Assembly: GCA_026708015.1 (NCBI GenBank)
Contig: JAPOVT010000056.1
Span: 228,134-292,133 of the forward strand
Length of the DNA: 64,000 nucleotides
Direction: 5' to 3'
Origin: a bacterium
GTDB lineage: Bacteria; Actinomycetota; Acidimicrobiia; Acidimicrobiales; Bin134
A model generated the notes under the pieces. It worked only from the letters and a program-made list of their open reading frames with translations, did no database searches and was not told the origin of the DNA. Positions 1-64,000 of the stretch are shown one piece after another. Made by a program: the position numbers and the translations under genes. The first letter of the stretch is position 1, and every line of letters begins with the position of its first letter.

Positions 1-89
1 GTGAAAAAGCTGGCCAATGGGTTGCGCCACAGCAGCACGAAGTCGAAGCGGGTCTGAGTCGCCAGCTGCTGGAGTCCCCGAGTGTTCAT
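1..89 (-). CDS. ABC-2 type transporter permease, N-terminus only (runs off window)
   Basis: Only the first 29 or so residues are inside the window. They begin MNTRGLQQLATQTRFDFVLL and continue with the WRNP..ASFF stretch that commonly opens ABC-2 permeases just before the first membrane helix. The ATG (87-89) overlaps the TGA of the upstream ATPase gene as ATGA, so the two are translationally coupled and should form one exporter. Substrate cannot be inferred. Confidence 0.75.
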   Translation of the reverse strand, partial: MNTRGLQQLATQTRFDFVLLWRNPLASFF

Positions 90-1072
90 CGGTTTAGCCC
101 TCCGGCGCGGTCGGCCTCGCCGATCAACGCCAGGTAGGTGTCTTCCAGTGTTGGGGTCTGCACTTCCAGCGACTCGATCTTGCGGCCCAGCCGCCCGGCT
201 ACCTGCAACAGTGCGGCAACGGTGTCGGTGACCTCGTTGGTGAGAATGGCAAGTCTGGTGGGGCCCTCAGCTGTGCGGGGGCTTGAGTCCCCAGGCTGGC
301 CCGCCACATCAAGCACCGTTGCCGCGGCTCGAAGCTGGTCGGGCAATTCGTCCAAAGGCACCTCTTGGGCATTCCACGAGATCCGGGTTTGCAGCGATGC
401 CGCCTCAGCCAGGTCTGCGGCCGTGCCCCTGGCAATGATTTTTCCGGCGGCGATCACTGAGATCCGGTCGGCCAGGTTCTGGGCCTCGTCCATGTAGTGG
501 GTGGTGAGCAGAACGGTCACACCCAAGTCGCGCAGGCCGTCGATCATGGCCCACGCCTCCCGACGGGCGGTCGGGTCGAATCCGGTAGTGGGCTCGTCGA
601 GGAACAGCAGCTCGGGGTTTCCCACCAGCGCTAAGGCCAGATCAAGCCTGCGACGTTGACCTCCCGACAAGCGCCCGACCCGTTGGTCGCGGTGGTCCGT
701 CAAGGCCACCAGCTCGATCACCTCTTGCACTGGGCGAGGGGCGGGGAAGTACGCAGCCCACATGATCACCGTTTCGGCGACTGTCAGATACTCCTCGGGC
801 TGGGACTCCTGCAACACGATCCCGATTCGCTCCCGCCAATCCAGGCCCGCACTGGCCGGATCTTGGCCGAGAACAGAGACTTCTCCGGCAGTTCGGGTCC
901 GGAAGCCTTCGAGAATTTCGACCGTGGTGGTCTTGCCCGCGCCGTTCGGCCCCAAGAAGGCCAGAATCTCGCCTTCTTCCACGTGGAGGTCAACGCCGGC
1001 GACTGCTTCGTGCGCGCCGTAGGACTTGCGCAGTCCGGTTACCTCGATTGCCGGGTTGCGCATGGCGTTCAC
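86..1072 (-). CDS. ABC transporter ATP-binding protein (DrrA/NodI-like exporter ATPase)
   Basis: A 328-residue ATPase that should energise the permease beginning at 89. The nucleotide-binding domain fills the first ~220 residues: Walker A GPNGAGKTT near residue 42, Q-loop in VLQESQPEEYL, signature LSGGQRRRLDLA near 135, Walker B LLFLDEPTTGFD near 155, and the switch histidine in TTHYMDEA. The remaining ~110 residues form the C-terminal extension usual in DrrA-type ATPases, which export drugs or lipids. The start shown is a GTG; an in-frame ATG three codons later (1063) is an equally good start because neither has a clear ribosome-binding site. Confidence 0.9.
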   Translation of the reverse strand: MNAMRNPAIEVTGLRKSYGAHEAVAGVDLHVEEGEILAFLGPNGAGKTTTVEILEGFRTRTAGEVSVLGQDPASAGLDWRERIGIVLQESQPEEYLTVAETVIMWAAYFPAPRPVQEVIELVALTDHRDQRVGRLSGGQRRRLDLALALVGNPELLFLDEPTTGFDPTARREAWAMIDGLRDLGVTVLLTTHYMDEAQNLADRISVIAAGKIIARGTAADLAEAASLQTRISWNAQEVPLDELPDQLRAAATVLDVAGQPGDSSPRTAEGPTRLAILTNEVTDTVAALLQVAGRLGRKIESLEVQTPTLEDTYLALIGEADRAGGLNR

Positions 1073-1125
1073 TCTGGGCGCTGCGGGAGGGCAGAGCTAC
1101 TTCGGCGCGGGCTTTTAGAAGTGAT

Positions 1126-1497
1126 TCAACTTTCTAGCATGGAGGCCAACGCAGCGGTGTCGAACCACTGGGAGAGGCGGCAGATGCGGCCATCTTCCAC
1201 GTCGAAGATGTCTACGGCGTCGAAAGCCACCTCGGTGCCATCGGCCGTGGTGCCGTTGAAGGTGATCTCCGCCACAACAGTGCTGCCGGACTCCAGGAAT
1301 CGGGTGGGATTGTCTTGGTGGACCGGGAATCGCTCGAAGATCTTCTGGAACATGGCGATGGCCTTGTCGGATCCGATGCGGGGCCGCGACCCGGAGGGGA
1401 TCAGGTCGAGCTCGGGATGAAGCACCGAAGCCATGAACTCCCAGTCCTCGGCGTTGAGAGCCGCGAAGTAGTCCTTGACTGTCTCTAGGGGGCTCAT
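1126..1497 (-). CDS. SnoaL-like / NTF2-fold protein
   Basis: A 123-residue protein of the SnoaL/limonene-epoxide-hydrolase-like fold. It shows the usual pattern: an N-terminal helix (ETVKDYFAALNAEDWEFMAS), a G-x-D-K-I segment, then beta strands ending VDIFDVEDGRICRLSQWFD. Members are small-molecule isomerases, hydrolases or ligand binders, and the exact reaction cannot be read from sequence. Its ATG overlaps the TGA of the upstream LLM oxidoreductase (ATGA), so the two are probably coupled and may act on the same substrate. Confidence 0.8.
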   Translation of the reverse strand: MSPLETVKDYFAALNAEDWEFMASVLHPELDLIPSGSRPRIGSDKAIAMFQKIFERFPVHQDNPTRFLESGSTVVAEITFNGTTADGTEVAFDAVDIFDVEDGRICRLSQWFDTAALASMLES

Positions 1498-2600
1498 CCG
1501 CTGCCTCTCAAAATGTCTTTGACCTCGCGCATGGCCTTGAATGACCATCCGGCCAACTCGGGGTCGCCGAAGGCGGTGACGTTCCACATGATCAAGTGGC
1601 GCAGACCGGCGTCGTAGTAGGTGCGGACCTCCTCGGCGATCTGCTCGGGGGTGCCGCAGAAGCAGTAGTAGTCCACCACCTTGGGGGGGATGCCGTCGAT
1701 GATGGCCTCGGCCTGTGCCCGAGGCACCGACGCGGGGATCAGGTCGTGGAATCCCTCGGGGGGTTCCACCCCGAGTTCGCGGAAAATCTGTGGGGGCAGC
1801 ATCACCATAATGGCCCGCAGCAAGGGTGCTTCTTGCATGAGCCGCAGCGTGGCCTCGTCGGGGGCGGCAAGCACGTAGGCCAGCAAGCCAGGGGTGACCG
1901 CCTCTGCGTCTCGGCCCGCCTCCACCGACGCCTGGCGGATCGTCGCCAACGAGTCGGCGTAGACCTCGGGCGCCAGCTTCGTAGGAAGCCATCCGTCGGC
2001 TAGCCGACCGGTGATGCGCAGCATCCGGGGACCGTGGGCCGCGGTCCAGATGGGTGGGGGAGTGTCCCCATAGGGCGACAGGCCCAGTACGGCGTCTTTC
2101 AGCTGATGGAACTTGCCCTCGTAGTTGATGGGACCATCGGCTCCCCACAGCGCCCGTATGATCTCGATGCCTTCCTCCAGGCGACCGACCGGGCGGTCGA
2201 AGTCCATGCCATAGGGGGTCACGTTCATTCGCTCGCCCGAGCCCAAACCCAAGATGGCCCGGCCCTGGGTCAGGTGGTCGAGGGTGAGGGCCATGTTGGC
2301 CACCATGGCCGGGTGGCGGCGGATCAGGTCGGTGACGACGGCCCCCACCTTGATGGTCTCGGTCTGGGCTCCTACTGCGCCCATCATCACCAGCGGATCG
2401 AAGTACACATGGCCACTGGGCTGTACGGCGGCCAGCGGACTCATGTCCGGGGTCCAGATCGAATCGGGGTGCCAGCCCATCAGATGGCACGGCCACCACA
2501 GAGCGTCGTATCCATCGGCCTCGGCCCGCTGGCCCAGTTCCACCGCCCGGTGGGCCGGGGGCATGATCTGGCCCGGAACGCCGATCTCGAGATCCTTCAT
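1494..2600 (-). CDS. LLM-class F420/flavin-dependent oxidoreductase
   Basis: A 368-residue luciferase-like TIM-barrel oxidoreductase. Recognisable family features are ALWWPCHLMGW near the N-terminus, VTDLIRRHPAMVANMALTLD, GRAILGLGSGERMNVTPYG and the PPIWTAAHGPRMLRITGRLA segment. In actinobacteria such proteins usually use coenzyme F420; cofactor choice here is inferred from family. I chose the ATG at 2598-2600 (MKDLEIGVPGQ) over an upstream start that would add 33 residues without family character. It lies in a run of acyl-CoA and CoA-transferase genes, suggesting oxidation or reduction of a catabolic intermediate. Confidence 0.85.
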   Translation of the reverse strand: MKDLEIGVPGQIMPPAHRAVELGQRAEADGYDALWWPCHLMGWHPDSIWTPDMSPLAAVQPSGHVYFDPLVMMGAVGAQTETIKVGAVVTDLIRRHPAMVANMALTLDHLTQGRAILGLGSGERMNVTPYGMDFDRPVGRLEEGIEIIRALWGADGPINYEGKFHQLKDAVLGLSPYGDTPPPIWTAAHGPRMLRITGRLADGWLPTKLAPEVYADSLATIRQASVEAGRDAEAVTPGLLAYVLAAPDEATLRLMQEAPLLRAIMVMLPPQIFRELGVEPPEGFHDLIPASVPRAQAEAIIDGIPPKVVDYYCFCGTPEQIAEEVRTYYDAGLRHLIMWNVTAFGDPELAGWSFKAMREVKDILRGSG

Positions 2601-2652
2601 CCGCTGTTCCTGTCGCTTGTTCGGACGGAGTGGCGCGATGCGGTGTGGTCTC

Positions 2653-3471
2653 TCATCCGCCGAATTCCCGGCGGCGCATGTTGTCGGGGTCGATGACATC
2701 GCGGATCAGGCGCACTTGCTCTGCGGTGGGCACCGCGGTGGTGGGTATCGGCCCCTCTGGTGCGGGCAGCTCGAAGCCAGTGGCTTCCTGTACCTGTTCG
2801 AAGGTCACTCCAGGGTGTAGCGATGCCACCTGCATGTGGCGGGTGTCGGGGTGGAAGTCCAGCACGCAGAGGTTGGTGATCACCAGCTCCGGTCCGCCCT
2901 CCAACCCAGCATCGGCCCGCTCGGAACCGCCCCCCAAGTACCCAGCACATGAGACGAAGTCCACATTCTCCACCAGCGAGCGGGGGTTGTGGTTGGGGTT
3001 CCAGTAGTAGAGCGCCTTGCCGATCGAGCCCATATCGCCCAAACCGGCGGTTCCCGGCAGGCGCACCCGAGGATTGTGGTAGTCAGCGCCGATCACCGAG
3101 TTATTGCCGTTGCCGTAGCGGTCGAGCTGAGCGGCCCCCACGCAGAACTTGGTGAGCCACCGGCCGTTGAGGGCGAAGTTCCAGAAGTCGCCGTACTGCT
3201 CCACGTACATGATGGAGTCACGCCACAATGGGGCTTCCAGGGTGGAGGCCGGGACCCGGTCGGGCCGGGGCTCAAGTCCCACCGCCCCAGCCAGCCACAC
3301 CAGGTCGGGGGCATGGGTGAGTCGGGCCAGCCAGAAGGCGCTGACCGGCACGAACGAGGCCATGCCATTGCAGGCCTGGTCGCCGTCGGCGAAGCAGTCA
3401 GCCAGTCGAGCAATCATCAACTCGTCGATGGTCCAGTCCTCGGCCGGGGGGCTGTTGCGCCAGTCGCTCAT
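2653..3471 (-). CDS. CoA-transferase subunit beta (IpdB-like)
   Basis: A 272-residue class I CoA-transferase-type subunit resembling IpdB of the actinobacterial steroid-ring (HIP) pathway. Visible family blocks are VWLAGAVGLEP, the GNGNNSVIGADY and VRLPGTAGLGDMGS segments, and VITNLCVLDFHP followed by LHPGVTFEQVQEATGF, the characteristic end of the family. It follows the alpha subunit at 3524-4414 with a ~50-bp gap. By analogy the pair transfers CoA or hydrolytically opens a beta-diketone ring thioester; the actual substrate is unknown. Start set at MSDWRNS (3471); a start 8 codons upstream is possible. Confidence 0.85.
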   Translation of the reverse strand: MSDWRNSPPAEDWTIDELMIARLADCFADGDQACNGMASFVPVSAFWLARLTHAPDLVWLAGAVGLEPRPDRVPASTLEAPLWRDSIMYVEQYGDFWNFALNGRWLTKFCVGAAQLDRYGNGNNSVIGADYHNPRVRLPGTAGLGDMGSIGKALYYWNPNHNPRSLVENVDFVSCAGYLGGGSERADAGLEGGPELVITNLCVLDFHPDTRHMQVASLHPGVTFEQVQEATGFELPAPEGPIPTTAVPTAEQVRLIRDVIDPDNMRRREFGG

Positions 3472-3523
3472 CGTGTTCCTTCCGATGTCTTCCACCCGGA
3501 CAATCTCCCGCCAACGAACACCC

Positions 3524-4414
3524 TCACGTCTGCTCCCAGTTCCCTAGGGCGGCTTGCCTCTCAGTTCCACCCACCGCCTCTAGGTAGGCAGCGTGATCGG
3601 CGGGACCGGTCACGTATTTCTCCATGAATCCGGCCACTGCCTCATCGTCGCGGGCTGCGCCGATCCATTCCAGGTGCATGGCGGTGTCGTAGCCATAGCG
3701 GGGAGAGAACGATGTGGGGTGGGCGCCGAAGGGCGCCTCGACCACCGCGTCCACCATGAAGCCTGGCAGCACGGTGCGGTCGGGATTGGCCCGCAGCACT
3801 TCGGAGTCCACGATCTCCTCGGCGGTGACGATCACCGTGGTGGCAGCCTTGGGCATGATCCCCAGATCGGGCCACAGCGCGGTGGGCTCGTAGCCGATGT
3901 TGCCGAATCGGTCGGCCTTGTGGGCATGCACCAGGGCCACATCGGGCACCAGCGCCTTGCAGGCCACCACCGATGGCCCGCCAAACGGGTCATCCAGCAT
4001 CAGCAGGTTGTCGTTCAGGTCAATCAGGTCGGTGCCGATCAGTCCCCGGGTGGGCAAGAACGGCAGGTTGCGAGCCCCTGCCCCCAACCGGGCATTGAGC
4101 GCCGTTTCCGACAGCTCCTCCACTCGGATTGCGCCTGCCTCCACTGCTTTGCGGTAGCGCTGACACAGACCGAACTGCTCCATTGACACGGCCGCGCCGA
4201 TGAGGCGGTTCATGGCTCCGGCGGCGGCCAGCCAGTCCACCGAGATGCCGCCCACCAAGCAGACCACCCCGAGATCCCGTCGGCCCTGGCGGATCAACTC
4301 TCGCACTAGTGCCATCGGCGCGGCCTGGGTGGCCATGTTCTGAATGGCCACGGTGTCTCCGTCGCGAACGAGGGCAGCCGCGTCCTCAAGAGTGGACAGC
4401 TTCTCGGCGCTCAT
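3524..4414 (-). CDS. CoA-transferase subunit alpha (IpdA-like)
   Basis: A 296-residue partner of the beta subunit downstream. It opens with a regulatory-looking helix (LEDAAALVRDGDTVAIQ), then the Rossmann-like core DLGVVCLVGGISVDWL, the VEELSETALNARLGAGARN block and PFLPTRGLIGTDL, followed by the DVALVHAHKADRFGNIGY segment typical of class I CoA-transferase alpha subunits. Such pairs activate or cleave CoA thioesters in aromatic and steroid-ring catabolism. Its ATG overlaps the stop of the upstream SDR gene by 4 bp, placing both in one operon. Confidence 0.87.
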   Translation of the reverse strand: MSAEKLSTLEDAAALVRDGDTVAIQNMATQAAPMALVRELIRQGRRDLGVVCLVGGISVDWLAAAGAMNRLIGAAVSMEQFGLCQRYRKAVEAGAIRVEELSETALNARLGAGARNLPFLPTRGLIGTDLIDLNDNLLMLDDPFGGPSVVACKALVPDVALVHAHKADRFGNIGYEPTALWPDLGIMPKAATTVIVTAEEIVDSEVLRANPDRTVLPGFMVDAVVEAPFGAHPTSFSPRYGYDTAMHLEWIGAARDDEAVAGFMEKYVTGPADHAAYLEAVGGTERQAALGNWEQT

Positions 4415-5214
4415 AACAGCTCAACCATCTCTCGTCCTCCGTGGAGTTCGATCACCTGCCCAGTTGCATAGTCGGAGTCCGGTGATGCCAGCCAAGCGCA
4501 GGCCCCGGCCACGTCTTCGGGGGTGCCAGCGCGCCCGATGGGGATCTGGGCCTCGATGCGCTCGATGATCGCCTCGGGGATGCCCAGGCCGGTGTCATCG
4601 TCGCGAGCTCCGGTGAGCCGGGTGCCGGCTATGTAGCCGGGGGCTACCGCGTTGACGTTGATCCGGTGACGGGCCCACTCCCGAGCCAGAGACTTGGTGA
4701 GCGCGATCACCCCGCCCTTGGCTGCGGAGTAGTTGACGTTGCCGGCGATTCCGTAGATGCCGTTGATGGACGCCATGTTCACCACCTTGCGGTGATGGCC
4801 TGGCGGGTTGTCGCGACTGCCCCGCAGCAGGGGGAAGGCCGCTCGGCACAGGTTGAACGTGCCCGTAAGGGCCACGTCGCAGACGAGGTTCCACTGCTCG
4901 TCGGTCATGTTGTGGGCCATGGCATCGGCGGTGATGCCGGCGTTATTGACCAGGATGTCCAACCGGCCGAATGAGTCTTGGGCGGTGTTCAACATCGCCT
5001 CGATGTCGTCATGGTCGACCACCGAGCCGGGTGCCGCAATGGCCTTTCCACCCGCGCCGGCAATAGCGGCTGCTGCCTCCTGGGCCACGTCGCCGTCTAG
5101 ATCGTTCACCACGACGGCGGCGCCATCCCGGGCCAAACGGGCCGCTACCGCCAACCCGATGCCGCGTCCAGCGCCGGTAATAAGCGCCACCCGGTTGTCC
5201 AATGGCCTGGCCAC
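4411..5214 (-). CDS. Short-chain dehydrogenase/reductase (FabG-like)
   Basis: A classical 267-residue SDR. The nucleotide site TGAGRGIGLAVA sits near residue 14, the NNAGIT motif near 92, catalytic Ser in the VVNMASINGIYG segment and YSAAKGG as the Tyr-x3-Lys pair. The C-terminal GxxEDVAGACAWLASPDSDYATGQ block is typical of 3-oxoacyl reductases. Within this operon it most likely oxidises a 3-hydroxyacyl or ring-hydroxyl intermediate. The start is a GTG sharing one base with the TAG of the acyl-CoA dehydrogenase gene. Confidence 0.9.
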   Translation of the reverse strand: MARPLDNRVALITGAGRGIGLAVAARLARDGAAVVVNDLDGDVAQEAAAAIAGAGGKAIAAPGSVVDHDDIEAMLNTAQDSFGRLDILVNNAGITADAMAHNMTDEQWNLVCDVALTGTFNLCRAAFPLLRGSRDNPPGHHRKVVNMASINGIYGIAGNVNYSAAKGGVIALTKSLAREWARHRINVNAVAPGYIAGTRLTGARDDDTGLGIPEAIIERIEAQIPIGRAGTPEDVAGACAWLASPDSDYATGQVIELHGGREMVELL

Positions 5215-6374
5215 TAGAAGCTGCGTGGGAGCCCGAAGGTCTCGGCGATGCTGTTCCTGGCCATTTCGTTGGTGATGGGCCCAATGCGATACAGGCGGCT
5301 GTCTCGCCAGTAGCGCTGAGGGTGAGTCTCCAGGGCGTAGCCCATGCCCCCCAGCACCTGGATGGCAATGTCAGAGCACTTGCCGGCGTACTCCGAGGCC
5401 ACCACCTTGGCCATGTTGGCCTCACGGCCGCAGTCCTCGCCCGACTCCGACTTCCAGGCTGCGTAGTAGGTCATCAGCTCGGCCTGCTTCTGCATCATGG
5501 CCATGTCGGCCAGGTTCTGGTGCCACACCTGGAACGAGCCGATCTTCTTGCCGAAGGCCTCCCGCTCCATCAAGTAGCTCATGGCCTCCTCGATGCAGCC
5601 GTCGATGATTCCGGTGCACAACGCGGCCACCATGATCCGCTCGTTGTTGAGAGTGGACAGCATTTGGTAGAAACCCTGGCCCGGCTGGCCCACCACGTAC
5701 TCGTCGGGCACGAACACGTCGTCGAGGAACACCTCGCACGATCCCACCGACTTCATGCCCACCTTGGGGATTTGGCGGCACTCCAAGCCCTCCGAAGGCT
5801 GTTTCACCAAGAACAGGGTGACCCCCCGGGCCGGCTTGTCGACGATGTCCTCGGTGCGGGCCATCAAGAACAGGTAGTCGGACACGTGGGCCGCGGTCGA
5901 CCAGATCTTCTGGCCGGTGATGCTCCACCCGCCGTCCACCTTGGTGGCCCGGGTGCGCATGGCCCCCATGAGGTCGGTGCCCCCCGACGGCTCGGTGACG
6001 GCGATGGCCACCCGCAGCTTGCCTTCGGCCAACTGGGGGATCAGCTCCTCGCGGGCCACGTCAGAGGCGAACTTGTTGATCGACTTGGCGCAAAACGAGG
6101 AGATGCCGAAGATCCAGGTCAGCCCGGCCAGCGAGCGGGCCAGTTCTCGGGTGAGGATCATCTGGGTGACCACATCGCCGCCCTGTCCACCCAGTTCGGG
6201 GGGCAGACCGATGGCGTGGAACCCGGCCTCGGACATCTTGTCCCACAGCTCGAACGGGTACTCGAACTCCTGGGCCTCGTAGTCGCGGGCCGCATCCTTG
6301 GGGCATTCCTTCTCGACCCAGTTGCGGACCATCTCTTGGAACATCGTCTGCTCGTCGGTGAGGGTGAACTCCAT
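5214..6374 (-). CDS. Acyl-CoA dehydrogenase
   Basis: A 386-residue FAD enzyme of the acyl-CoA dehydrogenase family, introducing alpha-beta unsaturation in an acyl-CoA. Visible: ELGGQGGDVVTQMILTRELA in the N-terminal helical domain, the middle-domain block AVTEPSGGTDLMGAMRT with GGWSITGQKIWSTAAH, and the C-terminal QVLGGMGYALETHPQRYWRD segment carrying the likely catalytic glutamate. Normal length for the family. The usual GTNEI motif near the end is altered to GPITNEMARN, which suggests an unusual acyl group rather than a straight chain. Confidence 0.92.
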   Translation of the reverse strand: MEFTLTDEQTMFQEMVRNWVEKECPKDAARDYEAQEFEYPFELWDKMSEAGFHAIGLPPELGGQGGDVVTQMILTRELARSLAGLTWIFGISSFCAKSINKFASDVAREELIPQLAEGKLRVAIAVTEPSGGTDLMGAMRTRATKVDGGWSITGQKIWSTAAHVSDYLFLMARTEDIVDKPARGVTLFLVKQPSEGLECRQIPKVGMKSVGSCEVFLDDVFVPDEYVVGQPGQGFYQMLSTLNNERIMVAALCTGIIDGCIEEAMSYLMEREAFGKKIGSFQVWHQNLADMAMMQKQAELMTYYAAWKSESGEDCGREANMAKVVASEYAGKCSDIAIQVLGGMGYALETHPQRYWRDSRLYRIGPITNEMARNSIAETFGLPRSF

Positions 6375-6423
6375 CTGCTATTCGCTCCTTGCTCTGCTCA
6401 ATCAGTCTGTCAGTTGGCCGTGC

Positions 6424-7809
6424 TCAATAGCGCCAGCCGTCGCCGAAGGTGGGGATGCGGCGGCCCAAGATGTCCTCAACGCAGGTGAGGGCGGCCCGGG
6501 CCGACCGGTCGGTGCCGATGCCTCGGCTGCGGAAGGTCTCGCTGGCGAAGTACAGGCCGTCGACGGTGGGGGCTCGCCAATGAGGTCGGAACTTGCCCAC
6601 CAGCATGGGCTTCTGCGCCACGCCGAAAGCGGGGTCGAACACGTACAAGCGCCTCTTCCACACGTGCTCGGCCAGGCCGGGATACATCACGTACAGACCC
6701 TGCTCGAGGCGGTTGTACATGTCCTCGATGTAGCGCCGGTCCCGCCCGCGGGAGCCGGGAACGATGCCCCCGGTGCAGTACAGGTGGAGCCCATCGGGAA
6801 TGCCGTTGGGGTCCATGGCCGCTTGGTCGTACATGTAGCCCGGCGTCGGGCTGTGGGGGGTGGCTAGCCAAGTAGCCAGCTCCCGGGGGTCGAACATGGT
6901 CACCGGTTCCTCGGTGGCGAAGTAGAGGTTGAGCATGGTCACCCGATACTGGTCTTGGGCCAGATAGCGAATCTGGCTGGTGTACCACTCAGGCAGCTCC
7001 CACTCGGGCACCACGTTGAACACGTTCCACACCGGCAGCGTGGAGATCACCGCGTCGCACTCGATTACCTCGCCGACGTCGTAGTCGACGGGCACTTTGG
7101 GCTCATGGGGGATGGACACGCCCACCACGGCTCCGTTCTCGATCAGCACGCGGCCGGCCGGGGTCTGCATCCGCAGCTCGCCGCCGTGTTCGGTGAAGCC
7201 GTCGGCCAGGTCCTGCCACATGCCGTCCCAGCCCTGGCCCGGCCAGCAGGAGTAGGCGGCCATGTGCCGCTCCTCGTAGTGCATCTTGCGCACCCACAGG
7301 TTGTCGCTGGCCGAATGGTCGTACCATTCGTCGGTCATGCACTCCAGCACGGCGATGAACTCGTAGAGGTCGTATACCCCCTGGTCAGAGGTGTGCTGGG
7401 CCAGCCATTCCCGCATGGGGCGGTCGTCCCATTCCTCCAGCTCGTCCCATGTGCTCTCGGTGATGGCCTTGATGACCTTCTTCACCTCGGTCTTGTCGGG
7501 GTAGCGGTCGCGGATCGACCCCCACGTTTGGGTGTCGTTGTCCCAGATCGGCATGTCGTGGGACACCTCGCCGTGGATCAGCTCTTTACCCACGTGCTCG
7601 AACACCTTGGTCAGGCCCGACCCGGGGTCTTCGATGAGGTGTCCGCCCAAGTTCACCTTGAAGCCATCGTCGTCAGCTGCCAGGGCACGGCCACCCAGGA
7701 ATGGCGAGCGTTCCAGAAGGGTGACCGATTTGCCTTCAGCGGCCAGAAGGGCTCCAGCGCTCAGCCCGGCCGCACCAGCGCCGATGACGACAACGTCGCA
7801 TTTGGTCAT
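6424..7809 (-). CDS. FAD-dependent oxidoreductase, phytoene-desaturase-like
   Basis: A 461-residue flavoprotein with an N-terminal dinucleotide-binding motif VVIGAGAAGLSAGALLA and an ERSPFLGGRA segment that contacts FAD, as in phytoene desaturases and amine oxidases. A C-terminal GLYFASETFRSRGIGTD block closes the FAD site. It lies 49 bp downstream of nothing but the next operon member and precedes the acyl-CoA dehydrogenase, so a desaturation or oxidation in the same catabolic route is plausible; there is no carotenoid gene nearby. Substrate unknown. Confidence 0.82.
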   Translation of the reverse strand: MTKCDVVVIGAGAAGLSAGALLAAEGKSVTLLERSPFLGGRALAADDDGFKVNLGGHLIEDPGSGLTKVFEHVGKELIHGEVSHDMPIWDNDTQTWGSIRDRYPDKTEVKKVIKAITESTWDELEEWDDRPMREWLAQHTSDQGVYDLYEFIAVLECMTDEWYDHSASDNLWVRKMHYEERHMAAYSCWPGQGWDGMWQDLADGFTEHGGELRMQTPAGRVLIENGAVVGVSIPHEPKVPVDYDVGEVIECDAVISTLPVWNVFNVVPEWELPEWYTSQIRYLAQDQYRVTMLNLYFATEEPVTMFDPRELATWLATPHSPTPGYMYDQAAMDPNGIPDGLHLYCTGGIVPGSRGRDRRYIEDMYNRLEQGLYVMYPGLAEHVWKRRLYVFDPAFGVAQKPMLVGKFRPHWRAPTVDGLYFASETFRSRGIGTDRSARAALTCVEDILGRRIPTFGDGWRY

Positions 7810-7862
7810 GGGGGGATACTAAGAGCGTGGGTCGATGGTCGGCACTTTATGAAGGCGGCCCC

Positions 7863-8861
7863 TCAGGGGTTGGCAATCTCCCTCAGGGCGTCCACCGTGG
7901 CCTGTGGGCCGACGTCGTCGCCGACGTGGGCGCCGGTGAGCAGCACAATGGGGAGGTCGACCCCGGCCGCCCTATAGGCGTCAATTCGCTCAGCCAGCAT
8001 GTCGGGCCCGAGGGCGCATTGGGCCAGCACGGCCTCGTCGGGAACCAGCGAAAGGGCTGCGGCCCGGTCGCCCTTCTGCCAGGCCTCGGCGACTTCGGGC
8101 AAGTTCTCGAACGTGCCGACGAAAGCAGGCTGGTGGGTGGGAACCATGGAGTAGGCCAGCACCTGACGCCGCATCCGCTCCAGGGCTTGCTCAGGGTCGG
8201 GGCCGGCATAAGCCCAAAACGACAGCACGGTGGTGACGTCTTGCCGCTCGCGTCCAGCTTCATCAGCCGCGGCATCGACGATTTCGCGTTTGGGAGTTAC
8301 TTCCGACGGCGGACACCAGGTCATGAACGCCGCTTCGGCGATCTCACCCGCCAATGCCAGCATCCGGGGGTTGATGGCTCCTAGCCAGACGGGCACGTCC
8401 ACCGCGGGCAAATCGAGCCGGAAACCCTTGGACCGGAACCGGGGGCCATCGTGATTCAGCTTCTCGCCAGCTAGGGCGGCTCGCAGCAGCGCGATGAACT
8501 CCCTCACGGTGGCCAGAGGCTGCTCGAAGTCTCTGCCGTGCCAGCGTCCCACCACGATGGGGCTGCTGGCCCCGATGCCGGCGACCACCCGTCCTGGGGC
8601 CAGCGAGGCCAGGGTGGCGAACCCCATGGCGGTGAGGGCGGGGGAGCGGGTATAGGCGGCCACGATGCCCGAGCCCAATCTGATGCGCTCGGTGCGGGCG
8701 GCCATGGCCCCCAGGGTGGCAAACACCTCGGGACCGGCTACCTCGCCCACTAGGGCAGTGTCGATCCCAGCCTGTTCGGCATGAACGACGAGATCAGTCA
8801 GCCATCCGATCGACAGGCCGTCCTCCACCGGCATGGTGATGGCCACCGGAAAGTCGGTCAT
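7863..8861 (-). CDS. LLM-class F420-dependent oxidoreductase (second copy)
   Basis: A 332-residue luciferase-like oxidoreductase, distinct from the one at 1494-2600. Family blocks are RIRLGSGIVAAYTRSPALTAM, GRVVAGIGASSPIVVGRWHG and VPVWLGAINPRMLALAGEIA, the pattern of F420-dependent MER-like enzymes. A second member in the same cluster suggests two different reductive or oxidative steps. Cofactor is inferred from the family, not visible. Confidence 0.86.
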   Translation of the reverse strand: MTDFPVAITMPVEDGLSIGWLTDLVVHAEQAGIDTALVGEVAGPEVFATLGAMAARTERIRLGSGIVAAYTRSPALTAMGFATLASLAPGRVVAGIGASSPIVVGRWHGRDFEQPLATVREFIALLRAALAGEKLNHDGPRFRSKGFRLDLPAVDVPVWLGAINPRMLALAGEIAEAAFMTWCPPSEVTPKREIVDAAADEAGRERQDVTTVLSFWAYAGPDPEQALERMRRQVLAYSMVPTHQPAFVGTFENLPEVAEAWQKGDRAAALSLVPDEAVLAQCALGPDMLAERIDAYRAAGVDLPIVLLTGAHVGDDVGPQATVDALREIANP

Positions 8862-8885
8862 CTCTTGATTGCGCTGGGCGTTCTG

Positions 8886-9419
8886 CTAGCCGGCGAAACG
8901 GTCGTGGAGCTCGTCGGCTAAAGGCTGGTTCTCGGCGTTGTCGGGGTGGGGGAGCCACTCGTCGCCCACCGACAGGTAGCGGGTGGCCAGTTCGATCAGC
9001 GGGCCGTGGGCCTTGTCGGGCGGGATGAAGTTCCACTTGAGCCACGGCTGGCTGTCGGGATTGCTGGGCTCGTCCATTACCAGTGGGATGTCGGCTTCCC
9101 GCACGCCGTCGATCATGGTGTCGAAGTCGTCGGAGCAGAAGGCGATGTGGTGGACGTACTCGCCTCGCTTGGCCAGCACCTTGTCGGGCCAATGTCCGGC
9201 CTCAGCCGGCGACCAGAGCTGGATAGACACGCCGGTGGGATCTGGGTTCTGGAACGTAACCCACTCCATGGGGGTGCCATCCATGTCGTCGGCCCCTGCC
9301 CCTCGGGTGACCTTCATGGTGTGGCCGGGGGCCAGCACTTCGAGGATCTGGCGCCAGTCCTCTTCAGCCTGAACCAGGTCTTTCACCAGCAATGAGATGT
9401 GGTCGATGTGGATGCCCAT
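8886..9419 (-). CDS. VOC-superfamily (glyoxalase/dioxygenase-fold) protein
   Basis: A 177-residue vicinal-oxygen-chelate protein. It starts with the typical strand IDHISLLVKDLVQAEEDW; a second strand YVHHIAFCSDDFDTMIDGV supplies the usual metal-ligand histidine, and IQLWSPAEAGH the acidic side of the fold. Members include glyoxalases, methylmalonyl-CoA epimerase and extradiol dioxygenases. In this cluster an epimerase or ring-opening role is possible but unproven. Start set at MGIHIDHIS, since the longer reading adds 33 residues with no family match. Confidence 0.78.
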   Translation of the reverse strand: MGIHIDHISLLVKDLVQAEEDWRQILEVLAPGHTMKVTRGAGADDMDGTPMEWVTFQNPDPTGVSIQLWSPAEAGHWPDKVLAKRGEYVHHIAFCSDDFDTMIDGVREADIPLVMDEPSNPDSQPWLKWNFIPPDKAHGPLIELATRYLSVGDEWLPHPDNAENQPLADELHDRFAG

Positions 9420-9463
9420 TGTCTTAGCTGTCTCCTCGGGGATCTCTCTGTGAGCTTTCTTGG

Positions 9464-10618
9464 CTACGCGGCCAGGTTCTCGATGATGGTGGCGTTGGCC
9501 AAGCCGCCGCCCTCGCACATGGTTTGGAGTCCGTAACGGCCACCAGAGCGCTCTAGCTCATTGAGCAGGGTGGTCATGATGCGGGCGCCGCTGGCCCCCA
9601 GCGGATGGCCTAGGGCGATCGCCCCGCCGTTCACGTTCACCTTGTCCATGTCCACGCCGGTCTCCTTGGCCCAGGCCAGCACCACCGAGGCAAAAGCCTC
9701 GTTGCACTCGAACAGGTCGATGTCGTCGAGCCCCATGCCAGCTCGCTCCAGCACCTTGGTGGTGGCCGGAATGGGGCCGGTGAGAATGAGCACCGGATCG
9801 CTGCCCACCACCGCCATGGTGTGGACTCGAGCCCGGGGAGTGAGGCCGTGCTCAGCCACCGCCTTCTCGGAGGCGATGAGCAGCGCAGCCGATCCGTCGG
9901 TGATCTGACTGGAGTTGGCCGCGGTCAGCGGGCCGTGCTCGGAGAAGGGGCGCAGCTTGGCCATCTTCTCCATCGAGGTGTCGGGTCGGATGCCCTCGTC
10001 GCGGCTGCATTCGCCGACTGTTTGCACCTCACGCTCGAACCGGCCCTCTTCCCAGGCCCGGGCCGCATTCTGGTGGCTGCGCAGGGCGAGGCTGTTCATG
10101 TCCTCCAGAGTGACATCCCACCGCTCGGCAATCAGGTTGCCGCCCCGGAACTGGTGGACCTCCTCGTCGCCGAAGCGCTCGGCCCAGCCGTCGCCGTCGA
10201 ACGGGTAGCGCATGCCCAGATCAGGTCCCACGTCGCCCTGGCTGTTGAGGGTGATGAGACTCATTACCTCCACACCGCCGGCCACCACCAGATCTTGGGT
10301 GCCCGACATGACGCCTTGGGCGGCGAAATGGACGGCCTGCTGTGACGAACCGCATTGGCGATCGATGCTCACCGCCGGGACGTGCTCGGGAAGCCCGGCC
10401 GACAGCCAGGCGTTGCGGGCCACGTTGAACGCCTGGGCGCCGATCTGCCCTACACAGCCCATGATGCAGTCGTCCACCGCACCTGGGTCCACGCCGGTGC
10501 GGTCGATCAAACCGCTCAGGATGTTGGCGCCGAGGTCGGCCGGGTGCAGGTGGCTCAGTCCTCCGCCAAATCGGCCCATAGGGGAGCGAACTGCGTCGAT
10601 GATGTAGGCGTCGGCCAT
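9464..10618 (-). CDS. Thiolase (acetyl-CoA acyltransferase)
   Basis: A 384-residue thiolase that releases acetyl- or propionyl-CoA at the end of a beta-oxidation round. The nucleophilic Cys lies in IDRQCGSSQQAVHFAAQG near residue 90, the catalytic His in NGGAIALGHPLGASGARI, and the second Cys in QTMCEGGGLANATII. Length and motif order are normal. It is the last-acting enzyme expected for the catabolic cluster at 1126-9419 and is its first gene in transcription order. Confidence 0.93.
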   Translation of the reverse strand: MADAYIIDAVRSPMGRFGGGLSHLHPADLGANILSGLIDRTGVDPGAVDDCIMGCVGQIGAQAFNVARNAWLSAGLPEHVPAVSIDRQCGSSQQAVHFAAQGVMSGTQDLVVAGGVEVMSLITLNSQGDVGPDLGMRYPFDGDGWAERFGDEEVHQFRGGNLIAERWDVTLEDMNSLALRSHQNAARAWEEGRFEREVQTVGECSRDEGIRPDTSMEKMAKLRPFSEHGPLTAANSSQITDGSAALLIASEKAVAEHGLTPRARVHTMAVVGSDPVLILTGPIPATTKVLERAGMGLDDIDLFECNEAFASVVLAWAKETGVDMDKVNVNGGAIALGHPLGASGARIMTTLLNELERSGGRYGLQTMCEGGGLANATIIENLAA

Positions 10619-10656
10619 GTCGGTGCTTTCTGGTTGTTGATGTTGGTCGTGGGTCT

Positions 10657-11514
10657 TCAGCCCACGGCCCGCTCGGCGGCGGCCACGGTGTTGGCCATAA
10701 GCATGGTACGGGTCATCGGTCCCACCCCACCGATTCGAGGCGAAAGCCAGCCCGCCACCTCGGTTACATCGTCGTCCACGTCCGAAACCAGCTTGCCGTC
10801 GGCAAAGCTCACCCCGGCGGCCACCACCGCTGCGCCGGGCTTGACCATGTCGGCCTTCACCATGCGGGGCGCCCCGGCCGCGGCGATGAGGATGTCGGCG
10901 GTCTTGGTATAACGAGCAATGTCGCCCGCCCCGGTATGAACCACGGTGACCGCTGCGTTGGCGTTGGGCCGCTTCAGCGACAACAAGTTGGCCAACGGCC
11001 GGCCGATGGTGAGGCCCCGCCCGATGATGACCACGTGCTGGCCGGCGATTGGGATCTCGTAGCGCTCCAGCATGAGCTGAATGCCCCGCGGCGTGCAGGC
11101 CAACGGGGCATCCACCCCCTGGACCAGCCGCCCCAGATTCACCGGGTGGAGGCCGTCAGCATCCTTTTCGGGCATTACCCGCAACAGGGCCGTCTCGTAG
11201 TCGAGGTGGTCGGGGAAGGGGTACTGCATGATGTAGGCGTCAACTGCCGGATCGGCGTTGAAGTCGTCCACCACGGCGTCGACCTCTTCCTGGGATGCAT
11301 CAGCAGGGAGGTGGACCTCCCGAGAACCCATTCCCAGCTCCTCGCTGTCGCGGTGCTTCATGGCCACATAGTTGGCCGACGGCCCGTCGTCGCCCACCAA
11401 CAGCGTCCCCAATCCCGGGGTCACGCCCTTCTCGGCCAGCGCGGCGATCCGCTCGCGCAGGCCTTCTTTGATTTCAGCTGACAGCATTTCGCCGTCGAGT
11501 TTGATAGCAGTCAT
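10657..11514 (-). CDS. folD: Methylenetetrahydrofolate dehydrogenase / methenyl-THF cyclohydrolase
   Basis: A 285-residue bifunctional FolD interconverting 5,10-methylene-, methenyl- and 10-formyl-THF. The catalytic lysine lies in NYVAMKHRDSEELG, the substrate loop reads MQYPFPDHLD, and DGLHPVNLGRL, the NADP site GRGLTIGRPLANLL and the C-terminal IGGVGPMTRTMLMANTV are all present. It lies just downstream of the formate dehydrogenase genes and in the same orientation as fhs, giving a complete formate to methylene-THF route. Start set at the ATG at 11514, just after a G-rich ribosome-binding site. Confidence 0.95.
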   Translation of the reverse strand: MTAIKLDGEMLSAEIKEGLRERIAALAEKGVTPGLGTLLVGDDGPSANYVAMKHRDSEELGMGSREVHLPADASQEEVDAVVDDFNADPAVDAYIMQYPFPDHLDYETALLRVMPEKDADGLHPVNLGRLVQGVDAPLACTPRGIQLMLERYEIPIAGQHVVIIGRGLTIGRPLANLLSLKRPNANAAVTVVHTGAGDIARYTKTADILIAAAGAPRMVKADMVKPGAAVVAAGVSFADGKLVSDVDDDVTEVAGWLSPRIGGVGPMTRTMLMANTVAAAERAVG

Positions 11515-11583
11515 CGCCCCCAACTTAGTTGTGATGATTGGTAATTGAAGGACGTTCGCAATGTGATTCGGAAGGGGGGAATC

Positions 11584-12423
11584 TCACACGTAGTTCCAGC
11601 CGAAGCGGCCTTTGATGCAGAGGTTGCCTCGGGTGACGTCGTGATCGTCGGGGGAAGTGCATTTGACGATCTGATTGTCCTGCACATGCAGTTCGAGGTT
11701 GCAGCCCACGCCGCAGTAGGAGCACACGGTTTGGGTCACGGTTTGGTCCTCGGGGCGCCAGTCATCGGCCTCACGCAGGTTGAACTCGGTCTTGAACTGG
11801 AGGGCGTTGGTGGGGCACACGGCCACGCAGTTTCCGCAGTACACGCAGGCTGAGTCGGGAAGGGTCACGTCGAACTCGGTGGAGATGCGGGCGCCGAAGC
11901 CCCGGCCGGCCACCGAGATGGCGTAGGTGTGCTGGGCGTCGTCGCCGCAGGCCTCCACGCAGCGGTAGCACAGCACGCACTTGTCGTAGTCGCGGATGTA
12001 GAGGTTGTCCTGCACCCGCACCGGCTCGTTCATGGTCTCGCCGCCGGGGACGTAGCGGTGAGGGTCGGCCCCGTAGTGCTCGGCCCACTGGCCCAGCTCG
12101 TCGGCCTGGGATACATCGACCCCGGTGGCCAGAAACTCGATCACCATCTTGCGGCTGTGGCGCACCCGTTCGCTGTCGGTATGCACCACCATGCCTTCCT
12201 CAGCCGGACGAGAGCAGGAGGGAACCAGGGCTCGGCTGCCGTCCAGCTCCACGACACACACCCGGCACACGTTTACCGGGGTGAGGGTGGGGCCGTAGCA
12301 GATGGTGGGAGTATCGATGCCCGCGGCGTCGCAGGCATCCAGGATGGTGGCTCCTTCGGGCACAGCCACCTCTTGGCCGTCCACCCGGATGGTGACTGCG
12401 GTCTCGGTGACAGCAGGGCTCAC
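11584..12423 (-). CDS. Formate dehydrogenase Fe-S subunit: detached N-terminal part of the alpha chain
   Basis: A 279-residue protein equal to the N-terminal third of a normal NAD-dependent FDH alpha chain. It has a 2Fe-2S ferredoxin domain (Cys42, 53, 56, 70), two 4Fe-4S clusters (Cys149/152/155/159 and 193/196/199/203) and then the molybdopterin-enzyme 4Fe-4S domain CSYCGVGC..CIKGRFG (Cys234/237/241/269), where it stops at GWNYV. In ordinary FDHs this runs straight into the RLTxPxxR catalytic domain. Here that domain is a separate gene (14164-16083) two genes upstream. The start overlaps the stop of fdhB (ATGA). It presumably docks with the catalytic chain to complete the electron path to NAD. 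Confidence 0.88.
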   Translation of the reverse strand: MSPAVTETAVTIRVDGQEVAVPEGATILDACDAAGIDTPTICYGPTLTPVNVCRVCVVELDGSRALVPSCSRPAEEGMVVHTDSERVRHSRKMVIEFLATGVDVSQADELGQWAEHYGADPHRYVPGGETMNEPVRVQDNLYIRDYDKCVLCYRCVEACGDDAQHTYAISVAGRGFGARISTEFDVTLPDSACVYCGNCVAVCPTNALQFKTEFNLREADDWRPEDQTVTQTVCSYCGVGCNLELHVQDNQIVKCTSPDDHDVTRGNLCIKGRFGWNYV

Positions 12424-14198
12424 GATCTATTTCCTATCAGGCCTAGATCGATCGCGGAGCGCACGGCGGAGGCCGCGGTGTGGCCCAGCCCGCAGATGGA
12501 AGCGTCCACCATGGCCAGGGCCATGTCGTCGATCAGCTCGGCTCGCTGGGGCGCCAACGCCCGCCCGGAGGCTTGCAGCTCTACCAGCACCTCGTGCTGG
12601 CGCTGGGTGCCGACCCGACAGGGGACGCACTGGCCGCACGACTCGTCCCGGAAGAATTCGGCAATGCGAACTACCACCGCCTCCATGTCCACGGTGCTGT
12701 CGAACACGGTGACCACGCCTGACCCCAAGGTGGCCCCTGCCTCCCGGGCATCCTCCAAGGTGAGAGGCATATCCAAAGCGTCAGGGCCGACGAACACCCC
12801 AGCCGCGCCTCCCAGCAACACCGCGGCCAGCGAACCCACCGCCCCTCCGGCCAACTCGAGCAGTTCCCCAAGCGTGGTCCCGAACGGCACCTCATAGAGT
12901 CCGGGTACTCCCACTCGGCCCGACAGGCAGAACAGCCGGGTGCCAGGGGAGCGCTCGGTGCCCACCGAGCGGTAGGCGTCGGGGCCGTCGACCACGATGT
13001 CGAGCACGTTGACAAGGGTCTCGGGGTTGTTGATGGCGGTGGGCTGGTTGAACAGACCATGTGTGGTGGGGAAGGGAGGCTTGTTGCGGGGCTCGCCCCG
13101 GAAGCCCTCGATGGAGTTGAACAGCGCGGTTTCCTCACCGCAGATGTAGGCCCCTGCCCCCCGGCGAAGCTCGATGTCGAATCGCTGACCACTGTCGACT
13201 ACGTCATCCCCCAACAAGCCCGCGGCCCGGGCTTGGGCAATGGCTTCCTCTAGTCGGGCGGTAGCTCGGGGATATTCGCCTCGGATGTAGATCCACCCGT
13301 GGGGAGACCCAGTAGCCAGCCCGGCAATGGTCATCGACTCGATGATCGCGAAAGGGTCGTGCTCGCAGATGATGCGGTCTTTGAAGGTGCCGGGCTCTGA
13401 TTCGTCGCAGTTGGCCACCACGTGCTTGTCCGGACCGGGCTCGTCGGCCACGGCCCGCCATTTGATGCCAGTGGGAAACGCGGCCCCGCCTCGCCCCGAC
13501 AGGCCGGAGTCGGAGATGGCCGAGATCACCGCATCAGGCCCTACTTCGATGGCAGAGGCCAATGCCTGATAGCCGCCGTGTTCCTGATAGGAATCCAAGG
13601 AGGTGGGATCCACCACACCCACTCGGCTGAGTACCCGCAGTCCTGGGTCGCCTGCTTGGGGCAAACGGAAGTCCTCGTCATCGTCAGCCGGCACCCGGTC
13701 GGGTCGCCCTACTCCCTGGACAAACAGCGCAGGGGCGCGTTCGCACTGACCGAGGCACGGGCTGTCGTGGACCTTGGCCCCGCTGGCCTCCAGCGACCCC
13801 CGCAGCTCTTCGTTGCCGGCCAGAGCACACGACGGGTCGACGCACACGTGGACCACGTCGTCACGGTGTCCGGGGTCGGTTGTGCGCAGCAGCTCATAGA
13901 ACGTGGCCACGCCATAAGCCTCGGCGGGCGGCACTCCCAGCCGTTTGGCCGCACCGTTCAATCCGCCAGGGCTGATCCAGCCGATTTCATGCTGAAGCGA
14001 GTGCAACACCGGCAGGAGCAGATGGCGCAGTCCCTGGCGCCGGCTGCGACCTCCGCGCACCACCCGTTCAGTCTCGGTGACGGTGGCCGCGTCTGCCTCG
14101 GGGACGATGGCGTCGATGGCGGCCAACTCGGCATCGGTGGGCTGGTCGTCGCCGAAGTGGAGGTCAGCCAACGGTGGCCCCCGCGGTCTCCGGGGCAT
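12420..14198 (-). CDS. fdhB: Formate dehydrogenase beta subunit, NuoE-NuoF fusion (NADH-binding)
   Basis: A ~590-residue diaphorase subunit. The N-terminal ~160 residues are NuoE-like with a 2Fe-2S site (CVDPSCALAG, SPCLGQCERAP). The NuoF part follows: GLSGRGGAAFPTGIKW for FMN/NADH, RGEYPRATARLEEAI, ICGEETALFNSIEGFRGEPR, an SLBB region, and the distal 4Fe-4S motif ESCGQCVPCRVGTQ. It passes electrons between the Mo-site subunits and NAD. The ATG at 14198 overlaps fdhA by 35 bp; a TTG at 14171 would give a shorter overlap and is a real alternative. Confidence 0.92.
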   Translation of the reverse strand: MPRRPRGPPLADLHFGDDQPTDAELAAIDAIVPEADAATVTETERVVRGGRSRRQGLRHLLLPVLHSLQHEIGWISPGGLNGAAKRLGVPPAEAYGVATFYELLRTTDPGHRDDVVHVCVDPSCALAGNEELRGSLEASGAKVHDSPCLGQCERAPALFVQGVGRPDRVPADDDEDFRLPQAGDPGLRVLSRVGVVDPTSLDSYQEHGGYQALASAIEVGPDAVISAISDSGLSGRGGAAFPTGIKWRAVADEPGPDKHVVANCDESEPGTFKDRIICEHDPFAIIESMTIAGLATGSPHGWIYIRGEYPRATARLEEAIAQARAAGLLGDDVVDSGQRFDIELRRGAGAYICGEETALFNSIEGFRGEPRNKPPFPTTHGLFNQPTAINNPETLVNVLDIVVDGPDAYRSVGTERSPGTRLFCLSGRVGVPGLYEVPFGTTLGELLELAGGAVGSLAAVLLGGAAGVFVGPDALDMPLTLEDAREAGATLGSGVVTVFDSTVDMEAVVVRIAEFFRDESCGQCVPCRVGTQRQHEVLVELQASGRALAPQRAELIDDMALAMVDASICGLGHTAASAVRSAIDLGLIGNRS

Positions 14199-16083
14199 CG
14201 ACCAGCTCTACCCGCACCGCCGCCGCCTTGAACTCGGCGGTGCCGGATTTCGGGTCCCAGTCAGGGTTGGTGAGCACGTTTACGTCGATCAACTCAGGGT
14301 GGTGCAATGTGGTGAAGGCCAACCCTGTCGGCAGGCTCGACACCAGCCGGACATTCATCTCCACTGATCCCCGAGGGGAGGACACTCGCACCCGGTCGCC
14401 GTCGGCGATGCCCAATTCAGCGGCATCGGTCGGATTCAAGTCCAACCCGGCAAACCGCAGCGGCGAGTCGTAGTTCCCGCTTTGCACCCCAGTGTTGTAA
14501 GAGTCCAGCGCCCGTCCGGTGGTGAGCCGCAGGGGAAATTCGTCGCTCAACTCCTCGGTGGGACCCTCGTGCTCCAGCACTGAGAACGGTGCCGGGTCGC
14601 GGCCCTCCAGATCATCGGCCCAGAGCCAGCCGTGGAGGAAGGCACTGCCGGGGTGATCCTCGTTGGGGCAGGGCCATTGCAGGCCGCCAACGGCTTCCAG
14701 TCGCTCCCAACTCATGCCCTCGTGCATGTCCGACAGAGAGCGCAGCTCCTTCCAGGCGGCCTCGGGGTCGCGAGGGCCGAGTTCGGCACCCATGGCTTCG
14801 GCCATATCGCACAGGATGTCGATGTCGTGGCGGGCCAGACCGGGGGGCGAAACCGCGGGCCGCACCCGCTGAACCCGACGCTCGCTGGAAGTGACGGTGC
14901 CTTCACTCTCTGCCCAAGCCACAGAGGCGGGCAGCACCACATCGGCCATCTCGGCGGTGCGGGTCATCAGAATGTCTTGCACCACCAAGATATCCAGGCC
15001 TTCCATTTGGGCCCGGGCGTGAGCCACATCGGCCTCGGAATCAGCAGGGTTCTCGCCGATCACGTACAGCGCTCGCAGGTCGCCCCGTTCCATAGCCTCG
15101 AACATCAGCGTGAGGTGCCAACCGGGCACCGGGTTGAGCTCCCGGCCGTAGGCGGCCTCGAACCGGGCCCGATGGTCGGGGTCGTCCACGCCGGCGAAAC
15201 CGGGGAACTTGTTGGGGATAGCGCCCATGTCACCGCCGCCCTGCACATTGTTCTGACCCCGCAACGGCACCAGCCCTGAGCCCCACCGACCCACATGGCC
15301 GGTAAGCAGAGCCAGATTGCACAGCGACAGCACGTTGTCCACCGCGTTGTGGTGCTCGGTGATGCCCAGGGTCCACAAGATTTGAGCGGTATCAGCGGTG
15401 GCGTAGGCGTGGGCCATCTCCACCACCACCTCGGCGGGGATGCCGCAGATGGCGGCTACCGCGTCGGGGGTGAACGGCTCCACCGAGGCTGCGTAGGCCT
15501 CAAATCCTTGGGTGGAGTGGTCGATGAAGTCCTGGTTGGCCAAACCGGCGTGGATGATTTCCCGGCCGATGCCATTGGCCAAGGCGATGTCGGTACCCAC
15601 GTCGATGCCCACCCACACGTCGGAGAATTGGGCCGAGGAGGTGTAGCGGGGGTCGACACAGTACATGCGGGCACCGTTGTCGATGCCCTTGAGCAGGTGA
15701 TGGAAGAAGATGGGATGGGCCTCGCGGGCGTTGGACCCCCACAGGAGGATCAGGTCGGCCTCCTCGATCTCCTGATAGGAGCTCGTGCCCCCTCCCGCTC
15801 CGAACACTGTCGCCAGACCGACGACTGAAGGAGCGTGTCAAGTTCGGTTGCAGGAGTCGATGTTGTTGGAGCCCACCACCGTGCGGATGAACTTCTGGGC
15901 GATGTAGTTCATCTCGTTGGTGGCCTTGGAGCAGCTGAACATCCCGAACGCCTGGGGTCCATGCTGTTCGAGCACCTGGTTGAACCCAGTCGCGGCCCGT
16001 GAAAGAGCCTCGTCCCACGTCGCTTCCCGCAAGCTCCCGTTGTCCCGCACCATCGGCACGGTCAAACGTTCCCGCCTCGCCAT
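14164..16083 (-). CDS. fdhA: Formate dehydrogenase catalytic subunit, selenocysteine-containing (in-frame UGA)
   Basis: A 639-residue molybdo/tungsto-bis-MGD catalytic chain if the TGA at 15838-15840 is read as selenocysteine (residue 82). Around it the frame reads SCNRT-U-HAPSVVGLATVF, matching the CxRTUH active site of Sec-type FDHs, and the same frame continues without interruption to 14164. The SECIS hairpin follows at once. Later blocks are GVTEHHN-like ITEHHNAVDN, RGQNNVQGGGDMG, GENPADSEAD and the MoCo-binding end TGRALDSYNTG..HHPELIDVNVLTNPDWDP. It begins at RRERLTVPMVR, lacking the N-terminal Fe-S part, which is encoded at 11584-12423. ATG at 16083 is preceded by an AAAGGGG ribosome-binding site. 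Automatic gene calls would split it at the UGA. Confidence 0.93.
15796..15840 (-). promoter_or_regulatory. Bacterial SECIS element after the fdhA UGA
   Basis: Reading the minus strand from the TGA (15840-15838), CGCTCC (15835-15830) pairs with GGAGCG (15801-15796). Inside it GTCGTC (15825-15820) pairs with GGCGAC (15814-15809), closing the five-base loop GGTCT. E. coli fdhF has the same apical GGUCU in its SelB-binding hairpin, at a comparable distance from the UGA. This makes UGA decoding as selenocysteine the natural reading. Confidence 0.85.
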
Positions 16084-16194
16084 AAACACCCCTTTCCCCC
16101 AGAGGCACCCTGAGGTCGATTAAGACTATCTTCCTTATGACCAAGTGTCCTCCACCCAGGTCTGGCAGTGCTGAGTCTGGGGCAGGAGTTCAGA

Positions 16195-16255
16195 GTCAGC
16201 TCAGGCCGACGATCTCTCCGTTCTCGTCGAGGTCGATGCCCATGGCGGCGGGTTG
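16195..16255. repeat. 61-bp perfect direct repeat, left copy (duplicate of fhs 3' end)
   Basis: Identical base for base to 18643-18703. On the minus strand it spells the last ~19 codons and stop of fhs, but here it is detached from that gene and lies between the RCC1-like lipoprotein gene and fdhA. With its partner it brackets a ~2.4-kb segment containing a single gene. Confidence 0.95.
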
Positions 16256-16257
16256 AT

Positions 16258-18591
16258 CTACTCAACGCGAAGAACTGACTGGATTCCCCAGCATTCGACC
16301 GTTTGGTCAGTCCGCATGCCGCAAGTGTGAAACGAGCCAGCAGCAAGTGACGTGAAGCGACCTGCGGGTGGGCTTGATTGTCCGTAGGTGTTGTCCCCCC
16401 AGCACTCGGCGGTCCCATCCGCCAGCAGACCACAACCATGGCTGGATCCGGCTGAGATCACCATATAAGTGTCGTCATTGGGAGGTGCTAGGCCATCGTC
16501 TAATGGCGACTCGCTGTCTGATCCCCAGCACTTTTTGCTTCCGTCGAATTTCAACGCGCAAATCTGAGCCTCGCTGCCGACAATCCGCATAAACGAACTC
16601 TCAGACTGGTTGGGCATGTCTTCGAATCCTCGGCCCCAGCACGCCACTGACCAATCAAGTCGCTGAGCGCAGGAGAATTCGCCCTTGGCGACTACTTCTG
16701 CGTATCGGCCGGTAGGGGAAGTGGTCTGACCATGACTGTTCCCGCCCCAACAATCCACCGTCTGGTCAGGCCTCAGGCCGCAATAGTGCTGGGCCCCTGC
16801 CGAAAGCGTGTCGAATTCTCCTGATGGGAGATCGGGTAGATCGTGATTCCAGCAGACAACGCGTTTGTCTTCTCGTAAGGCGCAAATCCCATCAACCACC
16901 CCACGGGAGACATCAATATCAGGGAATCGAACGTAAATGCCCGAGGGTGCCTCTCCATATATCGGCATCGGTTCAAGACACTCGCGATCGGAACAGCCGT
17001 GTTCTCCCCAACAAACCACGTCACCATCCGCTTGCAATGCGCAGGCATAGTGCGATCCCATGAATAAGTCTACGTACTGACCTGAAGGGGGGTAGAGAAT
17101 CTCGGCTGGTGGGCCTGCAAGGTCTCCGAAACAGGAGATTCTGCCGCTTGAAGACAGGTGGCAGGTCGCCCTCGAACCGCTGGCAGATTTGGCCCGTATT
17201 CCTCCGTCAGGAGTATCAGTGGGAGCGAAGAACTGGGGACTCCAACAGGCAATCGTCGTGTCATTTCGCAAACCACACGACATGGTGTCGTTTGTCGCCA
17301 CTTCAACAAAGGGACCCGTTGGAGTTGTCTCGGGGGTGCTCCCAGAGCCCCAGCAGACTGCACTTGCATCTGCACCAACTGCACAGGTGCTTGATCCTGC
17401 TGATGCGATGTCGATGAAATGGCCAGTGGGGGCCTCTGTCTGTCCTGTGTATGCGCTGCTCCAGCAGTCGATTGCACCGTCTGACCGCAAGCCGCAGAAA
17501 TGCGCGCCACCCACGGATACTGCGTCGTATTGGCCAGAGATGTCCGCAACCCCTCTGGGCGCATCGTTATCGAAGCAGACAATGCTCTGATCGCTTCGCA
17601 CGGCACAGATGAAGTCTTCGCCGCTAGAGATGTCCATATACTCCCCGTCGGGAACGGTGGCCCTCCCCGAATAGTTGCTTCCCCAGCAGACGATGCTCTT
17701 GTTGGTCAGTAGTCCGCAATGGCGCCAGAAACCGAGAGAAGCAAATTCGAACTTCTCGTTGATGGGCACTTCCCATTTGCGGGAAGGTGTCCACCCCCAG
17801 CACCACAAGTTGGAGCTCGCATCTAAGCCGCACGTTTGTTCCACTCCTACGTGGATTGACTCGAACTGCGCATTCCTCAGAGCAGGCCGTCGAGACATTT
17901 CCAACTCCAAATATCCGTCATCGATCCAACATGTGGCTGACTTGTCTGGTCGTACCCCGCATGCGCGCCACCAACGCACCGAGATACTCAGAAACTCACC
18001 TTCAGGCTCGCGTATCCGTTCCTCGGGGTCCTCGTAGTCGAAGGCTCCTCCCCAGCATTTCACCGTACTGTTGGCGAGCAGTCCGCAGGTATGTCCATAG
18101 CCCGCGAAGATTGACTGGAATAGCTCGTTGGGAATATCGAGTTGGCCATGGAAATTGTCTCCCCAGCAATAGGCGGTTCCGTTGGCTCGCAGGCCACAAA
18201 CATGGTCTCGCCCTGCGGATACGGCTTGAAATGGGGAGTCCTCTGAAGTGTCCCCTTGGCTGCCGTTGACGGGATTTGGGCTCGGTGCGGGAGATGGGGC
18301 CGGAGTGGTTGTTGGAGCGGGATCTGGACTCGAGGATTGAGCAGGCGCGGGAGTAGCTGTTGGGGGGATTGTCGGGGTCGAAGTAGGGGAGGAAATGGGT
18401 GTAGGGAGCGTTGTCGGGGGTGCGTCGGGCTGAATGGTGGATTCTGATGTGGGCGAGGCCGTGGCAATAGTGTCGGGCTGGCGGACGGCGTTCTGGGAGC
18501 TTTCAGCGCCGCAGCCCGCCAACCCGACGGAGAGAATCACCAATGTGCCGGCCAAGACCAAGAGTGTTCCGGCGCGCTCGGTCATACTCAT
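16258..18591 (-). CDS. Lipoprotein with 17 RCC1-like repeats
   Basis: A ~777-residue predicted surface lipoprotein. A signal peptide (TLLVLAGTLVILSVGLAGC) ends in a lipobox LAGC, followed by a ~75-residue Pro/Thr/Ser spacer and then 17 repeats of about 40 residues with the pattern H-x-CGL-R-x-DG-x-x-x-CWG, e.g. HVCGLRANGTAYCWG and HTCGMRTDQTVECWG. The layout resembles RCC1/BLIP-II beta-propeller blades, and the two cysteines per blade probably form a disulfide, as expected outside the cell. Base composition is visibly poorer in GC than the neighbours. The start could be any of three close ATGs (18606, 18591, 18585). It sits inside the one-carbon block, between 61-bp repeats, which suggests insertion. 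Function unknown. Confidence 0.85.
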   Translation of the reverse strand: MSMTERAGTLLVLAGTLVILSVGLAGCGAESSQNAVRQPDTIATASPTSESTIQPDAPPTTLPTPISSPTSTPTIPPTATPAPAQSSSPDPAPTTTPAPSPAPSPNPVNGSQGDTSEDSPFQAVSAGRDHVCGLRANGTAYCWGDNFHGQLDIPNELFQSIFAGYGHTCGLLANSTVKCWGGAFDYEDPEERIREPEGEFLSISVRWWRACGVRPDKSATCWIDDGYLELEMSRRPALRNAQFESIHVGVEQTCGLDASSNLWCWGWTPSRKWEVPINEKFEFASLGFWRHCGLLTNKSIVCWGSNYSGRATVPDGEYMDISSGEDFICAVRSDQSIVCFDNDAPRGVADISGQYDAVSVGGAHFCGLRSDGAIDCWSSAYTGQTEAPTGHFIDIASAGSSTCAVGADASAVCWGSGSTPETTPTGPFVEVATNDTMSCGLRNDTTIACWSPQFFAPTDTPDGGIRAKSASGSRATCHLSSSGRISCFGDLAGPPAEILYPPSGQYVDLFMGSHYACALQADGDVVCWGEHGCSDRECLEPMPIYGEAPSGIYVRFPDIDVSRGVVDGICALREDKRVVCWNHDLPDLPSGEFDTLSAGAQHYCGLRPDQTVDCWGGNSHGQTTSPTGRYAEVVAKGEFSCAQRLDWSVACWGRGFEDMPNQSESSFMRIVGSEAQICALKFDGSKKCWGSDSESPLDDGLAPPNDDTYMVISAGSSHGCGLLADGTAECWGDNTYGQSSPPAGRFTSLAAGSFHTCGMRTDQTVECWGIQSVLRVE

Positions 18592-18642
18592 ATACCTAAG
18601 ACGCATGGCTGGCGGAATTGGTTCCGCCTGATAGGCATACTC

Positions 18643-18703
18643 GTCAGCTCAGGCCGACGATCTCTCCGTTCTCGTCGAGGTCGATGCCCATGGCGGCGGG
18701 TTG
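18643..18703. repeat. 61-bp perfect direct repeat, right copy (3' end of fhs)
   Basis: This is the native copy: the final codons of fhs plus its stop. The identical 61 bp at 16195-16255 lie on the far side of the RCC1-like gene. The identity ends sharply on both sides (bases 18642 and 18704 differ from 16194 and 16256). Confidence 0.95.
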
Positions 18704-20341
18704 GCGGCCGAGGCCGGGCATGGTGCGCATGTCGCCGCAGATGGGGTAGACGAAGCCGGCGCCCACCGAGGCCCGCACTTCTCGTACCGGCAATGTCCAG
18801 CCGGTGGGGGCGCCCTTGAGGGAGGGGTCAGACGAGATGGACAGGTGGGTCTTGGCGATGCACACCGGAAGGTGGCCGAAACCGGCATTCTCGTAGGTGT
18901 CGAGCTGGCGGTTGGCCGTGGCCGAGTACTCCACGTCGTCGGCGCCGTACACCGTGGTGGCCACAGCGGCGATCTTGTCCTTGAGCGACAGATCGTCCTC
19001 GTACAGAACCTTGAAGGAGCTGGGCTCCTCGCAGGCCTCGGCCACCGCCTCGGCCAACTGGGCCGCTCCCGCGCCGCCGTCGGAGAAGTGGGTGGTGATC
19101 GCACAGCGAGCGCCGTACTCGTCGGCGATCTCACCGATGGCAGCCAGGTCGGCGTCGTGGTCGCCGGGGAAGGCGTTGATGGCCACCACCGGGGTCACCC
19201 CGTGGGCTTTCATATTGGAGAGCTGCTTGCGAAGATTGTCGCCTCCGGCGTGCACCTCGTCGGGGTTCTCAGCCAGCAGCGCCTCGGGCAGGGGGCGCCC
19301 GGCGACGATGCGGTGGTTGCCGGAGTGGGCCTTGAGCCCCCGCACAGTGGCCACCATCACCGCAGCGTCGGGCGCCAAGCCCGAATAGCGGCACTTGATG
19401 TTGAAGAAGCGCTCAGCCCCCATGTCGGCGCCGAATCCGGCCTCGGTTACCAAGAAGTCGCCGGTGTGGATGGCGATTCGGTCGGCCACGATGGAGGAGT
19501 TGCCGGTGGCGATGTTGCCGAACGGCCCGGTGTGAACCAGGGCGGGACCGCCCTCCAGGGTTTGCATGAGGTTGGGCTTGAGGGCGTCCTTCAAAAGCAC
19601 GGCCATGGCCCCGGCGGCCTTCAGGTCCTCCGCGGTCACCGGATCGCCAGCTTTGGTGTAGCCAACCACGGTGCGTCCCAAACGGGCCCGCAAGTCGGAT
19701 AGAGATGTAGCCAGCGCCAGGGTGGCCATCACCTCCGATGCCGCGGTGATGTCGAATCCGCTCTCCCGAGGGATACCGTCGAGCCGTCCACCCAGACCGA
19801 GCACAATGTTTCGCAGCGCCCGGTCGTTGATATCCACCACCCGGCGCCAGGTGATGTTGTGCAGATCCAGGCCTGACTCGTTGCCGTGGTAGATGTGGGC
19901 ATCGAGCATGGCCGAGCACATGTTGTGGGCCGCGGTCACCGCGTGCATGTCACCGGTTAGGTGGAGGTTGAACAGTTCCATGGGCACCACCTGGCTGTAG
20001 CCGCCGCCGGCGGCGCCCCCCTTGATACCGAAAGTCGGCCCCAGTGATGGCTGGCGAATGGCGATGGTCGCCTTCTTGTTGATGTGGCCGAACCCTTGGC
20101 CCAGCCCCACGGTGGTGGTGGTCTTGCCTTCGCCCAATGGCGTTGGGGTGATGGCCGTCACCACCACATAGCGGGCTCGGGGCCGATCAGACAGAGCCTC
20201 GATGGCATCCAAGCTGATCTTGGCTGCCCCTGCCCCGTAGGGCTCCAGCATCTCGACCGGGATGCCGGCTTCTTCGGCGATTTCGGATAGTGGTCGGAGG
20301 TTCGCCCCGCGGGCGATCTCGAGGTCAGAAGGAAAAGACAT
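18644..20341 (-). CDS. fhs: Formate-tetrahydrofolate ligase
   Basis: A 565-residue ATP-dependent ligase making 10-formyl-THF from formate. The P-loop reads TPLGEGKTTTTVGLGQ near residue 60. Further landmarks are RQPSLGPTFGIKGGAAGGGY, NLHLTGDMHAVTAAHN, LTKAG-like YTKAGDPVTAEDL, and GADMGAERFFNIKCRYSGL. Together with the FDH genes and folD it completes a CO2/formate to methylene-THF branch. I chose the ATG at 20341, since the upstream ATG at 20356 would place the GAGGCGGG ribosome-binding site inside the gene. Its last 61 bp are duplicated at 16195. Confidence 0.96.
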   Translation of the reverse strand: MSFPSDLEIARGANLRPLSEIAEEAGIPVEMLEPYGAGAAKISLDAIEALSDRPRARYVVVTAITPTPLGEGKTTTTVGLGQGFGHINKKATIAIRQPSLGPTFGIKGGAAGGGYSQVVPMELFNLHLTGDMHAVTAAHNMCSAMLDAHIYHGNESGLDLHNITWRRVVDINDRALRNIVLGLGGRLDGIPRESGFDITAASEVMATLALATSLSDLRARLGRTVVGYTKAGDPVTAEDLKAAGAMAVLLKDALKPNLMQTLEGGPALVHTGPFGNIATGNSSIVADRIAIHTGDFLVTEAGFGADMGAERFFNIKCRYSGLAPDAAVMVATVRGLKAHSGNHRIVAGRPLPEALLAENPDEVHAGGDNLRKQLSNMKAHGVTPVVAINAFPGDHDADLAAIGEIADEYGARCAITTHFSDGGAGAAQLAEAVAEACEEPSSFKVLYEDDLSLKDKIAAVATTVYGADDVEYSATANRQLDTYENAGFGHLPVCIAKTHLSISSDPSLKGAPTGWTLPVREVRASVGAGFVYPICGDMRTMPGLGRQPAAMGIDLDENGEIVGLS

Positions 20342-20477
20342 GGACCCGCCTCTCATGCTCGATGCTTGATGTCAACCCCGTCAGCGTACACGGACAATCA
20401 GCCGGTGATCGGGCGGCTGAGTCGGCCAATCCTTAGACTCGGCGATGGCAGCGACGGCGCCATGACGGAGGCTCGCC

Positions 20478-21815
20478 ATGACTGACTTCTTCGACACCGT
20501 TCCCGAGCCGGTGAGCTTCGCCGGCCGCCGAGCGGGTCTTGGCCAGCTGGCCTACCGGGTGTACGACCCCGACCGCCAGGTCATGGGCCGGCGCATGGAA
20601 GACCACCTGCGGATTGCGGTGTGCTATTGGCACAGCTTCAATTGGCCGGGTAGCGACATCTTTGGCCACGGCACGTTCGACCGCCCCTGGCTAGAGCCGG
20701 GACAGGACCCGATGGCCGCCGCCCGGGCCAAGCAGGATGCAGCCTTTGAGTTCTTCGAGAAGCTGGGCACGCCGTTCTTCTGCTTCCACGATGTAGACAT
20801 GGCCCCGGAAGGCGCAGATCTAAGCGAGAGCCGAGTCAATCTCGACACCATGGTGGAGCGGGCTGCGGAGAAGATGGAGGCCACCGGTGTGCGGCTGCTG
20901 TGGGGCACGGCCAACCTGTTCTCCCATCCCCGCTACGCCGCCGGGGCGGCCACCAATCCCAATCCCGATGTGTTCACCCACGCCGCGGCCCAGGTTCGCC
21001 ACATGCTGGAGGCCACCCACCGTCTCGACGGGGCCAACTACGTGCTGTGGGGAGGACGGGAGGGCTACGAGACGCTGCTCAACACCCGCCTGCGCCAAGA
21101 GGCCGACCAGCTCGCCCGCTTTCTGACCCTGGTGGCTGAGCACAAGCGCAAGATCGGCTTCACCGGCACCCTGCTCATCGAGCCCAAGCCCCAGGAGCCC
21201 ACCAAGCACCAGTACGACTACGACTGCACCTCGGTTCACGGCTTCTTGGATCGCTACGACCTCGTCGACGAGTTCAAGGTGAACATCGAGGTGAACCACG
21301 CCACCTTGTCGGGCCACTCCTTCCATCACGAGGTGGCCTATGCGATGGACAACGGAATCTTCGGCAGCGTGGACGCCAACCGGGGTGACCCCCAGAACGG
21401 TTGGGACACCGACCAGTTCCCCAACTCGGTGGACGAGCTCTCGCTGGCTCTCTATGAGATCTTGCGAGGCGGGGGATTCACCACCGGTGGATTCAACTTC
21501 GACACCAAGCTCCGCCGCCAGAGCATGGCCAGAGATGACCTGTTCTGGGGCCACATCGGCGGCATCGACACACTGGCCCGCTCTCTGCTGGTGGCGGAGG
21601 CCATGCTGGCCGACGGGGCCATCGAGCAGGCCAGGGCCGCCCGCTATGCCGGTTGGGACTCGGGACTGGGCGCCGAGATCATGAAGGGTGATGTGGACCT
21701 TGCCGTGCTAGCCGATCAGGCGGTGGCTGACGGGCTCGACCCCCAGCCGGTGTCGGGTCGCCAGGAACGATTGGAGAACGAGGTCAACCGCATCATCTGG
21801 TCCACGCCGAACTGA
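20478..21815 (+). CDS. xylA: Xylose isomerase (class II, E. coli-like)
   Basis: A 445-residue enzyme converting D-xylose to D-xylulose. The catalytic His/Asp lie in [12 protein letters not shown]. Metal ligands are in [35 protein letters not shown] and [19 protein letters not shown]. The ~50-residue N-terminal extension ([20 protein letters not shown]) marks the long class II type found in E. coli and Bacillus, whereas most actinobacteria carry the short class I enzyme. It is followed by xylB 67 bp downstream. No ABC or repressor gene for xylose is in the window. Confidence 0.96.
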
Positions 21816-21882
21816 TGGGGAGCCAAGTAACCGAGTGTTAGGTTGACAGGTTGATGTCGGGCATTGCTGCGATTGGCCGCTG

Positions 21883-23361
21883 ATGGTTGGCCGTGCATTG
21901 GTGGCCGGGGTGGACTCTTCCACCCAATCCACAAAGGTCGAACTGCGAGAACTCGACTCCGGCCTTCTGGTTGACCGGACTAGTGCCCCGCACACCCACT
22001 CGCGCTGGGAGCCGCCGGTGAGCGAGCAAGACCCGGCAATTTGGTGGGAGGCACTGTCGGCCTGCTTTGCCCAATTGACTGATGCCGACCGGGCCAATGT
22101 GGTGGCAGTGAGCGTGGCCGGCCAGCAGCACGGCCTGGTGCTGGTAGACGAAGACGGCGAAGCTCTGCGCCCGGCCAAGCTGTGGAACGACACCACTTCC
22201 GCGCCCCAGGCCCGTGACCTGGTAGCCCGCCATGGTCGCGAGCAGTGGGCCCGGCGCTGCGGTTCGGTGCCGTTGGCATCGTTCACCATTGCCAAGCTGG
22301 CTTGGGTGCTCAAGCATGAGCCCGAACTGGCTGACCGGGTCGCTCAAATCATGCTGCCCCACGACTGGCTCACTTGGCGGCTGACCGGCGCTCATGTCAC
22401 CGACCGAGGTGACGCCTCGGGCACCGGTTGGTTCGATCCCGCCGCCAATGAGATGGCCCCAGATCTGCTGGGTTTGGCCGTGGGCGATCCAAACGGCTGG
22501 CTGCCTCGGTTGCCCCGGGTGCTCGAGCCTGATCAGGCGGCTGGGCCAATCACACCGCAAGCGGCGGCCACCCTGGGAGTGAGTGCCTCAGTGCTCGTCG
22601 GCCCCGGCACTGGCGACAACATGGGCGCGGCTCTCGGACTCGGGTTGAAGCCCGGTGACACAGTGATCTCGCTGGGTACCTCTGGCACGGCCTATTCCGT
22701 CTCCACCACGCCAACCAGCGACCCGACAGGCGCGGTGGCCGGGTTCGCCGACGCCGCTGGTGGCTATCTGCCATTGGTGTGCACGCTCAACGCCACACGG
22801 GTGAGCGACACGGTGGCCCGCTGGCTGGGGGTCGAACCTTCGGAGCTAGCCGCCCTGGCCCTGGCCGCGACGGAGAATTCGAGCGCACCGGTACTTGTGC
22901 CCTATTTCGACGGGGAGCGCACTCCCAACCTGCCCGATGCCACCGGTTTATTGACAGCTCTACGAAACGACACCACCCGCGAGGAACTAGCCCTGGCCGC
23001 CCACGACGGTGTGCTCTGCGGGCTGCTTGACGGTCTCGATGCCTTGCGGAGGGCCGGGGTTGACGCCAGCGGTCGGCTACACCTGATTGGCGGCGGAGCC
23101 CGCTCGGCCGCTTACCGGGTGCGGGCTGCGGCGTTGCACGGCGCGGCTATCACTGTGCCCGACGACGACGAGATAGTTGCCCTGGGGGCCGCGGTGCAGG
23201 CTGCGGCGGTGGCGGCGGGCAGCCATCCAGTCGAGGTGGCTGCCCAATGGCCGCTCGGTCAGGGAACGCTTGTCGATCCCCCGCCTGGGATCGATGGGGG
23301 AGAAATCCGTACCCGCTACGCCGAACAGCAACGGAGAGCCTTTCCCTCCAGCAGCGGGTAG
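21883..23361 (+). CDS. xylB: Xylulokinase
   Basis: A 492-residue FGGY-family kinase phosphorylating D-xylulose. The ATP-binding phosphate-1 motif VAGVDSSTQSTKVELRE is at the N-terminus, AVSVAGQQHGLVLVDEDG near residue 70 carries the xylulose-contact GQQHG, and GTGDNMGAALGLGLKPGD, SLGTSGTAYSV and the C-terminal LHLIGGGARSAAYR, where the conserved adenosine motif lies, are all present. It forms an operon with xylA for entry of xylose into the pentose phosphate pathway. Confidence 0.94.
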   Translation: MVGRALVAGVDSSTQSTKVELRELDSGLLVDRTSAPHTHSRWEPPVSEQDPAIWWEALSACFAQLTDADRANVVAVSVAGQQHGLVLVDEDGEALRPAKLWNDTTSAPQARDLVARHGREQWARRCGSVPLASFTIAKLAWVLKHEPELADRVAQIMLPHDWLTWRLTGAHVTDRGDASGTGWFDPAANEMAPDLLGLAVGDPNGWLPRLPRVLEPDQAAGPITPQAAATLGVSASVLVGPGTGDNMGAALGLGLKPGDTVISLGTSGTAYSVSTTPTSDPTGAVAGFADAAGGYLPLVCTLNATRVSDTVARWLGVEPSELAALALAATENSSAPVLVPYFDGERTPNLPDATGLLTALRNDTTREELALAAHDGVLCGLLDGLDALRRAGVDASGRLHLIGGGARSAAYRVRAAALHGAAITVPDDDEIVALGAAVQAAAVAAGSHPVEVAAQWPLGQGTLVDPPPGIDGGEIRTRYAEQQRRAFPSSSG

Positions 23362-23389
23362 CGACCTTGCCCTGTGGGAGAGTGTGAGC

Positions 23390-24547
23390 ATGTCGAGTGA
23401 CCAGACGATGCGCGACCTCATGGCCAACCTGCCGGTACCGGAGTTTGAGTCCACACCATGGGCTTCTCCACCCCCCTTGTCGGAGGCCACTGTGGCTATC
23501 GTAACCAGTGCGGGGCTGCACCGGGCCGACCAGGACCGTTTTGAAGGCCGGGGTGACACCAGCTACCGCATGCTCAACCGAGAAGACCGCGAGCTGATAT
23601 TGGGCCACTGGAGTTCCAACTTCGACCGGGCTGCGTATGTGTCCGACCACAACGTGGTGTACCCCATCGACCGGCTGGAGGAGTTGGCCACCGATGGCAC
23701 CATCGGGGCCGTGGCCCCTCGGCATGTGGCGTTCGCAGGCAATCAGCCCGACACTGTTTCGGAGGTGCGCCTCGATACCGGCCCCGCCGCCGCGGCCCAA
23801 TTGCGGGCCGACGGAGTAGACGTGGCCATCTTGACGCCGGTTTGACCGCTGTGCACGCGCACCGTGTGTGTGCTGGCCCACGTGCTGGAAGACGCTGGGA
23901 TTGCCACGGTGGTGCTGGCGTCGATGAGGCCAGTAGCTGAGCGGATGAGTGTTCCCAGGGTGCTGTACTGCGAGTTCCCCCTGGGTCGCCCGTTGGGCAT
24001 GCCCGATAACGCCCAATTCCAACATGGTGTTCTTGCCGCAGCATTCGAACTGCTCAACGCCCCCTCCGGCCCAGTGCTGGTGGACTATCCGGAAGTGGTG
24101 GAGGCAGTAGAGACACCGCTGGCCTGTGCGCTGCCGCCCCGTTTCGACCCCGATATCGCCGCGTCGGTGGACGAGGCCCAGGGACTGCGAGCCGCCTATG
24201 ACCGGGCGGTTGCCCGCCGGGGGGCCACCGAAGTAGGCCGTTCCATCGACCCTGACGGTGTCCCCGGCGCCCTAGCTGATTTGGAGCGACTGATCGCCGG
24301 AGAACACTGGAAAGAGGTCTATGGCCCTCGGTTGGACACCATCGCCATCGCCCACGACATCCGGGCCTATTACCAAGAGGCCGCTCTCGAGCTAGCCGGT
24401 GGCCCGCCTCCAGGGGCACGGCAGGCGGAGGCCTGGTTCTACGAGGAGACCGAGGCGGGGAAGACGCTGGCCGCAGCACGGGATGCCCTCACCGAGCAAG
24501 AGGCCCCCAGCGGCATCACCTTCTACATGCAGCCAGTGGGACGCTGA
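23390..24547 (+). CDS. Glycine/sarcosine/D-proline reductase B-like selenoprotein (in-frame UGA, Sec152)
   Basis: A 385-residue protein when the TGA at 23843-23845 is read through. Upstream of it the frame gives PVPEFESTPWAS..LSEATVAIVTSAGLH and IGAVAPRHVAFAG. The frame then reads DVAILTPV-U-PLCTRTVCVLAHVLE followed by AGIATVVLAS, and continues uninterrupted to 24547. This is the layout of the GrdB/PrdB-like family, whose members carry Sec or Cys at exactly this place (TPVxPxCxxx). ATG 23390 follows a GGGAGAG ribosome-binding site, 28 bp after xylB. There are no grd or prd partner genes here, so this is one of the stand-alone homologues of unknown substrate. A gene caller would report two fragments. 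Confidence 0.88.
23853..23873 (+). promoter_or_regulatory. Candidate SECIS hairpin after the GrdB-like UGA
   Basis: Seven bases after the TGA, GCACGCGC (23853-23860) pairs with GTGTGTGC (23866-23873), all eight positions pairing if G-U is allowed, around a loop ACCGT. Position and size suit a bacterial SECIS. The loop differs from the GGTCT of the fdhA element, so SelB recognition is less certain. Confidence 0.55.
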
Positions 24548-24560
24548 CTTCTAGGAAGCG

Positions 24561-25721
24561 TCAGCCCACCGCTGGCAAGGGATCGCCGATTCGAACGAAA
24601 CACTCGGCGGCGGTCTCGCCCATAAACGCGGTCTTTACTTCGTCGTCGAGATCGTCAAGGGCCGGTCGGTAGATCTCGATCGGATCGGCGTTTCCCTCCT
24701 GATGCGGGTAGTCGGAGGAGAACACCACCATGTCGGGCAGTTCGGCCAATACGTCCAGGGCGTCGGTATCGCCAAATCCGGGCAGGGGAGTGAGCCGCAG
24801 ATTGCGGTGCAGCATGTCCTCGCCACTGACCGGCCATGGCCAGTCGCCCAATGACGGCGACGATTGACACTGGCGGGACAAGGTGGCCACATACCAGGGG
24901 AGCCACCCGGCCCGCATCTCCTCGACCAGCACGGTGAGGGTGGGGAACCGGTGGAACACCCCGCCGAACAGCATGCTGGCAATGAGGTTCTGGGCGGCAT
25001 GCAGTCGCTGGGTGTTGGCCAGCCGGATCAGCCCGCCTATGCCAGCCCCGTCGGGCAGGTCCCAGCCGATATCGGCCCACTTCGAGAAGTCCGACTCGGT
25101 GTTGCCCACATGGATCACGGCCACCATGCCCAGGGAGGTGGCCACAGTCCACACCTCGTCCCAGTCGGGGTGGCCGGGCGGGCCGCCAGCGGGTGCACCC
25201 CGGCGGGTGTAGAGAAAGAACGCCCGGGCTCCTCGCTCCCGGCACCGCCCCAATTCGGCCACCGCGTGGTCCAGATCGGAGAAGTCGACGGTGGCCACCG
25301 TGTGGAGTCGGTTACGCTGGTCCCAAAGCTGCTCGGTGAGGAAGTCGTTGCACCGCTGGGCGGCGACCACCCGATCCTCAGGCCGCAGATAGTCGAGCTT
25401 CTGCCAGTAGCCGCCGGGGTTCACCAGGCAATGGTCGATTCCCACCGAGTCCATCCACGCCACCCGCTCAGCGGCGGTTGAGTCGTGGCGGGGATGCAGG
25501 ATCACCGGCCCGCCTGATTCTTCGGCCCTATCAAACAGCTTGGGCAGCAGTTCTGCCGGGCTTGGCAAACGATCCGCGGGAAGCACCTGGAGCAGGTCGC
25601 CAGCGATGGCGTTGGCCAGGTGTGTCCGGTTGTCGGGTATCTGGTCAGCCCACGGCTTCAAGGGATCAACCCCAGCCGAGTCCCCCGTGATCTCCCAGTG
25701 GGTGTCCACATCCACGATCAT
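24561..25721 (-). CDS. Amidohydrolase-2 family (ACMSD-like) metal-dependent hydrolase
   Basis: A 386-residue TIM-barrel protein. It starts IVDVDTHWEIT, where the usual D-x-H-x-H metal motif is partly kept, has VAVIHVGNTESDFSKW with a mid-barrel histidine, and ends with VVFSSDYPHQEG, the conserved Asp/His segment of the family. Members hydrolyse or decarboxylate amido and carboxy substrates. This is one of three such genes in the window (also 30219 and 50351), each with a different context, so substrates likely differ. It converges on the selenoprotein gene with a 13-bp gap. Confidence 0.82.
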   Translation of the reverse strand: MIVDVDTHWEITGDSAGVDPLKPWADQIPDNRTHLANAIAGDLLQVLPADRLPSPAELLPKLFDRAEESGGPVILHPRHDSTAAERVAWMDSVGIDHCLVNPGGYWQKLDYLRPEDRVVAAQRCNDFLTEQLWDQRNRLHTVATVDFSDLDHAVAELGRCRERGARAFFLYTRRGAPAGGPPGHPDWDEVWTVATSLGMVAVIHVGNTESDFSKWADIGWDLPDGAGIGGLIRLANTQRLHAAQNLIASMLFGGVFHRFPTLTVLVEEMRAGWLPWYVATLSRQCQSSPSLGDWPWPVSGEDMLHRNLRLTPLPGFGDTDALDVLAELPDMVVFSSDYPHQEGNADPIEIYRPALDDLDDEVKTAFMGETAAECFVRIGDPLPAVG

Positions 25722-25756
25722 GGGCCGAGTCTAAGTGGCGGCCCGCACGCCTGCCG

Positions 25757-27433
25757 TCAGTCGACTTGGGCGATGTACCAGCGGTGAGGTGGGGTGGTGA
25801 TGAGGGGGGAAGGCTGTGCATCGCCAACCCCAACATTGGAATCCTCTCCGAAGTCAGCTCCTGGGAACTCGGAGGGCTGCACCTGGGCGAGCACGAAGTC
25901 CTGGCCAACGGCCACCTGGACTTCGGTGAAGGAGTTGTCGTCTTCACTGCGTTCGGGAAGGCCGAACGCCTCTTGAAGGGTCTGCCGTTGCCAGTTGGTG
26001 CCGTCCGCTGACCAGCCGATTATGTACTTGTGGGGGGCGTATTCGCTGTAGGCGGCTGACTCCCATTCCATGGTCGCGGCCGCCAACTCTTCAGGGGAAA
26101 AGGTTACGAGTTCGGCCCCGGTTTCGGGATCATCGAACACCACCATCACATAGCCCTGTTCGTCCTCTACTTCCCGTACCCCCTTTGGCGGCGCCTCGTT
26201 CAGGCTTTGGACGGTCTCAGTATCGAAGACATACACCGCGGAGTCATTTTCCACATCCCAGAGTGTGATGCCGCCTTCGGGTTGGTTGTACCGGAGTTCG
26301 TACCCGTCCCTTTCCATGACAATGTCAGGCATAGTGAAGTCCCCGTAGGATCCTTCAAAGGGCAATGCTGGGCCTCCGACCATGGCGATTCCCGCAGGTC
26401 CGACGGCGAGACCAGGAACCCAGCCGATGCCTTCGGGCAGGGTCAACACCTGTCCAGACCCGTAGACGCCCTCGAAGCGCTCGATCCGGTATTCCGTGTA
26501 GCCCTCATCAGAAGTCCAGATTTCGTTCAGAGCGCCAGCGGTGACTTCAACGTCAACGATGGTTCTGGTCCAGATACGGCCATCGGGTGAATAGAGCAGG
26601 TAGTCCTCGCCTGCGTCGTCTGACGCAATCAAGTGAAATCCGTCAGACGCTCCGTAACCGCCGGCGAACCACCCTGGGAAACTCTCCACCAACTCAGCGG
26701 GTCCGCCATCGCTCAAGAAGATGTGGAGATGGCTCAGACTTGGGTTCCAGACCACGTCGTCCCCAAGAGATGCCTCAACATCGGGCGGTCCTCCGTCGCT
26801 GAGAGCTACGACCGTGATGAGCTCTCTGACCACAATGGCGTCGGTTATCCACGCCGTGCCGTCGAGAGAGGCCAGATCGACAACAATCTCAGTCCAGTTC
26901 ACTCCGTGGTCATCAGAAAACCGAATCTGAGTGGACGGAGCCTCGATGGTTGATTCCCAACCCTGGATCAGCCAGCGGTCACCAGCGATGTCGACGCTCC
27001 ACGGCAGGAAACCCGCGGGAACGGAAATCGGGGTCCATTCCCTGCCGTTCTCGGTGACCAAAATCGAATTCATGCCGCGGTCGCCAAAGCTCATAGCCAG
27101 GATCCGTCCGTCGCCTACCGACTGGAGTCGGATGGTGGAGGTTTCGTCAGCTCCCAATGCGTCGGTGAGATCAACTCCAGTCCAAACCAGCCCGGTGGCA
27201 TCAGGGGCTTCAGTTGGTGTGACTGTGGGCATGGCGACGGGCTCTGGAGTTGTAGCAGCCCCTTCTGGCGTAGAGCCCTGCGGTGTCGGCGACTGGGCGG
27301 GATCGGGAAGCTCACCAGACACGACCACCTCGGTGTCGGCTGACGAGGAACAGGCAGCGACGCTGCCAGCCGCCAGCGCGATAGCCAAGACAAAGAGAAC
27401 TGCGGAGCGCAGGGATTCTCGGGGCGACCTCAT
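25757..27433 (-). CDS. Lipoprotein with Asp-box (BNR-type) segments, paralogue of the anti-sigma at 27605
   Basis: A 558-residue predicted lipoprotein. The signal peptide (SAVLFVLAIALAAGSVAAC) ends in a VAAC lipobox, then comes a Pro/Thr-rich spacer of ~60 residues. The globular part includes an Asp-box SDDHGVNWTEI, VTENGREWTPI, and a C-terminal YIIGWSADGTNWQRQTLQ block. The neighbour at 27605-29584 repeats these in the same order (SDDQGATWTDL, VTENGRDWTAI, WVGWSADGASWVWQTLS). The two are therefore tandem paralogues, this one membrane-anchored by lipid. Role unknown; sensing partner or decoy for the sigma system is an inference. Confidence 0.8.
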   Translation of the reverse strand: MRSPRESLRSAVLFVLAIALAAGSVAACSSSADTEVVVSGELPDPAQSPTPQGSTPEGAATTPEPVAMPTVTPTEAPDATGLVWTGVDLTDALGADETSTIRLQSVGDGRILAMSFGDRGMNSILVTENGREWTPISVPAGFLPWSVDIAGDRWLIQGWESTIEAPSTQIRFSDDHGVNWTEIVVDLASLDGTAWITDAIVVRELITVVALSDGGPPDVEASLGDDVVWNPSLSHLHIFLSDGGPAELVESFPGWFAGGYGASDGFHLIASDDAGEDYLLYSPDGRIWTRTIVDVEVTAGALNEIWTSDEGYTEYRIERFEGVYGSGQVLTLPEGIGWVPGLAVGPAGIAMVGGPALPFEGSYGDFTMPDIVMERDGYELRYNQPEGGITLWDVENDSAVYVFDTETVQSLNEAPPKGVREVEDEQGYVMVVFDDPETGAELVTFSPEELAAATMEWESAAYSEYAPHKYIIGWSADGTNWQRQTLQEAFGLPERSEDDNSFTEVQVAVGQDFVLAQVQPSEFPGADFGEDSNVGVGDAQPSPLITTPPHRWYIAQVD

Positions 27434-27510
27434 GACAATGACACGCTATACATGAAGCCTCGGCTTGTGGCATCACCGCGAGTGGCAGCAAATACAGTTC
27501 CGCAGACAGC

Positions 27511-27556
27511 ACTGCGGGCGGTTGGTGCGGAGGGGGACGCACCAACCGCCCGCAGT
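27511..27556. terminator. Perfect 19-bp inverted repeat, likely transcription terminator
   Basis: ACTGCGGGCGGTTGGTGCG (27511-27529) and its exact complement (27538-27556) enclose an 8-base loop. It lies about 50 bp past the stop of the anti-sigma gene and upstream of the paralogous lipoprotein gene. There is no T-run on either side, so an intrinsic terminator is likely but a protein-binding or attenuator hairpin is possible. Confidence 0.6.
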
Positions 27557-27604
27557 CGTCCTACCGTCCAGCCAGAGCCGCTGTTAACAGCCCTAACGCT
27601 CTCT

Positions 27605-29584
27605 TCATTCTACGGTGGCGATGAACCATCGCGGTGGTAGATATGTGACGGAGTAGGCACCGTCGCCGTTCTCGCTGGGCGTCTCTGAGGGATCGGCAAC
27701 GCCAACCTGTACTCGGGCGATCAGATAGTCAGTGCCAACGGCTAGATCAACGTTGGTGAGCTCTTTCTCGACATCGGTGAGATCGGCGAGTCCGAAAGCT
27801 TCGGAGAGGGTCTGCCACACCCAGCTGGCGCCGTCGGCCGACCAGCCCACCCACGCCTCAGGCTGCCTGGGCCTAATGTCGGGCGCGGCCAACAAGCTCT
27901 CATCGTTGGCCCAAGGCTCCAGTTCTTCCCTGGTAAAGGACACCAGATGTTCGCCGGTTTCGGGATCCTCAAAGATCAGCAATTCGGTATCGCCGTCGTC
28001 CCCTGCCAAGATCCGAATGCCCTCGGGGAGCATGTTGGCCTGCTCGTTCTCGGCGTCGAAAACGTAGACATCTGTGTCGTCAGTCAAGTCCCATAGAGAA
28101 AAGCCCCCCTTGGGTTCGTCGTAGCGCAGTTCGTAGCCGTCTTTGGTGACCCGCAAGTCCAGGCCAGGGTCGGGGAAGCTTCCTGGCACGGCCACTATGG
28201 CGATGCCCGCGGGGCCGACCGAGAAACGACTTACATGGGCAATGCCTTCGGGGAGTTCAGCGGCCAGGGGGGCGGTGTACACGCCGTCGAGGCGCTCGAC
28301 TCGGTAGTTGCTCGCCGCTCCCCCCGACGTCCAGATCGTCTGGTTGGTAGACCCGTAGTAGTTGGAGAGTTGATCGACGGGAACGCCGTCGCCGGTGGAC
28401 AAAGGAGTTTGGCTCCATTGGCGGCCACCAGGGGAGGCGAGTTTGAGCGCCCTCTCATTGGCCAGCATCAAGAGGTGGAACCCGTCGGTCGTGCCGTAAC
28501 CGGTAACCTGCGAGCCCGCGTATTCAGCGACTGGCTCAGCCGGGCCACCGGTGCTGTGGTAGATGCGGACAAAGCTCCGGTCGCCTCCGTAGAGGGCTTC
28601 CTCCTCCTCGGCGGTCAGCTCGAACGACTCGGGAGCTGAGGACTCGTCTCGGGTGAAGCTCACTGTGTCGCCCTCGAGGCTCATCCAGCCTCGGATCGAC
28701 TCTTTGTCGGGCACCAGCCCCCGGGCCACGATTACCGAGGCGATATCAGTGTGGACACGGTTCTCGGTGGCAATCACCATGTTGTTCCCGGACACCACTG
28801 CGGCCGCCACCGAGGTTGCTTCACCTTGGCTGCCGATGTCGAGGGCCAAATCAGTCCAAGTAGCGCCCTGATCGTCAGAGAAGAGGGCTCTGTGGTCATC
28901 GAAAGCCCCAGAACTGCCTATGCCAGTCCCGGACACCAGCCAGCGGGCACTGGCGATGTCGAATCGCTCGGGAGCCAAATCAGGCGGCATGGGGATGGCA
29001 GTCCAGTCGCGTCCGTTCTCGGTGACCATTACTTGGTCGCCGGCGGAGCCGTAGACCTGCGCCAGCACCCGGCCGTCTCCTACCGACACCATGTGGTCCA
29101 CAAAAGAGATCTCGGCACCGAATGCCTGGGTCGGCTCGTGCTCTGTCCATGCCACCACCGGAATAGTGGACAGGCTCTCCGGCGTTTGGGGTTCGGAGCC
29201 AGCTTCAGGGTCCGTCTGAGGAGGGTCTTCTGGCTCGCCCGGAGCTTCTGAGGTAGGCGCAGGGGCCGGTTCGGCGCTCGGTTGAGGCGCAGGGGAGGCA
29301 GTGGGATCGTCGACCACGATCACTTCACTGGGTTGGTCGCTATCCAGAGCGTTCCAAGCTGAGATTCCGCCCACCACCAGGACAGCCGACGCGGCGATGC
29401 CCACAACCGCCCGGCGAGTGTTGCGAGCTTTGGCCCGAGCGGCGGCCCGCTCGGCGATTGAGGACACCGGCGGGCGAACGGCCGGGGTATCGACTCGATC
29501 TCGGATGGCGGAGCCCAGGGCTTTGCCGAGGGCCTGATCGTCGGATCCGGTCTGGTTCTCAGGGGTGCGGCGCTCGTCGCTCAC
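27605..29584 (-). CDS. Anti-sigma-like membrane protein with extracytoplasmic Asp-box domain
   Basis: A 659-residue protein overlapping the ECF sigma gene by 4 bp. Residues 1-58 are polar and cytoplasmic (AIRDRVDTPAVRPPVSSIAERAA region), a single membrane helix (AVVGIAASAVLVVGGISAW) follows at about 60-78, then an acidic Pro-rich linker and a ~520-residue outer domain with Asp-box SDDQGATWTDL and related repeats. This topology and the position directly after the sigma gene are those of an anti-sigma factor, with the outside domain as a possible ligand sensor. No zinc-binding ZAS motif is visible, so the anti-sigma assignment rests on context and topology. Confidence 0.72.
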   Translation of the reverse strand: MSDERRTPENQTGSDDQALGKALGSAIRDRVDTPAVRPPVSSIAERAAARAKARNTRRAVVGIAASAVLVVGGISAWNALDSDQPSEVIVVDDPTASPAPQPSAEPAPAPTSEAPGEPEDPPQTDPEAGSEPQTPESLSTIPVVAWTEHEPTQAFGAEISFVDHMVSVGDGRVLAQVYGSAGDQVMVTENGRDWTAIPMPPDLAPERFDIASARWLVSGTGIGSSGAFDDHRALFSDDQGATWTDLALDIGSQGEATSVAAAVVSGNNMVIATENRVHTDIASVIVARGLVPDKESIRGWMSLEGDTVSFTRDESSAPESFELTAEEEEALYGGDRSFVRIYHSTGGPAEPVAEYAGSQVTGYGTTDGFHLLMLANERALKLASPGGRQWSQTPLSTGDGVPVDQLSNYYGSTNQTIWTSGGAASNYRVERLDGVYTAPLAAELPEGIAHVSRFSVGPAGIAIVAVPGSFPDPGLDLRVTKDGYELRYDEPKGGFSLWDLTDDTDVYVFDAENEQANMLPEGIRILAGDDGDTELLIFEDPETGEHLVSFTREELEPWANDESLLAAPDIRPRQPEAWVGWSADGASWVWQTLSEAFGLADLTDVEKELTNVDLAVGTDYLIARVQVGVADPSETPSENGDGAYSVTYLPPRWFIATVE

Positions 29585-30117
29585 TGCTCGACTACCTTTC
29601 GCAACTCGGCCAATCCTCGGGAGGTGGCGCTTTTGACTGTGCCCGGCCTTACCCCAATGGCCTGGGCGATCTCTTTCTCGGTCATATCGGCGTAGAACTT
29701 CAGGACAAGGACGGTCTTCTGGCGGGGAGAGAGCTGATCGAGGGCATCGAGCAGGTAGTCCCGATCCTCGGGTTGAGGGGGAATGAATGGCCGAATGCCG
29801 ATGCGCCGTCTCACTTCGCGCTTCCTCAGCTCACTACGAGCGCCGTTCACCACCGCGGTGCGCAGGTAGCCACCGGAACTCTCGAGCCGATTCCAGCGCT
29901 CATACACCTTGGCGAAGGCGTCCTGGACGATCTCTTCCGCGATCTCCTGCGTATCCACTAGCCCTCGGGCAAGGCGCACCATCGGCCCGTATTCGTCTCG
30001 GTACAGGTCGTCGAAACTGGCCAGTTGGTGAACTTCGCCAGCCGTCGCGGGTCCATGCCAAGTCGGCTGGTCGCCTTCTGAAACTCCCGAGGCCATCCAA
30101 GGGATAGTCTTCATCAC
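29581..30117 (-). CDS. ECF RNA polymerase sigma factor, SigE-family type
   Basis: A 178-residue sigma-70 family protein. Region 2 is FDDLYRDEYGPMVRLARGLV followed by EEIVQDAFAKVYERW, which matches the ECF pattern for -10 recognition. Region 4 is LSPRQKTVLVLKFYADMTEKEIAQAI..GTVKSATSRGLAELRK, the helix-turn-helix for the -35 element. It is transcribed before the membrane protein at 27605, with ATGA overlap, as a sigma/anti-sigma pair. The start may be the second Met. Confidence 0.92.
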   Translation of the reverse strand: MMKTIPWMASGVSEGDQPTWHGPATAGEVHQLASFDDLYRDEYGPMVRLARGLVDTQEIAEEIVQDAFAKVYERWNRLESSGGYLRTAVVNGARSELRKREVRRRIGIRPFIPPQPEDRDYLLDALDQLSPRQKTVLVLKFYADMTEKEIAQAIGVRPGTVKSATSRGLAELRKVVEQ

Positions 30118-30218
30118 TTGGCAACGACGCCCGGTGATGCCTTTTGGTTCCCTTTGCGCTGGCGAAAGGCGCGGGCGACTCAGGCCAATCCGGCTAGTTC
30201 TCTTGACTAACGGACCTG

Positions 30219-31424
30219 TCAGGCGGCAATGACGTTCTTGAGCAGTGCTTCGTTGGGCTCGGCGGGCAGCTGATCGAGGGGCACGGCGATCTCATCGTGA
30301 GTGGGCCCGTGCTGGGCGGCCAGCGGGGCCAGGGCATCGAAGTCGAATCCGTACAGGTCGGCGGCGTTGCCGGCCAGGATCTGCTGGAGCTCCACCGGGT
30401 CGGTGTCGCAGAACACCTGGCGTAGGTGCTCGCGGGTGTAGGGGCCGGTGCCCTCGTTGTGGGGATAGTCGGAGCCCCACATCACCTTGTGCGACCCCAG
30501 CACCTCCCGGGCGGCGGCGTCTTCGTGGCCGGGCTGGCTGATACCCACCCAGCAGTTCTGCTGGAAGTATTCGGTGGCGCTCTTGGGAAGGATGTGGCTC
30601 TCGTCGTAGCGCATCTCGCCCATGCGACCGGTGTCGCGGATCTTGGCCAGGGTTTCGTCCATGTGGGCCAAAGCGTCCACCAGCCAGGCACAGCCCTGCT
30701 CGGTCATCACGAACTTGAGCTTGGGGAACCGCTCGAACACCCCTGACAGCAATAGCTGGTAGAAGGGCCGATGAGAATAGAAGCTCACTTCGGTGATGAA
30801 CAGCAGGTCGGCCACCGAGTATTTGCCGTAGTTGGGGGCGCCGGTACCGCCATGGCTGTTGACGATGACGCCGAGGTCCTCGCAGGCGGCCCAGAACGGG
30901 TCGTACGCCGGGTCGTACAGAGGGGAGAGGTCCTTGCAGTCGGGTGGGATGGCCGAGATGAGCACACCGCCGCGCAGGTTGTTGGCCGCGATGAACTCCA
31001 CGTCTTTGATGGCCTCGTCGACGTCATTCAAGAAGGTCTGGCCGATGCCGGCTCGCTGATTGGGATACTCCGCGCACCATTCGGCCAGCCAGCGGTTGTG
31101 GGCCCGGATTCCTGCCAGTCGGTGTTCGAGTTGGTCGGCCCGGGGCGGGCGGGCGAACAGGATGAAGCTGGGAAAGAACGGAGGCACGGTGTTGGGGAAT
31201 ACCACCTCGCCCACCTGGCCGTCGGTGTACAGGTCTCCCAAGCGGCGCTCGTTGTCCCAATTGCGCACCCGGCCCCCGTCTTGGAGGTCGCGGAATGGGT
31301 TGCGGTACTTCTCCCGCCAAGCGTCAAAATCGTCGAGGTACTTCGATTCCAGGTAGCCGCGGTACGTCTCGTGATTGGCGCCGGCATGGCAGTCGGCCGA
31401 GATGATGGTGTAGCGGTCGCTCAT
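30219..31424 (-). CDS. Amidohydrolase-2 family protein (second copy)
   Basis: A 401-residue TIM-barrel amidohydrolase. Metal-site landmarks are IISADCHAGAN at the N-terminus, VIVNSHGGTGAPNYG in the middle and VMWGSDYPHNEG near the C-terminus. It is closest in style to the 50351 gene among the three members here. I placed the start at MSDRYTIISAD (31424), because the upstream extension has no family character and would run across the divergent gene start at 31443. Substrate unknown. Confidence 0.85.
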   Translation of the reverse strand: MSDRYTIISADCHAGANHETYRGYLESKYLDDFDAWREKYRNPFRDLQDGGRVRNWDNERRLGDLYTDGQVGEVVFPNTVPPFFPSFILFARPPRADQLEHRLAGIRAHNRWLAEWCAEYPNQRAGIGQTFLNDVDEAIKDVEFIAANNLRGGVLISAIPPDCKDLSPLYDPAYDPFWAACEDLGVIVNSHGGTGAPNYGKYSVADLLFITEVSFYSHRPFYQLLLSGVFERFPKLKFVMTEQGCAWLVDALAHMDETLAKIRDTGRMGEMRYDESHILPKSATEYFQQNCWVGISQPGHEDAAAREVLGSHKVMWGSDYPHNEGTGPYTREHLRQVFCDTDPVELQQILAGNAADLYGFDFDALAPLAAQHGPTHDEIAVPLDQLPAEPNEALLKNVIAA

Positions 31425-31442
31425 TCCACTAGTTTGCCAACT

Positions 31443-31805
31443 GTGAGCAACTCGCCGGGCATCGTGGAAGGGGAGTGGGACGACCAACCCCGCAACTGGC
31501 GGACGTTCTTCAAACGGTGGCGCCGAAGCAAGGAGTTGTTCCGGCTTGAGGTGATCCGAACCGAGGCCATGTCAGCCGGTGAATTCTTCGTGATCGGCCG
31601 AGCCACTGCGGGACGGGTCCAAGAGGGCGACGATTTGGTAGTCGACGTCGGCAATCAGGCGGTAGCTACCAAAGTTGTCTCCATCGACCACACCGTCCAG
31701 GGCGACGGCGGGGACGAGTTCCACATGCTCATGGCCCTCAAGCTCGACGGAATTGGTCCCGACTCCGGTATCCAACCCGGCACCATCATCCGCCAGCCTG
31801 CCTAG
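31443..31805 (+). CDS. Small beta-barrel protein, possibly EF-Tu domain-2-like
   Basis: A 120-residue protein read from a GTG start (NSPGIVEGEWDDQPRNW). The second half, FFVIGRATAGRVQEGDDLVV followed by GNQAVATKVVSIDHT and IQPGTIIRQPA, has the strand order and the G-x-V-x-x-GD spacing seen in domain 2 of translation GTPases. No GTPase domain is attached. The start is only 18 bp from the divergent amidohydrolase start, so their promoters must overlap. Function unknown; the fold suggestion is tentative. Confidence 0.55.
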   Translation: MSNSPGIVEGEWDDQPRNWRTFFKRWRRSKELFRLEVIRTEAMSAGEFFVIGRATAGRVQEGDDLVVDVGNQAVATKVVSIDHTVQGDGGDEFHMLMALKLDGIGPDSGIQPGTIIRQPA

Positions 31806-31838
31806 GCGGGGCTGCTCTGGCCTGATCCTGATTGGGTG

Positions 31839-32102
31839 TCAGCGTGGGCGATAAGCGCTGCGACGATGGTCGACGCGATGAATGACGACGGTGTTCTCGG
31901 AGTCGAAAATCTCGTAGATGATTCGGAAGTCACCCCGCCGGGCTGAGTAGAGGCCTTCGAAGTCCCAGAGCAGAGGCTTTCCCGCCTGATGCGGGTTGTG
32001 GGCTATCGGCCCGAAAATGGCCTCCGAGACAGCCCCATGCACCTTGTCTGGTAATCGATTGAAGTCTCTGCGGCCCTCCGGGGTGATGTCGATTTCATAC
32101 AC
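31839..32102 (-). CDS. RelE/ParE-family toxin
   Basis: An 87-residue RelE-type protein. It opens YEIDITPEGRRDFNRLPDKV, has the central KPLLWDFEGLYSARRGDFRI strand and ends YEIFDSENTVVIHRVDHRRS, the family pattern in which conserved Arg and a late aromatic or His residue carry out ribosome-dependent mRNA cleavage. It overlaps the antitoxin gene by 8 bp, with antitoxin first, the normal order of a type II module. Confidence 0.88.
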   Translation of the reverse strand: MYEIDITPEGRRDFNRLPDKVHGAVSEAIFGPIAHNPHQAGKPLLWDFEGLYSARRGDFRIIYEIFDSENTVVIHRVDHRRSAYRPR

Positions 32103-32364
32103 CGCTGTCCCTGAGGTGATCGCGCAACCGCATCCGTTGGCCTGCCTCGGCTTCGGCTCGCGACCTGCTGAGCGAGGCCACCAACTCAGGATCGCTCATG
32201 ATTTCGAGCGTTTCTTCGATGGACTCCATGTAGTCGCAGTTGACCAGCATGAACGACGGCCGACCATTGCGGGTAACCATGATCAGGTCACGCTGCTTTT
32301 CGACGCGGTCAGCTAGCTCCGACAAGTGACTCTTAACTTGGGAGAAGGGCAGTATTGATTCCAT
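32095..32364 (-). CDS. Phd/YefM-family antitoxin
   Basis: An 89-residue antitoxin. The N-terminal half ILPFSQVKSHLSELADRVEK with MVTRNGRPSFMLVNCDYMES is the Phd/YefM DNA-binding fold; the C-terminal tail (ELVASLSRSRAEAEAGQRM) is the kind of flexible helix that wraps the toxin. It should repress its own promoter, just upstream of 32364. It starts the accessory island. Confidence 0.88.
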   Translation of the reverse strand: MESILPFSQVKSHLSELADRVEKQRDLIMVTRNGRPSFMLVNCDYMESIEETLEIMSDPELVASLSRSRAEAEAGQRMRLRDHLRDSGV

Positions 32365-32390
32365 TGGTCATTATTCTGACCTAGTTCAAG

Positions 32391-33287
32391 TCAAGTGGCA
32401 AGCAGTTTCCTGGATGTCCACTGAATTCGCATGCCGCCTCGGACGGTCACCGGCTGATTCAGCAAATCTTTCCCTTCGCCGCACTGATCCAGTCCAGGGC
32501 AATCCCGACAAATGAAGCACGAGGGAGTCTTGGTAAGTCCCGCCAGTTCTCTTGATGATGCCGTGATGACTGCCCGAGCAGCCGATTCGGCGGTTCGCAA
32601 TCCGGTACTGAGGAGTTCCGAAATTTCAAATGTCCGTGCTGTCCGGCGAGAAGGGTCGACAAGAAGGACAACCTCGGGCACACGCCTTCTTGAGGCGACG
32701 AAGATGACCGCGGAGTAGGCGGCCTTGGCATCGGCTTCATCCGTGGCCGGTCCCACAATCACCAAGTCTCCTTGATCAGTTACGGCGTCGATAGTGGCTT
32801 CGAGGCGCAGCCCGCGCTCTGGATACTGCCATTGGACACGTTCACCGCCCTTCCAGTGCGACATATCCGGATGCCCAAGCGCCGAAGAGAGCCGAGCGAA
32901 CCAGCTAATGGACATGGAGGCAAGGCGAGCTCGCTGCGGCTCATCGATCTCGTGCCAGATATATCGGTATAGCCAGTCAAGCCCTCTTGGGCGTTCAGCA
33001 TCCCGTCGGAGGGCCATGAGGGAAGCCACGACGGCGTCCCTAGGCGACCCATCGCGGTGAATTGAATCTCGTGCCAGCGTTTTGAACGACTTGAAAACGT
33101 CTGGGCTAAAGCCATCGTTGTTGAACACATGGGCTGCGCATGATGCCTCGCAAGCGGATGCATTTGTCGCGTCAAAGTCTTTGACGATGTGCCAGTCTTC
33201 GTATCTCCTTGGTCGTTCCTGACACTGGAGCGCCACTGCCTCCAGCCCTTCAATGAGAGCAAGCTCAACATCCTGAGCAGCGATCAC
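32391..33287 (-). CDS. RecB-family-like Fe-S protein with apparently inactive nuclease site
   Basis: A 298-residue protein translated with the nuclease gene upstream (ATGA overlap at 33284-33287). Four C-terminal cysteines (257, 260, 263, 269; CFICRDCPGLDQC) plus Cys46/Cys50 resemble the Fe-S cage of Cas4/AddB nucleases. The central segment LRLEATIDAVTDQGDLVIVG aligns with the R-x-D-x-V...GDLVxxDYKTG block of those enzymes, but the catalytic D/E-x-K step is replaced by GPATD, so I read it as a non-catalytic paralogue. Base composition is lower in GC than the flanks. Function unknown; partner of 33284 is the best guess. Confidence 0.62.
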   Translation of the reverse strand: MIAAQDVELALIEGLEAVALQCQERPRRYEDWHIVKDFDATNASACEASCAAHVFNNDGFSPDVFKSFKTLARDSIHRDGSPRDAVVASLMALRRDAERPRGLDWLYRYIWHEIDEPQRARLASMSISWFARLSSALGHPDMSHWKGGERVQWQYPERGLRLEATIDAVTDQGDLVIVGPATDEADAKAAYSAVIFVASRRRVPEVVLLVDPSRRTARTFEISELLSTGLRTAESAARAVITASSRELAGLTKTPSCFICRDCPGLDQCGEGKDLLNQPVTVRGGMRIQWTSRKLLAT

Positions 33288-34252
33288 GCTTCCTCCTCGT
33301 TGTTGTAGAAGTCGTCGTCGAGTTCATGGTTATTCATCAAGAGCGCTTCTTCGAGGAGTTCGTCTGGAATGTCGGGACATCGCTCAGCGTGGTCGCAGAT
33401 CAGGCAATGACGTCCAGAAGAAGTCAGTGGCCATCGGTTCTTGGCAACCGATTCGTCGACTGTTCGGCATCGTCGTACAGCCTGCATGACTCGGTCAGCG
33501 GTTCCTTGAAGAAGGTCCAAATTGACAGTTTGCGGAGTAACCGCGGTTGATGGCAGCAGGGACACTCCTACGATGACAGAAGGAGCCGCACCTTGGCTCA
33601 GGGCGTCGACCAATGCATAGAAGGCGAGTTCGTCGTCGATGCCGAATCCCTTGCCCGATTTGATCTCAACGATGACGCGCGCAGGTCCCAGCACGACAAG
33701 ATCTGGCCTACCCGACAAAACAACATCCGCCGCTAGGTCGATGATCGTTCGACTTTGAGAGATCACCGTGAACTCGGTCAGATTACCGATCGCCCTCTTC
33801 AACTCCTCGCACCGAGCTTCGACGGTCTCGTCGTGATCCCTCTTGCCTTCTGCAGATAGGGCCTCGTACCACTCCCTGAGGTCTAGGTCTTCGGTGCGGA
33901 GCGGCTCTGCAATGGCGTGACGCCAAGTCCCCGGAACTTGCTGTCCGTTCTCGATCCGTTCGTGAGGCGCCGCTGGAGCGAGAGCAAGCACTGAGGCAGC
34001 AACATCAACGACGCGGCCGATGGCAAGGTGCTCGTTCAATGCAGCAGGACCGCCACCCATGAGCTGGGCGGTGCAGGTCATGCTTCGCCGAAGCCGATCC
34101 TTAGTGATCCTAAGAGGGCCTTCAGGTCGGTCCCAGCCTGTGAGTGCTTCCTCCAGTTTGCCATTGAGATCATCACGGAGGTTCGAGATCCGTTGCTCGC
34201 TGATCGCTGTTGGAACGGCTGCTACAACGAGTTCCTGGAGACTATTCGCCAT
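33284..34252 (-). CDS. RecB-family PD-(D/E)XK nuclease with Fe-S cluster (Cas4/AddB-like)
   Basis: A 322-residue protein. The nuclease core is clear: SGRPDLVVLG (Asp184), VIVEIKSGKGFG (Glu196, Lys198) and the downstream DELAFYALVDAL helix replacing the usual QxxxY. Cys60 in RRSMTCTAQL plus Cys283/286/292 (CLICDHAERC) give the four-cysteine Fe-S arrangement of Cas4, AddB and related 5'-3' exonucleases. There is no Cas gene or helicase nearby. It is divergent from the nuclease at 34380 and coupled to the inactive-looking paralogue at 32391. A defence or plasmid-type role is inferred from context. Confidence 0.78.
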   Translation of the reverse strand: MANSLQELVVAAVPTAISEQRISNLRDDLNGKLEEALTGWDRPEGPLRITKDRLRRSMTCTAQLMGGGPAALNEHLAIGRVVDVAASVLALAPAAPHERIENGQQVPGTWRHAIAEPLRTEDLDLREWYEALSAEGKRDHDETVEARCEELKRAIGNLTEFTVISQSRTIIDLAADVVLSGRPDLVVLGPARVIVEIKSGKGFGIDDELAFYALVDALSQGAAPSVIVGVSLLPSTAVTPQTVNLDLLQGTADRVMQAVRRCRTVDESVAKNRWPLTSSGRHCLICDHAERCPDIPDELLEEALLMNNHELDDDFYNNEEEA

Positions 34253-34379
34253 ACCACTGGTATACCCCGGAGCAGTGACAACTTGTCTGTCTTGTGGAGA
34301 GGTGTCATCGCGGAAGCAACAGACTTGTGTCGTCTATCACAGCCGAGTGGCATCATGTGCGCAACCCGAGGGAGGTCAT

Positions 34380-35492
34380 ATGGCGGTAGAAATGGCGATC
34401 TGGCGAATGACAGACGCAGGGCCGCAGCAGTTGGTGTCGTCGCCGCTTAACTCCGAGCGCCGTCTCGAGGACATGCTCGCTCAGGATCCCAGCATGATCG
34501 GGACCAGCCTTCTGATATTGGGAAGGCAGGTGCCGACAAGCTATGGGGGGTTAGTGGATCTTCTGGCCCTTGATGCGAATGGTTGCGTTCACGTGCTCGA
34601 ACTCAAGCGTGATCGGACCCCTAGAGACGTTGTCGCCCAAACGCTCGACTATGGATCTTGGGTGACGGGTCTAAGCCTTGAAGAACTTCAGCAGATCTAC
34701 CTCGCCCATCACGATGGTGACATGCATCTTGATGAGGCCTTCGCCCAGCAATTCGATAGTCCTTTGCCGGACGTTGTCAATGAGGAGCAACAGTTCACGG
34801 TCGTTGCTTCCGAACTTGACCCAACTTCTGATCGCATTGTCGAGTTTCTCGCAGAGTCCTATGGCGTTCCCATCAACGCCCTCTTCTTCCGCCACTTCAG
34901 CGATGACGGTCGCGAGTACCTGGCTCGGACTTGGTTACTGGATCCACAGCAGGCAGAGGTGAAGGCTGCTCGATCTTCGCGCAGTAAGCAGCGACCTTGG
35001 AATGGTCGGGATTTCTACGTCGTGCTCGGTCAAGCGGATGAGGAGGAACTCAGCCGTTGGTCGGTAGCAAGAAAATACGGACTGCTCAATGCAGGCCATG
35101 GCTCGTGGTATTGGAAGCCCCTGCGAAACCTGAATCCAGGAAACCGTGTGTTCGCATATGTGGCGGGAGCTGGCTATGTGGGTATAGGCCGAGTAACCGG
35201 GGAGATGATTCCAGCACGAGATGCCAAGATCGAGATCAATGGCCAACTCGAACCCTTTCTTCTCTTGCCTGAACTAACAGGATGGCATCCGGGAGCAGCT
35301 TCGGAAGATCCAGAAGTGGCTGAGATGGTTGTGCCAGTCGAGTGGTTTGGCACAAGGTCGCTCGACGAAGGTGTGTGGGAGAAGGGACTTTTTGCCTCGC
35401 AGGTAACGGTCTGCAAATTGCGCGACGAGCGTACGATCGAAACTGTCGAGGCGGCATTTGGTATCGACGAAGCGACTGTGTGTTCCGATTAG
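34380..35492 (+). CDS. DUF91/NucS-like endonuclease with C-terminal EVE/PUA-like domain
   Basis: A 370-residue protein starting at an ATG behind a GGGAGG ribosome-binding site. Residues 25-95 form a PD-(D/E)XK site of the DUF91/NucS type: GGLVDLLALD (Asp60), VHVLELKRDRTPRDVVAQTL (Glu74, Lys76, Gln87). A middle region of unknown fold follows, then from ~205 a beta-rich part (FYVVLGQADEEELSRWSV, WYWKPLRNLNPGNRVFAYVA, GYVGIGRV) that looks like an EVE/PUA module, a reader of modified bases. Such a nuclease-reader pairing suits a modification-dependent restriction enzyme. Divergent from 34252 with a 127-bp shared promoter region. Confidence 0.72.
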   Translation: MAVEMAIWRMTDAGPQQLVSSPLNSERRLEDMLAQDPSMIGTSLLILGRQVPTSYGGLVDLLALDANGCVHVLELKRDRTPRDVVAQTLDYGSWVTGLSLEELQQIYLAHHDGDMHLDEAFAQQFDSPLPDVVNEEQQFTVVASELDPTSDRIVEFLAESYGVPINALFFRHFSDDGREYLARTWLLDPQQAEVKAARSSRSKQRPWNGRDFYVVLGQADEEELSRWSVARKYGLLNAGHGSWYWKPLRNLNPGNRVFAYVAGAGYVGIGRVTGEMIPARDAKIEINGQLEPFLLLPELTGWHPGAASEDPEVAEMVVPVEWFGTRSLDEGVWEKGLFASQVTVCKLRDERTIETVEAAFGIDEATVCSD

Positions 35493-35561
35493 TCGAAAAC
35501 CCTTGCCAGATCGGTCATCCGCTGTGGGAGATGGCCCCGTAGACTCCGATGCTCCAGGAGT

Positions 35562-36395
35562 TCACGGGGTGAGCAGTTGGCCTAGGCGGCGGCTGGCAAT
35601 GGCGGCGCCAAGGGCGGCAAGGGCCAGGAGGTAGGCGATGTGGGCGATGAGGTTGAGGCTGATGTCGCCGGCGATGAAGGCTCGCTCCATGGCCACGCCG
35701 TGGTAGAGCGGGGTGGCCTGCACCAGGTACTGCACTGCTCGGGGGTAGGTGTCGAGCGGGAAGAAGGTGGCGGAGAACAGGAACTGCACGATGAGCGGCA
35801 CGGTCACCAGGTCGAGATCGTTCCAGTTCCGCATGTAGCTGGTGGCGGCCATCCCCAAGGCCGCGAAGGTGAATCCGATCAGCGTTGCCCCTGGCAGTGC
35901 GGCGATGGCCCAGAATGAGTCCACCAGCCCTAACCCGGCCATGATTCCCAAGAAGCCGCCGGAGTACAGGGTGGCCCGCAGCACCGACCAGCCCATCTCG
36001 CCCAAGGCCAGATCCACCACGCCCACTGGAGTTGCCAGCACCGCGTCGTAGATCTTGGCCCAGGTGAGCTTGTAGTACATGTTCATGGTGCTGTCGTAGA
36101 AGGTGCCGTTCATGGCCGAGGTGGCCAACAGCCCCGGGGCTACAAACGTGCGGTAGTCGACGGTGCGCCCGCCGACGGTCACGTCGCCCACCAGCTCGCC
36201 GATGCCGATGCCGATGGACAGCAGGTAGAACACCGGTTCGAAGAACCCCGACAGCAGCGTGACCCAGGTGCGCCGGTACACGGTGATGTTGCGCTCGACG
36301 ACGCGGGCGAACCGATGCGACGGCAACAAGCCCGCCGTCGAGGCCAATCTCAGCCTCGACGGACGTCGTCCCTGCTTCACATTGGCCGGGCTCAT
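35562..36395 (-). CDS. ABC-2 type transporter permease
   Basis: A 277-residue membrane permease with six predicted helices, among them LLSGFFEPVFYLLSIGIGIGE, FLGIMAGLGLVDSFWAIAAL and HIAYLLALAALGAAIASRRL. The conserved end of ABC-2 permeases, FLFSATFFPLDTYPRAVQYLVQATPLYHGVA, is intact. It begins at MSPANVKQ with ATGA overlap to the other permease, so a heterodimeric channel with the 37186 ATPase is expected. Likely a drug or lipid exporter. Confidence 0.9.
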   Translation of the reverse strand: MSPANVKQGRRPSRLRLASTAGLLPSHRFARVVERNITVYRRTWVTLLSGFFEPVFYLLSIGIGIGELVGDVTVGGRTVDYRTFVAPGLLATSAMNGTFYDSTMNMYYKLTWAKIYDAVLATPVGVVDLALGEMGWSVLRATLYSGGFLGIMAGLGLVDSFWAIAALPGATLIGFTFAALGMAATSYMRNWNDLDLVTVPLIVQFLFSATFFPLDTYPRAVQYLVQATPLYHGVAMERAFIAGDISLNLIAHIAYLLALAALGAAIASRRLGQLLTP

Positions 36396-37186
36396 TCGTA
36401 CAGCCTTCGGGTAAAGGTCCTGGCCGACAGCAGCGTGCCGACCAGGATCAGGGCCAACAGGTAGGCAAGATGCCCGGCCAGCTCCCAGCTCACTCCGCTG
36501 CCGGTGCTCAGTGCCCGGCACAGCCGCACCCCGTGCCACACCGGGGTGAGCCAGGCGATCTGCTCGAGGACGATAGGCAGCTGGGAAACCGGGTAGAAGA
36601 TGCCCGAGAACAAGAACATGGGCATGATCACGAACCGGGTGTAGGTGCTGAAGTTGTCGGCGTTGATCCGAGTGGCGACAAAGGCCGCAGTGGGGGTGGC
36701 GAAGGCCATGCCACACAGGGCAGCGCAAATTGGGGCCAGCACCGCCAGCGGCGACGAGACCGCTCCGAAGGCGGCCATCACCCCAAGGAACACAAAACTG
36801 GCCAAGGTCACCCGAAAAGCCATGTAGGTGAAATGGCCCAGCAGAATGTCGCGGCCCCGAAGCGGGGAAGCGGCCATGGCCATGTAGGTGCGGTACCACT
36901 TGAATCCGCCCAGCACCGGGTAGGTGGACTCGTTGACCGCCAGCATCATGGCATTTCCGGCCAACAGCCCGGGGGCCAGAAAGTCCAAGTAGTCGAGCCC
37001 GCCCAGATCCCGGCCCGAACCGACCTCGGCGTCGACTAGCGAGCCCAAGCCCAACCCCATGGCGGCCAGGAACAGAATCGGACTTAGGAAACTGGTGAGC
37101 AGCGAGCCCTTCCAGTTGCGCCGATAGGTCAACAGCCAGTACTCAACCGCCAACTTTGTACGGGGAATGACCGCGGCGGGTGGCAT
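36392..37186 (-). CDS. ABC-2 type transporter permease
   Basis: A 264-residue permease with the N-terminal YRRNWKGSLLTSFLSPILF helix, several membrane spans and the FLFSGIFYPVSQLPIVLEQIAWLTPVWHGVRLCRA motif near the C-terminus. It pairs with the 277-residue permease downstream and shares one base (TGATG) with the ATPase gene, so the three are one transcription unit. Confidence 0.9.
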   Translation of the reverse strand: MPPAAVIPRTKLAVEYWLLTYRRNWKGSLLTSFLSPILFLAAMGLGLGSLVDAEVGSGRDLGGLDYLDFLAPGLLAGNAMMLAVNESTYPVLGGFKWYRTYMAMAASPLRGRDILLGHFTYMAFRVTLASFVFLGVMAAFGAVSSPLAVLAPICAALCGMAFATPTAAFVATRINADNFSTYTRFVIMPMFLFSGIFYPVSQLPIVLEQIAWLTPVWHGVRLCRALSTGSGVSWELAGHLAYLLALILVGTLLSARTFTRRLYE

Positions 37187-38133
37187 CAGTCCACCAGCGA
37201 GCGGCCAGTCAAGTGCAAGAACACGTCTTCAAGGGTGCTGCGTCGCACCAGCACGCTCTCATGCTCAACCTCGCCGAGAAGGGCCACTAGCCGCTCACCT
37301 TGGTCGGTATAAAGCAGCACCCGATCCGGCAACTCCTCTACCCGCTCGTAGAGCTCGTCTCTTGTTTGGGCCTCCGGGCTCTCCCCCAAGCGGCGCAAGG
37401 CATCGGCCATCACGGTCACTTGGCCGTGGGTGCGCACCTCCACCACTTCTCGGGTGGAGTAGCGCTCGATGAGCTGGCGGGGTGAACCCTCAGCCACGAT
37501 CTTTCCCCGGTCCATTACCACGAGGCGATCGCAGAGCTGCTCGGCCTCATCCATGTAGTGGGTGGTGAGCACCTGAGTCACTCCCCGGCGCTTGAGAGTC
37601 CACAGCCGCTCCCACACCACATGGCGGGCTTGGGGATCGAGTCCGGTGGTGGGCTCATCCAACAACAGCACTTCAGGCTCGCTGATCAGGGCCCGGGCGA
37701 TGGTGAGGCGCCGTTTCATGCCTCCCGACAGCGGCTCCACGTGGTCGTTGGCCCGCTCGGTGAGCTGCACAAAGTCAAGCAGTTCGGCGATGCGGGAGCG
37801 CAGCAACGACCGAGGCAGATCGAAATACCGCCCGTACACATACAGGTTCTCGGCCACCGAGAGCTCCTCGTCGAGGTTGTCCTGCTGGGGGACCACCCCG
37901 AGACGAGTCCGGATCTTGGTGCCCTCACGAGATGGGTCCATCCCCAAGATGCGGAGGGCACCCCCGGTGGGGTCGGAAACACAGCCGATCATCCGCATAG
38001 TGGACGACTTGCCGGCACCGTTGGGTCCCAGAAAGCCGAATACCTCGCCCCGCTCGACCTCGAAGTCGATACCGTCGACCGCGGTGAAGTCGCCGAACTG
38101 CTTGATCAGCCCCCACGCTGCGATCAAAGACAC
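37186..38133 (-). CDS. ABC transporter ATP-binding protein (NodI/DrrA type)
   Basis: A 315-residue ATPase powering the two permeases downstream. Walker A GPNGAGKSS, Q-loop VVPQQDNLDEELSV, signature LSGGMKRRLTIARAL, Walker B LLLDEPTTGLDP and switch histidine in TTHYMDEAEQL are all intact. A C-terminal ~80-residue extension (VTVMADALRRLGE..TLEDVFLHLTGRSL) is normal for DrrA-like exporters. No regulator is adjacent. Confidence 0.93.
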   Translation of the reverse strand: MSLIAAWGLIKQFGDFTAVDGIDFEVERGEVFGFLGPNGAGKSSTMRMIGCVSDPTGGALRILGMDPSREGTKIRTRLGVVPQQDNLDEELSVAENLYVYGRYFDLPRSLLRSRIAELLDFVQLTERANDHVEPLSGGMKRRLTIARALISEPEVLLLDEPTTGLDPQARHVVWERLWTLKRRGVTQVLTTHYMDEAEQLCDRLVVMDRGKIVAEGSPRQLIERYSTREVVEVRTHGQVTVMADALRRLGESPEAQTRDELYERVEELPDRVLLYTDQGERLVALLGEVEHESVLVRRSTLEDVFLHLTGRSLVD

Positions 38134-38256
38134 TTGGTGAGAATACGGGCATCAGGCGGCTCGGTTGCAGTCATATGCCGACCCGCGGCTTTCGCTTCAC
38201 TTTGGCATGGCTACTCAGTTCTGACCGGCAACCTACTGATGGGCCATGATGGGGCC

Positions 38257-40263
38257 ATGAGCTACGAGCATCTGCTGTCGCCGGGTCGCATTGGCACTCT
38301 AGAGCTACGCAATCGGCTGATCATGGCCCCGATGGGGGAAGAACTGGGCGACGAGAACGGGGAGGTGTCCGACGACCAGGCCGCCTACTTGGAGGCCCGG
38401 GCCAAGGGCGGCATGGCCGTGGTGATGCTGGGATCGGTGGGAGTGGCCCATCCGGTGGGCTGCTCCAACAAGCGTCAAACGGCAATCTCAGACGACAAGT
38501 TCATCCCGTCGTGGAGGCGGGCGGCCGACCGGATCCACGCCCACGGCGGCAAGATCGCCATGCAGCTCACCCATGCCGGCAAGATCGCTCTGCAAGACAC
38601 CATGGCGGGACGGCCACTATGGGTACCTTCGGAGCCGAGACCGGCCACCATCGACCCGCTATACGGGATGGTGACCGCAGATGAGGGGGCCATGATGGCG
38701 GAACCGCTCATCGCTCCGACCTCCAAGATCCACTACCGGGTGATGGGCCACGACGACATCGCCACCGTGGTCGACCAGTTCGCCGCGGCCACTGTGCGGG
38801 CCCGGGAGGCCGGGGTGGACGCAGTGGAACTGCACGGCGGACACGGCTATCTCATCGACGCCTTCTTGTCGCCCACCATCAACAGCCGCGACGATGAGTA
38901 CGGGGGTTCGATGGAGAATCGGGCCCGATTCTTGGAGGAGATCCTCTCCGAGATACGCCGTCGGGTGGGAGGCGACTACCCGGTGTGGGTGCGGCTCAAC
39001 AGCACCGAGGTGGGCATCGACGGCATCGTTCTCGATGACGCCCTCCACAACGCCCGAGTGGCCACCGCAGCGGGTGCCGATGCCGTCCACGTGTCGGCCT
39101 ACCACGACCCCGGGATCGCCACCGGACCCACCGACTCCTACGGCCCCCATGTGCCTGAGCTGTTGGTGCCCAATGCGGCCGCGGTCAAAGCCGAGGTGGA
39201 CGTGCCGGTCATCGCCGTGGGCCGGATCAGCCCTGAAGCCGCCGATCGGCACATCGCCGAGGGCAAGTACGACTTCGTGGCCATGGGCCGCAAGATCCTG
39301 GCCGACCCCGATCTGCCCAACAAGCTGGCCACGGGTAATTCCGAAGACGTGCGACCCTGCGTGTACCACTACCGCTGCATCGGCAACATCTTCTTGCGGG
39401 TGGGCACCCGATGTGCGGGTAACGGCTTTCTGGGCCGGGAAGATCAGCTCACTGCCGAATCGGCGCCGTCGGCCAAGCGGGTGCTGGTGGTGGGTGGAGG
39501 ACCCTCGGGCATGGAGACCGCCCGGGTGGCCGCCTTGCGGGGACATGAGGTGATCCTGGCCGAGGCCTCCGACCGACTGGGCGGCCGATGGGTGCTGGCG
39601 TCGGCCACCAGCGATGTGAACGCCGAGCTGATGGAGTGGTTCGAACGCCAACTCGACCAGCTCAGAGTGGATGTGCGGCTCAATACCCGCCTCGACGCAG
39701 CCGCGGCCAGCGCTCTGTCACCGGATTCAGTGGTCGTTGCGGTAGGCGGACGGTGGGGTCGCCCGGAGGTGGACGGCATCGACGTGCCCAACGTGTGGGG
39801 GGTGGATGACCTGGCCCCGTGGCTGCTGGACGGCAACCCGCTGGATGCTGCCCGGATCGCGGTGTTAGGCGGCGATTTACCAGGCCTCGGGGTCACCGAA
39901 GCGGCCCACCATCAAGGGGCCGAAGTCACGCTGATCGAGTCCGGCCCAGCGTTCGGCTTCTCGCTCGGTTTGCCCGGGCGCTGGCGGGTGGTTCACGACC
40001 TTGGACAAGCCGGGGTGAATCTGGTCACCGGAGCCCAGGTCACAGCCATCACCGAAGACGGCGTGGTATGGCGCACCAACGGCACCGAGCAGACCACGCC
40101 TGCCGACCTGGTAGTGGTCACCTCCGAGTTGACCGCCGACACCTCGCTGGCCGACGAGCTTCGGGCTGCTGGTGCCGAAGTCCACGCAGTGGGCGATTGC
40201 GCCCAGCCGGGATTCTTGGAGGGGGCCATGCGCTCCGCGGTAGAGTTCGCGGCCACCCTGTAG
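38257..40263 (+). CDS. Old-yellow-enzyme/2,4-dienoyl-CoA reductase-like flavoprotein
   Basis: A 668-residue protein with an N-terminal OYE TIM barrel (LELRNRLIMAPMGEE, GGKIAMQLTHAGK, VELHGGHGYLIDAFLSP, GGSMENRARFLEEIL) and C-terminal FAD/NAD Rossmann domains (RVLVVGGGPSGMETARVAAL). Between them is the Fe-S linker of the FadH/TMADH family. Normally it reads C-x2-C-x3-C-x11-C; here Cys368, His371, Cys374 and Cys386 remain, so one cysteine is replaced by histidine. Expected to reduce an enoate using NAD(P)H through FMN, FAD and the cluster. ATG 38257 chosen; ATG at 38239 possible. Followed by an FAH-family gene 16 bp on. Confidence 0.88.
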   Translation: MSYEHLLSPGRIGTLELRNRLIMAPMGEELGDENGEVSDDQAAYLEARAKGGMAVVMLGSVGVAHPVGCSNKRQTAISDDKFIPSWRRAADRIHAHGGKIAMQLTHAGKIALQDTMAGRPLWVPSEPRPATIDPLYGMVTADEGAMMAEPLIAPTSKIHYRVMGHDDIATVVDQFAAATVRAREAGVDAVELHGGHGYLIDAFLSPTINSRDDEYGGSMENRARFLEEILSEIRRRVGGDYPVWVRLNSTEVGIDGIVLDDALHNARVATAAGADAVHVSAYHDPGIATGPTDSYGPHVPELLVPNAAAVKAEVDVPVIAVGRISPEAADRHIAEGKYDFVAMGRKILADPDLPNKLATGNSEDVRPCVYHYRCIGNIFLRVGTRCAGNGFLGREDQLTAESAPSAKRVLVVGGGPSGMETARVAALRGHEVILAEASDRLGGRWVLASATSDVNAELMEWFERQLDQLRVDVRLNTRLDAAAASALSPDSVVVAVGGRWGRPEVDGIDVPNVWGVDDLAPWLLDGNPLDAARIAVLGGDLPGLGVTEAAHHQGAEVTLIESGPAFGFSLGLPGRWRVVHDLGQAGVNLVTGAQVTAITEDGVVWRTNGTEQTTPADLVVVTSELTADTSLADELRAAGAEVHAVGDCAQPGFLEGAMRSAVEFAATL

Positions 40264-40279
40264 CGGAAAGAGGATCGCA

Positions 40280-41104
40280 GTGAGTTTTCGACTGGCCAAC
40301 CGCGCCGGGCAGGCGGTGTTGCTCGATGGGCAGGATTATTGGTCTTTGGGCGCCGACCCGATGGACGCCCTCACCCGCCCTCAGGAATTGCACGACCGCT
40401 GGGCTGGCCGAGGCGCGCCCGACGGGCAGGTGACGCTGGCCGAGCTGGGACCGCCGATGCCTACGCCCATGCAGGTGTTCGGCTACGGCCTCAACTACAT
40501 GGACCACATCGAAGAACTCGACCGAGAAGACCCATTGGGCAGCGCGGCCAGCGAGGCGCCGGTGGTGTTCACCAAGTTCCCCACCTGTCTGGCCGGCCCG
40601 GCTGCGCCGGTGCAGCTAGTAGGCGACCACTGCGACTACGAGTGCGAGCTAGTGGCAGTGATCGGTATCGAGACCCGCAACGTGGACGAATCAGAGGCTT
40701 GGGACCGGGTGGCCGGGATAATGATCGGCCAGGACATCTCCGATCGGGAGTTGCAATCGGCGGCCACCCCCCCCCAATTCAATCTGGGCAAGTCCAGAGC
40801 GTCGTTCGGCCCCACGGGCCCGGCGCTGGTCAGCCCCGATCTAGTTGAAGACCCCGACGATCTGGCCATCTCGTGCTGCGTCAACGGCGAGCTGCGCCAG
40901 AACAGCCGAACCAGTTTCCTCATGCGCCCAGTGGCCGAGATCGTCTCGTACCTGTCGTCGATTCTCACCTTGCATCCAGGTGACATCATCTTCACCGGCA
41001 CCCCCGGTGGTGTCGGCCACGCCCAAGGGCTGTATCTCAAGCCGGGTGACGTGATCCGCTCCGAGATCGAGGGCCTGGGCGCGTTGGAGAACGTCTGCGT
41101 CTAG
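40280..41104 (+). CDS. Fumarylacetoacetate hydrolase-family protein
   Basis: A 274-residue FAH-fold enzyme starting at GTG. The metal-ligand block lies in the VQLVGDHCDYECELVAVIG segment (Asp, Glu-x-Glu), with KFPTCLAGPAAPV before it and GIMIGQDISDRELQ after it. FLMRPVAEIVSYLSSILTLHPGDIIFTGTPGGVG forms the conserved C-terminal half. Such enzymes cleave C-C bonds or hydrate/isomerise diketo acids in aromatic degradation. It forms an operon with the OYE-like reductase and overlaps the tail of the broken BKACE gene on the other strand. Confidence 0.9.
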   Translation: MSFRLANRAGQAVLLDGQDYWSLGADPMDALTRPQELHDRWAGRGAPDGQVTLAELGPPMPTPMQVFGYGLNYMDHIEELDREDPLGSAASEAPVVFTKFPTCLAGPAAPVQLVGDHCDYECELVAVIGIETRNVDESEAWDRVAGIMIGQDISDRELQSAATPPQFNLGKSRASFGPTGPALVSPDLVEDPDDLAISCCVNGELRQNSRTSFLMRPVAEIVSYLSSILTLHPGDIIFTGTPGGVGHAQGLYLKPGDVIRSEIEGLGALENVCV

Positions 41105-41310
41105 GGCAATTCCAGCATCTCGGCCGTCTCGGCGCAGGTGGCGATGGGGCGGCCAACCTCGTTGCACAGCGCTACTGCTTCGGCCAAGAGCTCCTGGTTG
41201 GTTGGGGAGCGGTCGGGGTCGTAGAACTCCTCGATGCCCACATGGAGGTGGCCGCCGAGTTCGAGGGCCAGCCGGGCCACCGGGGAATCGAGCGGGTGGG
41301 GGGAAGTGTA
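41101..41310 (-). pseudogene. C-terminal fragment of a BKACE (DUF849) beta-keto acid cleavage enzyme
   Basis: About 65-70 residues at the end of an open frame match the last part of BKACE-family proteins: SPVARLALELGGHLHVGIEE, then NQELLAEAVALCNEVGRPIA and a terminal TCAETAEMLELP. The matching N-terminal three quarters lie 3.5 kb away on the same strand, at about 44850-45419. The family-like part ends near 41290 and foreign DNA begins. It therefore looks like the distal piece of one gene split by insertion; it has no good start of its own. Confidence 0.75.
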
Positions 41311-41354
41311 GCAGCGCTTTCCCACGTCGCCCGCAGCCAAATCCGAAAGGGGCC

Positions 41355-41486
41355 ATGACTGAACCCGCACTCCAGCCCAATCCATTCGGAGGGGAAAAGG
41401 CAGAAGATGGGGCAACACCCGACCCACTAATACATTTGACCGCGGGGCAAGAGCTCTCGGGCCTCTATAAGTGGCCCAAAACCTAG
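41355..41486 (+). CDS. 43-residue hypothetical reading frame at the left edge of the insertion
   Basis: ATG at 41355 follows a GAAAGGGG ribosome-binding site at good spacing. The peptide begins MTEPALQPNPFGGEK and ends LTAGQELSGLYKWPKT. No family recognised. It is antisense to the extended reading of the BKACE fragment. The strong ribosome-binding site is the only support. Confidence 0.3.
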   Translation: MTEPALQPNPFGGEKAEDGATPDPLIHLTAGQELSGLYKWPKT

Positions 41487-41520
41487 CCCACCCGCAAAAC
41501 GTCAGGCAACAGCTACTGGT

Positions 41521-41769
41521 TCACCCAGAGATACCGTAACGGTGTCGCCGCCATAGCTCAACAACACCAAAACAAACAGCGGCCGCCACACCTCCTGCCA
41601 GAGGCTGAAACCAGGCCGATGCTCCTAACAGGCTGACAATCGCCATACCACCTGCACAGCAAGGCCAGCAGACCAGAAAGAACGCTACTTTTCCCCGCCT
41701 GGTCAGCCGCTGATCTGACCGGTTGGATATGCGGGAATGGCCGACCTCCGAAACCTGTGTAGAAGTCAT
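41521..41769 (-). CDS. Small membrane protein with two predicted helices
   Basis: An 82-residue protein with a basic N-terminus (RSDQRLTRRGK), two hydrophobic segments (VAFFLVCWPCCAGGMAIVSLL and LAGGVAAAVCFGVVEL) and a basic tail (WRRHRYG). Its layout matches the other small protein in this insertion (44149-44331): short, two helices, positively charged end. No family recognised. A holin-like or toxin role is possible but unsupported. Confidence 0.5.
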   Translation of the reverse strand: MTSTQVSEVGHSRISNRSDQRLTRRGKVAFFLVCWPCCAGGMAIVSLLGASAWFQPLAGGVAAAVCFGVVELWRRHRYGISG

Positions 41770-41857
41770 ACGGCCAGCATAGTCGGGTTACCAAAGAAAT
41801 CCTCAACATCGGCGTGGCGGCGGCCATTAGCTTCCACACAGACAGCCGCCGCCACGC

Positions 41858-42150
41858 TCAGCACAAGCCTATGGGTGTGGGATCGGGCGTCGGCGCTGGC
41901 CCGCATCCTGTTCCGCTGGAGTTGACCGGCAGTCCCGCTGCTGCACAAATTTGTACCTGGGTCATGCCGCAGAACAGCCCGGTGCATGGCTTGGGGGTGG
42001 GCTTGGGCGTCGGATACACCAGGAAAATGCTGTGGCAACCGCCCCAGCCAGCGTGCTTGTGGCTGCCCGGCGGATACTCCGGCTTCGGGGTGGGTCTCGG
42101 CGTGGGGGTGGGATGGCCGGAATGCAGGCATACACACGCGTAGACACCGG
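41858..42150 (-). pseudogene. C-terminal fragment of a PT-rich, cysteine-containing secreted protein
   Basis: The frame shows GVYACVCLHSGHPTPTPRPTP, then a Cys-rich piece (GGCHSIFLVYPTPKP, CTGLFCGMTQVQICAAAGLP) and ends CGPAPTPDPTPIGLC. The PT linkers and spaced cysteines resemble the 42768-44195 protein. Upstream of ~42150 the same frame continues as an open but meaningless antisense of the primase-like fragment, so the real N-terminus has been lost. Confidence 0.45.
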
Positions 42151-42770
42151 GCGGCCCGAACGGCCGCCCAAGCCCCGCCACTACGAGCAGTTGGACCGCA
42201 GAATCTCCGGTTCGGGCAACTTCGCCTGCGTGCTGGGGGGCCACAGCGGGCAGGGTGCGGAAGCCCACCTTGTCGATATCGGCGGGTGGTGGCTCTACAA
42301 GGCGTTCTGCGGGACCCACAGCAGCGAGGCGCTCAACTTCGTGCAATTGACGGCCCGGCGCAAGGGGCTGGCAAATACGGAGGCCCTGGAATATGCGGCC
42401 CGGATCACCGTGGTTCCGCTCACCGCTGAGGGCGGGCAGCGGTTTGGCTCAACGGGGGCGGGCACCGCAGGCTCAAACGGGGCTGATGGCGAGCCGGAAA
42501 GCGGGCCAAAAGGCGGGCCAGGGGGCGAGCCGGAAACCCACCCCGCCGAACTGTTGGAACCGCTGTGGGAGCACCCCCGCCTTGCGGTCATCCGCGACAT
42601 AGCCCGGGCAAGCCGGATCAGCCCGGCGGTGGGGCTGGCCCGTGTGCTTTGGTATCTGGGCGCGCACCATCCCGAGGGGCGGTGTTTGCCCGGCGCGGCG
42701 GCTTCGCCGCCGTCGCCACTGGCGATGTACTGCGCGGTGGCCGGGCCTTCGGGGCGGGTTCTGGCGGCTA
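42113..42770 (+). pseudogene. Primase/helicase-like replication protein fragment
   Basis: About 220 residues read MAGMQAYTRVDTGRP onward, with GGWWLYKAFCGTHSSEALNF, then LWEHPRLAVIRDIARASRIS and LAMYCAVAGPSG. The second half resembles the start of DUF3987-like or plasmid primase-helicase ATPases, where the family continues into a Walker A loop (GPSGxGKx). Here the loop is broken: GPSG is followed by RVLAATSGP and unrelated residues antisense to the next gene. I read it as the remnant of a mobile-element replication gene. Assignment is from memory of family pattern and is moderate at best. Confidence 0.45.
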
Positions 42771-44195
42771 CCTCCGGTCCCACCAGCCGCGAACGCATAT
42801 GTACATCATCCGGCCATACCTTGTCCCAACAGCGGTGCATTCGCTGCTGTCCGCAGCTTCCGCCCTCGGTGTTGGGCCGCACCGCTTGTCGTAGCTCGGC
42901 CACCCATCAAGCGGCCCGCTCCCAGTAACAACCCCGCAAACAGGATGCGGGGCAGGCGAAGGCGTCGGATCGGGCGTGGCCGTCGGTGCGGGAGTGGCGG
43001 TGGGAGTCGGTGCAGGCGTCGGGGTAGTGGTGCCAGAATCGGAACCGGAATCGTCGTCGGTGGAGTCGCCGGAACCATCGGAGTCGGAGTCGATGTAGTT
43101 CTCCTGGATGTACTTCGCTACGTCGGCAACCGCGCAAACCCCCAAGTACACCCCCAACGGGCTGAGCGTCGCGACCACCTTGGTCGCCTCGGCGATGCCT
43201 TTGAGCCACTTGACAACCGCCGCCGACGTTCCCAACGCCCCAGCAAGTGTTCCGAGGACATTTGCTGGGGCGCATGGATCGCCAACGCCGTAGGGATTGA
43301 ACGACAGGGCGTAGCAGCCGGTGTCGCCCACCTGCACCCACTCGGCACCGACGGTGTGGTGTCCCTCTAACCTCACCCTTACTTCGTTCTCGGGGGTGAC
43401 CAGCCTCCACTTCTTGCTGATTTGGCCGTACCAAACCGTCGGCTTGTCGTCCTGCTCCACCGCCGCAGACGGGTATGTTCCCGACGCGCATAGCGTGGGC
43501 GGGGTGCCACCGCCGTTGTTGGTTGTAGGTGCAGGTGTCGTTGTCGGCGTGGGATCGGGTGTGGGCGTCGGGTGTAGGCACCTGTCGCCGCTGAGGGTGT
43601 GGCCTGTCGGACATGCGTAGCGATAGCGGGTTTCTTTGGCCTTGTAGGTCTCGGTGCGGGTGCCGACCTGGATCTTTATGGTCGTCCTCTTGTAGTTGAA
43701 AACCTCCCGCCATCTCGTCTCAGACGGCGGGCAATAGGTTCCGGCTTGGCCGCCGATTATGACGGTTATACACGGCGGCTTGTAGGTATAGCTCTCCCGA
43801 TACGGCGCCACCCGCTTCCGCCCCGTCAAATAGCTGTACACCGGGACCTGCCGGGTCTTTTGAACATCAAACTGCCTGGGAACGAAGTTGTACACATCCT
43901 CGGCCACCCAGGTGTACACATCAACCTCGCGTGTCTTGTTCACCGCAACCCGCTTGGGAACAAAGCTGTACACATCAACCTCACGGGTCTTGTCCACCTC
44001 CACCTCATAGGACTCTCTGGTGGGCGCGAGATCATGACAGCCTTCTAGCGCTGGCAGGGAAGCTAGCCGAGTCGTCGGGAGCGCACAAGTCCCGCCAGTT
44101 TCAATTGGGAAACTTTGCCCGGGTGTCAGTTGTCGGATGCAGTGGGCGTTACTGCCGCCGAAGCTGCCGCCGCGCCCGCTCGCCGTTGGCGACAA
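42768..44195 (-). CDS. Large PT-rich protein with tandem Y-x-x-V repeats (putative surface protein)
   Basis: A ~475-residue protein. Residues ~55-140 contain a string of similar units: TRESYEVEV, KTREVDVYSFVPKRVAV, NKTREVDVYTWV, QKTRQVPVYSYL, PYRESYTYKPP, alternating beta-strand pattern with R-E/Q-V-x-V-Y cores. A Cys-containing region (YACPTGHTLSGDRCLHP) and two PT/PA linkers follow (TPTPDPTPTTTPAPTTNN; TPTPAPTPTATPAPTATP). The middle has a helical stretch (LGTLAGALGTSAAVVKWLKG). It ends near MYICVRGWWDRR. No signal peptide is evident at the annotated ATG, so the true start may differ. No known family recognised. Confidence 0.6.
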   Translation of the reverse strand: MSPTASGRGGSFGGSNAHCIRQLTPGQSFPIETGGTCALPTTRLASLPALEGCHDLAPTRESYEVEVDKTREVDVYSFVPKRVAVNKTREVDVYTWVAEDVYNFVPRQFDVQKTRQVPVYSYLTGRKRVAPYRESYTYKPPCITVIIGGQAGTYCPPSETRWREVFNYKRTTIKIQVGTRTETYKAKETRYRYACPTGHTLSGDRCLHPTPTPDPTPTTTPAPTTNNGGGTPPTLCASGTYPSAAVEQDDKPTVWYGQISKKWRLVTPENEVRVRLEGHHTVGAEWVQVGDTGCYALSFNPYGVGDPCAPANVLGTLAGALGTSAAVVKWLKGIAEATKVVATLSPLGVYLGVCAVADVAKYIQENYIDSDSDGSGDSTDDDSGSDSGTTTPTPAPTPTATPAPTATPDPTPSPAPHPVCGVVTGSGPLDGWPSYDKRCGPTPRAEAADSSECTAVGTRYGRMMYICVRGWWDRR

Positions 44196-44331
44196 AGAGA
44201 ACCGCTCCCAGCAACCCGATAATAGGCCCGATCAGCCCTGAAAACAGCGCTAATGAATAGGCCAAGACAAAGCTGGACCCGATCAGCAGGGAAACGTTCC
44301 AAGCGTGGGCGCGAGCCTTCGGAGCGGCCAT
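44149..44331 (-). CDS. Small two-helix membrane protein
   Basis: A 60-residue protein starting MAAPKARAHAWNVSLLIGSS with two hydrophobic segments (LLIGSSFVLAYSLALFSGL, IGPIIGLLGAVLFVA) and a basic tail GERARRQLRRQ. It lies immediately upstream of, and overlaps by 47 bp, the PT-rich protein gene. No clear ribosome-binding site. Similar architecture to 41521-41769. Confidence 0.5.
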   Translation of the reverse strand: MAAPKARAHAWNVSLLIGSSFVLAYSLALFSGLIGPIIGLLGAVLFVANGERARRQLRRQ

Positions 44332-44768
44332 TAGTTGGCGCTTGTCTCTAGGACAATCACGCGCGGCCACGCCATCGGGTTCACCTGCCGGGCTGGAAGC
44401 AGTATCCTCTAGGGTGTGTGGTGGGGGGTTTTGGTGATATATGCCCCCCACCATACATCTTCTAAGCGCTCAGCACACAATGCCGGGCAGCCCGCCGAGC
44501 CGGGCGCTGAGACCTAGAGGTAATCGAGGCCACCACAGCAAGGTCACCCCTGGGACTAAGGGGCCAAGCGGATAGGTGCTGACCTGCGAAAACGTTTGAA
44601 CCGCTGACTGCGGCTGCGGTCGCCTGACCTGGAACTTTGCTAGCTCTGATAGAGGTCGGAACGGAATTTGCTGAGATCTGTGTCACCTATCCGCGCGGCC
44701 CCTAAATCAGGCGCTGCGTCGGCGGTGCGGGAGTCTCAATAGCATCATTCCGGCGACTACTGAGCCTG
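44332..44768. other. 437-bp stretch without a convincing gene
   Basis: Between the small membrane protein and the BKACE fragment there is no reading frame with protein-like character. It contains a CTCAGC/GCTGAG pair around 44469-44511, the 22-bp inverted repeat pair described separately, and a GCCTAAC/GTTAGGC heptamer near 44768. No tRNA or known riboswitch pattern is recognised. Confidence 0.6.
44557..44705. repeat. Imperfect 22-bp inverted repeats enclosing ~105 bp
   Basis: TAAGGGGCCAAGCGGATAGG plus TG (44557-44578) and, on the opposite strand, TTAGGGGCCGCGCGGATAGG plus TG (44684-44705) match at 19 of 22 positions, including an unbroken 11-base GCGGATAGGTG. The inside has no reading frame. 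It could be a MITE-like remnant, the end of an element or a structured RNA. Confidence 0.65.
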
Positions 44769-45419
44769 TTAGGCAAACGTGGGAATCAATACGGCTGTGA
44801 CGAACAACGCTAACACACCCAAGAATGCGACCGTCTTTTGTGTTCTGGCTCCAAAGTAGAGCTTGGCCATCGACCCCGCGGGCAGCTGCCCGACCCGGTG
44901 GTAGGTGAGCACGCACTGCAAGAAGCCGGGCTCGTAGATGGCCATCGCGGAGGCCCAGCCGTTGTCGCGGCACAAGTCGAAGCTGGCCCGTATTTCGGCG
45001 TAGTCGTTCTTGTAGGTGCCGCCCACCGGCAGGCCGTCGGGGCCGGCGCCGCCGATGTTGGTTGAACCGGGGTCTACAACCACCATTCGCAAGGACATCT
45101 CGGCGGCGATCATGGCCATGTGGGCGTATTTGGCCTGGTGGTCTCCAGAGGTGAGCGTGGGATACCAAAGCGCGTCGGGGCGGGCGGCCAGCACGGGAGC
45201 CATGGCCTCGATGTAGGGGTGGGCCGCGGCCTCCCCGGTGAGGCTGATGTCGTGGTTGTGGGTGTGGATGATGGCCGCGCCCCCCTCCAAGCAGGCCAGC
45301 GCATCGGCTCCAATGGCTTCGGGGCTCAGCGGGACATTGGGATTGATATTGGGGCTGGTGATGCCGTTGATGGCCACCTCGATGATGGCCGGGACTTCCT
45401 CGTTTGCAACTGCTGCCAT
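44769..45419 (-). pseudogene. N-terminal part of BKACE (DUF849) enzyme, fused to a foreign tail
   Basis: The first ~190 residues are good BKACE sequence: IEVAINGITSPNINPNVPLS, GAAIIHTHNHDISLTGEAAA with the zinc-ligand histidines H-T-H, TLTSGDHQAKYAHMAM, and GWASAMAIYEPGFLQC ending AKLYFG. Then it switches to RTQKTVAFLGVLALFVTAVL, a hydrophobic helix, and stops. A normal member would continue for ~80 residues; those lie at 41101-41310. Without that end the protein probably cannot work. The protein could still be expressed as a membrane-anchored stump. Confidence 0.75.
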
Positions 45420-45465
45420 GGCCCGACCCTACTGCTGGCATTGCTGGCGTGGTTTACTGCGGGTT

Positions 45466-46452
45466 GTGGTTGCACCGGCAGGAGACGGCCCCTGGTTTGA
45501 GGATTTCACGGCGGGCGAGCAGCTCGACCCTGCTCCGGCCATCACCATCGGCCCAGGTGAAGCCGCGGTCTATCAGGCCATTTGCGGCGATCCCTTGGCC
45601 ATCAGCTTGAGCCGTCCGCTAGCGGAGGCCGTGACCGGCCAGCCCGGCGCAATCGTCAACCCCGCACTGGTATTGCAGGTGGCCATAGGCCAGTCCACCG
45701 TGGCCACCCGCAAGGTGGTGGCCAACCTGTTCTACCGGGGCGTCCGCCAACTGCGCACTGTGCGGGTGGGCGACACGCTTGCCACCACGGTCACCGTGCG
45801 GGGGCTGCGAGTGGCATCATCTCGGCCCGACCGGCCACCCCGAGGTCTGGTGCTTCTGGGCATGCAAACTCATGATGACCAGGGCAGGTTGGTGTTGGAC
45901 TTCGAGCGATGCGCTCTGGTTCGCCGACGCTCCGATGCCCCTACCGGCCATCACGATGATCTGGGGGGTACCCCGGTTGAACTGGACATGACCCCGTTCA
46001 TCGAAGCCGCGCCCACCGATTGGGATTTGGCCCCCCTGGGAGCGCCCCAAGACTGGTCGCCTGGCGAGACCCGGCGCGATCCGTTGCGCGACACAGTGAC
46101 CGACGCCCCCGCGCTGGCGCGGCTCACCCAGAATCTTGCCCCGCCGCACCGGGATGCCTCCCTGGGCCAGGAAGGCAAGAGACTCGTTTATGGCGGCCAC
46201 ACCGTGGGTCTGGCCCAGGCCGGGCTCGTGCGGCTGCTTCCCACCGCGGCCACCGTGGTGGGGTGGCACCTCTGCGATCACACCGGCCCGGTGTTCGAAG
46301 ACGACGTGGTGGATGTGTCTGCCACCCTCGACGCGACGATTTCGGTGGCCAATGGCCGACTCCTGGCCTTCACCGTGATCGTGCAGGCCGAGCGAGGCGG
46401 CACCGAACCGGTTCAGGTGCTGGACTGGCGCCCGATCGTGCTGGCTCCGTGA
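45466..46452 (+). CDS. MaoC-like double hot-dog dehydratase
   Basis: A 328-residue protein from a GTG start. The opening DGPWFEDFTAGEQLDPAPAI and NLFYRGVRQLRTVRVGD fit the first hot-dog of Mch/mesaconyl-CoA hydratase-type proteins. The second half includes LVYGGHTVGLAQAGLVRLL, a MaoC-like G-G-H-T segment. These hydrate or dehydrate enoyl- or mesaconyl-CoA. It diverges from the broken BKACE gene and is coupled by GTGA overlap to the phosphatase gene that follows. Confidence 0.78.
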   Translation: MVAPAGDGPWFEDFTAGEQLDPAPAITIGPGEAAVYQAICGDPLAISLSRPLAEAVTGQPGAIVNPALVLQVAIGQSTVATRKVVANLFYRGVRQLRTVRVGDTLATTVTVRGLRVASSRPDRPPRGLVLLGMQTHDDQGRLVLDFERCALVRRRSDAPTGHHDDLGGTPVELDMTPFIEAAPTDWDLAPLGAPQDWSPGETRRDPLRDTVTDAPALARLTQNLAPPHRDASLGQEGKRLVYGGHTVGLAQAGLVRLLPTAATVVGWHLCDHTGPVFEDDVVDVSATLDATISVANGRLLAFTVIVQAERGGTEPVQVLDWRPIVLAP

Positions 46453-47210
46453 CCGAAACCCCGGAACCGAGTGACCATGAGCTGGCCCACTGGCTGGCCC
46501 AGCAAGCCGGGGATCAGCTTCTGGCATTGCGAGAGGAAATGGAGGAGTCCCGGACAGGCTATCTCCATCGGGAGTTGGCTGGTGATCAGCTAAGCCACCG
46601 CTATCTCACCAGCGCGCTGGCCCAACTGCGTCCCGACGACGTCGTGCTGTCGGAGGAGGGCCGGGACGACGGTGCCCGCCTAGAGGCCGAGCGGGTATGG
46701 ATAGTCGACCCGCTGGACGGCTCGTCGGACTTCGCCGATCAGTGGAGTGATACCTGGGCGGTGCATGTCGGCCTGTCGGTAGATGGAGAGCCAACTGCGG
46801 GGGCAGTGGCCGTGCCACCCTGGGATCGGACGTTCAGCACCGCCAGCATGGAGGAACCGCTATCCGACACCGGGCGCCGTCGGCCGCTGGTAGTGATGTC
46901 CCGCTCCCGAGTGCGATGGGACGGGCATCGCCTGGCTCGCCACCTGGACGCCGATGTGTATGGCGTGGGCTCCGCAGGGGTGAAGGCCATGGCGGTGGTG
47001 ACTGGCGAGGCTGACGCCTGGGTTCATGCCGGCGGCCTCTATGAGTGGGACACCTGCGCCCCGGTCGCCGTTGCTTTGGCCGCAGGCCTGCACGCCTCCC
47101 ACCTCGACGGCTCACCTTTGCGCTACAACCGCCGTGATCTGGCCCAATGGGGCATCCTCATCTGCCGGCCTGAGTTTGCCTCTGACCTCAAAGCCGCTTT
47201 TGCCGCGTAG
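46449..47210 (+). CDS. Inositol-monophosphatase/CysQ-family phosphatase
   Basis: A 253-residue Mg-dependent, Li-sensitive-type phosphatase. The metal site shows VVLSEEGRDD (Glu) and VWIVDPLDGSSDFADQWSDT (D-P-L-D-G-S), with the second motif GGLYEWDTCAPVAVALAAG (W-D). This type acts on inositol phosphate, fructose bisphosphate or PAP. EWDTCAP is closest to CysQ. The GTG start overlaps the MaoC stop (GTGA). Confidence 0.87.
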   Translation: MTETPEPSDHELAHWLAQQAGDQLLALREEMEESRTGYLHRELAGDQLSHRYLTSALAQLRPDDVVLSEEGRDDGARLEAERVWIVDPLDGSSDFADQWSDTWAVHVGLSVDGEPTAGAVAVPPWDRTFSTASMEEPLSDTGRRRPLVVMSRSRVRWDGHRLARHLDADVYGVGSAGVKAMAVVTGEADAWVHAGGLYEWDTCAPVAVALAAGLHASHLDGSPLRYNRRDLAQWGILICRPEFASDLKAAFAA

Positions 47211-47223
47211 CTATCCTGCCCCC

Positions 47224-48261
47224 ATGAGAATCGGCATGTTGGGGGCGGCGTGGATCGGGCCGATGGGTTTGATCGAACCGGCCAAGGAGATCGACGGGGT
47301 TGAGGTGGCCGCGGTGGCGGCCCGTGATCCCCAGCGGGCCAGGGACTACGCCGACGAGCACGGCATCCCGCTGGTGTTCGAGACCTATGACGATCTCTTG
47401 GGCTCCGATGAGATCGATGCGGCCTACAACCCGCTGCCCAACTCCCACCACGCCCGCTGGACCATTGCCGCGTTGGAAGCGGGCAAGCCGGTACTGCTGG
47501 AGAAGCCGTACACCGCCAACGCCGACGAAGCCCGCCAAGTGGCCGATGCCGCTGAGCGAACCGGGCTAGTGGTTATGGAGGCCTACCACTGGCGCTTCCA
47601 CCCCCAAGCCGACCGGGCCATCGAGCTAGTGAGCTCCGGAGCAGTGGGCGAGGTGACCCATGTGGAAGCGGCCATGGTATTTCCGTCGATGCACGGCCCC
47701 GACGACATCCGCTTCCGCTACGACCTGGCCGGTGGCGCCCTCATGGACACCGGCTCCTACGCCCTCAGCAACCTCCGGGCATTCGGTGAGCTCGACGTGG
47801 TGAGGGCCGAGTCCGAGGAGATGGCCCCAGACGTCGACCGGCGAACAACCGCAGAACTGCGCTATCGCGACGGTGGGGCCACTGCGTCCATGCTCTCGGA
47901 GTTCACCGGCACCGACCAGAAGGCCGAGCTCGGCGATCCCGAAGACATTGACCCAGACGCATTCGATTTCGAGTTCCGGGCCGAGGTAGTGGTGAACGGC
48001 ACTGAAGGGCAATTGCACATCGACAACCCACTGGCCCCGATGTGGGGGAGGGGCCTGACGATCACTGATCCCAATGGGGAGACCGTTCTTCAGGAAACGG
48101 CCGAGCCGGTGGCAACCTATACCTGCCAGCTTCGAGCCTTTCGGGCCTGCGTTGAAGACGGCGGCCCAAACCTGTATCCGCCTTCAGAGTCGATCAAGAC
48201 AATGGAGCTCGTCGACGCGGTCTACCAGGCTGCGGGCCTGCCGGTGCGAGTGGGCGTCTAG
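47224..48261 (+). CDS. Gfo/Idh/MocA-family NAD(P)-dependent oxidoreductase
   Basis: A 345-residue protein with an N-terminal Rossmann motif (RIGMLGAAWIGPMGLIEPA), YNPLPNSHHARWTIAALEAGKPVLLEKPYTAN carrying the E-K-P motif with the catalytic lysine, and MEAYHWRFHPQADRAIELVS, where the usual second motif sits. The C-terminal half is the beta-sheet substrate domain. Members oxidise or reduce sugars or cyclitols. Its end overlaps the convergent TIM-barrel gene by 4 bp. Confidence 0.9.
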   Translation: MRIGMLGAAWIGPMGLIEPAKEIDGVEVAAVAARDPQRARDYADEHGIPLVFETYDDLLGSDEIDAAYNPLPNSHHARWTIAALEAGKPVLLEKPYTANADEARQVADAAERTGLVVMEAYHWRFHPQADRAIELVSSGAVGEVTHVEAAMVFPSMHGPDDIRFRYDLAGGALMDTGSYALSNLRAFGELDVVRAESEEMAPDVDRRTTAELRYRDGGATASMLSEFTGTDQKAELGDPEDIDPDAFDFEFRAEVVVNGTEGQLHIDNPLAPMWGRGLTITDPNGETVLQETAEPVATYTCQLRAFRACVEDGGPNLYPPSESIKTMELVDAVYQAAGLPVRVGV

Positions 48262-49118
48262 CTATCGAGTTCGGCCAGCAGTCGGCGGGTGGCGTCGCCT
48301 AGTAGGCGGGCGAACCCCACCGGCCCCAGCGCCTCCAGCCGGCCAGAGTCGAACACCTCCAGGGTTATGGGGGCTTGGCACCCGGCACCGCGGATAGTCC
48401 GCAGCGCCCCCGACAGGTCCATAGCCCCTTCGCCGGGAACGCAGCGGAGGTAGCGGGTGGCCCAGCCCAAGTCTTCAGGGGGTTCGGAGGGGGCGTCGTT
48501 GAGCTGGATGGCCCCGATCAGGTAACCGGGAATGGCCGCGAAATCGGCGAAATCTCCGGGACCGTAGAACACGTGCCAGAAGTCCACGGTGAGCCCGCAA
48601 TTGGCTCGTCCCGTGGCCGCCACCACTTCGGCGCTGGTAGCAGGATCGGGGATGGGCCGGTTGCGGCTGAACTCCATGTACACGTCCGCCCCGATGTCGG
48701 CAGCCTGGTCGGCCAGGCTGGCCATGGCCTCCGCTGCTTGCTCTTTGGTCGCTGATCCTGGGCAGACCAGCAGCGAGTTCACTCCAGAAGCACCGAGTGC
48801 GGCGGCCGCCTCGAAAACTGCCTCCCGGGGCGCCTCCTCGTAGTACGGGCCCCCGGGATCGTCGGGACCTACCCAAACGATGACCGCATCCATGTCCACC
48901 ACGGTCAAATCAGCGTCTCGGATGCGCTCTCCAATGGCCGGGTCGGCGGGATAGACGGCAGGCCACAGAGTCAGGCCCGCGAAACCTCCAAGCACCGCCG
49001 CCTCTACCAGTACCTCAATCGGGGGATTGTCCAAAGAGCCGGAGCTGAGCACCAGATCGTCAGGGCCGAGGGTCACTCCCATAGCATGGCATCTCATTCT
49101 CAGCACCGGTTCCGACAT
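48258..49118 (-). CDS. Sugar phosphate isomerase/epimerase-like TIM-barrel protein
   Basis: A 286-residue AP-endonuclease-2/xylose-isomerase-like barrel. Landmarks: EAAVLGGFAGLTLWP at the first strand, GASGVNSLLVCPGSATKEQA, DVYMEFSRNRPIPDP with a metal-ligand Glu, NCGLTVDFWHVFYGPGD (Asp, His) and a final ITLEVFDSGR with another Glu. Substrate is unknown; keto-sugar or hydroxypyruvate-type isomerases are the nearest relatives. Confidence 0.8.
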   Translation of the reverse strand: MSEPVLRMRCHAMGVTLGPDDLVLSSGSLDNPPIEVLVEAAVLGGFAGLTLWPAVYPADPAIGERIRDADLTVVDMDAVIVWVGPDDPGGPYYEEAPREAVFEAAAALGASGVNSLLVCPGSATKEQAAEAMASLADQAADIGADVYMEFSRNRPIPDPATSAEVVAATGRANCGLTVDFWHVFYGPGDFADFAAIPGYLIGAIQLNDAPSEPPEDLGWATRYLRCVPGEGAMDLSGALRTIRGAGCQAPITLEVFDSGRLEALGPVGFARLLGDATRRLLAELDS

Positions 49119-49137
49119 TGAGGCTGGCAGTGCTCAT

Positions 49138-50313
49138 TCAGCGGCCCTCGCGGTAGTCGGCCAATTCGACACCTTCGATGAGGTCGGCGAATTCAGGGGT
49201 GACAGCAGCATCGATGCGGTCGGTCAGGTTTGACAAGAAGAATGACGTTGCCAGGTGTTTGAGGGCCGCCTGCATGGCCAGAGGATCGGCATATTGGGGC
49301 ATGCAGCCGTCTTCGGCCCGCGCCACTTGTTCAGCCCCAAGAAGAGGCTCGAGCACTCCCAGCCCACCTCCGGCCAGAATGACTGGGCAGCTATCGGTGA
49401 AGCTGTTGTGGCCTGCCTGAGCCAGATTCACAAAGATTCGAGGTCCAGGGGCTGAGTTATAGCTGGCCAGGCTGTTCTCGGTGGGCACGGTGAGATCCAA
49501 TTCTGCCACTATCACCAGGATCGGTTTGTCGGCGGCCTCTGGTGGGGCAGTACCGCCTCCAGCCAGGGGAATAGCGGCCAATACTGCCTCGTTGGCCAAT
49601 GCGTTCAGAGCGGTTCTGGCGCCGGCGGAGTGGCCGATGATCCCCACCCTTGAGGTGTCGGCGCTGTCGCCGAACACGGCGTCAAGGGCTGTCAGCGTGT
49701 TGGTCACATCAGCCTGATCTTTCTCAGGACTGGACTCTGCGGTACCAAAGGCCTGGGCGGGCAGATTCCTGTGGATGTGCTCAGGGGATGCGACCACGAT
49801 GCCGTGCGATGCCATATGAGTGGTCAAGAAGATGGCAACATCCCGGTGGCCGCCAAACCCGTGGCTATAGATCACCACCGGATAGGTGGTCCCATCGGCC
49901 AGCGGTGCGTCGCGATAGGAATTGGTCTCAACCGCTCCCTGCATGCTGTCGGGGATCAGAGATCGGAATGCTTCTGGGATGACCTGGGAAGAGTCGTAGA
50001 TCTCGGCTTCCATCCCGGCCACCGCCTCTGAATCGGCGGGATACTAGACTGAGAGGGGCTGCTGGCCGGGTTCCTCGCCTAGCTCCAAGGTCATTACCCC
50101 AACCGGAAACTCACCAAATTTGGTGAGCGCGACCAGCGGCGCGGGTGTAGGCGCTGGGGTGGGCTCCGGTTCGGGTGCCGGAGCCTCGGTAGGGGCCGCG
50201 GCCGGAGGGCTCTCGTCATCATCTGAGGAGCATCCGGCTGCCATCAGCGTCAAAGCCATCAGAAGGGCAAGCGCTGCTGAGGCGCCCCGAGCCCCTCGGG
50301 GTTTCTTCCCCAC
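49138..50313 (-). pseudogene. Lipoprotein alpha/beta hydrolase interrupted by an in-frame TAG
   Basis: One continuous frame runs from a GTG at 50313 to 49138 except for TAG at 50044-50046. Before it: signal peptide with KKPRGAR, ALALLMALTLMAAGC lipobox, Pro/Ala linker, then GVMTLELGEEPGQQPLSV. After it, in the same frame: YPADSEAVAGMEAEIYDSSQ and a full hydrolase with VIYSHGFGGHRDV, nucleophile GHSAGA, VIVAELDLTVP and late His in AGHNSF. In PAF-acetylhydrolase-like lipoproteins this junction usually reads VWYPA, so TGG to TAG is the likely change. The gene is either recently inactivated or makes two pieces. Confidence 0.72.
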
Positions 50314-50350
50314 TTTTATCGACTCCGTCCGGTCCGAATAAGCTCCGTCC

Positions 50351-51517
50351 ATGGGCCGAAAGTACAAGGTAATTAGCGCTGATGGGCATGTGGAGACGCC
50401 GCCTGACGTATTCGTGAAGTACGTCCCTGAAAGGTGGAAAGACAGAGCTCCCCGCCTCATCCACCTTCCCGAGGGGGGAGAGGGATGGCTTATCGAGGGT
50501 CAGCCCCTGCTTCGCAACGGTCAGAACATTGCCGGGCGGGACAAGGTGAAGTTCTCTGGCGGCACCTATTTCAACGCCGACGGCAGCCCGGCCGAAGGGG
50601 CTGGCCCCGCTGAGCAGCGCCTTCGGGAGCAAGACCTCGACGGCATCGATGCCGAGGTGCTGTTCCCTCCGGTCTTCGCCAGCCGCTTCCTCGAGGGCAT
50701 CAAAGATCCCGACGTGTACCGCTCGATGATCCGGGCCTACAACACATTCTTGGCCCACGACTACTGCTCGGTGGCGCCCGACCGGCTCATCGGCAACGCG
50801 GTGACGCCCATCACCGGCATCGACCACGCGGTAGAGGAACTGGAGTTCGTCGCCGAGGCCGGCCTGCCTTCGGTGGCGTTCTACAACTTCCCCAACGGGA
50901 GCCCCTATGCCGACCCGGTGGACGACCGGTTCTGGGAGAAGAGCCTGGAGTTGGGACTCAAGCTGGCCCCGCATTTCGGCTTTGGTGCAGGTCAGGCGCC
51001 GCCGCAATCAGCGGCCAAGGGCACGTCCGACAGCCCGTGGGCCAGCGCCCTAGTGCAGCGGGCCGGCAACCACTCCCCGGTGTACTGCATGGCCCAGCTC
51101 ATCGCCGCCGGTGTGCTGGAGCGGTTCCCCGACATCAAGTTCTACTTTGCCGAGACCAACGCCAGTTGGCTGCCGGGCACGCTCTACTTCATGGACGACA
51201 ACTACGAGCTGTTCGGCGACTGGTTCAAGGTGAAGTACGAGCGCAAGCCCAGCGAGCAGGTGCTCGACCACTTCCACTTCAGCGTGATCCGCGATCCGGT
51301 GGTGTTCGACATGGTCGACATCATCCCGTGGGACAACATCATGTGGGGGACTGACTTCCCCCACTCAGTGGGGTCGTTTCCCGACTCCCAGGAGTTCATC
51401 GAGGAGAACTTCACCAAGGTGGACGAGACGATCTCTCACAAAGTGCTGCTGGAGAATCCGGCAAAATACTTTGATTTAGATCTGGAAGCCGACATCACCG
51501 AGACGCCGGCGGCCTGA
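50351..51517 (+). CDS. Amidohydrolase-2 family protein (third copy)
   Basis: A 388-residue TIM-barrel amidohydrolase. It opens KVISADGHVETPPDVFVKYV, where SADGHVETP is the family metal motif, has LAPHFGFGAGQAPP in the middle and NIMWGTDFPHSVGSFPDS near the end. Related to ACMSD and to the 30219 gene. The lipoprotein-hydrolase gene reads away from it, with promoters in the 37 bp between 50313 and 50351. Substrate unknown. Confidence 0.85.
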   Translation: MGRKYKVISADGHVETPPDVFVKYVPERWKDRAPRLIHLPEGGEGWLIEGQPLLRNGQNIAGRDKVKFSGGTYFNADGSPAEGAGPAEQRLREQDLDGIDAEVLFPPVFASRFLEGIKDPDVYRSMIRAYNTFLAHDYCSVAPDRLIGNAVTPITGIDHAVEELEFVAEAGLPSVAFYNFPNGSPYADPVDDRFWEKSLELGLKLAPHFGFGAGQAPPQSAAKGTSDSPWASALVQRAGNHSPVYCMAQLIAAGVLERFPDIKFYFAETNASWLPGTLYFMDDNYELFGDWFKVKYERKPSEQVLDHFHFSVIRDPVVFDMVDIIPWDNIMWGTDFPHSVGSFPDSQEFIEENFTKVDETISHKVLLENPAKYFDLDLEADITETPAA

Positions 51518-51520
51518 CAC

Positions 51521-52645
51521 TCAGCCCAAATCGAGCACCCCTCGGGCCAGCTTCCCGGCCTCGAGATCGTCGAAGGCCTTGTCGAGTTCGGCAAGGTCGT
51601 AGGTGGCCGACACCAACTCGTCCAGCAACAGTCGGCCATCGAGATACAGGTCCACCAAAGCGGGAATATCGAAGGCGGGCCGGGACGATCCGTAGCGGCA
51701 CCCCATGATCGACTTGTTCTGGTAGAGCTTGAATGGGGCTAGCTCCATCACCGCATCCATTCCAGCCACGCCCAAGATCACCATGTTGCCGCCGGGGCCC
51801 AGCATCTCCACCGCGTCGACCATCAGCGAGGTGTTCCCCACGCATTCCACTGAGCAGTTAACCCCGCCCCCGGAGATTTCCCGCACGGTATCGATAGTCG
51901 GGTCATTTCCCGAGTCCACGAAGTGGGTGGCGCCGAATTGACGGGCAAAGCCCTCCTTGGCTGGGTTGTTGTCGACCGCGATGATCTTTGTGGCCCCGGC
52001 GATACGGGCGGCTTGGATCACATTGAGGCCGATACCGCCCACGCCTATCACCGCCACCGAATCGCCCCGGTACACCTGAGCCCGGTTGAATATGGCGCCG
52101 GTGCCAGTGAGCACGCCACAGCCGATGAGGCAGGCGCTGGTGAACGGCACCCGCTTGTCGATGGCCACCACCTGGCCTTGTCCCACCACCACTTCTTCAG
52201 CGAACACGCCGGTGTTGGCGAACCCCATGATCTCCTGACCCTGGTAGGTGAAATAGGCGGGAAGGTCGCCGGGGCCGGGCTCCTCGCCGGTCTCGTTGCG
52301 CTTGGCGATGGCCGCTCCCAACTTGGAGGTCTGGCACAGGGTGGGATGGCCAGTGGCGCACACCGAACAGCGTCCGCAATTGTCGATGGTGGCAATCACC
52401 ACATGGTCTCCGACCTCGACGGTGGTCACGTCGCTGCCCACGGCCTCCACCTGGCCGGCACCCTCGTGGCCCATCACAAATGGAGGAGAGAACATCTGTC
52501 CGAACGTGCCGTTGATTACCGACACGTCGGAGTGGCATACCCCCGCGGCGCCGATGCGCACTCGAACCTGGTCGGGCTCAAGGTCCGTCGTCCCCAGCCC
52601 GTCGACTACCAGTGCTGCCTCGCCGTCGAAAAGGATGCCCCGCAT
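51521..52645 (-). CDS. Zinc-dependent alcohol dehydrogenase
   Basis: A 374-residue medium-chain dehydrogenase. Catalytic zinc ligands are in AGVCHSDVSVING and VMGHEGAGQVEAVG, and the structural zinc block is IDNCGRCSVCATGHPTLCQT, with all four cysteines. The NAD motif is VAVIGVGGIGLNVIQAARI. Long-chain class of the AdhD/mycothiol-dependent formaldehyde dehydrogenase type is likely by length and style; substrate not fixed. Stop is 3 bp from the convergent amidohydrolase stop. Confidence 0.92.
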   Translation of the reverse strand: MRGILFDGEAALVVDGLGTTDLEPDQVRVRIGAAGVCHSDVSVINGTFGQMFSPPFVMGHEGAGQVEAVGSDVTTVEVGDHVVIATIDNCGRCSVCATGHPTLCQTSKLGAAIAKRNETGEEPGPGDLPAYFTYQGQEIMGFANTGVFAEEVVVGQGQVVAIDKRVPFTSACLIGCGVLTGTGAIFNRAQVYRGDSVAVIGVGGIGLNVIQAARIAGATKIIAVDNNPAKEGFARQFGATHFVDSGNDPTIDTVREISGGGVNCSVECVGNTSLMVDAVEMLGPGGNMVILGVAGMDAVMELAPFKLYQNKSIMGCRYGSSRPAFDIPALVDLYLDGRLLLDELVSATYDLAELDKAFDDLEAGKLARGVLDLG

Positions 52646-52664
52646 AGTTGATGCTCCTGTCTTG

Positions 52665-53084
52665 CTATGAGCGATTGATGTAGGTGTCGTCTTCGTATGC
52701 CTCAGGCCCGGTGAGCGTGCCCCGCACCTCTCCGGCGAACACCGACGCCACTGGGGGCGATTCGGGCACCGAACCCAGAACCCGGTCATATCCTCTCGTG
52801 CGGAGCTTGAAGGCATCTTCCCACCACTCGTCGAGCAGGTCGTTGGATTTCCGCTTGAGGTTGAGCCGGTCCACCCGCTCAAGCCAGCCGTCCCAGCCCC
52901 CTGAGTCCCACAGATTCACAACCTGGGGCCAGCGGGCGGTTATCCCCATGGCGTACCAGGTGCCGAGCAATTCGAAACCGGCTCGGGGGTCGCGATTCTG
53001 GATCTTGATGTGCTCCATATACGGCCATGCCGACTGGCCGGTGATGTCTACGTATTCGTGCAGGATGATCTCTCGCTTCGCCAC
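52665..53084 (-). CDS. NIPSNAP-like dimeric alpha/beta-barrel protein, hypothetical
   Basis: A 139-residue protein with EIILHEYVDITGQSAWPYME at the N-terminus, GFELLGTWYAMGITARWPQV and NLWDSGGWDGWLERVDRLN, a pattern of strands and an aromatic helix seen in NIPSNAP and related ABM-type folds. Function unknown. It lies just upstream of the alcohol dehydrogenase in the same direction and is likely cotranscribed. Confidence 0.6.
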   Translation of the reverse strand: MAKREIILHEYVDITGQSAWPYMEHIKIQNRDPRAGFELLGTWYAMGITARWPQVVNLWDSGGWDGWLERVDRLNLKRKSNDLLDEWWEDAFKLRTRGYDRVLGSVPESPPVASVFAGEVRGTLTGPEAYEDDTYINRS

Positions 53085-53131
53085 GGGCAGGACACTATCG
53101 GCAGTTACTGATTAGAAAGTTGTTGGGGCCG

Positions 53132-53437
53132 CTAGATCAAGACGGCCACGACCACGATCACCAGCGCAATTACTGCGACGAGGGCTACTGAGGCCAGCAA
53201 CATGGCACCCGGCAGCCGACGGCCGAACAGTCGGATCATGCGCCGCCCGGGAATGGGGGAGGCCGGTTCGTTGAGGGGCACACCTTGGGGGGCAACGGCA
53301 ATACCGGGTGGGTCGATGCCGGTCTGCTCTCCGTCACGGACTTTCTCGGTCCATTTTGAGCCGTTCCACCAACGGGCCTCATGCCGCCCGAATGGGTCGG
53401 TGTGCCATGCGGCATCGGGCTCGGGGTTCGCAGCCAC
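53132..53437 (-). CDS. DUF2510-domain membrane protein
   Basis: A 101-residue protein. The N-terminal AAWHTDPFGRHEARWWNGSKW is a clear DUF2510 motif (W-x-x-D-P-x-G-R-x-x-x-R-W-W-x-G-x-x-W), a short actinobacterial domain of unknown role. A Pro-rich linker and one C-terminal membrane helix (AMLLASVALVAVIALVIVVVA) follow. Confidence 0.85.
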   Translation of the reverse strand: MAANPEPDAAWHTDPFGRHEARWWNGSKWTEKVRDGEQTGIDPPGIAVAPQGVPLNEPASPIPGRRMIRLFGRRLPGAMLLASVALVAVIALVIVVVAVLI

Positions 53438-53518
53438 CTCGCGCTGAGTCTAACCAGACAGATGCGAGGCGGGGATGGTCTCCCTGAAAGCCGCAGACCA
53501 GATCGGTCACGATGCAAA

Positions 53519-54073
53519 ATGACAGGCGTGGATATGTCAGACAGCCAGGACGAGGTGGCCGATCTCCTGGCCAAGCAGGAGATCACCGAACTGCTCTACC
53601 GGTATTGCCGAGGCGTAGACCGCCTCGACATGGAGCTAGTCCGCTCGTGCTACCACCCCGACGCCACCGATTCCCACGGGACCTTCGAGGGCACCGTGGA
53701 CGAGTATCTGGTGTGGAGCGAGCGGCTGCTGCGCCGTTACACCGGCTCGGTCCACACCGTGCTGAATGTGCTGGTAGAAATCGAATCAGAGCCGGAGGTC
53801 TCGGCCGACGGTGACATCGTGCATTGGGCTCGCTCCGAAGCCCATGGCATCGCCCGCCACTGGACCGAGGGTGGCCCGCCCGAGCTAAACCTCTCGGTGG
53901 GATTCCGCTTTATCGACGACGTGTCTAGGCGCAACGGCGGTCCTTGGCGCATCTCGCGGCGGTTAGCAACCACAGAGTGGGTGCGAGAAGAGCAATTTCG
54001 GCCTTTTGATGAGCGGTTCCTGCGAGGCAGCCGTGATCGAACTGATCCGCTTTATGCCCCTCGTCCTGACTGA
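53519..54073 (+). CDS. SnoaL-like / NTF2-fold protein
   Basis: A 184-residue protein with KQEITELLYRYCRGVDRLDM at the N-terminus, CYHPDATDSHGTFEGTVDEY, and an aromatic-rich C-terminus (GGPWRISRRLATTEWVREEQ). This is the SnoaL_4-type pattern common in aromatic-degrading actinobacteria, where members are small isomerases or ring-hydroxylating-dioxygenase-related proteins. Start may be the first ATG (53519) or MSDSQ at 53534. Confidence 0.78.
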   Translation: MTGVDMSDSQDEVADLLAKQEITELLYRYCRGVDRLDMELVRSCYHPDATDSHGTFEGTVDEYLVWSERLLRRYTGSVHTVLNVLVEIESEPEVSADGDIVHWARSEAHGIARHWTEGGPPELNLSVGFRFIDDVSRRNGGPWRISRRLATTEWVREEQFRPFDERFLRGSRDRTDPLYAPRPD

Positions 54074-54144
54074 GGGCAAAGACCCCGGATTCTCCCTTCT
54101 GCCACTGGGTCAGCCAGCCGAGGTGACGACTACCATCGGCTGGC

Positions 54145-54861
54145 ATGCAAACTGAGAACGTAGAACTCTCCACCGCCGACGGCCCGATGAGGCTGTACGT
54201 GGCCCGGCCCGATGGCGAGCCGCAAGCTGCGGTCATCGTCATCATGGAGGCCTTCGGGCTGAATGGCCATATCGAGGACGTGACCCGGCGGATGGCAGCC
54301 GAGGGCTATATGGCGGTGGCCCCCGACTTGTATCACCGCTATGAGAACAACCTGGCCGGCTACGACGAAATGGACAAGATTTTCGAGATGATGGGCAACC
54401 TCCTCGACTCCCAATCGCTCATGGATGTGGACGCCTCCCTCGACTACCTGGCCGGAGAGGGAATCTCCTCAAACAAGGTGGGCATCACTGGGTTCTGCAT
54501 GGGCGGCCGGGTGACGTTTCTTACCGCCATCAGCCGCCCGGTGGGCGCGGCGGTCACCTACTACGGCGGGGCCATCGTCACCGATGGCTTTACCCCCGGC
54601 ATGCCCAAGCTGGCGGACCGCCACGGAGACCTCCAGTGCCCCTGGTTGGGCCTGTTCGGCGATCTCGACGGCATGATCCCTGTCGAGGGTGTGGAGCAGC
54701 TTCGGTCCGACCTCGAGGGCAATGCCAAGCCCACTGAGATCGTGCGCTATGCCGAGGCAGACCACGGGTTCTTGTGCGATGAGCGTCCGTCGTACAACGC
54801 CGATGCCGCGGCCGACGGCTGGTCCCGCATGGCAGCCTGGTTCAACGCTCACCTGTCGTGA
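54145..54861 (+). CDS. Dienelactone hydrolase-family protein
   Basis: A 238-residue alpha/beta hydrolase. The nucleophile is the Cys in GITGFCMGGRVTFL, the acid is in GLFGDLDGMIPVEG (Asp) and the base is in YAEADHGFLC (His), the Cys-Asp-His triad of the DLH family. It begins with the strand VELSTADGPMRLYVARPDGE. Such enzymes open lactones in chloroaromatic breakdown, but many act on other esters. It overlaps the following dehydrogenase by GTGA. Confidence 0.9.
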   Translation: MQTENVELSTADGPMRLYVARPDGEPQAAVIVIMEAFGLNGHIEDVTRRMAAEGYMAVAPDLYHRYENNLAGYDEMDKIFEMMGNLLDSQSLMDVDASLDYLAGEGISSNKVGITGFCMGGRVTFLTAISRPVGAAVTYYGGAIVTDGFTPGMPKLADRHGDLQCPWLGLFGDLDGMIPVEGVEQLRSDLEGNAKPTEIVRYAEADHGFLCDERPSYNADAAADGWSRMAAWFNAHLS

Positions 54862-55616
54862 CCGAAGGACAAGAGAAAATCGGGGTCATCGGCTCGGGGG
54901 TGATGGGTTCGGGCATCGCCCAGGTGATGGCCATCGCCGGCCATCCTGTAGTGGCCTTCGACATTGATCCCGACGTGGTGGCCGCGGCACCTGGTCTGGT
55001 GGCCGAGGGCCGATTCGGTATCCAGGGGGCAGTCGCCCGGGGCAAGATGACCGAGGCCGAGGCTGAGGCAGTGCTAACCCGTATCGACTTCACCACCGAC
55101 CCGGATGCGGCTGCGGCCGTGGATGTGATCATTGAGGCGGTCCCCGAGCGATTAGACCTCAAGATCGAGCTGTTCCGAGACCTCGACAAGAAATGCCCCG
55201 ATCACACCATCCTTGCATCCAACTCCAGCGGGTATCCGGTGCAAGCTCTGGCGGTGGCCACCGACCGGGCCGATCGGGTAATCGGATGGCACTGGGCGTC
55301 GCCGCCGCCAGTCATGAAGCTGGCCGAGATCGTTCGGGCCCCTCAGACCTCCGATGAGACCACCGAGACCATTTGCCGCCTGGCCGCCGCCGCGGGCAAG
55401 AACCCGGTGGTGATCAAAGACTCGGCTATGAGCTGGGGATACGTCACCAATCGGGTGTACGGGGCCATGATCCGGGAGGCCAATGCGGTGGTGGCCGAGG
55501 GTGTGGCCAGCCGGGAGGAGATAGACCAGCTCATGGTGGACTGCTTCCGGTGGCCGTCAGGTCCCTACGGCATGGTCACCGGTGCCACCACCGGCTGGAA
55601 AGCCGGCAAGAAATAG
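54858..55616 (+). CDS. 3-hydroxyacyl-CoA dehydrogenase
   Basis: A 252-residue NAD-dependent enzyme. Rossmann motif KIGVIGSGVMGSGIAQVMAI, NSSGYPVQALAVATDRADRV and IGWHWASPPPVMKLAEIVRA with the catalytic histidine, then MSWGYVTNRVYGAMIREANAVVAEG. It is about 30 residues shorter than typical bacterial homologues at the C-terminus. It should oxidise a 3-hydroxyacyl-CoA. Coupled to the hydrolase upstream. Confidence 0.9.
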   Translation: MTEGQEKIGVIGSGVMGSGIAQVMAIAGHPVVAFDIDPDVVAAAPGLVAEGRFGIQGAVARGKMTEAEAEAVLTRIDFTTDPDAAAAVDVIIEAVPERLDLKIELFRDLDKKCPDHTILASNSSGYPVQALAVATDRADRVIGWHWASPPPVMKLAEIVRAPQTSDETTETICRLAAAAGKNPVVIKDSAMSWGYVTNRVYGAMIREANAVVAEGVASREEIDQLMVDCFRWPSGPYGMVTGATTGWKAGKK

Positions 55617-55635
55617 ACCCAGAAGAGAGGTTCCT

Positions 55636-56733
55636 ATGAGGGCTGCACTGCTGGCATCACCGGCATCGCCATTGGTGATGGCTGATGTGTACTGCGTCGA
55701 CCCCGGACCGGGGCAGGTGCGGGTGCAGGTCACCCACTGCGGCCTGTGCCATTCCGATCTGACCATGATCGACGCTCCCGAGATGATGACCCCGATCATC
55801 CTGGGCCACGAGGCGGCCGGGATCGTCGACGCGGTGGGCCCCGGCGTGAAATCGCTGGCTCCGGGCGACCATGTCATGCTGTCGCCGTTCGGGCCGTGCG
55901 GCGTGTGCTACTGGTGCGTGCGGGGCGAGACCACACTGTGCGCGGTGGCATCCTCCATGTTCATGGGCACCATGCCCGATGGTTCGATTCCGTTCTCCAT
56001 GGACGGCCAGCCGGTGTATCGAGGCCTCGGAGTGGCCGGTTTTGGCGAGCTGACCATGGTGGCCGAATCAGCCGCGGTGAAGATCGACCCCGACGTGCCC
56101 TTAGAGGTGGCCGCGGTGATCGGCTGCGCCATCCAGACCGGAGTGGGCGCGGTGCTCAACACCGCCAAGGTGGAGGAAGGCGCCACTGTACTGGTGATGG
56201 GTTTGGGCGGCGTGGGCATGTCGGTGGTGCAGGGAGCTCGGCTGGCCGGCGCGTCTCGCATTTTCGCCTCTGATCCGGTGGCCGAGCGCCGCAACGCCGC
56301 GGTGGCGTTCGGGGCCACTGATCTGCTCGATCCGAACGAGACCGACGTGGTGGCCCACGTGCAGGAGGCGACCCGCGGCATCGGGGTGGACTACGCCTTC
56401 GACGCGGCCGGAGCCGGCCCGCTGGTGGAGGCCGGGCTGGCCGCCACCCGCAACGGTGGCACCACGGTGATGGTGGGCGCGCCCGCTCTGGAGCACACGG
56501 TGACCATCAACCCGGCAGTGATGTACCTCACCGCCGAGAAGAAGCTGCTCGGCTGTCTGTTCGGCGGTTGCAACTCCCAGCGAGAGGTTCCCCGCCTTTT
56601 GGCCCTGTGGCAGAACGGCCGCCTCGACCTCGAGCCCATGATCACCGCCCGCCGCCCCATCGACGAGATCAACGCCGGCCTCGACGACCTCCGAGCCAGC
56701 ATCGGCATCCGCACGGTCTTCAACCTGAGCTGA
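55636..56733 (+). CDS. Zinc-dependent alcohol dehydrogenase
   Basis: A 365-residue medium-chain dehydrogenase, clearly distinct from the one at 51521. Catalytic zinc ligands are in HCGLCHSDLTMI and ILGHEAAGIVDAVG; the structural zinc block is CGVCYWCVRGETTLC with four Cys; NAD motif VLVMGLGGVGMSVVQGARL. An AGAGAGG-like ribosome-binding site (GAGAGG) precedes the ATG. It likely oxidises the alcohol produced or used by the two genes upstream. Confidence 0.92.
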   Translation: MRAALLASPASPLVMADVYCVDPGPGQVRVQVTHCGLCHSDLTMIDAPEMMTPIILGHEAAGIVDAVGPGVKSLAPGDHVMLSPFGPCGVCYWCVRGETTLCAVASSMFMGTMPDGSIPFSMDGQPVYRGLGVAGFGELTMVAESAAVKIDPDVPLEVAAVIGCAIQTGVGAVLNTAKVEEGATVLVMGLGGVGMSVVQGARLAGASRIFASDPVAERRNAAVAFGATDLLDPNETDVVAHVQEATRGIGVDYAFDAAGAGPLVEAGLAATRNGGTTVMVGAPALEHTVTINPAVMYLTAEKKLLGCLFGGCNSQREVPRLLALWQNGRLDLEPMITARRPIDEINAGLDDLRASIGIRTVFNLS

Positions 56734-56755
56734 CTGTCGGAGTATCCAGCCTGAT

Positions 56756-57784
56756 CTAAGCGTCGAAGCCCAGTTCCAAAGGGAGTGGTACCTGAGGGCT
56801 TTCTTCGATTTGTACTCGATTTTCTGCTGAGGTCGGCTTGGCTTGAGCGCTTATCAGCAGGGCTTCAAGGTCGTCTAGCGAACCAACAGGCGTCGCTCCC
56901 AACTGCTCTAGGGATTGATTTCCTGGTCCCTCACCTGGGCCTCTCCAAACTGCAACGGCACCGAATCCGTGCTTGAGCGCTTCGACCGCTCCAGCCCATG
57001 TGCCACCAGACTTCTTGTCGCTGGCTACGACCAGCGTGATCACGGACCCGGCGTAGATGAGTTTGTTTCTACCCATGGCCCGGCCCGCGGTGAAGTGAGC
57101 GTCTGGCTCATAGGGGGTACACAGCAGGATGCGCTTGTCGAGGATGGCCCGTCTGGTGTCGGGTTGCTTGAGCTGCCGCTCCAAGGAGTCGGCCAAGAAT
57201 CCGATCACAGTGCCCTCCGCGCCGTGCTCGTCGAAAGCCGCGTTCATCGCTAGGCGATCCACCCCCCGAGCACCACCGGAAACCACCGGCAAACCCAGCC
57301 GAGTGGCCAACCGGGCTGCCTCCTTGGCGACTTCGGCGCCTTCTTGGCCGATATCTCGGCTTCCAACGACTCCGAGACCTGAGTGGTCGAAGAGATCAAG
57401 GGATCCAGCGGCGTGCAGCACCACCGGAGCCTTCTTTTTCAGCCGATACCTGAACAGGCATGGATAGTGCTCGTCGAACGGGGCGAGAGTGTGAATGCCC
57501 GATTGCTTCAAGCGGTCGACCTCGAAGGCCATCGCGACAGCTCGATTGAAGAGGGCGGTAATCCTAGAAGCCATTTCCTCGGCAAGACCGTGCATAGCGC
57601 ACAGTGTTTCGGGCGATGTTTCAAGGAGTGCGCTTGGTCGGCTGGCGAGTTCAGATCGCTGCCAGTACTCCGCAGAAGTCAGTGGCTTGACCCCTTCTGA
57701 GGCCAGTCTGCTGGTTAGCAATATCGCGGCCAATGAGTCCTGGTTGGCTGTGCTCCCACCCCCGATTGGTCTGAAATCAGTCAC
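56756..57784 (-). CDS. DprA/Smf-like Rossmann protein
   Basis: A 342-residue protein read from a GTG at 57784 that overlaps the RecQ stop by 8 bp. It has the DprA signature blocks: YPCLFRYRLKKKAPVVLHAA, LGVVGSRDIGQEGAEVAKEA, PVVSGGARGVDRLAMNAAFD (Rossmann SGGARGVD) and the KSGGTWAGAVEALKHG ending. DprA binds ssDNA and loads RecA; here it is tied to a helicase rather than to a competence cluster. Function inferred from the pair. Confidence 0.82.
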   Translation of the reverse strand: MTDFRPIGGGSTANQDSLAAILLTSRLASEGVKPLTSAEYWQRSELASRPSALLETSPETLCAMHGLAEEMASRITALFNRAVAMAFEVDRLKQSGIHTLAPFDEHYPCLFRYRLKKKAPVVLHAAGSLDLFDHSGLGVVGSRDIGQEGAEVAKEAARLATRLGLPVVSGGARGVDRLAMNAAFDEHGAEGTVIGFLADSLERQLKQPDTRRAILDKRILLCTPYEPDAHFTAGRAMGRNKLIYAGSVITLVVASDKKSGGTWAGAVEALKHGFGAVAVWRGPGEGPGNQSLEQLGATPVGSLDDLEALLISAQAKPTSAENRVQIEESPQVPLPLELGFDA

Positions 57785-59855
57785 GGGCAGACCTTCCTGC
57801 CGTATCTGCCAAGGCGAACGGGTAAACCGGTCCGGCACCGGCGCTTCGTAGCAGAGACCCGGTCTCGGTGAAGGTCCATCGGGAGTCAACTATGTCGTCA
57901 ACCAAGAGTACGGGCTCAGAAGGAATTTCTGGGATGGCCTGGAATGCATCCTTGATGTTTGCGTACTGATTGGCACTGTTCTGCATGAACTTCTGCGGCT
58001 GGGTGTCGTGGACCTTGACAATCGCATCATGGCACGGAAGGGCCAGCTCCTGGGCGATGCGTTGGGCGAAATCTCTGACGAGTGCGGGATGTTTCAGGGA
58101 GGGGATATAGGTCACCCAGGTTGGTGCTGGGTCAGGTCGCCAGCGTTTGCGGATCAGGTCCACTGAGGCCTCAACCAGTTTGTCGTCGAAGTGGCCTTCA
58201 CCTTTGCCGGTCTGAACGAGTGTTGCCCAGCCACCGTCACCCCACAGGACAAGCACTCGCCCTGGTTCACAACGGTGTTCTTCGGGGATTCTGCCCTGGC
58301 CAGGGAACTGCTTTCGGGGCTCTATCGTGAGTTCCGTCCCTCGGAGGAAGTCCACAGCGGCTTGAACCAAATGAGGACTCGCTGTGAGTTCCCTGCGGTC
58401 TGACAGGCAGTTGTCGCAGATGCCACAAAGTTGAGTCTGCGAGTCATCCAAGAATGACCTCAGTAGTTCCATTCGGCACTGGTCAGTGCTGGCATAGTCG
58501 GCCATCTGAGATTGCTCTTCCCAGCGCAGTGCTGTGACTGCTTCTATTCGGTCACGGTCATAGCTCCAAGGTTGAAGCGTTCGCTGCCACCCAGCGGCAA
58601 TACGTTCGACGGCACCATCGACTTCCAGGATCTTAAGGAGCTGTTCAAGCCGCGAGCGCCGGATGTTCACCACCCGCTCGATTTCGGTGGGCTTCATGGG
58701 CGCCGCTGTTCGCTCGAGAAGCCCCACGATCTGAAGAGCTTGATCAGCGGTGGGAAAGGCAGATTCGATAAAGAAGTTCTGGATTTCAGCGTCTTCGTAG
58801 CCTTGGAGCAGGATGCCCAACGACTCGTCTAGCGTCCGCCCGGCTCTCCCCACTTGCTGGTAGTAGGCAATGGGCGAGCCCGGTGCCTGATAGTGGATGA
58901 CGAACGAAAGGTCAGGTTTGTCGAATCCCATCCCCAGTGCGGAAGTCGCCGAAACTATTTTCACATGGTTGCTCAGGAGTTGTCGTTCGACTTCCAAGCG
59001 GTGGTCATTGGCTGAACTGCCCGAATATGCGACGGCATTGAGCCCTCGAGAGTTAAGCCAGGCGGCGATCCTCTCTGCATCGCGGATGGTGAGGCAGTAG
59101 ACGATGCCGGTTCCCGGCAGCAAGGGGATCGTCTCTGCCAGCCATGCCAATCGCTTTTGTTGGGGCGCAGGGGCAAAGCCGCTAAGCCGCAAGCCCTCCC
59201 GACCCAGAGGTCCTCGAATTGGCACCAATTCGGCTCCAAGCTGTTCGGCAACGTCATCGACCACCCGGTTGTTGGCTGTCGCGGTACAGCCCAAGACAGG
59301 AATCCCAGGGGGCAGTAGGTCCAAGACGCCCTTGATGCGCCGATAATCGGGCCGAAAGTCGTGTCCCCAATCGGAAATGCAATGGACCTCGTCGACCACC
59401 AATAGGCCGCCGCGTCGGGCCAGCGTCGGTAGGTGCTCAGTTCGGAAATCACGATTGGCCAGCCTCTCAGGCGAGATCAGTAATACATCAATCTGGTTAG
59501 CGGCGATGTCGGCGTAGACCGCCTCCCATTCATCCTGATTTGAACTGTTGATGGTTGCTGCCCGCACCCCCATTCGCTGAGCGGCCTCAATTTGGTTCCG
59601 CATCAATGCTAAAAGGGGAGACACGAGCAGGGTGGGCCCTAGTCCTCGGTCGCGCAAGAGACGAGTAGCGATGAAATAGACAGCGCTCTTGCCCCAGCCA
59701 GTCCGCTGAACCAGCAGGACTCGGTTCCGGGCCTCTACCAGCTCTTGGATGGCCTCAAGCTGGCCAGGGCGGAAGTCGGATGACTGGTTGGCCGTCAGCC
59801 GACTCAAGCAGGCGAGAGCTTCGGTCTTGAAGTCATTGGTTCGATCACTGGGCAC
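57777..59855 (-). CDS. RecQ-type helicase fused to a phosphoribosyltransferase-like domain
   Basis: A 692-residue protein. Residues ~1-340 are a RecQ helicase core: QRTGWGKSAVYF (Walker A), VVDEVHCISDWGHDFRPDY (DEVH), and QQVGRAGRTLDESLG (motif VI). A RecQ zinc segment (LCGICDNCLSDR) follows. The last ~120 residues end VLLVDDIVDSRWTFTETGSL, the PRPP-loop motif of type I phosphoribosyltransferases (like ComF), with PSLKHPALVRDFAQRIA upstream of it. It is coupled to the DprA-like gene. This helicase-PRTase fusion is unusual and has the look of a conflict or DNA-uptake system. Confidence 0.86.
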   Translation of the reverse strand: MPSDRTNDFKTEALACLSRLTANQSSDFRPGQLEAIQELVEARNRVLLVQRTGWGKSAVYFIATRLLRDRGLGPTLLVSPLLALMRNQIEAAQRMGVRAATINSSNQDEWEAVYADIAANQIDVLLISPERLANRDFRTEHLPTLARRGGLLVVDEVHCISDWGHDFRPDYRRIKGVLDLLPPGIPVLGCTATANNRVVDDVAEQLGAELVPIRGPLGREGLRLSGFAPAPQQKRLAWLAETIPLLPGTGIVYCLTIRDAERIAAWLNSRGLNAVAYSGSSANDHRLEVERQLLSNHVKIVSATSALGMGFDKPDLSFVIHYQAPGSPIAYYQQVGRAGRTLDESLGILLQGYEDAEIQNFFIESAFPTADQALQIVGLLERTAAPMKPTEIERVVNIRRSRLEQLLKILEVDGAVERIAAGWQRTLQPWSYDRDRIEAVTALRWEEQSQMADYASTDQCRMELLRSFLDDSQTQLCGICDNCLSDRRELTASPHLVQAAVDFLRGTELTIEPRKQFPGQGRIPEEHRCEPGRVLVLWGDGGWATLVQTGKGEGHFDDKLVEASVDLIRKRWRPDPAPTWVTYIPSLKHPALVRDFAQRIAQELALPCHDAIVKVHDTQPQKFMQNSANQYANIKDAFQAIPEIPSEPVLLVDDIVDSRWTFTETGSLLRSAGAGPVYPFALADTAGRSARD

Positions 59856-59871
59856 TGGTGTCGCTCCGGTC

Positions 59872-60495
59872 TCAATCGTCGTGGCGGAAAGTGAGGCTGA
59901 GGCGGGGGGTGGTGGGGAGGGTGAGCTTGGGTACGGCGTGCTCGAAGCGGTGCTGGCAGGTGCCGCCCATCACCAACAGATCGCCCGAGCCGAGGACGAA
60001 TCGGCGGGATCGGCCTCCGCCGAGGGGTCGGAGCAGGAAGGGACGGGCTGCACCCAGCGAAACCAGGCCGACGATGGGCTGGTGCATAACTCGTCCGATC
60101 TTGTCGGCGTGCCAGGCCACGCTGTCGCGCTCGTTGCGATAGAGGTTGATGCCGACGCGGGTGAAGGCCTTGCGGTAGCGGGCGCCCAACAGAGCGGCGA
60201 TATCACCGATCACCGGGACTGTTGACTCCAAGTGATCGGTGGGGAGATGTGCCGACAACCGGGGGACGTCCACCATGTTCTCGTACATTGGTCTCCGCTC
60301 GGCCATGAGGTGAACGGTGGCCACCAAGGTGTTCAGCAAGGTGTCACCGCCTCGTACGAACCCGGTCATGGTGTCGACCCAGGCCGCATTGCCCAACTCC
60401 ACCCGTTTTAATGCCGGTTCCAGCGCGACGGGCTCTTCGACGCTCCATAACGCAGGCTGGATGACAGCGCCGGAGGGTGGGGAAACAACCGACAT
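59872..60495 (-). CDS. AlkB-like 2-oxoglutarate/Fe(II) dioxygenase
   Basis: A 207-residue DNA/RNA dealkylation-type dioxygenase. The iron site H-x-D is in SVAWHADKIGR, with the distal His in CQHRFEHAVPKL and the 2-oxoglutarate Arg in TTPRLSLTFRHDD. ILGARYRKAFTRVGINLYRN-like FTRVGINLYRNERD precedes. It stands just upstream of the RecQ-PRTase gene, same strand, 17 bp apart, so the three may share a promoter. Confidence 0.9.
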   Translation of the reverse strand: MSVVSPPSGAVIQPALWSVEEPVALEPALKRVELGNAAWVDTMTGFVRGGDTLLNTLVATVHLMAERRPMYENMVDVPRLSAHLPTDHLESTVPVIGDIAALLGARYRKAFTRVGINLYRNERDSVAWHADKIGRVMHQPIVGLVSLGAARPFLLRPLGGGRSRRFVLGSGDLLVMGGTCQHRFEHAVPKLTLPTTPRLSLTFRHDD

Positions 60496-60539
60496 GGGTT
60501 GATCACTCTACGAACGACCAGTGACAGTTTGAATTGGGG

Positions 60540-61073
60540 TCAGCTCGACGTATTGCGGACAAGGCGGGCCAAGTGGGCGACCACACGGCCAATAGGAGGC
60601 GGCTCGCCACTGGCCAGGGGATCGAGGGTGAATTCGACGCGGGTATCACCACGGGAGGCAGAGCCGCTGCCGGACGCAACAGTGGCGGCCAGCTGACACA
60701 CAACGCCGTTGTCGGCGGTGAACGTCACTTGCACGATGCCGGCGTCGCGGTCGATATAGCTCACCTCGCCCAGCTGATGTCCGGCTTCCACCAACCGGAT
60801 GAACACGTCACCAGGAGGGAGCAGCAGAGTCATGCTGTCGTCGGTTGTGACGGGAGGGGGTTGATCCGGCTGAGGAGCCCTTGGCGGGGGAGGGGACTGG
60901 GTGTCGGCCCGTTGCAACCAGTGATAGGCCTCGGTAATGCGGGCGGCCACCGCGGTGCTGCCCCCGGCATCGGGGTGAGCCTGGCGGATCAGTGCTCGAT
61001 AGGCGCGGTTGATGTCGTCAGCCCGGGCCCCCTTTTCCAAACCCAGTGTCCGTAGTGCCCGCTCCCGGTTCAC
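60540..61073 (-). CDS. DnaJ-domain protein
   Basis: A 177-residue J-protein from a GTG start. The J-domain is at the N-terminus: RALRTLGLEKGARADDINRA, then RALIRQAHPDAGG with the HPD tripeptide. After a Pro-rich linker (PPPPRAPQPDQPPP) a ~90-residue unknown C-terminal domain (VFIRLVEAGHQLGEVSYIDR) follows. It should stimulate a DnaK-type chaperone; client unknown. Confidence 0.82.
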   Translation of the reverse strand: MNRERALRTLGLEKGARADDINRAYRALIRQAHPDAGGSTAVAARITEAYHWLQRADTQSPPPPRAPQPDQPPPVTTDDSMTLLLPPGDVFIRLVEAGHQLGEVSYIDRDAGIVQVTFTADNGVVCQLAATVASGSGSASRGDTRVEFTLDPLASGEPPPIGRVVAHLARLVRNTSS

Positions 61074-61102
61074 CCTCGCAAGCGTAGGGGTTGGAGCAAA
61101 CC

Positions 61103-61891
61103 TCAGCTTTCGGCGAGGAAGTCCAGGATGGTGGGGTAGGCGGTGGGGTCTTGCATCATGAAGATGTGGCCGCCGTCGAAGGTGGCGAGGCAGGCGCCAG
61201 GAATGCGGTCGCGCAGGAGTTCGCTGTTGCGCATGGGGGCGATGCTGTCGTGGACGCCGGCGCACACCAGGGTGGGAACGTCGATCTCGCCGAGGCGGTC
61301 AACCACGTCGTGGCCTCGGCGAGCGTCGAGTTGCCCGATGGCACCGGGGGTCTCTAGCGGTAGGGCCGGGCCGTCGGGGCGGGCGTTGGTCACGAACATC
61401 TCCACACCAGGAGGCAGCGGGCCGCCCCGCTCATAGCGGGTGTCCATGATCTCCAGCGCCACTTCGCCCCGTTCTTCGGGATCCAGGTCGGCCAGGGTGT
61501 GAAGAGGCCACGAGCTGTAGTCGGGCCCACCCGGTGAGGTGCAGTTGAGCACCAGCTTGCTGATGCGCCCGGGATGGAGCACCGCCATGTTCATCCCCAC
61601 CATCCCACCGAAGCTCGTGCCCACCACCGGTACCGAGTCCCATCCCAAAAAGTCCAGGAAGGCAACTGCATCGGCGGCGTAGTCGGCCATGGTCCACGGC
61701 ATCGGCGGGGTGGAGGTTTGGCCCAAGCCCCGCTGGTCGTAGTGGGCCACGGTAAAGGCCCCGTTGAGCGGATTCAGGCCGGGGGCGGTCATGCGCAGGT
61801 CGCCGCCACTGCCGCTGATGTTGAGCAAGGGCGGACCCGAGCCGTGCAGCTCGAAGTACAGGTCGAGGTCGCGGACTTTGGCTATCGGCAT
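61103..61891 (-). CDS. Alpha/beta hydrolase
   Basis: A 262-residue hydrolase. Oxyanion segment NISGSGGDLRM, nucleophile VVGTSFGGMVGMN (Ser), acid in VCAGVHDSIAPMR (Asp), base in TFDGGHIFMMQDP (His). Normal alpha/beta order and length. Substrate unknown; the lone position gives no clue. Confidence 0.9.
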   Translation of the reverse strand: MPIAKVRDLDLYFELHGSGPPLLNISGSGGDLRMTAPGLNPLNGAFTVAHYDQRGLGQTSTPPMPWTMADYAADAVAFLDFLGWDSVPVVGTSFGGMVGMNMAVLHPGRISKLVLNCTSPGGPDYSSWPLHTLADLDPEERGEVALEIMDTRYERGGPLPPGVEMFVTNARPDGPALPLETPGAIGQLDARRGHDVVDRLGEIDVPTLVCAGVHDSIAPMRNSELLRDRIPGACLATFDGGHIFMMQDPTAYPTILDFLAES

Positions 61892-61928
61892 CGACTTATG
61901 TTCTCACGGCCTTCAGCCAGTTGGGGGA

Positions 61929-64000
<2,072 letters not shown>

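What the first reader, a model, noticed from the sequence alone, without database searches (positions are those of the whole stretch)
23390..24547. Second selenoprotein: GrdB/PrdB-like reductase after xylAB
An in-frame TGA at codon 152 sits in TPV-U-PLCTRT, the redox motif of the glycine/D-proline reductase B family, and the frame is open for 234 codons afterwards. A hairpin starts 7 bases past it. There are no grd/prd partner genes, and the gene hangs on a xylose operon. Two independent Sec sites within ~8 kb support genuine Sec decoding.
Basis: partly seen in the sequence, partly recalled or inferred. Interest (0 to 1): 0.7.

Follow-up and report, generated by a model that had tools for sequence, protein, structure and literature searches.

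The report
Partnerless PrdB-like selenoprotein with extra domain
A bacterium that looks like a marine sponge symbiont reads an internal UGA "stop" as selenocysteine to make an enzyme-like protein related to proline/glycine reductases, but without the partner subunits those enzymes need and with an extra domain of unknown kind, so it is a real and widespread selenoprotein whose job is unknown.

Summary
Window 23390-24547 (+) is one 385-residue gene read through an in-frame UGA at codon 152. Evidence for selenocysteine (Sec): the genome has tRNA-Sec (anticodon TCA), selA, selB and selD. Of 84 distinct long-form relatives, 83 have TGA at this codon and one has TGC (Cys). dN/dS is low on both sides of the TGA. 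A six-pair hairpin lies +12 to +28 after the TGA, complete in 76 of 79 long Sec genes (synonymous-codon null: mean 0.3, maximum 4), with compensatory changes in five of six pairs; Cys homologues do not keep it. It belongs to the GrdB/PrdB superfamily but is neither: PrdB equivalog 142 bits against a cut-off of 300, and no GrdE/PrdA or GrdA match anywhere in the genome. It defines a long form, mostly in Acidimicrobiia: a Rossmann-like UxxC domain plus a C-terminal helical domain (236-385) without Pfam, PDB-sequence or Foldseek match, carrying an invariant Cys246. The xylAB neighbour is shared only by close relatives. Likely role (inferred): a standalone Sec-dependent thiol reductase, substrate unknown. 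Marine "PrdB" selenoproteins have been known since 2005; the fused form and its partnerless state are the new part.

The parts
23390..24547 (+). Selenoprotein gene, 385 aa with Sec152 (TGA at 23843-23845), stop TGA 24545-24547
23376..23382 (+). GGGAGAG, ribosome-binding-like site 7 bases before the ATG (by eye, not tested)
   Evidence: sequence reading
23468..24055 (+). PrdB-like domain, residues 27-222 (TIGR04483 match); Rossmann-like in the predicted model
23843..23845 (+). In-frame TGA read as selenocysteine, residue 152
   Evidence: 83 of 84 distinct long forms TGA, 1 TGC
23852..23854 (+). Cys155, the second residue of the UxxC motif, invariant in the 20-row long-form alignment
23853..23873 (+). 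Putative bacterial SECIS hairpin; conserved stem 23857-23862 / 23868-23873, loop 23863-23867
24095..24544 (+). C-terminal all-helical domain (residues 236-385), no match in Pfam, PDB sequences or Foldseek at a useful E-value
24125..24127 (+). Cys246, invariant in 60 of 60 aligned long forms; candidate resolving thiol (inferred)
20478..21815 (+). xylA, xylose isomerase (neighbour, not shown to be part of the system)
21883..23361 (+). xylB, xylulokinase, 28 bases upstream (neighbour, not shown to be part of the system)

Best explanation
This is a genuine Sec-containing member of the GrdB/PrdB superfamily, of a distinct 'long form'. Sec152 is inserted at UGA by the cell's SelA/SelB/SelD/tRNA-Sec system, directed by a hairpin 12-28 bases downstream (strongly supported). 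The protein has a Rossmann-like UxxC domain fused to an uncharacterised helical domain. It works without the pyruvoyl subunit (GrdE/PrdA) and without GrdA. Inferred mechanism: the Sec152 selenolate attacks an electrophilic small molecule or a disulfide, Cys155 (and perhaps the invariant Cys246 of the helical domain) resolves the adduct as a selenenylsulfide, and a thioredoxin/mycothiol-type reductant regenerates it. In other words, a standalone Sec-dependent thiol reductase or reductive-cleavage enzyme, probably tied to catabolism. The substrate is unknown.
For: Sec machinery in the same genome: tRNA-Sec 67.5 bits, anticodon TCA; selB 272 bits; selA 399 bits; selD 353 bits. TGA in 83 and TGC in 1 of 84 distinct long forms, with no other codon. 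dN/dS about 0.04-0.17 before and 0.06-0.12 after the TGA against five relatives. Hairpin: 6/6 pairs in 76 of 79 long Sec genes against a synonymous-codon null mean of 0.3 (max 4); 16 of 26 short Sec forms (null 1.3); 0 of 7 Cys forms. Covariation score 0.747 against a shuffled mean of 0.210 (0/500 shuffles), 97% paired against 15-57% when slid; RNAalifold finds the same stem unaided. Superfamily: PF07355 7.5e-11, over its cut-off, TIGR04483 2.2e-41. selA present in every Sec long-form genome tested (15 of 15), and in G025 with the Cys long form. Partner absence. Invariant Cys155 and Cys246.
Against: No expression, selenium incorporation or enzyme data. The only basis for reductase chemistry is homology and the UxxC motif. 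Neighbouring genes differ between lineages (xylAB; PhyH-like/SDR/MFS; acyl-CoA dehydrogenase with a xanthine-dehydrogenase-like gene), so no substrate can be read from them. Foldseek found no PDB match at E <= 0.001 for the whole model or the C-terminal domain.
Confidence: 0.6

Rival explanations
1. The protein is a Sec-dependent electron carrier or disulfide oxidoreductase (thioredoxin-like role) serving other enzymes, rather than an enzyme with its own small-molecule substrate.
For: UxxC motif; no conserved operon partner across lineages.
Against: The fold is Rossmann-like, not thioredoxin-like, in the model, and the large conserved helical domain with invariant Glu262, Trp349, Thr354 and Gly357 suggests more than electron carriage.
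Confidence: 0.2
2. It still works as in D-proline or glycine reductase, with a pyruvoyl partner encoded elsewhere and too diverged to detect.
For: Homology to PrdB over residues 27-222; plasmid-borne prdB sits beside prdA in Terrisporobacter.
Against: PF09338 recognises a real PrdA (2.8e-22) but has no match in the own genome or in 14 of 15 other long-form genomes; GrdA is absent from 13 of 14.
Confidence: 0.1
3. The UGA is a stop or sequencing error and the downstream half is a separate or dead reading frame.
For: A GTG-started 227-aa ORF exists downstream (23864-24547).
Against: 83 distinct sequences with TGA at the same codon, a TGC homologue, purifying selection on both halves, hairpin covariation and the full Sec machinery.
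Confidence: 0.02
4. It is a part of xylose metabolism, acting on a xylose-derived compound.
For: 28-base gap after xylB; seven loci, the window included, have xylA and xylB at the same place.
Against: A related sponge-clade genome (L033) keeps the gene without xylAB in front, and none of the 48 more distant long-form loci grouped with xylA or xylB. A short PrdB-like gene next to an FGGY-kinase-like reading frame (L048) is a single case.
Confidence: 0.05

Closest known systems
PrdB, D-proline reductase 26-kDa selenoprotein subunit (TIGR04483)
   Same: Homologous over residues 27-222 (2.2e-41); Sec at the same place, LTAG-U-GTCHRS in Terrisporobacter; UxxC motif.
   Different: 33-34% identity; below the equivalog cut-off (142 against 300 bits); no prdA-family gene in the genome; a 150-residue extra C-terminal domain; the tree places true PrdB among the short forms, though on a long branch.
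GrdB/GrdF/GrdH, selenoprotein B of glycine, sarcosine and betaine reductase (PF07355, TIGR01917/01918)
   Same: PF07355 above its gathering score (42.3 against 22 bits); UxxC.
   Different: Matches only the C-terminal part of GrdB and lacks its ~200-residue N-terminal half; no GrdE or GrdA; scores below all GrdB-type cut-offs in NCBIfam.
Marine metagenomic 'PrdB' selenoproteins (Sargasso Sea 42 genes, PMC1088965; Global Ocean Sampling 235 Sec and 110 Cys, PMC2398784)
   Same: UxxC, pfam07355, abundant Sec forms in marine bacteria; probably overlaps with this group.
   Different: The passages read give no domain fusion for PrdB: the fusions named in PMC2398784 involve Prx, Prx-like, UGSC and SelD proteins. 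The papers treat them as proline reductase; partner absence was not discussed in the passages read.
Standalone 'glycine/sarcosine/betaine reductase selenoprotein B family' proteins in Roseomonas and Haematobacter
   Same: Partnerless PrdB-like domain without grd/prd neighbours.
   Different: Cys instead of Sec, about 300 aa, 32-33% identity, outside the long-form clade.

Membership tests
Bacterial selenoprotein | In-frame UGA with conserved frame on both sides | tested here: met
Bacterial selenoprotein | Sec machinery (selA, selB, selD, tRNA-Sec) in the same genome | tested here: met
Bacterial selenoprotein | SECIS hairpin just downstream of the UGA | tested here: met
   (structure and covariation; SelB binding not testable)
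Bacterial selenoprotein | Cys homologues at the Sec position | tested here: met
   (L046 long form; L067, L085-L087, L089, L090 short forms)
Bacterial selenoprotein | Selenium shown in the protein | not testable with these tools
   needs 75Se labelling or mass spectrometry
GrdB/PrdB superfamily (PF07355) | Pfam GRDB above gathering score | tested here: met
   42.3 bits against 22
PrdB (D-proline reductase) | NCBIfam equivalog cut-off | tested here: not met
   141.9 bits against 300
PrdB (D-proline reductase) | Pyruvoyl partner PrdA in the genome | tested here: not met
GrdB (glycine/sarcosine/betaine reductase) | Full-length GrdB and partners GrdE and GrdA | tested here: not met
GrdB/PrdB enzymes | Reductive cleavage activity with a dithiol | not testable with these tools
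   needs purified protein
Known fold family for the C-terminal domain | Match to a solved fold or a named domain | tested here: inconclusive
   no useful match, model pLDDT 90; absence of a match does not show a new fold

The most novel reading that the evidence does not exclude
A standalone selenoenzyme family, common in Acidimicrobiia, in which a GrdB/PrdB-type Sec domain became independent of the pyruvoyl subunit by gaining a new helical domain (with a resolving Cys246 and other invariant residues), and which performs a Sec-dependent reductive cleavage not yet described.
Probability: 0.3. Interest if true: 0.65.

Novelty: new variant of a known kind. Interest (0 to 1): 0.48.

Why it matters
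Automatic gene calling that treats TGA as stop would cut this gene in two. If confirmed, it shows that GrdB/PrdB-type selenoproteins have a life outside Stickland fermentation. It also gives a clean family, with a near-absolute preference for Sec (83 to 1), a strongly covarying SECIS and a Cys natural variant, for asking why Sec is kept and what standalone PrdB-like proteins do in marine bacteria, where they are among the most abundant selenoproteins (PMC1088965, PMC2398784).

Tried and rejected
PDB by sequence and by fold for the whole model and for the C-terminal domain alone: nothing above noise; the N-terminal domain shows only a general Rossmann-like resemblance (best Z 7.8). Operon partner search by clustering neighbours of 56 long-form loci: no universal neighbour. 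Mononucleotide shuffles of the hairpin energy gave no signal for most sequences (z near 0) because the coding context is GC-rich; the synonymous-codon null and the covariation counts are the right tests. The TGA at 11584 (-), found by my own scan, was rejected as a Sec site: it ends a NuoG/HoxU-like protein and folD follows in the same frame by chance. Row L159 in the tree is a broken or frameshifted copy and its 'short' label is an artefact. Rfam found nothing in the window at gathering scores. Literature searches for orphan PrdB-like or Acidimicrobiia selenoproteins found nothing direct.

Full report
Observation. The gene at 23390-24547 (+) reads MSSDQ...LTPV-U-PLCTRT...PVGR, with TGA at codon 152 (23843-23845) and 233 further sense codons. 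An independent codon-usage scan of the window flags only two TGA-joined frames, this one and a false one at 11584 (-).

Sec decoding. The genome has one clear tRNA-Sec (67.5 bits, anticodon TCA), selA, selB and a selD that itself contains a TGA. The nearest relatives are Acidimicrobiia metagenome genomes, one named Candidatus Poriferisocius aerobius; all 17 loci that cover the position keep the TGA and the whole downstream half. A profile of the C-terminal part alone finds 69 of 298 genomes of the order, and in nearly all the open frame starts right after the same codon (231-244 codons). Codon tally after removing duplicates: 83 TGA, 1 TGC among long forms. The TGC form (L046, genome G025) reads LTPACPMCTRT, a natural Sec/Cys exchange. 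dN/dS from the printed estimates is about 0.04-0.17 before and 0.06-0.12 after the TGA against five relatives. selA is over the cut-off in all 15 Sec long-form genomes tested and in G025, and missing in 6 of the 12 same-order or same-genus genomes without the gene.

SECIS. Six pairs join bases +12..17 and +23..28 after the TGA. All six are kept in 76 of 79 long Sec sequences, against a mean of 0.3 and a maximum of 4 when synonymous codons are redrawn; short Sec forms 16 of 26 against 1.3; Cys forms 0 of 7. The third base of the Arg157 codon is T when base +25 is A and C when base +25 is G (38 and 40 of 79 sequences), linking a silent site to an amino-acid-changing one. On 28 sequences that I picked for diversity (odd short forms L054, L062, L164 and true PrdB left out), 97% of cells pair and the covariation score is 0.747, against 0.210 shuffled and at most 0.146 slid; RNAalifold predicts the same stem. 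My choice of rows favours the structure somewhat; the full set shows the same.

What it is. PF07355 and TIGR04483 place it in the GrdB/PrdB superfamily. It fails the PrdB and GrdB cut-offs of NCBIfam. No PF09338 (which does detect a real PrdA) and no GRDA match exists in the genome; among the other long-form genomes tested only G651 has them. A tree of the shared domain puts all long forms on one side of a fully supported branch, with short orphans, Cys proteins of Roseomonas/Haematobacter and true PrdB on the other, apart from the broken row L159; long branches make exact placements unsure. The long form has a confident model (pLDDT 85.6): a Rossmann-like domain with Sec at the start of a helix, and a helical domain (pLDDT 90.4 when predicted alone) without a family or fold match. 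Cys246, Glu262, Trp349, Thr354 and Gly357 are invariant in 60 rows. In the hits the frame length fits fusion to the Sec domain; no free-standing copy of the helical domain was seen.

Context. xylA and xylB precede the gene in the window and in six near relatives, but not in L033, where it follows fhs directly, nor in more distant genomes. Other lineages have a PhyH-like/SDR/MFS set or an acyl-CoA dehydrogenase and a xanthine-dehydrogenase-like gene beside it (named by eye from sequence). The gene moves among catabolic surroundings; no partner is fixed.

Mechanism. Shown by sequence evidence: Sec codon, SECIS, machinery, superfamily, lack of known partners, conserved thiols. Inferred: nucleophilic Sec152, resolving Cys155 and/or Cys246, reductive chemistry, catabolic role.

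Known work. PrdB selenoproteins in the sea were reported in 2005 (42 genes) and 2008 (235 Sec, 110 Cys) (PMC1088965, PMC2398784); reviews list PrdB as TIGR04483 with UxxC (PMC9312934) and describe it as the D-proline reductase subunit (PMC13188914). Fusions named in PMC2398784 do not include PrdB. So: a new variant of a known kind.

Noticed in passing
window 15838-15840 (-), gene about 14164-15981: Formate dehydrogenase alpha subunit with a Sec TGA in SCNRT-U-HAPS. Its N-terminal part (Fe-S domains and GRFGWNYV) is a separate gene at 11584-12423 (-), on the other side of a NuoE/NuoF-like fusion: a split, re-ordered FdhA.
   Followed up: partly
window 10657-11523 and 11584-12423 (-): folD follows the split FdhA N-terminal gene in the same frame after a TGA, which mimics a read-through site but is an ordinary stop. 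With fhs at 18644-20356 this makes a formate/THF one-carbon cluster.
   Followed up: partly
L019 (own genome, C61:35848-36792): selD itself matches with one internal TGA, so it is probably a third selenoprotein of this genome.
   Followed up: no
window 16258-18606 (-): A 782-aa RCC1-repeat protein between fhs and formate dehydrogenase; eukaryote-like repeat proteins are often reported in sponge symbionts (recalled, not tested).
   Followed up: no
L048 (G184): A short PrdB-like Sec gene is followed directly by an FGGY-kinase-like reading frame, echoing the xylulokinase neighbour in the window.
   Followed up: no
L165, L206 (genome G651): An Acidimicrobiales-order genome with a true GrdE and a TGA-containing GrdA about 3 kb apart, besides a long-form PrdB-like gene.
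   Followed up: no
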